Assembly (NCBI GenBank): GCA_005889495.1
Contig: VBHA01000067.1
Location: 1 to 37,953, forward strand
Direction: 5' to 3'
Length of the DNA stretch: 37,953 nt
From: Chloroflexota bacterium
GTDB lineage: Bacteria; Chloroflexota; Dormibacteria; Dormibacterales; Dormibacteraceae
The position numbers and the translations under genes were made by a program. Shown piece after piece: positions 1 through 37,953 of this stretch. The first letter of the stretch is position 1, and every line of letters starts with the position of its first letter. The notes under the pieces were generated by a model. The model was not told the origin of the DNA. It did no database searches and saw nothing but the letters and a program-made list of their open reading frames with translations.

Positions 1-2
1 TC

Positions 3-419
3 GGCTGCAACATCGAGCTTCCGCACGAGCAGTCGCTCAACCGCTACGTCGACCTCGGCGTCGAGTTCCGCTACTTCTTCGTGCGCAAGAACATGTTCGT
101 CAAGTACGCCCGCGGCTTCGTGATCTTTCCCGGCGGATTCGGCACCCTGGACGAGCTCTTCGAGTCGCTGACCCTGGCCCAGACTGGCAAGATCGAGCAC
201 TTCCCGATCGTGCTTTTCGGCTCGCCGTACTGGAAGGGCCTGCTCGACTGGCTCAATGAGCATGTCCTGTCGTCAGGCGCGATCGCTCCCGATGACCTGA
301 AGCTGATGACGCTCACGGACGACCCGGATGAGGCCGCGGCGATGGCGACCCGACCGCTGCCCGTCAAGGTGCAGCGGCCGCGGGAGCAGACCGGCGAACC
401 CAAGGCGGGCGCGCAATAG
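3..419 (+). CDS. LOG family protein (TIGR00730-like), C-terminal part
   Basis: The reading frame is already open at the left edge, so only the last 138 residues are present and the start lies outside the window. The fragment has the family signature PGGFGTLDE, the nucleotide/phosphate-binding loop of the LOG (lonely guy)/lysine-decarboxylase-like Rossmann fold, followed by the typical ELFESLTLAQTGKI helix. Characterised LOG proteins release nucleobases from nucleoside 5'-monophosphates (cytokinin riboside monophosphate phosphoribohydrolase). Many bacterial members have no proven substrate, so the exact reaction is inference. The stop is TAG and the PLD-like gene follows closely in another frame. 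The tail after about residue 112 is Pro/Arg-rich and poorly conserved. Confidence 0.85.
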   Translation, partial: GCNIELPHEQSLNRYVDLGVEFRYFFVRKNMFVKYARGFVIFPGGFGTLDELFESLTLAQTGKIEHFPIVLFGSPYWKGLLDWLNEHVLSSGAIAPDDLKLMTLTDDPDEAAAMATRPLPVKVQRPREQTGEPKAGAQ

Positions 420-469
420 CCTCGCTCGACTTCTACTTCCTCACCGACGGCGGACAGACCGCCGATGGG

Positions 470-1483
470 GTGGCCCAACGCATCGCATCCTTCCTCGACG
501 GCGCGCAAAAGACGCTGGACATCGCGATCTACGACCTCCGCCTCGAGCAATCTCCCGGGACCACGCTGCTCAACTCTTTCAGTGCCGCGGTGAAGCGCGG
601 CGTCGCCGTCCGCCTCATGTTCAACCAGGACCACGCCCAGGTAATCCCCGTGCCTCCGCCGCCCGAGATCGACTGGGCCTTCGTCGACCGCCTCCGGGCG
701 GCCGGTGTGCAGGTCAAGCCTGTGCCCGGTGTGCCCGACCTGATGCACCACAAGTACGTGGTCCGCGATGGCGCATCCGTCCTGACCGGTTCGACGAACT
801 GGACCAACGACTCGTGGAATCGAGAAGAGAACGTGACGTTCACGGTCGAGTCGGGCGAGGTCGCGGCGGGCTTCGCGGCCAACTTCGAAGGCTTGTGGGA
901 GAAGCCTGTCGTGGCGCTGTCGGGCCGGGCGTCGCTGCCCTGGACGGCGCTGCCGGACGGCACCCGCGTCCGGCCCTACTTCTGCCCGGGCCGCAGCCTC
1001 AAGTTGGTCCACGCAATGTCGCGCTCGCTCGCCTCGGCCGAGAAGCGGATCCGCGTCTGCTCGCCGGTGATCACCTCAGGCCCGATTCTGGGCACGCTGG
1101 CCGAGCTCTCCGACCACGCCAAGGTCGACATCGCCGGTGTCTACGATGCGACGCAGATGGATGAGGTGCAGCGTCAGTGGTCGACGCAAGGCGGCGCAGC
1201 CTGGAAGATCGCCGCGTTCCACACCGTCACCGCCGCCGGCCGATTTGGAGCCAAGCGCTCGACGCCATACGCGGTGGGGACGGTCCACGACTTCATGCAC
1301 GCCAAGGTCCTGGTCGCGGACGAGTACGTATACGTCGGCAGCTTCAATCTCTCGCACAGCGGTGAGAGCAACGCCGAGAACGTGATCCAGATCGAGAGCC
1401 AGACGGTCGCGGACCTGTGCGCGTCATACATCGACCAGGTCGCGGCGCGGTATGGCGCCGCCCCGGTCGCCGCCACACCCTGA
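470..1483 (+). CDS. Phospholipase D-like domain protein with two HKD motifs
   Basis: The protein carries two HxKxxxxD motifs: HHKYVVRD followed by GSTNW, and HAKVLVAD followed by GSFNLS. The two-repeat PLD fold forms one active site that attacks phosphodiesters through a phospho-histidine intermediate. The substrate is unknown and could be lipid or nucleic acid. GTG 470 is the first usual start in this frame. However, the untranslated codons just upstream (from about 422) read FYFLTDGGQTADG, which looks like the conserved N-terminal strand of this subfamily, so the true N-terminus may be longer and begin at an unusual codon. There is no signal peptide, so a cytoplasmic location is likely. The gene follows the LOG gene within 50 bases and is probably co-transcribed with it. 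Confidence 0.82.
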   Translation: MAQRIASFLDGAQKTLDIAIYDLRLEQSPGTTLLNSFSAAVKRGVAVRLMFNQDHAQVIPVPPPPEIDWAFVDRLRAAGVQVKPVPGVPDLMHHKYVVRDGASVLTGSTNWTNDSWNREENVTFTVESGEVAAGFAANFEGLWEKPVVALSGRASLPWTALPDGTRVRPYFCPGRSLKLVHAMSRSLASAEKRIRVCSPVITSGPILGTLAELSDHAKVDIAGVYDATQMDEVQRQWSTQGGAAWKIAAFHTVTAAGRFGAKRSTPYAVGTVHDFMHAKVLVADEYVYVGSFNLSHSGESNAENVIQIESQTVADLCASYIDQVAARYGAAPVAATP

Positions 1484-2877
1484 GCAGCAGGTCTCGGTTT
1501 CTCTGGATCGGCGCGGCGGCCACCGCGGTGCTGGCGGTCCTCGTCCTGTGGGCGGTGCCGCGCCTCCAGCCCGCCACCGGAACGCTTGTGGTCATCGCCG
1601 CCGGCCGGCAGGCGACCACCCTTCCGGCAAGGGACCTCATGCTCGGGCAGGACGGGTCGTGGTCGGCGGTAGGGAGCGTCTCCGGCAGCGTCCCGGCCGC
1701 GCCCGACCAGCGCGAGCTGCTGACCGCATCGGTGCCCGCAGGTCGCTACGACGGTGTGCGCGTCGGCGGCGAATCTCAGCCCATCACCGTGACGATCACC
1801 GCCGGTCAGGTCGAACCCCTTCTCCTCGGCATCGGCGCCGGCCAGCTGCTTCCGGGCGCGGTCTACGCCGGCAACGACGACGTCAACCTCGGGCTGGGCG
1901 AGCTCGGCGGCAGGTTCGTCGCGATGCCGAGCTTCGACCTGGTCGACCAGTCCGGCCATGCGTTCAACCTGGACGCGGTCTCTGGCAAGGACGTCGTGAT
2001 CGCCGCCTTCCACACCACATGCCACGAAACCTGCCCGCTCTACACCGCGCTGTTCCTGCAGATGTCGAAGCAGACCCGCGGCTCGGTGGTCCTGGCTGAG
2101 GTGACGACCGACCCGGCGACCGACACACCCGCGGTTCTGGCGAGCTACGCGCGAGGGATTGGTGCGGAATGGACATTCGCCACCGGCGCGGTATCGCAGG
2201 TGGCGACCTTCTGGAAGCCATTTGGCGTGGACCTCGCGACCGGCGACTCCCACGTCTCGACCCTGGCGCTGGTGGACCGGCACGGTTACGTCCGCCTGGT
2301 CTACAGGGGCGTGCCGAAGGTCGGGAACGACATCCCGCCGTCGCTCATCACGTCTTTGAGCGCGCGAGGTTTGAGCGAGCTCGCGTCGGGTGGCGACGGA
2401 TGGGGAGCGCCAGACGTGCTCCAGGCGCTGGCCACCATCGGCCGCGGAGAGGCCTCGTCGCAGCCCGCCGGTGGCAAGGCGCCCTCCTTCACCCTCGCGT
2501 CGACCTCGGGTTCGACCGGGCGGCTCGCCGACCTCCTGGGTAAGCCGATCGTGATCAATTTCTGGGCGACCTATTGCCCGCCGTGCAAGGCCGAGATGCC
2601 GCTGCTGGACAGGACCCTGGCGTCGCGTTCGGGGATCTCGCTGGTGCTGGTCGACGAGGGCGAGAGCCGCGATGCCGCCCGCGCATTTCTTTCGAGCCTG
2701 GGTATCGACCGCCCGTCGTTGCTCGACACCGACCTCGGCGCCGGCCGCGCCTATGGCGTGTCGGCGCTGCCGACAACGGTCTTCGTGCGCTCCGACGGCA
2801 CGATCGACCGGAGGCAGGTCGGGCAGCTCGATGAGCGGGTCCTGGCCGCGGAGCTGTCGATTCTGGCCAGTCAGTAG
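1417..2877 (+). CDS. Membrane-anchored SCO1-TlpA fusion, cytochrome oxidase copper/thiol assembly factor
   Basis: A short N-terminus is followed by one membrane helix (about residues 28-48), a beta-rich domain (about 52-165) of uncertain family, a SCO1/SenC domain (about 166-315) and a TlpA/ResA-type thioredoxin domain (about 345-486). The SCO domain keeps all copper ligands: C202-x3-C206 in TCHETCP and H279. The thioredoxin domain has C387-P-P-C390 in FWATYCPPCK. SCO proteins deliver copper to the CuA site of cytochrome c oxidase, and TlpA-like proteins reduce the cysteines of SCO or CuA. Here both are one exported polypeptide, directly upstream of ctaA and ctaB, so a role in aa3-type oxidase maturation is a strong inference. 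The start is uncertain: GTG 1417 overlaps the PLD gene by 67 bases and no ATG/GTG/TTG lies between it and the membrane helix. Confidence 0.85.
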   Translation: MRVIHRPGRGAVWRRPGRRHTLSSRSRFLWIGAAATAVLAVLVLWAVPRLQPATGTLVVIAAGRQATTLPARDLMLGQDGSWSAVGSVSGSVPAAPDQRELLTASVPAGRYDGVRVGGESQPITVTITAGQVEPLLLGIGAGQLLPGAVYAGNDDVNLGLGELGGRFVAMPSFDLVDQSGHAFNLDAVSGKDVVIAAFHTTCHETCPLYTALFLQMSKQTRGSVVLAEVTTDPATDTPAVLASYARGIGAEWTFATGAVSQVATFWKPFGVDLATGDSHVSTLALVDRHGYVRLVYRGVPKVGNDIPPSLITSLSARGLSELASGGDGWGAPDVLQALATIGRGEASSQPAGGKAPSFTLASTSGSTGRLADLLGKPIVINFWATYCPPCKAEMPLLDRTLASRSGISLVLVDEGESRDAARAFLSSLGIDRPSLLDTDLGAGRAYGVSALPTTVFVRSDGTIDRRQVGQLDERVLAAELSILASQ

Positions 2878-2890
2878 ACTGGCCGTTCGG

Positions 2891-3790
2891 ATGGTCTCAG
2901 CGCGATTTTTTCGACGCCTCGCGTTCGTGACCGCATTCTTCGCCTACCTGCAGATCGCGCTCGGCGGAGTCGTCCGGGTATCCGGCTCCGGTCTGGGATG
3001 TCCTGACTGGCCCCTCTGCAACGGCCGGCCGTATCCACCCGCCAACCTTCACTCGATCATCGAGTATTCGCACCGCACGGTGGGAACGGTCACAGGGGTG
3101 CTGCTGATCCTCACCGTCGTCACCGCGTGGGTCGTCTTCCGTAGCCGGCGGCCCGTCGTCGCGTGGCTCGCCACCGCCTCATTGGTCTTCATCGCCGCCG
3201 AGGGCCTGGTGGGAGGAGTTGTCGTCGTCAACGAGCTCGCTCCCTGGCTGGTGCTCGTGCACCTCGGCCTGGCGATGATCATCCTGGGCTTCCTGCTCGC
3301 GACCGCGGTCATGGCCCTGCCCGCCTCACAGGGCAAACCCGGACGCCTTCTCCCGGTCACCGCCGCGGCGGTCTTCGCCCTGCTGCTGACTGGATCGAGC
3401 GTGGTCGCAAGCGGCGCGGACGACAGCTGCCATTCCTGGCCGCTGTGCGGCAGCGGGCTGACGCTGGATTTCGCCGGCGCCAACGCATTCACGATGCTCC
3501 ATCGCGGCGCAGTCCTCGTGGTCGGGCTTCTCCTCGTCTATGCGCTGATCAACGCCATGCGCAGGCCTGGCCTCCGGGGCGTGGCGGTCGGGACGCTCAT
3601 CGTCTTCGCCCTCCAGGTCGCCGTCGGCGCCGGCGCGGCGGTGAGCAACTCCGGGCTTTTCAACGGCCTGCACGTGGCGATCGCCACGCTGGTCTGGGCG
3701 GGGACGCTGTCGCTTGCCGTGCTTGGGCTGCCGCGGTCCGACCGCGCCACCTCGCTTGCGCGGTTGGCGGTGGAGAAGCGGCCGGCATGA
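2891..3790 (+). CDS. ctaA: Heme A synthase CtaA
   Basis: A 299-residue polytopic membrane protein with about eight helices in two pseudo-repeats. It oxidises the C8 methyl of heme O to give heme A for cytochrome aa3. Conserved heme-ligand regions are visible: EYSHRTVG and LVLVHLG in the first half, MLHRGA and GLHVAI in the second. The pair of Cys-containing loops typical of Bacillus/actinobacterial CtaA is also present (GCPDWPLC and CHSWPLC). ATG 2891 is chosen because translation from it starts just before the first helix; it lies 13 bases after the stop of the SCO-TlpA gene. Its last bases overlap the ctaB start (ATGA), indicating translational coupling. Confidence 0.93.
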   Translation: MVSARFFRRLAFVTAFFAYLQIALGGVVRVSGSGLGCPDWPLCNGRPYPPANLHSIIEYSHRTVGTVTGVLLILTVVTAWVVFRSRRPVVAWLATASLVFIAAEGLVGGVVVVNELAPWLVLVHLGLAMIILGFLLATAVMALPASQGKPGRLLPVTAAAVFALLLTGSSVVASGADDSCHSWPLCGSGLTLDFAGANAFTMLHRGAVLVVGLLLVYALINAMRRPGLRGVAVGTLIVFALQVAVGAGAAVSNSGLFNGLHVAIATLVWAGTLSLAVLGLPRSDRATSLARLAVEKRPA

Positions 3791-4641
3791 GCATCCTGCG
3801 CGACTACCTGAGCCTTTTGAAGCTTCGGGTTGTGCTGCTACTCGACGCGACCGCCGTGGGCGTGATGGTCCCCGCGGCCCACGGCCATCCGAGCTGGAGC
3901 GCGATGCTCGCGGTCCTGTTCGGCGGGACTTTTGCCGCCGGCGGGGCGCACGCGATCAACTGCTGGTTCGACCGCGACATCGACGCCGAGATGCACCGCA
4001 CGCGGCGCCGGCCGCTGCCCAGCGGCCGGATTCCGGCCTGGCACGCGGTCGTCCTCGGCATCACCCTGATCGCGCTCTCGTTCGCGGTGCTTTGGGCGGG
4101 GGCCAACCTGCTCGCCGCGGTGCTCGCCCTGGCCGGGGCGCTCGTCTACGTCTTCGTCTACACGGTCTGGCTCAAGCGTTCGACGCCTCACAACATCGTC
4201 ATCGGCGGCGCCGCGGGCGCGATGCCCCCGCTCGTCGGATGGGCCGCCGCCACCGGCCGCCTCGACCTCACGGCCCTGGCGCTCTTCGGGGTTGTCTTCT
4301 TCTGGACGCCGCCCCACTTCTGGGCCCTGGCCCAGATGCTGAAGAACGACTACGCCCGCGCGCACGTCCCGATGCTGCCGGTGGTGGCGGGCGATGTATC
4401 GGCAAAGCGGCAGACCATCGTCTACGCCGTCCTGACCGTTGCTGTCAGCCTCGTGCCGTTCTTCACCGGCTCCGCCGGGCCGGTCTACCTGGGGGGCGCG
4501 ATCGTGCTCGGCGCCGGCCTGGTGGGAATCGCCCTGCTCGACCTCGAGGGCAAAGCCTGGACGCGACGTCTGTGGCGATACTCGATGGTCTACGTCGCGG
4601 TCCTCTTCATGGTCTTCGCGCTCTCGCCTTTCCTGCCTTGA
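3787..4641 (+). CDS. ctaB: Protoheme IX farnesyltransferase CtaB
   Basis: A 284-residue UbiA-family membrane prenyltransferase that transfers a farnesyl group to heme B, making heme O for CtaA. The first Asp-rich motif is clear (NCWFDRDIDAEMHRT), followed by RPLPSGRI. The second conserved region (YTVWLKRSTPHNIVIGG) and the WTPPHFWALA signature are also present. About nine hydrophobic segments and the overall length match the family. ATG 3787 overlaps the ctaA stop by four bases. With the upstream SCO-TlpA fusion it forms an oxidase heme/copper maturation operon, although no oxidase subunit genes are in the window. Confidence 0.95.
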   Translation: MSILRDYLSLLKLRVVLLLDATAVGVMVPAAHGHPSWSAMLAVLFGGTFAAGGAHAINCWFDRDIDAEMHRTRRRPLPSGRIPAWHAVVLGITLIALSFAVLWAGANLLAAVLALAGALVYVFVYTVWLKRSTPHNIVIGGAAGAMPPLVGWAAATGRLDLTALALFGVVFFWTPPHFWALAQMLKNDYARAHVPMLPVVAGDVSAKRQTIVYAVLTVAVSLVPFFTGSAGPVYLGGAIVLGAGLVGIALLDLEGKAWTRRLWRYSMVYVAVLFMVFALSPFLP

Positions 4642-5294
4642 GCCTGGAGATCGTCCGCCTCCACCTGGCGGATCTCGACAGCTTCAACAACATCCCCGTG
4701 CACGGCTTCGTCATCAAGCACCCACGTGCCGGCGCGATCCTCGTCGACACCGGCGTGGGGTGGGGCAACGAGCAGCTGATCCAGGAATGGAAGGTCGTGA
4801 ATCGCCACGCCGCGGATGCGCTCGCTGAGCACGACCTCAGCCCGGCCGACGTGAAGATCGTGATCAACAGCCACCTGCACTTCGACCACTGCGGCCAGAA
4901 CGCCGTGTTCAGGCACGCGCCCTTCTACCTGCAGAGGACGGAGCTGGCACGGGCGCGGAAGTCTGGCGAGGCGATCGAGTGGTTCGACTTCACGGGTGCG
5001 CGCTTCGAGCTGCTCGACGGAGATGTCGAGATCGCCGAGGGCGTGCGCGTGGTCGCGACTCCCGGTCACACCTCCGGCCACCAGAGCGTCCTCGTCGATA
5101 CCTCGGCGGGAGCCTCGGTGATGATCGGCGACGCCGCCTACACCGCGGACATCTACGCCGAGCCGGACACGGCCGACCTTGCCAAGTGGCCGGGCCAGCA
5201 CTCGAATCGGCGCGAGTGGACCAGGTCGCTGAAGAAGCTCCACGGGATCCATCCACACGCGGTCCACTTCTGCCACGACACACGCGTCGTTTAG
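4638..5294 (+). CDS. MBL-fold metallo-hydrolase (lactonase-like)
   Basis: A 218-residue metallo-beta-lactamase-fold protein. The metal-binding motif HLHFDHCG is intact, and further ligands lie in PGHTSGH and the Asp of IGDAAY. Overall spacing resembles the N-acyl-homoserine-lactonase-like/quorum-quenching branch (AttM/AiiA type), but that branch includes many hydrolases of unknown substrate, so lactonase activity is only a guess. No signal peptide is seen. TTG 4638 overlaps the ctaB stop (TTGA) and gives a protein beginning MSLEIVRLHLADLDS, which fits the family N-terminus. The stop TAG abuts the next gene directly. Confidence 0.82.
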   Translation: MSLEIVRLHLADLDSFNNIPVHGFVIKHPRAGAILVDTGVGWGNEQLIQEWKVVNRHAADALAEHDLSPADVKIVINSHLHFDHCGQNAVFRHAPFYLQRTELARARKSGEAIEWFDFTGARFELLDGDVEIAEGVRVVATPGHTSGHQSVLVDTSAGASVMIGDAAYTADIYAEPDTADLAKWPGQHSNRREWTRSLKKLHGIHPHAVHFCHDTRVV

Positions 5295-6110
5295 GTGGGA
5301 TTCGGTCCGCTCGTCGACACCGATTGGCTCCGCGAGCACCTCGCCGACCCGGACCTACGGGTGGTCGACTTCCGCTGGTATCTCGCCGGGCGCGACGGTC
5401 GGGAGGAATATCTGCGCGGGCACATTCCCGGCGCGGTGTTCGCCGACCTCGATTCGGTCACCGGCGCCGAGGGCGGAGGTAGGCACCCCCTCCCGAGCGC
5501 TGGGCAGTTCGAGGCCGCGATGCGCAGGGCCGGTGTCGGCGCCTCGACGAAGGTGGTCGCGTATGACGATGCCGGAGGCTCTGTCGCGGCCAGGCTCTGG
5601 TTTCTGCTCGGCTACTTCGGACATCGCGCGCAGGCGGTCCTCGATGGGGGACTCCAGGCCTGGGGAGGTCCGCTCGAGACCGAGATCCACGAAGTCGAGG
5701 CAGGTGATTTCCGTGCCGCGCCACCGGACACGAGGCGGGTGCTCGACTTCAAGGCCGTGCGCGAGCTTCGCGGCGTGCCGTTGATCGACGCGCGGGCCCC
5801 GGCGCGCTATCGGGGTGAGAGCGAACCCATCGACCCGAAGGCCGGGCACATCCCCGGCGCGCTGAGCGCGCCCTTCACCGAGAACGTGGAGGCCGACGGC
5901 CGGTTCAAATCGCGGGCGGAGCTGCGCCGCCGCTACGAGGAGCTTGGCGCCCGGGACGGAGCGGTGTTCTACTGCGGGTCGGGTGTCAACGCGACCCATC
6001 ACGTGCTCGCGATGGAGGTTGCGGGCCTGACCAATGCACGCCTTTACGCGGGCTCGTGGAGTGACTGGTCGCGCCGGGACCTGCCGGTCGCCACAGGCCG
6101 AGAACCTTAA
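5295..6110 (+). CDS. Thiosulfate/3-mercaptopyruvate sulfurtransferase (two rhodanese domains)
   Basis: Two tandem rhodanese domains (about residues 5-130 and 150-265) fill the 271 residues, the usual size for SseA/rhodanese sulfurtransferases. The N-terminal domain is the inactive type. The C-terminal domain has the active-site loop CGSGVNA, whose Cys carries the persulfide. GHIPGA occurs in both domains, as is normal. It moves sulfane sulfur from thiosulfate or 3-mercaptopyruvate to a thiophilic acceptor; the loop sequence does not settle which donor is used. GTG 5295 starts immediately after the stop of the MBL gene, so the two are probably co-translated. Confidence 0.9.
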   Translation: MGFGPLVDTDWLREHLADPDLRVVDFRWYLAGRDGREEYLRGHIPGAVFADLDSVTGAEGGGRHPLPSAGQFEAAMRRAGVGASTKVVAYDDAGGSVAARLWFLLGYFGHRAQAVLDGGLQAWGGPLETEIHEVEAGDFRAAPPDTRRVLDFKAVRELRGVPLIDARAPARYRGESEPIDPKAGHIPGALSAPFTENVEADGRFKSRAELRRRYEELGARDGAVFYCGSGVNATHHVLAMEVAGLTNARLYAGSWSDWSRRDLPVATGREP

Positions 6111-6113
6111 AGT
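6108..6113 (+). promoter_or_regulatory. Putative -10 hexamer for fabI (TAAAGT)
   Basis: TAAAGT lies six bases before the fabI GTG, with no Shine-Dalgarno between them. A start site about seven bases downstream would put the mRNA end at the start codon. It overlaps the TAA stop of the rhodanese gene. No -35 element is evident. Confidence 0.3.
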
Positions 6114-6119
6114 AGCGCT

Positions 6120-6908
6120 GTGATCCTCAAAGACAAGCGGGTGTTGATCGCCGGCATGTCGGACCGGCGGAGCATCGGTTTTTCGATCGCCCAGGAAGCG
6201 CAGCGCGAGGGGGCCGAGCTCCTGCTCACCAGCTTCGGCCGGATGATGAGCATCACCCAGATGACGGCGAAAAAGCTCGACCCTGTGCCTGACATTCTCG
6301 AGATGGACGTGAGCAAACCATCCGACATCGCGGACGCGGTGAAGGAGACCACGAAACGCTGGGACCGCCTTGACGGCCTGGTCCATTCGGTTGCGTTTGC
6401 ACCGGCAGATGCTCTTGGCGGTCAATTTCTGAACACGCCTTGGGAGAGCGTCGCAACCGCGTTCCAGATCAGCGCATTTTCATTCAAGGAAATGGCGCGT
6501 GGATTTCTGCCGCTGATGAAAGAGCACGGTGGCTCGATGGTGACTCTCGATTTCGACAATTCCACCAATGCCTGGCCCAAGTACGACTGGATGGGTGTCT
6601 CCAAGGCGGCCCTCGAATCGGTGACGCGGTATCTCGCGCGCGACCTCGGCCGCTACAAGATTCGTGTCAACGCCGTCTGCGCTGGACCTCTCGCGACCCT
6701 CGCCGCAAGCGGCATTCCCGGGTTCAAGGACTTCGAAGAGGTGTGGGAGAAACGGGCGCCTCTGGGATGGAGCCTGCAGGACAAATCCCCCGTCGGGCGG
6801 GCGGTCTGCGTCCTCCTCTCCGACCACCTGGACATGACCACGGGCGAGCTCCTGCACGTCGACGGCGGCTACCACGCGATGGGGACCGAACTGCCTCCAA
6901 CCGACTGA
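6120..6908 (+). CDS. fabI: Enoyl-[acyl-carrier-protein] reductase (NADH) FabI
   Basis: A 262-residue short-chain dehydrogenase-fold enzyme that reduces trans-2-enoyl-ACP in the last step of each fatty-acid elongation cycle. The N-terminal cofactor region GMSDRRSIGFSIAQEA is the FabI variant of the glycine-rich loop. The catalytic pair follows the FabI Y-x6-K spacing in YDWMGVSK, followed by the RINxxxAGP-like segment IRVNAVCAGPL. The C-terminal GELLHVDGGYHAMG matches the family end. GTG 6120 gives the expected start; no ribosome-binding site precedes it, and a TAAAGT hexamer six bases upstream suggests a leaderless message. Confidence 0.93.
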   Translation: MILKDKRVLIAGMSDRRSIGFSIAQEAQREGAELLLTSFGRMMSITQMTAKKLDPVPDILEMDVSKPSDIADAVKETTKRWDRLDGLVHSVAFAPADALGGQFLNTPWESVATAFQISAFSFKEMARGFLPLMKEHGGSMVTLDFDNSTNAWPKYDWMGVSKAALESVTRYLARDLGRYKIRVNAVCAGPLATLAASGIPGFKDFEEVWEKRAPLGWSLQDKSPVGRAVCVLLSDHLDMTTGELLHVDGGYHAMGTELPPTD

Positions 6909-6913
6909 CCCAA

Positions 6914-6949
6914 GATGTTGTGCCCACCGAGGGACAACCGCGCAACATC
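6914..6949. other. Hairpin downstream of fabI
   Basis: Ten-base arms (6914-6923 and 6940-6949, one G-U pair) enclose a 16-base loop. No U-tract follows, so it is not a classical intrinsic terminator. It could mark the 3' end of the fabI mRNA or belong to the leader of the next gene. Confidence 0.35.
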
Positions 6950-7019
6950 GTGTTAGGCTCTTCCGAAATCCGGTTCTGGCGGCCGGGCCGTCAGTACCGC
7001 CAAACGGGAGGAATGCAGT

Positions 7020-7433
7020 TTGCGGGAGTGCCTGGTGATCTACGTGGACGCCGCGTTGGACAAGCATGGCCGGGCCGGATGTGGCCTGGCCGTTTTTGTG
7101 AGAGGGCGCGCCGTCTACACGGAGTCGTTCGGCTTTTCGCATCTCGGTGGCTCGGCCCAGCTGGAGGCGCACGTGTGCGCGGGCGCGCTCGATCTTGCCG
7201 CCGCGCGCTGGCCCCATCACCGTGTGATCGTGCGCACGGATTGCGCCCCAGTGGTCCGCAGCCGCATGCCGGCGAGTGACAGTTTTCGCGTTGCGGTGCA
7301 CGAAGTCCGCGAACGATGCCGGCGAGGCTGGCGCGTGGTCCGTTATGTGAGTCGTAAAGCAAATCCCGCGCACGAGCTTGCGCGCGAAGGATTGAAGAGC
7401 CTCTCGAAGCAGCAGCTGCTCGCCGCCGCCTGA
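7020..7433 (+). CDS. RNase H-fold protein (RVT_3-like)
   Basis: A 137-residue single-domain protein with the RNase H arrangement: first Asp in IYVDAAL, Glu in QLEAHVCA, second Asp in RTDCAP, and a C-terminal RKANPAHELAREGL that matches the last acidic/His segment of plant-type RNase HI-like (RVT_3) proteins. The family cleaves RNA in RNA-DNA hybrids, but small members like this are largely uncharacterised, and the last catalytic Asp appears replaced (AHELA rather than ADxLA), so activity is uncertain. TTG 7020 is chosen because GGGAGGA at 7006-7012 lies seven bases upstream; an ATG at 7013 is in a different, non-homologous frame. Confidence 0.72.
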   Translation: MRECLVIYVDAALDKHGRAGCGLAVFVRGRAVYTESFGFSHLGGSAQLEAHVCAGALDLAAARWPHHRVIVRTDCAPVVRSRMPASDSFRVAVHEVRERCRRGWRVVRYVSRKANPAHELAREGLKSLSKQQLLAAA

Positions 7434-7473
7434 AAATCCGCCTGAAACTCCGTCTGGAATAATTCTCGATCGG

Positions 7474-7496
7474 GCGCAGCACTAATATTGCTGCGC
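7474..7496. promoter_or_regulatory. Inverted repeat spanning a TAATAT -10 box; possible terminator/operator
   Basis: Perfect eight-base arms GCGCAGCA and TGCTGCGC flank CTAATAT. The hairpin is followed by a T-rich stretch, so it could terminate the RNase H-fold gene. The loop also contains TAATAT, a good -10 hexamer for the AT-hook gene 34 bases downstream, so it could be an operator. The sequence alone cannot decide. Confidence 0.45.
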
Positions 7497-7521
7497 TCGT
7501 TTCTTTTGTTCAGGAGTGAAA

Positions 7522-7875
7522 ATGGCACCAGAGGAAGCACAGTCCAACGCACCGCGCCGCAGGGGACGACCGCCCGGTTCGAAGACCCGTCGCACCCGAC
7601 GTACGCAAGGAGGCGGTCGCGATCTCGTCGGTCAGCTCAACGCGATGGTCGCGGAGCTGATCAAGAAGAACCGGCAGCTGCAGCGCCAGGTGACGAAGCT
7701 GTCGGAGAAGGCCGGTGCTTCGAAGGCGAGCAAGGGTGTGGAGCGCGGCCTGCGTACCATCTCGCGCCGCGTGCAGAAGGCGCTCGGAAGCAAGACGACA
7801 CGCCGGCGCAAGGCTGCCGCGACCAACGGCCGGCGACGCAAGACGGCGACCACCCGACGGCGGAGGGCTTCTTAG
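7522..7875 (+). CDS. AT-hook/histone H1-like basic nucleoid protein (putative)
   Basis: A 117-residue, extremely basic protein in three parts. An N-terminal segment contains an AT-hook-like core (RRRGRPPGSK). A central amphipathic stretch (LVGQLNAMVAELIKKNRQLQ onward) is probably a short coiled coil for dimerisation. A C-terminal tail is rich in Arg, Lys, Ala and Thr (KTTRRRKAAATNGRRRK) and resembles histone H1 or actinobacterial Hup/Lsr2 tails. Minor-groove DNA binding and chromosome compaction are inferred from composition. ATG 7522 is preferred over GTG 7516 because AGGAG ends five bases before it. The stop overlaps the stop of the convergent gene by a few bases. I do not recognise a named family. 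Confidence 0.7.
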   Translation: MAPEEAQSNAPRRRGRPPGSKTRRTRRTQGGGRDLVGQLNAMVAELIKKNRQLQRQVTKLSEKAGASKASKGVERGLRTISRRVQKALGSKTTRRRKAAATNGRRRKTATTRRRRAS

Positions 7876-8243
7876 ACCCCGCCTGACTCCATGCGCTTGG
7901 CGGTGCGGTAGGCGTCCACGATGCTGAAGATCCACAGGCCCCCGCCGCCAAGCTCCATGGGCACACCGACCGCGGCGCCGATCACGGTGAGGTCGAGGTC
8001 GAAGCCGAAGAACTGAAGGCCGCCGATCCCCAGCAGGTAGGCAAGTCCCTTCGCGTTGTGGCCGAGGTAGAAGTGTCCCAGGCCGGGCACGATCGCCAGC
8101 GCAGTCGCCACGGCCGGATTCTTGCGGGGGCGGACGCGCGGTCCGTAATAACTGCCCGACGCGGGTGAGCCGCAGCGCGGACAGGGTGCGTTCGGATTGG
8201 TCAGAAGCGCCCCGCAGCGCCCGCACAGGACTTCGGAGGCCAT
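7872..8243 (-). CDS. Zinc-ribbon plus TM2-like small membrane protein
   Basis: A 123-residue protein with an N-terminal four-cysteine zinc ribbon (CGRCGALL and CPRCGSP), then a linker with RPRKNP and two or three hydrophobic segments. VPGLGHFYLGHNAKGLAYLLG closely resembles the TM2 domain (G-x-FGxHRFYLG-type, found in many small membrane proteins of unknown function). YRTAKRMESG at the end is probably cytoplasmic. It stands alone on the minus strand, divergent from the acyl-CoA dehydrogenase with 38 bases between the starts and convergent with the AT-hook gene. Its function is unknown. Confidence 0.75.
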   Translation of the reverse strand: MASEVLCGRCGALLTNPNAPCPRCGSPASGSYYGPRVRPRKNPAVATALAIVPGLGHFYLGHNAKGLAYLLGIGGLQFFGFDLDLTVIGAAVGVPMELGGGGLWIFSIVDAYRTAKRMESGGV

Positions 8244-8268
8244 TCCAGTCTTAGTTTGCCAATTTTGT

Positions 8269-8274
8269 TAGCGT
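8269..8274 (+). promoter_or_regulatory. Putative -10 hexamer for the acyl-CoA dehydrogenase (TAGCGT)
   Basis: TAGCGT lies seven bases before the GTG start in the 38-base divergent gap, with no Shine-Dalgarno sequence between. This is consistent with a leaderless or near-leaderless message. Confidence 0.25.
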
Positions 8275-8281
8275 CCTAACC

Positions 8282-9454
8282 GTGGATCTCGGGTTCACCC
8301 GCGACGAGGAGTTCTTCCGGCAGGAGGTCCGAGCGTGGCTCGAAGCCAACCTGCCCCCGGCGTGGCGCCAGGAGGGCAAAGGGGGCTATCGAGAAGAGGA
8401 AGACACAGAGCTCCAGCGAGAGTGGCAGCGCAAGCTGTACGAGGGCGGGTGGCTCAAGCTCGGCTGGCCGAAGCAGGCCGGCGGGCGGGGGGCCACGCCG
8501 GTGATGCAGGCGATCTACCAGGAGGAGATGGCGCGCGCGGGAGCGCCCGGAATCCTTGGCCGCCTCGGCGTCACGCTCCTGGCACCGACGCTGCTCGCGC
8601 ACGGCAGCGACTGGCAGAAGGACACCTACATCGAGAAGATCCTGAGCGGCGAGCTGATCTTCTGCCAGGGCTTCAGCGAGCCGGACGCGGGAAGCGACCT
8701 GGCCGGCCTGCGCACGCGCGCCGAGCGACGCGACGGAAAGTGGGTCCTCAGCGGCCAGAAGACCTGGTCGAGCGGCGCCCACTACTCCGACAAGAGCTTC
8801 CTGCTCGCGCGCACCGACGCGTCGGCCGAGCCGCACCGGGGAATCGGCTTTTTCCTCGTCGACATGCGACAGCCGGGCGTGGAGGTCAGGCGGATCAAGC
8901 AGATGACGGGCGGCGGCGAGTTCAGCGAGATCTTTCTCTCGGGCGCCGAGGTCGAGGAGCGCGACCTGGTCGGAGCGGCAGGCGATGGGTGGAAGATCGC
9001 GATGACGGTTTTCGGTTTCGAGCGCGGCGGGCTGGCCCAGGCTGCGCGTTTCGAGCGGGCGGTCGAGGAGCTGGCCGCCCTGGCGCGCGACCGCGGCATT
9101 GGCGCCGACGCGCCGACGCGCCAGAAGATCGCCCAGGCCCGGATCGAGGCTCACGTCTTCCGGCTGATCGGCCTTCGCAACCTGACGCGAGCTCAGCACG
9201 GCCACGCGCCAGGGCCTGAGGCCAGCGTGACCAAGCTCTACTGGAGCGAGATGGACAAGCGCCTGCAGGAAGCGGCGATCGGCGTCGAGGGCATGTATGG
9301 AGCGCTCGCCCCGGAGTCCGCCCTCGCGGTCGAAGACGGCCGCTGGCAGTACGGCTGGATGTGGGCCCAGGCCGAGACCATCTACGCCGGCTCTTCGGAG
9401 ATCCAGCGCAACATCATCGCCGAGCGTGTGCTCGGCCTTCCGCGCGGCCGTTGA
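8282..9454 (+). CDS. Acyl-CoA dehydrogenase family protein
   Basis: A 390-residue, full-length FAD-dependent acyl-CoA dehydrogenase-fold protein. Visible features are the N-terminal helical domain, the FAD/substrate signature FCQGFSEPDAGSDLAGLRT, the middle beta domain with GQKTWSSGAHYSD, and the C-terminal YAGSSEIQRNIIAERVLGLPRG. The catalytic base is not clearly identifiable by eye, so the acyl chain cannot be inferred. It begins an operon with two MaoC-like half-enzymes (dehydrogenation then hydration), which suggests degradation of a branched, steroid-like or other unusual acyl-CoA. It ends with TGA overlapped by the TTG of the next gene. Confidence 0.9.
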   Translation: MDLGFTRDEEFFRQEVRAWLEANLPPAWRQEGKGGYREEEDTELQREWQRKLYEGGWLKLGWPKQAGGRGATPVMQAIYQEEMARAGAPGILGRLGVTLLAPTLLAHGSDWQKDTYIEKILSGELIFCQGFSEPDAGSDLAGLRTRAERRDGKWVLSGQKTWSSGAHYSDKSFLLARTDASAEPHRGIGFFLVDMRQPGVEVRRIKQMTGGGEFSEIFLSGAEVEERDLVGAAGDGWKIAMTVFGFERGGLAQAARFERAVEELAALARDRGIGADAPTRQKIAQARIEAHVFRLIGLRNLTRAQHGHAPGPEASVTKLYWSEMDKRLQEAAIGVEGMYGALAPESALAVEDGRWQYGWMWAQAETIYAGSSEIQRNIIAERVLGLPRGR

Positions 9455-9870
9455 GCACGACCACCTCGGTCATAGACCGCCTCCGGGGGCGCATCGGGGT
9501 CGACGGACCGGAGGTCACGGCGCCGGTCGAGGCCGGCCACGTCAAGCGGTTTGCCGAGGCGATCGGGGACCCGAACCCGCGCTGGAACAAGGAGGTCCCG
9601 CCGACGTTCCTCGTGGCGCTCGCTCCGGTGTCGCTTCATCTGGCAGAGGCCGAGGAGTACGGCAAGGGGTGGCTCAACGGCGGCAACCGCTTCGAGTACC
9701 TCGTGCCCGTTCTGGTCGGAGATGTGATCACCGCGCGGGGGCACGTCGCCGATGTGTACGAGAAGGCCGGCGCGAGCGGCAACCTGCTCTTCATCATCTT
9801 CGAGACCGAATACACGAACCAGCGCGGCGACCTGGTGGCACGGCTGCGGGGGACGATGATTCGCCGATGA
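9451..9870 (+). CDS. MaoC-like dehydratase, N-terminal-type half (hot-dog fold)
   Basis: A 139-residue single hot-dog domain of the MaoC_dehydrat_N/FAS1_DH type, recognised from the order VEAGHVKRFAEAIGDPNPRWN, PPTFLVAL, a central helix, FEYLVPVLVGDVITARGHVADVYEK, and the EYTNQRGDLVARLRGTMI strand pair. In actinobacteria such proteins pair with a second MaoC subunit to form heterodimeric (3R)-hydroxyacyl-ACP or enoyl-CoA dehydratases (HadAB-like). TTG 9451 overlaps the previous stop and gives MSTTTSVIDRLRGRIG. The next gene is the matching partner, overlapping by four bases, so a heterodimer is likely. It lacks the hydratase Asp/His motif seen in the partner. Confidence 0.82.
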   Translation: MSTTTSVIDRLRGRIGVDGPEVTAPVEAGHVKRFAEAIGDPNPRWNKEVPPTFLVALAPVSLHLAEAEEYGKGWLNGGNRFEYLVPVLVGDVITARGHVADVYEKAGASGNLLFIIFETEYTNQRGDLVARLRGTMIRR

Positions 9871-10259
9871 AAGTGGAAGTCGGCCAGGAGCTGCCTGAGC
9901 TGCTCAAGCACCCGACCACCCGCCAGCTCGTCCAGTACGCGGGCGCGCAGGGCGACTTTTACGAGATCCACTACGACCAGGCATACGCGAAGACCGTCGC
10001 CCTCCCAGGGGTCATCCTCCACGGGCTCCTCAAGGCCGCATTCCTGGGCCAGCTGGTCACCGACTGGCTGGGCGACCGACGCAAGCTGGTCACCTTCGAG
10101 GTCAGCTACCGCGGCGTGGATATGCCTGGCCACCCCTACCGATGCCGCGGGCGCATCAGCAACGTCGACGGCGAGAACGTGGAGGTCGAGGTCTGGGGCG
10201 AGGATGAGAGCGGGAAACGGACCACGGTCGGAACGGCTACGGTGCTGATCGACGGCTGA
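9867..10259 (+). CDS. MaoC-like dehydratase, catalytic half
   Basis: A 130-residue MaoC/R-hydratase domain. The catalytic signature GDFYEIHYDQAYAKT corresponds to the hydratase-2 motif (Asp then His, D-x4-H) found in R-specific enoyl-CoA hydratases, followed by PGVILHGLLKAAFLGQLV. It probably dimerises with the upstream hot-dog half to hydrate 2-enoyl-CoA made by the acyl-CoA dehydrogenase, or dehydrate 3-hydroxyacyl substrates. ATG 9867 overlaps the upstream stop (ATGA) and its own stop overlaps the DUF2269 start, so all four genes look translationally coupled. Confidence 0.87.
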   Translation: MKVEVGQELPELLKHPTTRQLVQYAGAQGDFYEIHYDQAYAKTVALPGVILHGLLKAAFLGQLVTDWLGDRRKLVTFEVSYRGVDMPGHPYRCRGRISNVDGENVEVEVWGEDESGKRTTVGTATVLIDG

Positions 10260-10717
10260 TGGGCTTCCTCTACCTCGTGCTGAAGTTCATCCACATCCTC
10301 GCCGCCATCGTGGCCGTGGGATCGAACATCACCTACGGCGTCTGGAGTGTCCGCGCCGGCAAGGACTCGTCGCATCTCGGCTTTGCGCTCAAAGGCATCA
10401 AGTTCCTCGACGACCGGATCGCGAACCCGGCCTACGGCGTGCTGCTGCTCACAGGCCTGATATTGGTGTTCGTCGGCCACTGGTCGATCACGTCGCTGTG
10501 GATACTCATCGCCCTGGTCCTGTTCGCCGCGGTGGTCGTGCTTGGGGTCGCCTTCTACTCGCCGCTGCTGAAGAATCAGATCCGGCTGGTCGACGCCGGA
10601 GAGGCTGGTTCGCCGGAATACGCACGGCTAGCCGCGCTGGGCGCGAGGTTCGGCCCCGGCCTGGGGATCATCGTCGTCGTGATCCTGGTGATGATGGTGT
10701 TCAAACCCAGCCTGTAG
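10259..10717 (+). CDS. DUF2269-family integral membrane protein
   Basis: A 152-residue protein with about four membrane helices. The start YLVLKFIHILAAIVAVGSNITYGVW, with a conserved His in the first helix, matches the predicted integral membrane family DUF2269. The C-terminal helix is very hydrophobic (IIVVVILVMMVF). Its function is unknown. TGATG overlap couples it to the MaoC gene. Its last 142 bases are antisense to the end of the convergent membrane-protein gene, an unusually long coding overlap. Confidence 0.75.
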   Translation: MGFLYLVLKFIHILAAIVAVGSNITYGVWSVRAGKDSSHLGFALKGIKFLDDRIANPAYGVLLLTGLILVFVGHWSITSLWILIALVLFAAVVVLGVAFYSPLLKNQIRLVDAGEAGSPEYARLAALGARFGPGLGIIVVVILVMMVFKPSL

Positions 10718-11454
10718 GCGAGCCAGAGCGCGACCAGCACCGAACCGTCGATGACCGCGTAGCCGCCGGCGATGACCGACGGCGGGTTGCCTGACGGGAT
10801 GTGGGTCCAGGGCGCGACGGGCATCCAGTACCAGTTGCCAAACGAGGTGCCGCAGATCTCGAGCTCGCTGACGATGATGAAGATCGCCGCGAACAGCGGC
10901 CAGCGGGGCGAGCGCAGCAGGAAGTACGCGAAGACCGGAAGGCACAGCGCGCCCTGGAGGTCGAACCGGCCGGTGAACAGCGGCAGCAGCGTCAGGCCGA
11001 GGGCAGCCCAGGCTCCGGCCACCGCCAGGACGAAGTAGGCGACGCGCCGGCCGTGGCGCAGGACGACAGGCGCCTGCGCCGCGAGCAGGCCGAAGAGATA
11101 GACGATGCCGTGGCCCGGCGGCACGAAAAGGGGAACGTTGTGCAGGCGGTAGCGGTAGACGCCCCACACCAGCGAGCCCATGATCTCGAACCCCGTGGCC
11201 ACCAGGACGCACGTCCACACCTGGACGCGCTGCTCCTTCGGCGCCTTGAGCGCGGCGAGGTAGAGGACCAGGAACGTGAGCACGCCCAGCAGGTACTGCT
11301 GCCAGGCGGCCGTGATCCGGCTGTCCGCGAAAAGACCGACGGGGGTGTAGACGAGAAGGTAGGCCTGCAGCCAGTAAGGCCGCAGGCCATTGATGACTCG
11401 TGTGACTACTTGATGGTTCCCCGCTCGTCGATGAGGGTGCCCTGCAGCTTCCAC
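10576..11454 (-). CDS. Multi-pass membrane protein of unknown function
   Basis: A 292-residue ORF with about seven to eight hydrophobic helices between residues 25 and 250. Conserved-looking loops are WGVYRYRLHNVPLFVPPGHG, which sits between helices and has paired His and Pro, and FGNWYWMPVAPWTHIPSGNPP. I do not recognise a named family. The start is unclear: GTG 11454 lies inside livK, 49 bases before the livK stop, and there is no other usual start before the first helix at about NGLRPYWLQAYLL, so translation coupled to livK is likely. The last 47 codons are antisense to the DUF2269 gene and look non-conserved. Confidence 0.65.
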   Translation of the reverse strand: MEAAGHPHRRAGNHQVVTRVINGLRPYWLQAYLLVYTPVGLFADSRITAAWQQYLLGVLTFLVLYLAALKAPKEQRVQVWTCVLVATGFEIMGSLVWGVYRYRLHNVPLFVPPGHGIVYLFGLLAAQAPVVLRHGRRVAYFVLAVAGAWAALGLTLLPLFTGRFDLQGALCLPVFAYFLLRSPRWPLFAAIFIIVSELEICGTSFGNWYWMPVAPWTHIPSGNPPSVIAGGYAVIDGSVLVALWLAYRLGLNTIITRITTTMIPRPGPNLAPSAASRAYSGEPASPASTSRI

Positions 11455-12641
11455 CCGGTGCCGGACCAGGTGATGACCTGCTCCTGCATGATCGGGAAGT
11501 GGTCACTGGAGGTCGTCGTGACCTTCACGCCAGGCAGCAAGAAGGGGTTGGTCTCGTTGAGCTGGCTGCTGGCGATCTTCATGACGTTCGCCCGGGTCAG
11601 GTTCGAACCTGCCTGCTTGAGCACGTCGAGCATCGTGTACGCGACCGCGACGCCGTAGATGTTGAAGCCGTCGTTGACGTTGCAGGTCGTGCAGTTCGCG
11701 ATCACCTGCTTGTAGAGCTTCATGCCGTCGTCGCTCGCCCACTGCGGGTCGGTCGGGTCTTTGATGTAACCCACGCTCGTCACGTTCTTGAGGGCAGCGC
11801 CGGCCTTGGCGGCGAGGCCCATGTAGACCTGCGGGTTGGAAACCGAGTTCAGGTAGATGGTCGGCTCCCAGTGCACGGCGGAGATGAATGCCAGTGACTG
11901 GATGGACGGCTTGGGTGTCGAGAACAGGAACAGCGTGTCGGCCCCGGACGCCTTCAGCTGGGTCAGCTGTGGGAACGGGTTGGCGGCCGTGACGTCGTAG
12001 CTCTGCTTGGCCACGATCATGGACGCCTTGTCGCCCAGTCCGTCGGTCAGGCCCTTCAGATAGTCCTGGCCGTAGTCGTCGTTCTGGTACAGCACGCCGA
12101 TCTTCGCGTTGGGGTGGTTGGCAAGGACATCCTTGGCGTAGATCCGTGCCTCGCCCTGGTACGGCGGCTGCCAGCCGATCGTCCACTGGTTGGAGCCGAA
12201 GTCCTTCATGAAGGTGGTCGCGCCGGTGGCGACGAAGAGCTGGGGAACCTTCTTGCCGTTCAGGTACTCGCGCACCGAGGTTTGCGCCTGGGTGCCGAGG
12301 CCGCTGAACATGGCGAAGACCTGGTCCGACTCGACGAGCTGCTTGGTCTGCGTGATGGTTTGCGCCGGGTTGTAGGCGTCGTCCAGGATCTTGAAGGTGA
12401 TCTTGCGGCCGTTGACTCCTCCCTGGTTGTTGTTCACATAGGTGAAGTAGGCCAGCTCGGCGTTGCCGATGGTCCCGTAAGCCGCAGCCGGCCCCGACTG
12501 CGCGATCGTGTTGCCGAGCAGGATCGAATTGCTGGTGATGCCCACGTCCGTCTGCGATGTCGGGGTGCCACCGCCTCCACACGCGGCCAGGGTGAGCAGG
12601 AACACCGCCGCTGCGGCGAACCGAGGTGCCTTTTTACCCAT
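11406..12641 (-). CDS. livK: Branched-chain amino-acid ABC transporter, substrate-binding lipoprotein
   Basis: A 411-residue type I periplasmic-binding-fold protein of the LivJ/LivK class. The N-terminus has a lipoprotein signal ending in LAAC-GGGG, so it is anchored outside the cytoplasmic membrane. The mature protein starts with the family pattern VGITSNSILLGNTIAQSGPAA, then VNGRKITFKILDDAYNP and GVLYQNDDYGQDYLKGL. It captures branched-chain or related amino acids (or other small ligands; specificity is not readable) for the LivHM permease. ATG 12641 is chosen because GGGAGGAG precedes it by six bases; an upstream in-frame start lacks support. It is the last gene of the liv operon. Confidence 0.92.
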   Translation of the reverse strand: MGKKAPRFAAAAVFLLTLAACGGGGTPTSQTDVGITSNSILLGNTIAQSGPAAAYGTIGNAELAYFTYVNNNQGGVNGRKITFKILDDAYNPAQTITQTKQLVESDQVFAMFSGLGTQAQTSVREYLNGKKVPQLFVATGATTFMKDFGSNQWTIGWQPPYQGEARIYAKDVLANHPNAKIGVLYQNDDYGQDYLKGLTDGLGDKASMIVAKQSYDVTAANPFPQLTQLKASGADTLFLFSTPKPSIQSLAFISAVHWEPTIYLNSVSNPQVYMGLAAKAGAALKNVTSVGYIKDPTDPQWASDDGMKLYKQVIANCTTCNVNDGFNIYGVAVAYTMLDVLKQAGSNLTRANVMKIASSQLNETNPFLLPGVKVTTTSSDHFPIMQEQVITWSGTGWKLQGTLIDERGTIK

Positions 12642-12672
12642 AGAAACTCCTCCCACTTTGATGCATCTGTAT

Positions 12673-13761
12673 TTAAACAGTCTCGGGGTCTGACGGCATC
12701 TGTCCACTCTTGGGATCGCTCACCCCGCGAAGCCGGCGGTTCAGGACCGTGTAACCCGCCTTGACCAGGCCGACGATGCCATTCGGGGCGAACATCATGA
12801 TCAGGATCAGGATCGCCCCGTAGGAGACCGCCGGGCCGGCGTTCTTCACGGTCGAGGTGACCTGGTCCGGGAGCCAGGTCTGGCTCGGGACCCACTGGCT
12901 GGATGCGATCGGCAGGAAGTAGGCGACGATCGCCCCCAGCACCGGGCCTGGGATGGACGCGAGGCCACCGACCACCGCGCCGACCAGGAGCTGGATCGAG
13001 AGCGAGACCGGGAACGTGTCCGGGCTGACAAAGCCGGTCGAGAGAGCGAACAGCGACCCCGCCGTGCCGGCGTAGAACGCGGAGATGCCGAACGCCAGGG
13101 TCTTGTAGCCGGCCACGTTGATTCCCGACGCCGCCGCGGCCACCTCACCGTCCCGGATCGCACGCATGGCACGTCCGGGGCGGTGCCGTGCCAGGTTCCA
13201 TGCCAGCCAGAAGAGGATCAAGGCGCAGAACAACACGACGTAGTAGATCCACTGGTCGCTCGTCATCACCGTCCCCGTGACGGCTGAGTACGCGTTGCCT
13301 GCGACCTGCGGTGGATCCGGTTGGACGACCAGGATTCCCTGCACGCCGCCGGTGAGCTTGTCCGGCCGTTTGATGAGGCTCGGCGTGACCACGGCGAGGG
13401 CAAAGGTGGCGAGCGCGAGGTATAGAGGCGACAGTCGGAGCGCGGGCACGCCGAACAGGAAACCGACAAGTCCGGTGAATACGGCCGCGATCGGGATGGT
13501 GACTAGAAAGTCCATTTTGTAGCGATGGACGAGGATGGCCGACGTGTAGGCGCCCAGGGCCATGAACGCCCCGTGCCCCAACGAGAGCTGGCCGCTGTAC
13601 CCGACCAGGATGTTCAGGCCCATGATCGCGACGGCGAGGATGAGCGCCTGGGACCACTCGCTGGCGAGGTAGCTGCTCATCACGGTGGGGAGGCCGAAGA
13701 AGAAGATCACGGCCAGCGCGACGAGCCAGTAGCGGGGCGGAGCGGTGCGGATCCGGCTCAA
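12673..13761 (-). CDS. livM: Branched-chain amino-acid ABC transporter permease LivM
   Basis: A 362-residue permease with about nine or ten helices and the LivM hallmark GLNILVGYSGQLSLGHGAFMALGAYTSA near residue 55. The EAA-like ATPase-coupling segment is RHRPGRAMRAIRDGEVAAAASGINVAGYKTLAFGISA. It forms the membrane channel with LivH. TTG 13761 follows the livH stop by one base, so coupling is tight. The hydrophilic C-terminal tail (DPKSGQMPSDPETV) is short. Confidence 0.93.
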   Translation of the reverse strand: MSRIRTAPPRYWLVALAVIFFFGLPTVMSSYLASEWSQALILAVAIMGLNILVGYSGQLSLGHGAFMALGAYTSAILVHRYKMDFLVTIPIAAVFTGLVGFLFGVPALRLSPLYLALATFALAVVTPSLIKRPDKLTGGVQGILVVQPDPPQVAGNAYSAVTGTVMTSDQWIYYVVLFCALILFWLAWNLARHRPGRAMRAIRDGEVAAAASGINVAGYKTLAFGISAFYAGTAGSLFALSTGFVSPDTFPVSLSIQLLVGAVVGGLASIPGPVLGAIVAYFLPIASSQWVPSQTWLPDQVTSTVKNAGPAVSYGAILILIMMFAPNGIVGLVKAGYTVLNRRLRGVSDPKSGQMPSDPETV

Positions 13762-13762
13762 C

Positions 13763-14644
13763 TCAGACGCGCCGCACGGCTGCTTGGCCGAACAGGCCGT
13801 TGGGTTTCAGGATGAGGACCACGATGATGATGGCCAGGCCCACCGCGAGCTGAAGGTCGCCTCCGACCCCGGGCAGGTAGGCGCCGGCCAGGTTGATGGT
13901 CACGCCGACGATCAGTCCGCCGACCACCGCGCCCAGCGGGCTTTCGATGCCGCCAAGGACAGCCGCGGCAAAGGCGTAGATGATGATCGTCTGCATCATG
14001 TTCGGCTCGAGGAACAGGACCGGCGCGACCATCATCCCGCTCACCGCGCCGACGGCCGAGGCCAGTCCCCACCCAAGCGCGAGCATCCAGCTGACGTGGA
14101 CGCCCAACAGCCGGCTCGCCTCCGGGTGGTGGGCCGCGGCGCGCAACGTCAGACCGACCGTCGTGTGCTGGAGCAGTAGATACACGCACAGCAGCACGAC
14201 GCCCGTCACGGCGATGACGCCGACGTCTCGATAGCTCACGAAGACTCCGCCCAGGTCGACGCTGTCGGATGAGAACGGGCTCGGAAACGTTCGCGGCAGG
14301 TAGCCCCAGATAAATCCGGCCAGGCCGTTGACCAGCGTCGCCAGTCCGAGGGTGATGATGACGAGGGTCAGGACAGGTGCCTTTTCGACAGGCTTGATGA
14401 CCACGCGCTGGATCACGATGCCGCCGCCGAACGCGAGCACGAGCGTGACCGGAAAGGCGATCCAGAAGCTCATGCCGCGGGTGATGAGGGCGTAGCCGAC
14501 GAAAGTCGCGAGCATCGCCATCTCGCCCTGCGCGAAGTTGACCAGGCCCATGGCGTTGTAGATGAGGACCAGGGCGAGCGCGAGGCTCGCGTAGATGCCG
14601 CCGGTCGCGATCCCGCTGAGGACGAGCTGGAGGAACTCCTGCAT
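13763..14644 (-). CDS. livH: Branched-chain amino-acid ABC transporter permease LivH
   Basis: A 293-residue permease with about eight helices. The N-terminal GIATGGIYASLALALVLIYNAMGLVNFAQGEMAMLATF is the typical LivH start. The coupling loop TTVGLTLRAAAHHPEASRLLGVHVSWM and the closing GVTINLAGAYLPG...ILKPNGLFG are also typical. It starts with ATG three bases after the livF stop and is followed one base later by livM. With LivM, LivF and LivG it makes the complete HAAT-family importer. Confidence 0.94.
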   Translation of the reverse strand: MQEFLQLVLSGIATGGIYASLALALVLIYNAMGLVNFAQGEMAMLATFVGYALITRGMSFWIAFPVTLVLAFGGGIVIQRVVIKPVEKAPVLTLVIITLGLATLVNGLAGFIWGYLPRTFPSPFSSDSVDLGGVFVSYRDVGVIAVTGVVLLCVYLLLQHTTVGLTLRAAAHHPEASRLLGVHVSWMLALGWGLASAVGAVSGMMVAPVLFLEPNMMQTIIIYAFAAAVLGGIESPLGAVVGGLIVGVTINLAGAYLPGVGGDLQLAVGLAIIIVVLILKPNGLFGQAAVRRV

Positions 14645-14647
14645 GCC

Positions 14648-15361
14648 CTAGTAGCCCAGGTAGGAACGCCGCACCGATTCGTTGTCCTGCAGCTCTGACC
14701 CGGCGCCGTGCACCGCCACTCGGCCCACCTCGAGCACGTACGCGCTGCTCGACATCTCGAGGGCGATGCGCGCGTTCTGCTCCACCAGCAGCACCGCGAC
14801 GTTGCTCGTCTGATTGATCGTGCGGATGATCTCGAAGATCGACCGCACGACCATCGGAGCGAGGCCGAGCGACGGTTCGTCGAGCAGCATCAGGCGCGGC
14901 CGCATCAGCAGCGCACGCGCGACCGCGAGCATCTGCTGCTCGCCGCCAGAGAGCGTGCTCGCGGACAGGCGCCTGCGCTCTTTCAAGACCGGGAAGTACT
15001 CGAAGACTCGGTCATAGTCCTTCCGCACCTCGGGGCCGTCTCGGCGCAGGTGCGAGCCGAGCTTGAGGTTCTCATCGACAGTCAGCTCGGTGCAGATGCC
15101 GCGGCCCTCGGGGACGTGCGCGATGCCGCGGCGCACGATCTCCTCGGTCGGCATACGGCGCAGCGAGCGCCCGGCGAAGCGGATGTCGCCAGTCCAGCGC
15201 ACGCCGCCGGTGATCGCGCGCAGAGTCGTCGTCTTGCCGGCGCCGTTGGCCCCGAGCAGCGATACGACGCCACCCTCGGGCACCGACAGCGAGACGCCAT
15301 GGAGGACCGACGTCGGCCCGTAGCCGGCGTGGACTTCTTCGAGCTCCAGAAGGGCCGTCAT
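14648..15361 (-). CDS. livF: Branched-chain amino-acid ABC transporter ATP-binding protein LivF
   Basis: A 237-residue ABC ATPase. Walker A is GANGAGKTT, the signature motif LSGGEQQ, Walker B LMLLDEPSLGLAP, and the switch His is replaced in the usual LivF way (LLVEQNARIALEMSS). The short form with IAHVPEGRGICTELTVDENL is diagnostic of LivF. It couples ATP hydrolysis to LivHM. ATG 15361 overlaps the livG stop by four bases. Confidence 0.95.
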   Translation of the reverse strand: MTALLELEEVHAGYGPTSVLHGVSLSVPEGGVVSLLGANGAGKTTTLRAITGGVRWTGDIRFAGRSLRRMPTEEIVRRGIAHVPEGRGICTELTVDENLKLGSHLRRDGPEVRKDYDRVFEYFPVLKERRRLSASTLSGGEQQMLAVARALLMRPRLMLLDEPSLGLAPMVVRSIFEIIRTINQTSNVAVLLVEQNARIALEMSSSAYVLEVGRVAVHGAGSELQDNESVRRSYLGY

Positions 15362-16122
15362 GCGGCGCCCAGGTAGGCTTCGATCACGGCCGGGTTGCGC
15401 TGCACCTCGGCCGGGCTGCCCTCGGCGATCTTCTTGCCGAAGTCCAGGACGACGACCCGGTCGGAGATGCCCATCACGAAGTTCATGTGGTGCTCCACCA
15501 GCAGCATCGTCACCCCGAGCTCGGTGTGGACCCGGCGCAGCAGCCGGGCCATCGCGTCCACCTCCTCGTGGCTGATGCCGCCGGCAGGCTCGTCGAGCAA
15601 CAGCAGGCGTGGCTTCGAGACCAGGGCCCGCGCCAGCTCGACACGCTTCTGCACGCCGAATGGAAGGGTGGCCACCGGACGGTCCGCGTGCATGCGCATT
15701 CCGACAAAATCGATCATCTCGAGGGCGCGCTTTCGCGCCGCCGACTCCGCCGCCACCGCGCCTGGCAGGGGCACGGAAGCTTGCAGCCAGCCGCTCTTGG
15801 TGTGGGTGTGGTCGCCGACCAGGACGTTGTCGAGGACCGTCATGGAGCGAAACAGCGCGACGTTCTGAAAGGTGCGCGCGAGACCGTGGCGGACGACGTT
15901 GTGCGGACGGATGGCCAGCACCGAGCGGCCGTCGACGAGGACCGTGCCCTGGCTCGGCCTGTACACGCGGGTGATGACGTTGAACAGCGTCGTCTTGCCC
16001 GCGCCGTTGGGACCGATGAGGGCGACGACCTGGCCCTGTTCGACCTGGAAGGAAACACGGTCCAGAGCGACCACTCCTCCAAAGCGGACGCTGAGGTCAG
16101 CGACCTCGAGGAGTGTCCCCAT
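15358..16122 (-). CDS. livG: Branched-chain amino-acid ABC transporter ATP-binding protein LivG
   Basis: A 254-residue ABC ATPase and first gene of the liv operon. Walker A is GPNGAGKTT and Walker B LLLLDEPAGGIS. The LivG-type sequence LARTFQNVALFRSMTVLDNVLVG is present. The ABC signature is degenerate: where most LivG proteins have LxYGxQRRLEIARAL, this protein has LPFGVQKRVELARAL, which is normal for the subfamily. The C-terminal AEGSPAEVQRNPAVIEAYLGAA matches the family end. ATG 16122 has no ribosome-binding site; a TAGTAT hexamer within an inverted repeat lies seven bases upstream. Confidence 0.95.
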   Translation of the reverse strand: MGTLLEVADLSVRFGGVVALDRVSFQVEQGQVVALIGPNGAGKTTLFNVITRVYRPSQGTVLVDGRSVLAIRPHNVVRHGLARTFQNVALFRSMTVLDNVLVGDHTHTKSGWLQASVPLPGAVAAESAARKRALEMIDFVGMRMHADRPVATLPFGVQKRVELARALVSKPRLLLLDEPAGGISHEEVDAMARLLRRVHTELGVTMLLVEHHMNFVMGISDRVVVLDFGKKIAEGSPAEVQRNPAVIEAYLGAA

Positions 16123-16124
16123 CA

Positions 16125-16143
16125 GCCGAATACTAAATTCGGC
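16125..16143 (-). promoter_or_regulatory. livG promoter with inverted-repeat operator candidate
   Basis: On the minus strand TAGTAT (16130-16135) is seven bases before the livG ATG. Seven-base arms GCCGAAT (16125-16131) and ATTCGGC (16137-16143) surround it. An operator covering the -10 box of a nutrient-import operon is plausible, but a chance palindrome cannot be excluded. Confidence 0.4.
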
Positions 16144-16158
16144 CGGTCGTGGAGTCGA

Positions 16159-17094
16159 CTAGTCGCCGGGTGGCGGCCCCTCCGGCGTCTCCTCCTGCTC
16201 GGGAGGTTCGGCGAAACCCCAGTCACCGCTGCTCGCGCCCCACTCGACCGGAGGACCCCACTCGACCGGCGGTGCCGGCGTGGCCGCGGTGGGAGGAGTT
16301 GGCGGCGAGGACGCCGGCATCGCCTCGTCCCAGGCGGAGGCTTGTGGCCCGGGAGTGGGCGAGGTCGTAGGAGCGCCGAATCCCGCCGTGTAGTCAGGTC
16401 TCGTGGCCCGATGCACGACCGCCGCCGAGGGCATCGGCGCCAGGCGTCGCGGCCGGCGTATCACGCTGAACGCCCAGTAGGCGAGGGATAGCAGGAGCGC
16501 CCCGAAGCCGAAGATCGGCAGGAACACGAACGGTGGCCGCGAGATCACGTCGAAGCCACTCAGGTTGGTCGTGATCCGGGCCGGCGAGACGGCAAACGTC
16601 GTCGGTGTCTGGTCAGGCGATGCAGAGGGCAACGGCGACTCGGTCGGGCTGGACGAAGGCGATGGGGAGGCAGTGGACGCCTGGAGCGCGAAGTTCGCGC
16701 ACGGCTGCGGGGGCACGCTTGCGCACAGCCTGTGCACGCCGAGGGCGTCACCCGCGAACGGCTTGACCCGGGTGTTGAAGCTGCCGCCGCCGTCGGCCGT
16801 CGCCGAGCCGGCGACCTTGTTCGGCTGGTCCCAGTACAGGGTCACCGCCTCGTTCGGGAGGAACTGGCCGCCGCTGACGTTGATGACCGTGTTCGAGCCG
16901 CCGGCGGTCACATCGAGAGAGAGGAAGGCGTTGACGGGAGTGGGGGTGGGGCAGGAGACGCCGCTGCTCGGCTGGCACTGGGCGATGACCGGGTTGCGCG
17001 TGAGGGGTGAGACCACGGTCAGGGCTGCTGCGAGGGCGACTGCTCCGAATACGACCACGACCGGATAGAGACGAGGGGACCCCGACAAGCGCAT
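16159..17094 (-). CDS. Membrane-anchored protein with Pro/Ser-rich linker and cytoplasmic tail
   Basis: A 311-residue protein of unknown function. It has an N-terminal signal/anchor helix (VVVVFGAVALAAALTVVSPL), an extracytoplasmic beta-rich domain (about residues 45-145) with paired cysteines, a Ser/Pro linker (SPSPSSSPTESPLPSASP), a second membrane helix near residue 200 (FVFLPIFGFGALLLSLAYW) followed by basic IRRPRR, and a Pro-rich acidic tail with the directly repeated unit PPVEWG. The beta domain (LSLDVTAGGSNTVINVSGGQFLPNEAVTLYWDQ) resembles IPT/Ig-like extracellular folds. ATG 17094 is chosen since translation upstream would run antisense-like through the neighbouring gene region; the signal helix begins just after it. 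Confidence 0.68.
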   Translation of the reverse strand: MRLSGSPRLYPVVVVFGAVALAAALTVVSPLTRNPVIAQCQPSSGVSCPTPTPVNAFLSLDVTAGGSNTVINVSGGQFLPNEAVTLYWDQPNKVAGSATADGGGSFNTRVKPFAGDALGVHRLCASVPPQPCANFALQASTASPSPSSSPTESPLPSASPDQTPTTFAVSPARITTNLSGFDVISRPPFVFLPIFGFGALLLSLAYWAFSVIRRPRRLAPMPSAAVVHRATRPDYTAGFGAPTTSPTPGPQASAWDEAMPASSPPTPPTAATPAPPVEWGPPVEWGASSGDWGFAEPPEQEETPEGPPPGD

Positions 17095-17126
17095 TAAGCC
17101 CCGGAACGATAGCAGAGTCGGTTTTG

Positions 17127-17855
17127 TTACACCGGCGGCCATGGGATCGACCAGGCCGAGCTCGGATCTGGGAACTTCCATCCAGGGGCGAGGACGGCCC
17201 GAAAGCGCCGTTTGAGGACGCGCAGCTCGGCCTGGCTGATGAGGCCTTCCATCGTCTTGCCGACCGCCCCGCGCTCGAGCTCGAGGAGCACGCGCTCGAC
17301 GTCGCCGCAGGCATCCGGCGGCACAGGCCGGCCCGCGAAGTCCCAGATCACGGTCCGCAGCTTGGGGTCGACATGGAAGGTCAGGCCGTGGTCGATGACC
17401 CACACCTTGTCGTCGGCGTCGAAGAGGCAATGGCCGGATTTGCGGTCGGCGTTGTTGGTGAGGACGTCGAAGAGCGCGATCCGCATCCACGTCGGCGTGC
17501 GTCTCTTGTTCTCGCCGAGGAAGTGGCGGCCGTCGGCCTCGATGAAGAGCTGGAGCGCGCCGACGCCATGGGGCGCCTTGCGCCTCACCACCGTGGGCGG
17601 GATGGCCGGCCACCCCAACGCTTTGCTCAGCTCGTAGGCCGCGACTTCGCGCTGATACAGCGTCCCGGCCTCGAAATCCCACAGAGGCGACTCGCCCCTG
17701 GCCGGCTTGTAGACGGCCCGCAGGCCCGGCTTGGTGTCCGGGCCGACCTGCGCCAGGAACGTGTAGTTGGACGCGCCGTGCAAAAGGCCGAGGATCTTGA
17801 GGTCGGGGAGGTCGCGGAGCTCGCGCTCGGCCTCGTCAGAAGATGGGCCGGGCAC
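17127..17855 (-). CDS. SCO1664-family protein (TIGR03843-like, PI3K/HipA-type kinase fold)
   Basis: A 242-residue protein matching the SCO1664 family, which in actinobacteria is encoded beside a DUF3090 protein. Kinase-fold elements are visible: a Lys strand (RAVYKPARGESPLWDF), a catalytic-loop-like NNADRKSGHC and a metal-binding IDHGLTF (D-x-G). This makes an active phosphotransferase plausible, but the substrate is unknown. GTG 17855 starts 20 bases inside the end of the DUF3090 gene, so the pair is co-translated. The stop is TAA. Confidence 0.82.
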   Translation of the reverse strand: MPGPSSDEAERELRDLPDLKILGLLHGASNYTFLAQVGPDTKPGLRAVYKPARGESPLWDFEAGTLYQREVAAYELSKALGWPAIPPTVVRRKAPHGVGALQLFIEADGRHFLGENKRRTPTWMRIALFDVLTNNADRKSGHCLFDADDKVWVIDHGLTFHVDPKLRTVIWDFAGRPVPPDACGDVERVLLELERGAVGKTMEGLISQAELRVLKRRFRAVLAPGWKFPDPSSAWSIPWPPV

Positions 17856-18357
17856 CGTTCATGACCGGGCACGGATGACCGGAGGCGTCGATCGGCAGGC
17901 CGCAGCGTGGGCACAGCGGCCGGCCCGCGGAGAGCACGGACTCGGCCTGCCTGGAAAACGCGAGCACCTGGTCGTGGCTCAACCAGAAGCGGACGCTCGG
18001 CGCGTCGTCCGCTGGCGCTTCGGTCTGCTCTGCGGCGGCCGACTGGCTGGCGACGAGCACGAACATCCGGCGCGCCTCGTGGTAGCCGAGCCCCATCTCG
18101 CCGATCTGCCACTCGGGCTCGCCCGGAGGCTGGCCGGAATTGTTCACCGCCTCGGCCGCCTGCTCCGGCGTCTCGATCTGCTGGGCCTCCAGCATCTGGT
18201 GGAGCCTGACGATCAGGGCCTGGAGCTGCGACTTCTCGCATGCCAGTGTCAGGGTCCGGCCGGAGCCGGTGGCGAGGAGGAAGAAGCGGCGCTGGCCGGG
18301 CTCGCCCACGGCCGCGACGGCGATGCCGTCCACCGGGTCGAGCTCGTAGATCGCCAT
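17836..18357 (-). CDS. DUF3090 family protein (TIGR03847-like)
   Basis: A 173-residue protein with the DUF3090 pattern: GQRRFFLLATGSGRTLTLACEKSQLQAL near the start, WQIGEMGLGYHEARRMFVLVA in the middle, VRFWLSHDQVLAFSRQAE, and a C-terminal zinc-binding CPRCGLPIDASGHPCP. Its biochemical role is unknown; it is nearly always next to the SCO1664-family kinase-fold protein, as here. The start ATG is preceded on its strand by TAGTCT seven bases upstream, consistent with a leaderless message. It is divergent from dnaK with 109 bases between them. Confidence 0.87.
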   Translation of the reverse strand: MAIYELDPVDGIAVAAVGEPGQRRFFLLATGSGRTLTLACEKSQLQALIVRLHQMLEAQQIETPEQAAEAVNNSGQPPGEPEWQIGEMGLGYHEARRMFVLVASQSAAAEQTEAPADDAPSVRFWLSHDQVLAFSRQAESVLSAGRPLCPRCGLPIDASGHPCPVMNGARPIF

Positions 18358-18364
18358 CGGTTAA

Positions 18365-18370
18365 AGACTA
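18365..18370 (-). promoter_or_regulatory. Putative -10 hexamer for DUF3090 (TAGTCT)
   Basis: TAGTCT on the minus strand ends seven bases before the DUF3090 ATG and no Shine-Dalgarno lies between. It occupies part of the 109-base divergent gap with dnaK. I see neither a CIRCE nor a HAIR element in that gap. Confidence 0.3.
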
Positions 18371-18466
18371 GGCGTTGGCTTGGTTTTGCCTCCGGCGATG
18401 CGGGGAACAAGATCAAGGTATCCACTTACAGATCAAACCCATCCCACCGGGAGGAATAGCTGACAT

Positions 18467-20380
<1,914 letters not shown>

Positions 20381-20392
20381 CTAAGTACCCAG

Positions 20393-20428
20393 TAAGGGCT
20401 GCGCTTCCGGGCGCAGCCCTTATTTTTT
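20393..20428 (+). terminator. Intrinsic terminator after dnaK
   Basis: A perfect 12-base-pair stem (20393-20404 with 20411-20422), loop TTCCGG, is followed by TTTTTT. This is the clearest rho-independent terminator in the window and makes dnaK a single-gene unit. Confidence 0.93.
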
Positions 20429-21590
20429 GCCTGCGTTGCTCGAGCTCTTGCGGACCCGCACGCGGTTGTGGGCGGTCGCCGGTCTGTGGACCGGCCTGCT
20501 GCTGACGGCCTTCGACGCTTACGCCGCGGTCGTGACCTACGTCCCGCAGTTCCGGGTCCGCAACGATTTCCGCCTGGCCTACGGCGCGGCGCTCAACGCC
20601 TGGCAGCATGGCTACGGCCACCTCTACGACCTGGCGGGGCAGAAGGCGGCGGTGGAGGCCCTGGGTGCTTACTGGTCGCCCTTCCTGAACCCGCCGCCTC
20701 TGGCCTGGCTGGGCACTCTGTTCCTGGTCCTTCCGTTCGACGTCGCGATCGTGCTGTGGACCGCCCTCGTGATGGCCGCGGCGGTCTTTGCCTGGTGGCT
20801 GGTCGCGCCGGGTTCGCGCCTCAGCCGCGCCGCGCACCTGGCACTTTTCCTCGGACTGTTTCCGACGGCGTTTGGCCTGATGGTGGGGCAGCCGGTCGCC
20901 CTGGTGGCGGCGGCGGTGGCGGGGGCCTGGTGGCTGGCGGAGCGCAAGCGGCCGGCGCTGGCGGGCCTGGCTCTCAGCGCGGTCGCGATCAAACCCCAGC
21001 TCGCCCTCCTGGTGCCTCTGTGCTTGCTGGTGGCCGGGCACCGCCGGATGTTCTTCGCCTGGCTCGCCGCCTCGGCCGTGATGGCCGCGGTCGCGCTCGT
21101 GCTGCTCGGAGGCGAGGGTCTGCAGCGCTACCGGGATGCCCTGTCCCTGGCCGCGCAGTGGGAGCCCACGCGCCGGTACGCGATCGCGGGCCCGCTGGGC
21201 CTGGGTCTACAGGTCTATGTCGTCGAAGCGGTCGTGGCGGCGGTGGCCGTCGTGGCCGCCTGGCGCCACCGAGGTGGAGCCGCAGCCCGTCCGATCGCCA
21301 TCGGCATCGTGGGGTCGCTGCTGTTCACGCCGTATGTCGGCTTCCAGGACTTCGCGATGCTGGTGCTCGCCGGCTGGCTGATCATCCGCTCGGGAGCGAG
21401 CGCAATCCAGGTGGCGCTGATGGTCGTGGGCTACGCCCTGCTCGAGCTGGCGCTGGTGGTCCTGGCCGTGCCAATCCTGCTCGCGGAAGGGGCACTCTTG
21501 CTGTCGCTTGCATGGCCGGCCGCGCAGACGCCTGGCGTGGATCCGAAAAACCCGCGAGTGCCGGCACTCGGCGGTTTGGAGCGGTGCTGA
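20427..21590 (+). CDS. GT87-type (DUF2029) membrane glycosyltransferase
   Basis: A 387-residue protein with about ten membrane helices. The first extracytoplasmic loop has the pattern RNDFRLAYGAALNAWQHG...LYD and later SPFLNPPPLAWLGTLFLVLP, matching the catalytic-loop layout of the GT87/DUF2029 polyprenyl-phosphate mannosyltransferase-like (PimE-type) GT-C family. The donor is probably polyprenyl-phosphate-sugar and the acceptor a cell-envelope glycan or lipid, both inferred. The start is uncertain: TTG 20427 sits in the dnaK terminator T-run, so TTG 20436, three codons on, is more sensible. The last 15 codons contain a 16-base perfect palindrome. Confidence 0.78.
   Translation: MPALLELLRTRTRLWAVAGLWTGLLLTAFDAYAAVVTYVPQFRVRNDFRLAYGAALNAWQHGYGHLYDLAGQKAAVEALGAYWSPFLNPPPLAWLGTLFLVLPFDVAIVLWTALVMAAAVFAWWLVAPGSRLSRAAHLALFLGLFPTAFGLMVGQPVALVAAAVAGAWWLAERKRPALAGLALSAVAIKPQLALLVPLCLLVAGHRRMFFAWLAASAVMAAVALVLLGGEGLQRYRDALSLAAQWEPTRRYAIAGPLGLGLQVYVVEAVVAAVAVVAAWRHRGGAAARPIAIGIVGSLLFTPYVGFQDFAMLVLAGWLIIRSGASAIQVALMVVGYALLELALVVLAVPILLAEGALLLSLAWPAAQTPGVDPKNPRVPALGGLERC
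21555..21570. repeat. 16-base perfect palindrome in the GT87 gene 3' end
   Basis: Eight-base arms CGAGTGCC and GGCACTCG abut without a spacer. Flanking bases extend it to an imperfect stem of about 15 bases per arm. A GGCGGTTTGG decamer overlapping its right end recurs at 21740-21749, on the other side of the tRNA. Confidence 0.6.
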
Positions 21591-21638
21591 ACGCGCCGAG
21601 CGCCGGCAGTCGCGTGGAATCCACCGGGTCGCGGAGCG

Positions 21639-21711
21639 AGCCGACGGTGGGATTCGAACCCACGACCTGCCACTTACGAGGCGGCTGCTCTGCCAGCTGA
21701 GCTACGTCGGC
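21639..21711 (-). tRNA. tRNA-Thr (anticodon CGU)
   Basis: The minus strand folds as a complete cloverleaf of 73 bases: acceptor GCCGACG with CGTCGGC, D arm GCTC/GAGC, anticodon stem GCCGC/GTGGC (one G-U pair), anticodon loop CTCGTAA giving anticodon CGT (reads ACG, threonine), T arm GTGGG-TTCGAAT-CCCAC. The discriminator base is U and CCA is not encoded, so it must be added by the nucleotidyltransferase. The gene lies alone, antisense to the flanking plus-strand genes. Long antisense ORFs through it are artefacts. Confidence 0.95.
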
Positions 21712-21762
21712 GAATTTGAGAAAACCACCGCGATTTTTTGGCGGTTTGGCGAAGACACAGGC

Positions 21763-21768
21763 TAACAT
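21763..21768 (+). promoter_or_regulatory. Putative -10 hexamer for the GNAT gene (TAACAT)
   Basis: TAACAT lies nine bases before the ATG. The same hexamer precedes the HtrA-like gene and pyrG, which supports it as a genuine promoter element of this organism. Confidence 0.4.
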
Positions 21769-21777
21769 CGGACGGGG

Positions 21778-22266
21778 ATGCGAACGCTCGACGTGGAACG
21801 ACTCGTGGCGGGCGATTATGCCCTCATCAAGCCCCTCCTGGTCGACCTCCACCTTACCGAGCAGACCCACTACGAAGACCACCCTCAGCTGCCGCGCGAG
21901 GAGATCGAGCGCCACCTGGCGTCCGTCCCCTCGGCGTTTCGGGGCGAGAACGTCATCTATGTGGTGCGCGACGAGGTCGGGCTGGTCGTGGGCTTTTGCT
22001 GGATCGTCCTCTACGACCCCGGCACCGGGCTCGAGGGCGAGGTCGCGGAGCTCTACGTCGCCGAGGGTCACCGTGGCCAGGGAATCGGCGAGATGCTCGT
22101 CCGCCAGGCCGTCTGGCTCTTCACCGAGCGCCGCGTCACCCTGGCCTACGTCTGGACCCGGCCCGACAACGAAGCCGCGGTCAAGCTCTACCACACCGCG
22201 GGCTTCGAGCCGAACCGCCAGCTCGTCATGACCTGGTACCCGATCGACCCGGTCGCTAACAGCTAG
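21778..22266 (+). CDS. GNAT-family N-acetyltransferase
   Basis: A 162-residue acetyltransferase. The acetyl-CoA pyrophosphate-binding motif A is clear (VAELYVAEGHRGQGIGEMLV, with the R-G-x-G-I-G core), followed by motif B VKLYHTAGFEPNRQLVMTWYP. GNAT enzymes transfer acetyl from acetyl-CoA to an amine; the acceptor cannot be told from sequence. ATG 21778 gives the normal N-terminus. GGACGGGG before it is a poor ribosome-binding site and a TAACAT hexamer sits nine bases upstream. The stop is TAG. The HtrA-like gene follows after 23 bases. Confidence 0.88.
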   Translation: MRTLDVERLVAGDYALIKPLLVDLHLTEQTHYEDHPQLPREEIERHLASVPSAFRGENVIYVVRDEVGLVVGFCWIVLYDPGTGLEGEVAELYVAEGHRGQGIGEMLVRQAVWLFTERRVTLAYVWTRPDNEAAVKLYHTAGFEPNRQLVMTWYPIDPVANS

Positions 22267-22276
22267 CGTCGCTACC

Positions 22277-22282
22277 TAACAT
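22277..22282 (+). promoter_or_regulatory. Putative -10 hexamer for the HtrA-like gene (TAACAT)
   Basis: TAACAT is seven bases before ATG 22290 within the 23-base gap after the GNAT stop, with no ribosome-binding site. This fits leaderless transcription separate from the GNAT gene. Confidence 0.4.
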
Positions 22283-22289
22283 CAAGCCC

Positions 22290-23354
22290 ATGCGCCCCGC
22301 CTGGGGTCCGGTCTTTGCCGTTCTGGCCGGGCTCATCGTCACCGCCATGGTGGCCGCCGGCGTGACCCTCGCGATCCTCCACGTCCAGTCCCCTACGAAC
22401 CCGCAGCAGGTCAACCTGCGGCCTGGCGTCACCCTGATCCAGGACTCCGCCATCGTCCAGGCCGCCGCCAAGGGCCGCCCGGCGGTGGTCAGCGTCGTGA
22501 CCCAGCACCAGCCGACCGTCGTCCGAGGCTCCGGCTACCTGGCCACCAGCGACGGCTACATCGTGACCAGCATCAGCGTGGTGGCCGGCGCCAACGGCCT
22601 GACCGTGCTCGTGCCCGGCGACTCGACGTCGCACGCCGCGCGACTGGTCGACTACGACTGCCAGACGGGGGTGGCGGTGGTCAAGATCGACAAGGTCAGC
22701 GGCCTGCCGACCTTGGTCTTCGCCGACCCCACAGCCCTGGTTCAAGGCCAGGTCATCGTCGCCGTCGGCGGGCCGGTCGAGGGCGGCGCCGTCACGCCTG
22801 GCTACGTGAGCGCCATGCATCGCGTCCTGTCGGCCAGGGACCCCGTGAACCTCGGCCACACTCTCCAGTTCAGCGACGCCATCCAGACCAACGTGCCGAT
22901 CGACGACGGAACGTCTGGAGGGCCTTTGCTCAACGTGAACAGCCAGGTGATCGGCATCTCGATGGTCTCGCCATCCGAACCGGCGGGCTTTGGCCTCAAC
23001 GTGGCCGACGTCCAGGACGACGTGCAGCAGATCGTCTCCACGGGCCAGGTGGTTGTCGCCTCGTTGGGCGCGACCACCAGTGACATCACCCCGGAGAGCG
23101 CGGCGCTCGGCGGACTGCCGGAAGGCGCCCAGCTGCTCGCGCTGGACAAGGGCGGGCCGGCGTCGGCCGCCGGGCTCCAGTCAGGCGACGTGGTCACCCA
23201 GATCGACGACGTGAAGCTCGATTCCGCGCACCCGCTCTCGCTCCTCCTCCGCTCGCGCTTTCACGCCAGCCAGCGGGTGACCGTCACGTACACGCGCGGC
23301 GGCAGCTCGACCCAGGCCGAGCTGACGCTGACCGGCCGGCACCCAACCTGCTGA
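22290..23354 (+). CDS. HtrA-like membrane-anchored protein with PDZ domain, degenerate catalytic triad
   Basis: A 354-residue S1C (HtrA/DegS) architecture: N-terminal membrane anchor (residues 8-30), trypsin-like domain (about 50-245) and C-terminal PDZ domain (about 255-345). The fold landmarks align well, but the His of the usual TNxHVV is replaced (GYIVTSISVV, S96 at that place), and the Asp of TDLAVLK is Gly (TGVAVVK, G127). The nucleophile S209 in GTSGGPL is kept. With two of three triad residues missing it should be a pseudoprotease, perhaps a peptide-binding chaperone or sensor. Alternative His/Asp placement is conceivable but not visible. The stop overlaps the argS start (TGATG), so argS may be co-translated. 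Confidence 0.87.
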   Translation: MRPAWGPVFAVLAGLIVTAMVAAGVTLAILHVQSPTNPQQVNLRPGVTLIQDSAIVQAAAKGRPAVVSVVTQHQPTVVRGSGYLATSDGYIVTSISVVAGANGLTVLVPGDSTSHAARLVDYDCQTGVAVVKIDKVSGLPTLVFADPTALVQGQVIVAVGGPVEGGAVTPGYVSAMHRVLSARDPVNLGHTLQFSDAIQTNVPIDDGTSGGPLLNVNSQVIGISMVSPSEPAGFGLNVADVQDDVQQIVSTGQVVVASLGATTSDITPESAALGGLPEGAQLLALDKGGPASAAGLQSGDVVTQIDDVKLDSAHPLSLLLRSRFHASQRVTVTYTRGGSSTQAELTLTGRHPTC

Positions 23355-24973
23355 TGCTGCGCGAGACGATCCAGGCCGCACTCGTCGAGGCGGTGCGCGG
23401 ACTTGGGGTCGACGGCGAGATCCCGGACCTCGAGCTGGGGCGGGCGAAGGTGCCGGACCACGGCGACTACGCGAGCTCGGCCGGACTGAAGCTCGCGAGG
23501 GTGCTGCGACAGCCGCCGGGACAGATCGCCCAGCGCATCGCGGAAAGCGTGCACGTGCCCGACGGGGCGGCGGCGGCCACCGCGGTCGGGGGCTACGTCA
23601 ACTTCCGCTTCAGGGACGAGTGGCTGCAAGGCCTCGTGCATCGGGTGATCCCGGGGTACGGAGCCCGCGACATCGGCCGCGGCGAGCGGCTGCAGGTCGA
23701 GTTCGGAAGCGTCAACCCGACCGGGCCCTTGCACATCGGCCACGGCCGCGGCGTCACCCTCGGTGACTCGATCTGCCGGCTGCTCGAGTTCACGGGGCAC
23801 AAGGTCCAGCGCGAGTACTACGTCAACTCCGACAACACCCAGACGCGCCGCTTCGGCGCCTCGGTCTACGCCAGGCTGCACGGCCAGGAGCCGCCCGAGG
23901 GCGGCTACACAGGCGAATACGTCATCGAGCTGGCGGACATGGCGCGGCACGACCTGCCGGGCATCGAAAAGCTCTCGGAGGAAGAGGCCGAGCCGAAGGT
24001 GCGGATGTACGCCATCGACAAGATGGTGGAGCAGATCAGGGCCACGGTGGCACGCGTCAACGTCCGCTACGACGACTGGTACTACGAGAACAAGCTCTGG
24101 GACTCGGGCCTGCCACAGAAGGCTATCGACAGGCTCCGCGCGACGGGGAACATCAAGGAGCGCGAGGGCGCGCTCTGGTTCGGGGAGCCCGACGATGAAG
24201 ACGACGACCGTGTCGTGATCCGCGCGAACGGCCAGCCGACCTACTTCGCATCCGACCTCGGCTACCTGCTGAGCCGCTTCGAGCAGCGCGGCTTTCAGCG
24301 GGTGGTCGAGGTCTGGGCCGCCGACCACCACGGTTACGTGCCGCGCATGAAGTCGGCCGCGGCGGCGCTCGGGATCGACGCCACGAGGTTGGTGATCATC
24401 CTCCACCAGATGGTCAACCTCAAGGAAGGAAAGATGTCCAAGCGCGCGGGGCGCTTCGTGACCCTCGATGAGCTGATCGACCGTGTCGGCTCCGACGCGG
24501 TCCGCTACTTCTATCTTCTGCGCTCGCCCGACACGACGATCGAGTTCGACCTCGAGCTGGCGGCCACGCAGGGCAACGAGAACCCCGTCTACTACGCCCA
24601 GTACGCGCATGCCCGGCTGTCGAACGTCGAGGCGACCGCGCGCGAGCGCCATGGGGCGCTGCCGGAAACGGCCGACGTGTCACTGCTCGAGCAGCCCTGG
24701 GAGCTCGAAGTGGCCCGCCAGCTCGCGTTCTGGCCTGACGTCGTCGAGGATGCGACGCTTCTGCTGGAGCCGCACCGCATTCCTTATTACGTGCACGACC
24801 TGGCGACCGCGGTCCATCGCTTCTACCACGCGGGCAACTCGCAGGCGGAGCACCGCATCGTCGTCGACGATCTCGAATTGACCAGAGCCAGGCTGGAGCT
24901 GTGCCGCGCCGCACGTCACACTTTGAAGACCGCGCTCGACCTGATGGGGGTAAGCGCTCCCGAGAGGATGTAA
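23354..24973 (+). CDS. argS: Arginyl-tRNA synthetase
   Basis: A 539-residue class I aminoacyl-tRNA synthetase that charges tRNA-Arg. It has the N-terminal Add1 tRNA D-loop-binding domain, the HIGH motif at H127-I-G-H in NPTGPLHIGHGRG, the characteristic DNTQTRRF region, the KMSKS-type loop GKMSKRAGRFVTLDEL (K360), and the C-terminal DALR anticodon-binding domain beginning near NPVYYAQYAHARL and ending in VSAPERM, the canonical ArgRS ending. No deletion or odd residue is seen. ATG 23354 overlaps the upstream stop by one base. Confidence 0.97.
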   Translation: MLRETIQAALVEAVRGLGVDGEIPDLELGRAKVPDHGDYASSAGLKLARVLRQPPGQIAQRIAESVHVPDGAAAATAVGGYVNFRFRDEWLQGLVHRVIPGYGARDIGRGERLQVEFGSVNPTGPLHIGHGRGVTLGDSICRLLEFTGHKVQREYYVNSDNTQTRRFGASVYARLHGQEPPEGGYTGEYVIELADMARHDLPGIEKLSEEEAEPKVRMYAIDKMVEQIRATVARVNVRYDDWYYENKLWDSGLPQKAIDRLRATGNIKEREGALWFGEPDDEDDDRVVIRANGQPTYFASDLGYLLSRFEQRGFQRVVEVWAADHHGYVPRMKSAAAALGIDATRLVIILHQMVNLKEGKMSKRAGRFVTLDELIDRVGSDAVRYFYLLRSPDTTIEFDLELAATQGNENPVYYAQYAHARLSNVEATARERHGALPETADVSLLEQPWELEVARQLAFWPDVVEDATLLLEPHRIPYYVHDLATAVHRFYHAGNSQAEHRIVVDDLELTRARLELCRAARHTLKTALDLMGVSAPERM

Positions 24974-24986
24974 GGAGACAGACCCA

Positions 24987-27342
<2,356 letters not shown>

Positions 27343-27347
27343 AGCCG

Positions 27348-28367
27348 ATGGAACAGCAGAGGAGCGGGATACCTTCCTTCGGCCCGTCCGGGCCGGCGCC
27401 TCCTCCCCATGAATGGGGAGGACAAGCCCAGGTGCGGGGAGATTGGGAGGGGCGCGAGCTTGCGCTCGACCTCGTGCACATCACCGAGAGCGCGGCGCTG
27501 GCGAGCGCGGGCTTCCTCGGCAAAGGTGACGCCGACGCGGTCAGCGAGGCGGCGGGGGAGGCGATGCGCCACGCACTCGAGCGCTCGTCAGTCTCGGGCA
27601 AGGTCGTGTTGAGCCCGCGCCAGCAAGCGCATCTTCCGCTCGGGACGGTCATCCCCGGCGGCGAGCGCGTGGTCGACCTGGGGGTCTACCCCGTGGAGGG
27701 CGCCAGCCAGGTCGCGCGCGGCCACATCAACACCGTGTCCCTGCTGGCCGCGGTCCAGCCGGGAGGTTTCGCCACGCTCCCGGCCGTGGCCCAGATGGAG
27801 AAGTTCGTCGCCGGTCCCCGAGCCCGCGGCGCCATCGACCTCGACGACCCGGTGGCGGACAACCTGCGCCGCATCGCTTTCGCCCACGATGTCAGGGTCC
27901 AGGACCTGACGGTGGCGATCCTCGAGCGGCCCCGTCACCAGGAGCTCATCGCCGACGTGGCCGCCGCAGGCGCCCGGATCCGGACGCTCGAGGAAGGCGA
28001 CTTCGCGAGCGCGGTCATGGCCGCCATGTCGGGCACCGGCATCGACGCGGCGATCGGGATCGGCGACCTCCACGCGACCCTTCTCGCCGCTTGCGCCGTC
28101 CGCTGCCTGGGCGGTGAGTTCGTCGCCCGGCTCATGCCGCGGAACGACGACGAGCGCAGGCTCATAGGCGAGCAGGCTTCCCATGTCTATGGGCTCGCCG
28201 AGCTGGCTCCGGCGGCCGACATCTCGGTGGCCATCACCGGGGTGACCGGCGGTCCCCTGCTCCCAGGCGTGAGCCATGGGAGCGGCTACGCCGAGACCTG
28301 GTCGCTGGTCATGTCGACGCGCCAGGCGACGATCCGCCGCCTGACCACGCGCCACCACCTCGTCTAG
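27348..28367 (+). CDS. Degenerate GlpX-like (class II fructose-1,6-bisphosphatase fold) protein
   Basis: A 339-residue protein aligning along its length with GlpX: ALDLVHITESAALASAGFLGKGD, MEKFVAGPRARGAIDLDDPVADNLRRIA, VAILERPRHQELIADV and TRQATIRRLTTRHHL. GlpX needs Mg2+/Mn2+ to dephosphorylate fructose-1,6-bisphosphate. Here D61 (the GKGD Asp) and E117 (PVEG) remain, but the GEGExDEAPM loop has become LSPRQQAHLPL, the Asp of DPIEG is Y114, and the Glu of the GGAPEG loop is absent (IGDLHAT). Catalysis is therefore doubtful, and a regulatory or altered role is likely. About 30 extra N-terminal residues (FGPSGPAPPPHEWGG region) derive from palindromic repeats, so the real start could be internal, though no obvious one exists. 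Confidence 0.8.
   Translation: MEQQRSGIPSFGPSGPAPPPHEWGGQAQVRGDWEGRELALDLVHITESAALASAGFLGKGDADAVSEAAGEAMRHALERSSVSGKVVLSPRQQAHLPLGTVIPGGERVVDLGVYPVEGASQVARGHINTVSLLAAVQPGGFATLPAVAQMEKFVAGPRARGAIDLDDPVADNLRRIAFAHDVRVQDLTVAILERPRHQELIADVAAAGARIRTLEEGDFASAVMAAMSGTGIDAAIGIGDLHATLLAACAVRCLGGEFVARLMPRNDDERRLIGEQASHVYGLAELAPAADISVAITGVTGGPLLPGVSHGSGYAETWSLVMSTRQATIRRLTTRHHLV
27379..27422. repeat. Composite palindromic repeat, copy 1, inside the GlpX-like gene
   Basis: Two adjacent inverted repeats: a seven-base-arm CGGCCCG/CGGGCCG stem and a perfect nine-base-arm CCTCCCCAT/ATGGGGAGG stem (27402-27410 and 27413-27421). The unit is translated in the extra N-terminal segment of the GlpX-like protein. 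A related unit lies just after that gene. Confidence 0.7.
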
Positions 28368-28382
28368 CCCGGTCCTGCCCCT

Positions 28383-28440
28383 CCGGCCCTTCAGGGCACC
28401 TCCCATAAATGGGGAGGACGGGGAGGATGGGGAGGACGGG
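28383..28440. repeat. Composite palindromic repeat, copy 2, with GGGGAGGAY tandem repeat
   Basis: CCGGCCCTTCAGGG then CCTCCCAT/ATGGGGAGG (28399-28406 and 28409-28417) parallels copy 1. The right arm runs into three tandem copies of the nonamer GGGGAGGAY (28411-28437). It sits in the gap between the GlpX-like and M50 genes. Confidence 0.7.
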
Positions 28441-28489
28441 CGGCCGGATTAGTGGTATCCCTGTACGGGTATCAATAGAGAGGTACCCC

Positions 28490-29383
28490 TTGAGTCAGAA
28501 CGATCCCTATCAGCCCCCGTACAGCGGCCAGTACATCCCACCGCCGCCTCCGCCCGGACATCAGGGCGGCTCGGACATCCCGCCCGACTCCCCCTACCAC
28601 CGCTCTTCATCCCCCCCGGGATCGGGCGGGAGCACGCTCGGCTGGCTGGGCTCGGCGGCGTTGGCTGCCTGGGCGGTGGTCAAGTACGGCCTGGTGTTCC
28701 TGTTCAAGATCCCGGCCTTCGCGACGCTTTTCTCGGCCGTGATCAGCGTGGCCGTTTACGCGCAGGTCCTTGGCGGAGCATGGGCGGCCGTTGCCCTGGT
28801 GGTGATGATCTTCATCCACGAGATGGGCCACGTCGTCGAGATTCGCCGTCAGGGCATGTCGGCCACGGCTCCGATCTTCATCCCGCTTCTCGGCGCCGCG
28901 ATCTTCCAGCGTGAGCACGCGACCAGCGCGGTGAGGCAGGCTCAGATCGGGATCGCCGGCCCGATCGCCGGCACGATCGGAGCCACCGCCGCATTCCTCT
29001 TCTACACCACCACCCAGAACCCCATCTTCCTGTTTGCCGCCCTGATCGGATTCGCGCTCAACCTGCTGAACATGCTGCCGGTCTGGCAGCTCGACGGCGC
29101 CTGGGTCCTGGCGCCGGTATCGCCCTGGTTCCAGGTCTTCGGCCTGGTGGCGATCGCGGTCCTGGTGCTGTTCTTCCACTTCGTGAGCGTGCTGCTGATC
29201 ATCGTCGCGCTGCTCGGAATCGGGAGCGCGCGGGCGGCGTTCCGCAACGCCAAGAACCCCTACTACACCTCCGTCCCGGGAAGCGCGCGCCTGGCGCTGG
29301 GCGCGGCCTGGCTCGGCCTTGTCCTGTACCTCGGCGTGATGACCCTCCAGGCGGAGAGTTTGTTCGTCGCCCTGGCTCGGTAA
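28490..29383 (+). CDS. M50-family (site-2 protease-like) membrane metalloprotease
   Basis: A 297-residue polytopic protein. A Pro/Tyr/Gly-rich cytoplasmic N-terminus (about 60 residues, with IPPPPPPGHQ) precedes about six helices. The zinc motif HEMGH (H110, E111, H114) lies in a helix and the second metal-ligand motif NLLNMLPVWQLDGAWVL (D202) lies in a later helix, matching M50/S2P intramembrane proteases. Substrates may be membrane anti-sigma factors or signal-peptide remnants; none is indicated here. TTG 28490 is chosen because GAGAGG lies a few bases upstream and it gives MSQNDPYQPPY; longer starts would translate the repeat. Confidence 0.83.
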   Translation: MSQNDPYQPPYSGQYIPPPPPPGHQGGSDIPPDSPYHRSSSPPGSGGSTLGWLGSAALAAWAVVKYGLVFLFKIPAFATLFSAVISVAVYAQVLGGAWAAVALVVMIFIHEMGHVVEIRRQGMSATAPIFIPLLGAAIFQREHATSAVRQAQIGIAGPIAGTIGATAAFLFYTTTQNPIFLFAALIGFALNLLNMLPVWQLDGAWVLAPVSPWFQVFGLVAIAVLVLFFHFVSVLLIIVALLGIGSARAAFRNAKNPYYTSVPGSARLALGAAWLGLVLYLGVMTLQAESLFVALAR

Positions 29384-29404
29384 ACTACCCTCCCTGGAGA
29401 AACC

Positions 29405-29614
29405 ATGAAAGTCCAAATCCATCCCACCTTCTATGAAGACGCGGTCGTGACCTGCGCGTGCGGGAACACGTTCACGACCGGATCCACGCGCAAGGAGCTG
29501 AAGACCGAGATCTGCTCCGTGTGCCACCCGTTCTTCACGGGCACGCAGCGCATCGTCGACACGGGCGGGCAGGTCGAGCGGTTCCGCAAGCGGGCTGCTA
29601 AGACCCGGGTTTAG
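29405..29614 (+). CDS. rpmE: 50S ribosomal protein bL31 (zinc-binding form)
   Basis: A 69-residue protein typical of bL31: [21 protein letters not shown], then [24 protein letters not shown]. Four cysteines (CxC and CxxC) bind zinc, so this is the C+ form used in zinc-replete cells. It sits in the central protuberance/intersubunit bridge of the ribosome. GGAG is seven bases before ATG 29405. It heads the rpmE-DUF1385-prfA-prmC-sua5 cluster and its TAG stop directly abuts the next ATG. Confidence 0.97.
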
Positions 29615-30613
29615 ATGGCGGTCCCGGAACCGACCGGGGCGGATAGCCTGACCGAGAGCCCCCACCCGGCGGCTGTCGCCGTCGAGCTCCCCACAGGTGG
29701 GGAGGCAAAACCGAAGGCCAAAGAGCAGTTCTTCTACGGCGGTCAGGCCGTGATCGAGGGCGTGATGATGCGCGGCAAGCGGCACTACGCCGTCGCGATC
29801 CGCCTGCCGACCACCAAAGAGATCGTGATCGACCGGGGTGAGTTGAAAGCCCCGATCTACACGAACCCGGTGTGGAAGCTGCCGTTCATCCGCGGCCTCG
29901 CCCTGATCGGCGAGCAGCTGCACCTCGGCATGAAGTCGCTCATCTGGTCAGCCAACATGAACGCGGGCGCGCACGACGTGCAGATCGGCAAGCGCGAGAT
30001 CACCGGCTCGGTCGCGGTTGCCGGCGTGTTCGCGCTTGCGCTGTTCATCGGCCTTCCACTCCTGCTCGCAAGTGTCGCCATCCACCGCAGCGGGAGCTTC
30101 GCCTTCGTGCTGGTGGAGGGCGTGATCCGGGTCGCCCTGGTCCTGGGGTACCTGGCCGCGATCTCTCTCCTGCCCGACGTGCGACGCGTCTTCATGTACC
30201 ACGGGGCGGAGCACAAGACGATCAATGCCTTCGAGTCCGGGTGGACCCTGGACGTCCCATCGGTGCGCCGGGCGAGCACGCTGCATCCCCGGTGCGGCAC
30301 CGGCTTCCTCCTCGTCGTGCTGGTGGTGAGCGTGGTCGTGTTCAGCGTCGTGGCGCTGTTCCACCCCAACCTCTTCTGGCTCGTCGCCAGCCGGGTGCTT
30401 GCGATCCCGCTGATCGCCGGCGCCGGCTTCGAGCTGATCCGCTTCATGGCGAGGCACCGCTACAACCCGGTCGTGAAGATCGCCCTTCTGCCCGTCCTCG
30501 GGACCCAGAAGTTCACCACGCGCCAGCCGTCTGACGACATGCTCGAGGTCGCGATCTGCGCCTTCAACAGCGCCCGCCAGGGTGAAGAGGAGACGGCCGG
30601 AGCCGCCGCATGA
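29615..30613 (+). CDS. DUF1385 membrane protein
   Basis: A 332-residue DUF1385 protein. Diagnostic segments are YGGQAVIEGVMMRGKRHYAVAIR near residue 40, IRGLALIGEQLHLGMKSLIWSAN, and MYHGAEHKTINAFESGWTLDVPSVRR followed by STLHPRCGTGFLL. About five membrane helices surround them. The family is found next to prfA in Firmicutes and Chloroflexota; its role is unknown. The N-terminus contains a translated copy of the dispersed palindrome (at ELPTGGEA). The ATG follows the rpmE stop directly and its own stop overlaps the prfA start. Confidence 0.87.
   Translation: MAVPEPTGADSLTESPHPAAVAVELPTGGEAKPKAKEQFFYGGQAVIEGVMMRGKRHYAVAIRLPTTKEIVIDRGELKAPIYTNPVWKLPFIRGLALIGEQLHLGMKSLIWSANMNAGAHDVQIGKREITGSVAVAGVFALALFIGLPLLLASVAIHRSGSFAFVLVEGVIRVALVLGYLAAISLLPDVRRVFMYHGAEHKTINAFESGWTLDVPSVRRASTLHPRCGTGFLLVVLVVSVVVFSVVALFHPNLFWLVASRVLAIPLIAGAGFELIRFMARHRYNPVVKIALLPVLGTQKFTTRQPSDDMLEVAICAFNSARQGEEETAGAAA
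29687..29704. repeat. Palindromic repeat, copy 3, inside the DUF1385 gene
   Basis: Perfect eight-base arms CTCCCCAC/GTGGGGAG around AG, followed by GAGGC. Its core resembles the CTCCCCAT/ATGGGGAG stems 2.3 and 1.3 kb upstream. It encodes residues in the non-conserved N-terminus. Confidence 0.6.
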
Positions 30614-31566
30614 TCGACCGGCTGGAAGCGATAGCACGCCGCTATCGCGAGATCGAAAATGAGCTCGCCCGCCCCGAGGTCGTCAGCGACCACGAGAAGG
30701 TGACCAAGCTGGCACGGGAGCAGCGGTCGCTGCGCGAGATCGTCGACTCCTACCAGGCGTACAAGCGCGCAAAGCACGAGATGGAGTCGGCGCGCGAGAT
30801 GCTCCGCCACGAGAAAGAGGCCGAGATGCAGGAGTATCTCCGGTCGGAGGAGCGGCGCGCAGCCGAGCACATGGCGCAGCTGGACGAGAAGCTCAAGGTC
30901 CTGCTCTTACCGAAAGACCCGAACGACGACAAGGACGTCGTCGTCGAGATCCAGGGAGCAGAGGGCGGGGAGGAGGCGGCGCTCTTCGCCGCTGATCTGT
31001 TCCGCATGTACAACCGGTGGGCTGAGCGCAAAGGCTGGAAGGTCGAGACGGAGGCTCAGGGCCGTGTTCACACCTCCGCGGCGACCGTGGCTGTCATGCC
31101 CGAGGCCGACCCCGTCGAAGTCGAGCTCAAGCCAGAGGACCTCGAGATCAAGGCGTCGACTTCGACAGGTCCTGGGGGACAGAGCGTGAACACGACCTAC
31201 TCCGCGATCCGCATCACGCACAAGCCGACCGGGCTCGCGGTCAGCATCCAGGACGAGAAGTCGCAGCTCCAGAACAAGGAGAAGGCGATGCGTGTGCTGC
31301 GCGCGCGGCTGTATGAGATGAAGCTCGCCGAGCAGCAGGAGAAGATCGGTGCGCAGCGCCGCGGCATGGTTCGGTCGGGCAACCGCTCGGAGAAGATTCG
31401 CACCTACAACTTCAAGGACAACAGGGTGACCGACCACCGCATCAATCTCACGCTGCACAAGCTCGACCGCGTGATGGCGGGTGACCTCGACGAGCTGGTG
31501 TCCGCGGCGATCGCCGCCGAGCGGACGGCTCAGCTCAACGGCGACAACCCAGACGCGACAAGTTGA
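30610..31566 (+). CDS. prfA: Peptide chain release factor 1, lacking the codon-recognition tip of domain 2
   Basis: A 318-residue RF1 homologue (E. coli RF1 is 360). Domain 1 is present (from MIDRLEAIARRYREIE), as are VLLLPKDPNDDKDVVVEI, the FRMYNRWAERKGWKVE helix and QGRVHTSAATVAVMPE. Comparing remembered E. coli RF1, the residues between GWKVE (E146) and TEAQGR (T147) are missing: 42 residues, exactly the 360-to-318 difference. They include most of domain 2's tip and the P and x of PxT, which reads UAG/UAA. The GGQ catalytic loop (GPGGQ, Q191) and the C-terminal domain are intact; NTTDSA reads NTTYSA. A read-through stop or frameshift is not involved; it is an in-frame loss. It is followed by overlapping prmC. 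Confidence 0.9.
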   Translation: MIDRLEAIARRYREIENELARPEVVSDHEKVTKLAREQRSLREIVDSYQAYKRAKHEMESAREMLRHEKEAEMQEYLRSEERRAAEHMAQLDEKLKVLLLPKDPNDDKDVVVEIQGAEGGEEAALFAADLFRMYNRWAERKGWKVETEAQGRVHTSAATVAVMPEADPVEVELKPEDLEIKASTSTGPGGQSVNTTYSAIRITHKPTGLAVSIQDEKSQLQNKEKAMRVLRARLYEMKLAEQQEKIGAQRRGMVRSGNRSEKIRTYNFKDNRVTDHRINLTLHKLDRVMAGDLDELVSAAIAAERTAQLNGDNPDATS

Positions 31567-32393
31567 CGATCGTTGAGGTCCTGAAGCTCTCCGCCGACTA
31601 CCTCCAGAAGCACGGTTCCGACTCCGGGCGACTCGACGCCGAGCTCTTGCTGGCGCACGCGCTGAAAGTGCGCCGGCTGGACCTGTACCTGAAGTTCGAC
31701 CGGTCTCTGGGCGAGCCCGAGCTGAGCGCCTACCGAGGTCTGGTGGCGCGGCGCGCGAAAGGCGAGCCGGTCGCGTATCTGGTCGGCCACCGTGAGTTCA
31801 TGGGGCTCGACTTCGAGGTAACGCCGGACGTGCTTGTCCCCAACCCTGACACCGAGGTGCTCGTCCAGCGGGCGGTCGCGATCGCACGCGAGGCCGAAGG
31901 ACCCGTCCGTGTCGCCGACGTTGGCACCGGCAGCGGCTGCATAGCCATCTCGGTCGCGCATTACGCACCCAACGCCGACGTGTGGGCGTCCGACAGCAGC
32001 CCTGAGGCCCTCGCCGTGGCGTCGCGAAACGCCGCGCGGCATCATCTTTCGGAGCGGGTGCACGTGCAAGAGGGCGACTTGATGAGCGGACTGACGGGCG
32101 AGTTCGACCTGGTCTGCGCCAACCTGCCCTACGTGGCGTCGGGCGCCGAGTTACCGGCCGAGGTGACGGCGCAACCCGCCCGCGCGCTCTACGCGGGGGA
32201 CAAAGGCGCGGCGCTGGTGGCCAGGCTCCTGACGGACACGCCGCCCCGGCTCAGGCAGGGCGGCAGGGTGCTGGCCGAGCTGGACCCGGCGATCGTCGCC
32301 GCCATCACCGAGCTTGCGGGTCGAACGTACGCGGGTCATCGAGTCCATCGCGACGCCGGCGGGCACGAGCGGGTCATCGAAGCGTGGTTCTGA
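31563..32393 (+). CDS. prmC: Release-factor glutamine N5-methyltransferase PrmC
   Basis: A 276-residue SAM-dependent methyltransferase that methylates the GGQ glutamine of RF1/RF2. It has the helical N-terminal RF-binding domain (DAELLLAHAL, YRGLVARRAKGEPVAYLVGHREFMGLDF), the SAM motif VADVGTGSGCIAIS and the catalytic motif, here ANLPYV (N187) instead of the usual NPPY. The upstream PRPETE-type segment reads PNPDTEVLV. Both changes are moderate and may be normal for the lineage. TTG 31563 overlaps the prfA stop by three bases, so the pair is coupled. Confidence 0.92.
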   Translation: MTIVEVLKLSADYLQKHGSDSGRLDAELLLAHALKVRRLDLYLKFDRSLGEPELSAYRGLVARRAKGEPVAYLVGHREFMGLDFEVTPDVLVPNPDTEVLVQRAVAIAREAEGPVRVADVGTGSGCIAISVAHYAPNADVWASDSSPEALAVASRNAARHHLSERVHVQEGDLMSGLTGEFDLVCANLPYVASGAELPAEVTAQPARALYAGDKGAALVARLLTDTPPRLRQGGRVLAELDPAIVAAITELAGRTYAGHRVHRDAGGHERVIEAWF

Positions 32394-32968
32394 AACCGAC
32401 CCAGTCCGGTCTCCAGCGCGCCGCGCAGCTGCTTCGCTCGGGCGCGGTGCTGGCCTTTCCGACCGACACCGTCTACGGACTCGGCGCCAGCGCCGACGAC
32501 GAGGTGGCGCAGAAGCGCATCTACTCGATCAAGGGACGGCCGGTCGGCATGCCGCTGATCCTGATGGTCGCCGCGGAGTCACAGCTGGAGGGCCTTGTCC
32601 ATGTCGACTCGCGGGCCGAGGCGATGATGCGCAAGTGGTGGCCAGGGCCGCTCACGCTGATCCTGCATGCCAGGGGCGGCGGGACGATGGGGGTGCGGAT
32701 CCCGAAGCACAAGGTCGCGCTCGGCCTGCTGCGGCACGCGGGCCCGCTGATGACGACGAGCGCGAATCTCCATGGCCAGGAGCCCGTGATGAGCGCGGGC
32801 GAGGCGGCCGCGCTGTCCGGCGTGATGGCCGTGCTCGACGGCGGGGTCGCCCCCGGTGGCACCGCGTCCACCGTGCTGGACCTGACCGGGCCGGAGCCTC
32901 ACGTGCTGCGGGAAGGGGCCATCCCCACGCCGGAGCTGCTCGGGCCGCCCCAACCTCGCTCGGGATAG
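32384..32968 (+). CDS. L-threonylcarbamoyladenylate synthase (Sua5/YrdC/TsaC)
   Basis: A 194-residue single YrdC domain without the Sua5 C-terminal extension, i.e. TsaC-like. It makes threonylcarbamoyl-AMP from threonine, bicarbonate and ATP for t6A37 of ANN-decoding tRNAs. Typical elements are AFPTDTVYGLGASA, IYSIKGRPVGMPL (the KxR substrate site), WWPGPLTLIL, GVRIPKHK and TTSANLHGQEP. GTG 32384 overlaps the prmC end by ten bases. The cognate tRNA-Thr type is present in the window, though physically distant. The stop TAG overlaps the glyA promoter-like hexamer. Confidence 0.92.
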   Translation: MVLKPTQSGLQRAAQLLRSGAVLAFPTDTVYGLGASADDEVAQKRIYSIKGRPVGMPLILMVAAESQLEGLVHVDSRAEAMMRKWWPGPLTLILHARGGGTMGVRIPKHKVALGLLRHAGPLMTTSANLHGQEPVMSAGEAAALSGVMAVLDGGVAPGGTASTVLDLTGPEPHVLREGAIPTPELLGPPQPRSG

Positions 32969-32971
32969 GAT
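32966..32971 (+). promoter_or_regulatory. Putative -10 hexamer for glyA (TAGGAT)
   Basis: TAGGAT begins with the sua5 stop codon and ends eight bases before GTG 32980. If it drives transcription, the mRNA would start at or near that GTG and favour it over ATG 33001. Confidence 0.3.
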
Positions 32972-32979
32972 CAGGTTCG

Positions 32980-34254
32980 GTGAACCCCGCGATCACGACC
33001 ATGACCTTTCGCGCCCTCGACCACGAGGACCCGGCCGTCGCGCAGCTCATCCGCAACGAGTTCAAGCGCCAGTCGGAGACGCTCGAGCTGATCGCCTCCG
33101 AGAACCTGACCAGCCCGGCCATCCTCGAAGCCCTCGGCACGCTCCTCACCAACAAGTACGCGGAGGGCTATCCGGGCCGGCGTTACTACGGCGGCACCGG
33201 CGAGGTCATCGACAAGATCGAGACGCTTGCGGTCGAGCGCGCAAAGCAGCTCTTCGGGGCGGACTACGTGAACGTCCAGCCGCACTCCGGGTCGCAGGCG
33301 AACGCCGCGGTCTACATGGCCGCGTGCCAGCCCGGCGACCGTGTGATGGGGATGGACCTTTCCGCCGGCGGCCACCTCACTCACGGAAGCCCGGCCAATT
33401 TCTCGGGGAAGCTGTACGAGATCCACTCCTACGGCGTCGACCAGGAGACCGAACGCATCGATTACGACGCCGTGCAGAAGCTGGCTGAAGAGGTGCGGCC
33501 GAAGATGCTGCTCGCGGGCTTCTCCGCCTACTCGCGTGTCATCGACTGGGGACGAATGCGCCAGATCGCCGATTCGGTCGGCGCCGTCTTCTTCGTCGAC
33601 ATGGCACATGTCGCCGGCCTCGTAGCGGGCGGCGTCTACCCCTCACCAATCCCGCATGCCGACATCACCTCGACGACCACGCAGAAGACCCTGCGCGGGG
33701 CGTGGGGCGCGATCATCCTGTGCCGCAACGACTGGCAGAAGGCGATCGACTCGGCCGTCTTCCCCGGCACCCAGGGCGGGCCTTTGATGCACGCGATCGC
33801 GGCCAAGGCCGTGTGCTTCGGCGAGGCGCTCAGGCCCGAGTTCAAGGTCTACGCGAAGCAGGTCGTGGCCAACGCGAAGGCGATGGCCGGGCGCTTGACC
33901 GAGCGCGGCCTCCGCCTGGTGAGCGGCGGCACCGACAACCACCTGATGCTCATCGACCTGCGGCCGCAGAAGCGGACCGGCAAGCAGGTGCAGGACATCG
34001 CGGAGGGAGTCGGGATCACGCTCAACCGCAACTCGATCCCGTATGACGAGGCCTCGAAGTTCAACCCCAGCGGGGTGCGCGTCGGAACTCCCCTTGTTAC
34101 CACGCGCGGCATGAAAGAGCGAGAGATGGTCGTGATCGCCGACTGTCTGGCCGATCTCATCGAGCGCATCGACGACCCTGCGACCCGCGATTCGGTGCAC
34201 GAGCGTGCGCTGGATCTCTGCAGGAACTTTCCGCTACCGTACGCGTTCGACTAA
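32980..34254 (+). CDS. glyA: Serine hydroxymethyltransferase
   Basis: A 424-residue PLP enzyme interconverting serine and glycine with tetrahydrofolate. Conserved features: ETLELIASENLTSPAILEALGTLLTNKYAEGYPGRRYYGGTGEVID, VNVQPHSGSQANAAVY, FVDMAHVAGLVAGGVYPSP, TQGGPLMHAIAAKAVCFGEAL and NRNSIPYDEASKFNPSGVRVGTP. The PLP-binding Lys (codon 33685-33687) is present, but the residue before it is Gln instead of the near-invariant His (TTTQKTLRG versus TTTHKTLRG), and PRGG after it reads AWGA. GTG 32980 and ATG 33001 (417 residues, the E. coli length) are both possible starts. A TAGGAT hexamer favours the GTG. Confidence 0.92.
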   Translation: MNPAITTMTFRALDHEDPAVAQLIRNEFKRQSETLELIASENLTSPAILEALGTLLTNKYAEGYPGRRYYGGTGEVIDKIETLAVERAKQLFGADYVNVQPHSGSQANAAVYMAACQPGDRVMGMDLSAGGHLTHGSPANFSGKLYEIHSYGVDQETERIDYDAVQKLAEEVRPKMLLAGFSAYSRVIDWGRMRQIADSVGAVFFVDMAHVAGLVAGGVYPSPIPHADITSTTTQKTLRGAWGAIILCRNDWQKAIDSAVFPGTQGGPLMHAIAAKAVCFGEALRPEFKVYAKQVVANAKAMAGRLTERGLRLVSGGTDNHLMLIDLRPQKRTGKQVQDIAEGVGITLNRNSIPYDEASKFNPSGVRVGTPLVTTRGMKEREMVVIADCLADLIERIDDPATRDSVHERALDLCRNFPLPYAFD

Positions 34255-34261
34255 ACAAGCA

Positions 34262-35339
34262 TTGCTTTCAGCCCACGTCTTCGCAGCCACCTCGACCTCA
34301 CCAGACACTGATTTCTTCAGCGTCGACTCGCTGATCGCCATCCGCGATCACCTGCTCCCGGGCATCTGGCCGATGCTGTTCGCGTTCGCGATCTGCGCCG
34401 TGCTCGTGCCGCCCATGATCTGGGTCTCACGCCGGGCCGGTGTCATGGCCCACCCAAGCGAACGTCATCCACACTCGCGGCCGATGCCGCTGTTGGGCGG
34501 CCTGGCGATGTTCGTCGGCTTTGGCGCGGCGATGCTCCTGTTCATGAGCCAGGCGGACCCGGGAGACCGCCCCGGCATCATCGGGGTGCTCGCGGTTTCG
34601 GGATTGGCCGCTGTGCTGCTGATCGTTGATGACCGCTGGTCGATGCCGCCGCTTTTGAAGTTCGGGCTGCAGCTGGCGATCGCGCTGATCGCCGTAGTCG
34701 GTCTTGGGAAGGCCTTCCAGATCACGTTTGTCAGCGTCCTCGGCGGCCACATCGTCCAGCTGGGTCTGCTCGCGATTCCGATCAGCCTGTTCTGGATGCT
34801 CGGCATGCAGAACACAGTCAACCTGCTCGACGGAGTTGACGGTCTGGCGTCCGGCGTCGTGATGATCGTGGCCGTCACCCTGATGTTCGCAGCCGCCGGC
34901 AACCATCAGCCTCAGGTGGTTCAACTGGCCGGTGCGCTGGCGGGAGCCTGCGGCGGGTTTCTCTTGTTCAACTTCTCGCCGGCCCGGATCTTCATGCATC
35001 CTGGCCCTCGCCCTGCCGATCGCGGACACCGCCTGGGCCATCGTCAGGCGAGGTCGTATCAAGGCGTCGGTGGCGACTCCGGACCTCAAACACATCCACC
35101 ACCGGCTGCTGGACTTCGGCCTGAACGCCCGCCAGACGTGCGTGGTGTTCTACAGCGCCAGCGGCCTGCTGGGGGCGGTCGGGCTGATGATCTTCGGCCA
35201 CCAGCGCATCCTCGCGGTGGTGCTGGTGACATTCCTCATCATCGTGTCGACCGCCGCCGCCGACCGGCTCAAGAAGTCGACCTGGCGGCTCGAGCATCCG
35301 TACCTGCGCCGCCTGCTGGCTGAACCCAGTACCCGGTAA
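34262..35339 (+). pseudogene. WecA/MraY-family polyprenyl-phosphate phospho-sugar transferase, frameshifted with internal deletion
   Basis: The frame from TTG 34262 encodes SERHPHSRPMPLLGGLAMF, VDDRWSMPPLLKFGLQLAIA, NTVNLLDGVDGLASGV and LFNFSPARIFM, all typical of UDP-GlcNAc:undecaprenyl-phosphate GlcNAc-1-phosphate transferase-like proteins. At 34996-34998 homology stops and resumes in another frame with LALALPIADTAWAIVRRGR and PDLKHIHHRLLDFGL, ending at 35339. The skipped part should hold the GDSGS loop and following helices, so about 40 residues plus a frame shift are lost. As written, no functional enzyme is made. It lies where actinobacteria keep wecA/rfe, just before the ATP synthase operon. 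An assembly error is possible. Confidence 0.82.
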
Positions 35340-35553
35340 GTGGAGCGCGGCGGCCGAATGGGCCAGCAGTCCGGAGCAGGCGACCGCCGGTCGCCGTTCC
35401 GAACGCCGAGGCGAAGGAGAGGGTGGCACTAGGAGGAGCGCATCCGAACGATGCGTGACGACGACGGGCCGGGCCCCTCGACACACGGATCGGCGTTCCG
35501 AGCCCCGGGCTGCTCCCAGGCGGCCGCCGCGGTCCACTACGATTAGCCCGGGC
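35340..35553. other. Hairpin-rich gap before the ATP synthase operon
   Basis: No convincing gene in these 214 bases. Several inverted repeats are seen: GGCGACC-GCC-GGTCGCC (35379-35395), CGTTCCGAACG just after it, and CGCAT...ATGCG around 35439-35455. A TACGAT hexamer (35538-35543) ends ten bases before the next ATG. No T-tract follows any hairpin. Confidence 0.5.
35538..35543 (+). promoter_or_regulatory. Putative -10 hexamer for the atp operon (TACGAT)
   Basis: TACGAT ends ten bases before ATG 35554, with no good -35 or ribosome-binding site between. It would start the ATP synthase operon after the broken wecA-like gene. Confidence 0.3.
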
Positions 35554-35763
35554 ATGCGCCCAACGAGTCAGGGTCCGACCGGGGCCGACATGGCAGGCGT
35601 TGGCATCTATTTCGCAGCCGCAGCCTTGCTCCCGATCCTCGGCGGAGTCGCGCTCGACAGTTGGTTCCACAGTTCTCCGGTTTTCGTGCTCATCGGCCTG
35701 TTCGTGGGCCTGGTGGCGGGCGGAGCCGCCATCTGGTTGAAGGTGAGGGAGTTCACTCGGTGA
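35554..35763 (+). CDS. AtpZ/AtpI-like small membrane protein
   Basis: A 69-residue protein with two hydrophobic helices (VGIYFAAAALLPILGGVALDSWF and VFVLIGLFVGLVAGGAAIWL) and the loop GGVALDSWFHSSPVFVLIGLFVGL, matching the AtpZ/ATPase gene 1 family that precedes F1Fo operons. It is thought to help Mg2+ uptake or assembly of the c-ring. ATG 35554 is used; a longer in-frame reading upstream is low-complexity. Its stop overlaps the next start (GTGAGG). Confidence 0.75.
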   Translation: MRPTSQGPTGADMAGVGIYFAAAALLPILGGVALDSWFHSSPVFVLIGLFVGLVAGGAAIWLKVREFTR

Positions 35764-36097
35764 GGTTCGGTGGGATCCTGAGAGACACGGTCATCGCGTC
35801 GGCGGCTGCCGCCGCCGTCGCCGTGGTCGCGGCCACCGTCCTCGGCCACCTCGTCATCGGACTCGGCCTTGCTGCCGGACTTCTGATCGGCGCTTTCAAC
35901 GCCCACGCGGTCGCCGGGGTGCTCGAGCGCAGGGTTCCGTTCGTCGCCGGGACCTTGATTCGGTTGATCTTCTTCAGCCTCACCGCCATCGCCGCGGCGC
36001 TGCTCCTGCGCACCGACGCCTGGTCCGTGCTGCTCGGGGTGGCGGCGGCTCAAGCGGTGATGGTGGCGGCCTCGATCCGCCAGGGCCTGCGGGCGCG

Positions 36098-36101
<4 letters not shown>
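35760..36101 (+). CDS. ATP synthase subunit I-like (AtpI) membrane protein
   Basis: A 113-residue protein with about four hydrophobic helices between residues 10 and 105. Its position between the AtpZ-like gene and atpB, and the helix-turn GAFNAHAVAGVL typical of AtpI family members, support AtpI. It is thought to assist c-ring assembly. The family is poorly conserved. GTG 35760 overlaps the previous stop by one codon and its own stop overlaps atpB (ATGA). Confidence 0.68.
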
Positions 36102-37178
<1,077 letters not shown>

Positions 37179-37188
37179 GAAGCCACTG

Positions 37189-37722
37189 ATGTACCTCGCG
37201 GGCGAAGCCGGCGTCATCGAGATCAACGGCACCGTGGTCGTGGAGCTCATCACGTTCCTGGTGATGCTGGCCATCCTCGCTCGCTGGGTCTACCCCGAGG
37301 TCGTCAAGCTCGCCGAGGCGCGCCAGCGTGCCGTTGACGAGCAGCTGAAGGAGGCCGAGAAGGCCCGAACCGAGGCCGAGGCTCACCTCAAGGAGGCGCA
37401 GGCCAAGCTGGAGGACGCGCGCAAGACCGCGCAAGGCGTGGTGGATGCTGCGGCCAAGTCGGCCGAGCAGCTGCGAGCCGAGATGCGTGACAAGGCAGAG
37501 GAGGAGGCGAAGCGGATCGCGGACTCCTCGCGCAAGGAGATCGAGGCCGAGCGCGACCGCGCGCTTCAGTCGGTGCGTGGCGAGGTGGCGAGCCTGGTCG
37601 TGGCCGCGACTGAGAAGGTGATCGGCGAGACGCTGGACGTGACCAAGCACCGCCACCTGATCGACAAGGCGATCGAGGAGGTCGCGAGTGGCGACGGCAG
37701 CCGCGGGCGGAGTGGCTCGTGA
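37189..37722 (+). CDS. atpF: F1Fo ATP synthase subunit b
   Basis: A 177-residue peripheral-stalk subunit: a short extracytoplasmic N-terminus, one membrane helix (VVVELITFLVMLAILARWVYP), and a long charged coiled coil rich in Glu, Lys and Ala (EARQRAVDEQLKEAEKARTE onwards) that dimerises and reaches F1. It ends in KAIEEVASGDGSRGRSGS. It follows atpE by ten bases. The last 35 bases also read as an open frame continuing into atpH. Confidence 0.94.
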   Translation: MYLAGEAGVIEINGTVVVELITFLVMLAILARWVYPEVVKLAEARQRAVDEQLKEAEKARTEAEAHLKEAQAKLEDARKTAQGVVDAAAKSAEQLRAEMRDKAEEEAKRIADSSRKEIEAERDRALQSVRGEVASLVVAATEKVIGETLDVTKHRHLIDKAIEEVASGDGSRGRSGS

Positions 37723-37843
37723 CGCCACCGAGATATTCGGCCATCCAGGCGGTTCAGATCCTAGGAGCCGCCGAGCACCACAGCACGCGCATCGTGCCAT
37801 GCGGACGCGAGGAGCGCAGAAGGCGACAACGGAGATGGACCGC

Positions 37844-37953
37844 ATGGGGGACGAAGATCCGGTGACGGGCACGAGCCGCTCTGCCAAAAGATATGGCAGG
37901 GCGGTGTTCGAGCTCGCCCAGGCCGAGCGTGGCGTCGAAGCCTGGACGCAGCG
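37844..37953 (+). CDS. atpH: F1Fo ATP synthase subunit delta, N-terminal part
   Basis: Only the beginning is inside the window, running off the right edge. After MGDEDPVTGT the protein reads SRSAKRYGRAVFELAQAERGVEAWTQ, which is the canonical delta/OSCP start (S-x2-A-x-R-Y-A-x-A-L-F-E-L-A). Delta joins the b stalk to the top of F1. The start is unclear: ATG 37844 follows GGAG by nine bases, but in-frame ATG 37835, ATG 37799 and GTG 37688 (inside atpF) all lie in the same open frame, and GTG 37862 is the shortest option. Confidence 0.8.
   Translation, partial: MGDEDPVTGTSRSAKRYGRAVFELAQAERGVEAWTQ

Follow-up and report, generated by a model that had tools for sequence, protein, structure and literature searches.

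The closest described relatives of the protein analyzed here are the class II fructose-1,6-bisphosphatases (FBPases) of the GlpX type. The residues D33, E57, D85, E88, T90, Y119, K164, R166, D188 and E213 form their active site (PMC5892879), and the nucleophile and the ligands of both metals come from the set D33, E57, E59, D61, D85, T90 and E213 (PMC5892879; PMC10289334). In active class II enzymes the metals are held by the DPxE and GEGE loops and a threonine is the proposed nucleophile, while an Arg-Pro-Arg motif binds the 6-phosphate and IxDGD binds the furanose hydroxyls of the substrate (PMC10289334; PMC5892879).

The window, i.e., the whole stretch of 37,953 nucleotides that was analyzed, belongs to a Chloroflexota genome of 2.7 Mb in 201 contigs, which is 87% complete and comes from a soil bacterium. 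One of its open reading frames, here called pseudo-glpX (Table 1), matched the Pfam family PF03320 (FBPase_glpX) with an E-value of 3e-81 and 273 bits (cut-off 27) over the complete profile (1-307 of 307), and it did not reach the cut-off of TIGR00330, the NCBIfam equivalog of active GlpX (211.3 versus 259.3 bits). An open frame at 26673-28367, which extends upstream of the start at 27348, was rejected as read-through within pyrG; the conserved start MEQQRSGIPSF backs 27348. An AlphaFold2 model based on a 41-row alignment had a pLDDT of 90.5 and a pTM of 0.86, and values below 50 were confined to residues 1-8 and 19-26. Comparison of the model with M. tuberculosis GlpX (6ayu_B) yielded a Z-score of 44.2 and an rmsd of 1.4 Å over 300 residues (Foldseek E-value 4e-35). 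The nearest solved structures were the GlpX-type enzymes of M. tuberculosis, Francisella, E. coli and cyanobacterial origin (Z 36.7-44.2), followed by SuhB and inositol monophosphatases (Z about 12.5). By homology and fold the window protein is a member of PF03320, and it lacks what was tested for as required in an active class II FBPase.

Table 1. Features of the pseudo-glpX locus (window coordinates; residue exchanges in E. coli GlpX numbering, followed by the residue of the window protein).
Feature	Position	Strand	Evidence and remarks
pyrG, CTP synthase	25690..27342	+	PF06418, PF00117; stop 5 nt before pseudo-glpX start
pseudo-glpX, degenerate class II FBPase (GlpX) paralogue, 339 aa	27348..28367	+	PF03320 full length, AF2 model, structure comparison
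Palindromic repeat CTCCCCAT-GA-ATGGGGAG	27403..27420	+	within N-terminal coding region of pseudo-glpX
LSPRQQAHLPL loop, residues 88-98, in place of GEGExDEAPM	27609..27641	+	E57→P90, G58→R91, E59→Q92, D61/E62 deleted
YPVEGA, residues 114-119	27687..27704	+	D85→Y114, E88 kept as E117, T90→A119
RPRH, residues 194-197, substrate 6-phosphate anchor, kept	27927..27938	+	R194, R196 in 43/43 pseudo copies; motif role PMC10289334
EEGD, residues 215-218, IxDGD equivalent	27990..28001	+	D218 kept, D186→E216; IxDGD binds furanose hydroxyls
GDLHAT, residues 239-244, in place of GGAPEG	28062..28079	+	metal ligand E213→A243
M50-type membrane protease homologue, next gene in conserved cluster	28409..29383	+	PF02163, synteny

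Residue numbers refer to E. coli GlpX, to which the window protein was aligned. The ruler was a sequence that we take to be that of the E. coli enzyme. Its positions agree with the residue numbers used in PMC5892879 and PMC10289334. In the window protein the metal ligands D33, E57, D85 and E213 are S66, P90, Y114 and A243, and the threonine nucleophile T90 is A119. In addition, K29 is replaced by A62, E59 by Q92 and Y119 by Q149, and the pair D61/E62 is deleted. Kept from the list in PMC5892879 are E88 (E117), K164 as an arginine (R194), R166 (R196) and D188 (D218), so that the 6-phosphate anchor R/K-P-R (R194, P195, R196) and the furanose-binding aspartate (D218) are present. A sequence-only reading of the window had noted the replacement of the GEGExDEAPM loop by LSPRQQAHLPL, the Tyr (Y114) in place of the Asp of DPIEG and the missing Glu of the GGAPEG loop. 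The alignment agreed in all three cases, with the loop at residues 88-98, D85 aligned to Y114 and A243 within GIGDLHAT. The same reading had held that D61 and E117 of the window protein remain. E117 is indeed the kept E88; residue 61, however, corresponds to E. coli D28, which is no metal ligand and is D, N, Q or L in canonical GlpX. Because the real ligand D33 is S66, the metal site is emptier than had been assumed. A frameshift or a local sequencing error was ruled out as the cause of the losses, and chance likewise, since the losses are common to all orthologues examined.

The N-terminal coding region contains a palindromic repeat (CTCCCCAT-NN-ATGGGGAG) that occurs 79 times in the genome with at most one mismatch, compared with 0 matches of the reversed control; the window has copies at 27403-27420, 28399-28416 and 29687-29704. 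The copy in pseudo-glpX adds a proline-rich stretch, and the stretch around the repeat is missing from most relatives. Another copy overlaps the annotated start codon of the M50 gene. Because this ATG lies in a repeat, the true start of the M50 gene may be further downstream.

Within the family, orthologues of the window gene shared 53-86% identity. The sequence-only reading had suggested an alignment to look for a clade with the same losses, and such a clade was found: all pseudo copies lay on one side of a single branch with an SH-aLRT support of 99. Pseudo copies that are complete or nearly so occur in at least 76 of 110 genomes in the class, counted by hand as matches of at least 405 bits (top canonical match 382). 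The presence of the clade elsewhere in the phylum was also considered and rejected, as matches outside the class among 251 sampled genomes reached at most 385 bits, versus at least 405 for full-length pseudo copies. The five best of these loci were inspected and had canonical metal-site and nucleophile motifs. A contig search with one protein retrieved six relatives, four of which were pseudo copies from Chloroflexi/Dormibacterota assemblies.

Within the clade, which comprises proteins of the window's family (f1) and of the sister families f2 and f3, D33 and D61 were lost from 43 of 43 pseudo copies and from none of 33 canonical proteins, one of which has E at position 33. R164 and R166 were kept in all 43 pseudo copies, D188 in 40 of them. 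Retention was analyzed for 105 columns that are nearly invariant in canonical proteins, 93 of them serving as background. The window's family retained 61 of the 93 background columns, and background retention was 63-71% in the window's and the sister families. In f1 the substrate-binding columns were all retained (Y119 in exactly half of the proteins), and none of the catalytic columns was. The difference between the two classes had a Fisher P of 0.0013 in the window's family (about 0.001 for each contrast) and of 0.015 in the sister families, values that are descriptive, because the contrast was picked post hoc and orthologues do not count as independent samples. About half of the f1 proteins have Q or H in place of Y119, which completes the 6-phosphate triad as its third residue. 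Because substrate-binding columns were retained and catalytic columns were not, the divide appears to run through the active site itself: the fructose-6-phosphate half stays, and the metal/1-phosphate half goes.

Two arginines are new. R91 (E. coli G58) was present in 22 of 22 f1 proteins and an arginine at position 33 in 19 of 21 f2/f3 proteins, and both were absent from all canonical proteins; three f3 proteins have a lysine at position 85. Newly fixed acids elsewhere, E215 throughout f1 and D240 in the genus and near relatives, do not rebuild a metal site. The new arginines, which lie in or beside the emptied metal site, could bind a second phosphate in place of the metal. Parsimony on the tree explained the losses of D33 and of D61 by a single basal change each in the clade. 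D85 is still present in seven f2 proteins, which belong to genera g169 and g173, and a few f3 proteins still have E57; all f2/f3 proteins and part of f1 retain E213 and Y119. Judged from this distribution, D33 and D61 would have been lost first (all 43 proteins) and E213 and Y119 last (only in f1).

A genome search for an additional canonical glpX or fbp, which the sequence-only reading had proposed, revealed a second GlpX (L002) at another locus, 39% identical to the window protein. L002 retains D33, E57, E59, D61, D85, T90, Y119, D188 and E213 and passes the TIGR00330 cut-off with 342.4 bits. A class I FBPase (PF00316) was absent from the matches over cut-off in this genome. Because an intact second GlpX is present, the FBPase function seems to be covered elsewhere in the genome. 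Replacement by a class I or a PF01950 FBPase was rejected, as none was found over cut-off; so was a link to the Calvin cycle, since RuBisCO was found in only 7 of 61 relatives and did not track the paralogue. One "canonical" GlpX of f2 (L076 in G059, about 4950-5927) has the exchanges G89→S, T90→A, K29→L and D33→E; judged by these residues, it may be decaying as well.

In genus g169 of f2, six genomes (G288-G293, loci L145-L150; 67-89% complete) had the pseudo copy only; a search with a canonical query found no canonical GlpX in them, and class I and PF01950 enzymes were likewise not found. From the product of the incompleteness values, a canonical GlpX would have been missed in all six by chance about once in 10,000 cases, if contigs are missing at random. 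The g169 copies keep D85, D88 and E213, have T90→V, D33→R and E57→A, and lack D61, and FBPase activity of these copies is unlikely. Because only the degenerate copy was found in these genomes, the role of pseudo-GlpX need not depend on an active GlpX, and a purely GlpX-dependent role is less likely.

The selection pressure on both genes was determined in one set of 17 genomes from the genus. The pseudo copy had a median dN/dS (Nei-Gojobori) of 0.142 and canonical GlpX one of 0.061, ratios that are approximate because synonymous distances are large (medians of 0.87 and 0.79, respectively). Pseudo-GlpX is under purifying selection and is less tightly constrained than the enzyme. The paralogue is missing in three genomes of the genera g3 and g9; since the gene has been lost from these two genera of the family, it is dispensable there. 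Where relatives have pseudo-glpX, between pyrG and the M50 gene, g3/g9 have an unrelated gene of about 340 codons (L112, 348-1370 on the minus strand; L113, about 1740-2843 on the plus strand). Its product is secreted or lipoprotein-like, and the L112 copy had no Pfam match.

The sequence-only reading had also regarded a position right after pyrG as an unusual context for glpX. It is unusual for canonical glpX, but it is the conserved position of the pseudo-GlpX paralogue: the gene order argS-MBL-pyrG-pseudoGlpX-M50-DUF1385-prfA-prmC was found, with some local rearrangement, in f1, f2 and f3. In the window the stop of pyrG is at 27342 and the ATG of pseudo-glpX at 27348, and in nearly all close relatives pseudo-glpX starts 4-16 nt past the pyrG stop. 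In five cases from f1, f2 and f3 (L027, L048, L049, L052, L054) the two genes overlap by 4 nt (NTGA). The two genes are about 1.4 kb apart in some f2 genomes, and in one genome they are on opposite strands. Pseudo-glpX thus appears to be usually placed for translational coupling to pyrG, and co-translation would be common, not universal. The coupling may be mere co-expression, because the cluster is a run of housekeeping genes.

The explanation that we prefer on balance is that the window protein is a paralogue of class II FBPase that became a pseudoenzyme long ago and would serve as a sensor or regulator by binding a sugar phosphate. It would have kept the GlpX fold and the fructose-6-phosphate half of the active site and dismantled the other half, with the metal sites, the threonine nucleophile and the place of the cleavable 1-phosphate. 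A sugar (bis)phosphate would be captured by the RPR/GD pocket without hydrolysis, and the bound state would be passed on via contact with a partner, possible candidates being PyrG or, where one exists, canonical GlpX. Pseudo-GlpX would be made together with CTP synthase, as translation of the two genes would normally be coupled. The pseudoenzyme character, already suspected by the sequence-only reading, is supported by the canonical GlpX in the genome, by the clade with the same losses and by purifying selection, and the window protein very probably lacks FBPase activity. Binding of a sugar phosphate is rather likely, and its support is indirect, because it comes from the kept 6-phosphate/furanose subsite and the lost 1-phosphate/metal subsite; from the proposal of a regulatory or ligand-binding role, the binding part has thereby gained ground, and a regulatory role is what we infer. 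A more specific version, which we regard as rather unlikely, is a "metal-to-arginine swap": fixed arginines (R33 in f2/f3, R91 in f1) would stand in for the two catalytic cations, and the bisphosphate would be held and not cleaved. The protein would then be a class-wide FBP/F6P sensor, co-translated with CTP synthase, that couples the supply of pyrimidine nucleotides to the level of sugar phosphates and, in one genus, outlives the active enzyme.

Several other explanations were weighed. The window protein might be an inactive regulatory subunit of canonical GlpX that forms a mixed 222 tetramer and tunes gluconeogenesis. The common fold and whole-length homology, the tetrameric state of class II FBPase (PMC5892879) and the presence of both copies in nearly every f1, f2 and f3 genome of good completeness speak for such a subunit. 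It is nevertheless unlikely, as the six g169 genomes have the degenerate copy and no canonical GlpX was found in them, canonical GlpX occurs without the paralogue in family f4 (pseudo copy in 0 of 18 genomes) and in g3/g9, and the window protein shares just 39% identity with the canonical GlpX of its genome. An enzyme whose chemistry has changed, catalyzing another sugar-phosphate reaction that is possibly metal-independent, would be compatible with purifying selection, with new residues that are strictly conserved in f1 (R91, E215, S323), and with D240, which lies three positions from the lost E213 and is present in 10 of 21 f1 proteins. However, the residues of the emptied site vary between families (R33, K85, Y/F114, and V, I or A at position 90), which is unlike one conserved new catalytic center. 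At the emptied site of f1, R91 is the sole polar residue that is both new and invariant, and the f1 conservation comparison showed no new invariant acid/base pair or set at the lost positions, so that the new chemistry considered by the sequence-only reading has little support and is decidedly improbable.

That the protein still works as an FBPase, other residues having taken over as ligands, is very improbable. E88 and the substrate pocket are kept, and because D85 and E213 remain in g169/g173, a one-metal site could persist there. The window copy, in contrast, is devoid of D33, E57, D61, D85 and E213 and has an alanine instead of T90, and the corresponding T89A and T84A variants of the active Francisella and M. 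tuberculosis enzymes were fully inactive (PMC10289334). Furthermore, a two-residue deletion removes D61/E62, and substitute acids are not conserved at the site, contrary to what a shift of the ligands would predict. That the gene is decaying and has no function is hardly credible. Its non-synonymous evolution is about 2.5-fold faster than that of the canonical copy, and it was lost in two genera; however, dN/dS remains 0.14, the frame is open and full-length in nearly all genomes of the three families f1, f2 and f3, and the model is confident (pLDDT 90.5).

In the literature searched, which covered few subscription papers, no description of a GlpX or fructose bisphosphatase pseudoenzyme was found. 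What appears to be new here is a pseudoenzyme clade within the known family PF03320. Annotation pipelines would label the window gene a fructose-bisphosphatase; most of a bacterial class appears to keep a dead FBPase copy beside an essential nucleotide gene. The intermediates record the order of catalytic-residue loss and thus offer a natural series from a metal-dependent phosphatase to a binding protein; CTP synthesis may also be linked to the level of sugar phosphates.

Among the known systems, the SuhB/inositol-monophosphatase superfamily has a distantly related fold (Z about 12.5) and is much less similar to the window protein (about 13% identity). SuhB retains its metal ligands. It illustrates that a phosphatase fold can take on a second role, in this case in rRNA antitermination complexes (6tqn); for the window protein no evidence of Nus-factor binding was obtained. 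L002 belongs to the same family as the window protein, but differs from it in its kept ligands, its TIGR00330 score, its slower evolution and its locus. With the GlpX enzymes of E. coli (3d1r), M. tuberculosis (6ayu) and Francisella (7txa) the window protein shares homology over the whole length and the fold (Z 42-44), the 6-phosphate RPR anchor, the GD of the furanose motif and E88; unlike them, it has neither of the two metal sites nor the Thr nucleophile, scores below the TIGR00330 cut-off, and is encoded beside pyrG.
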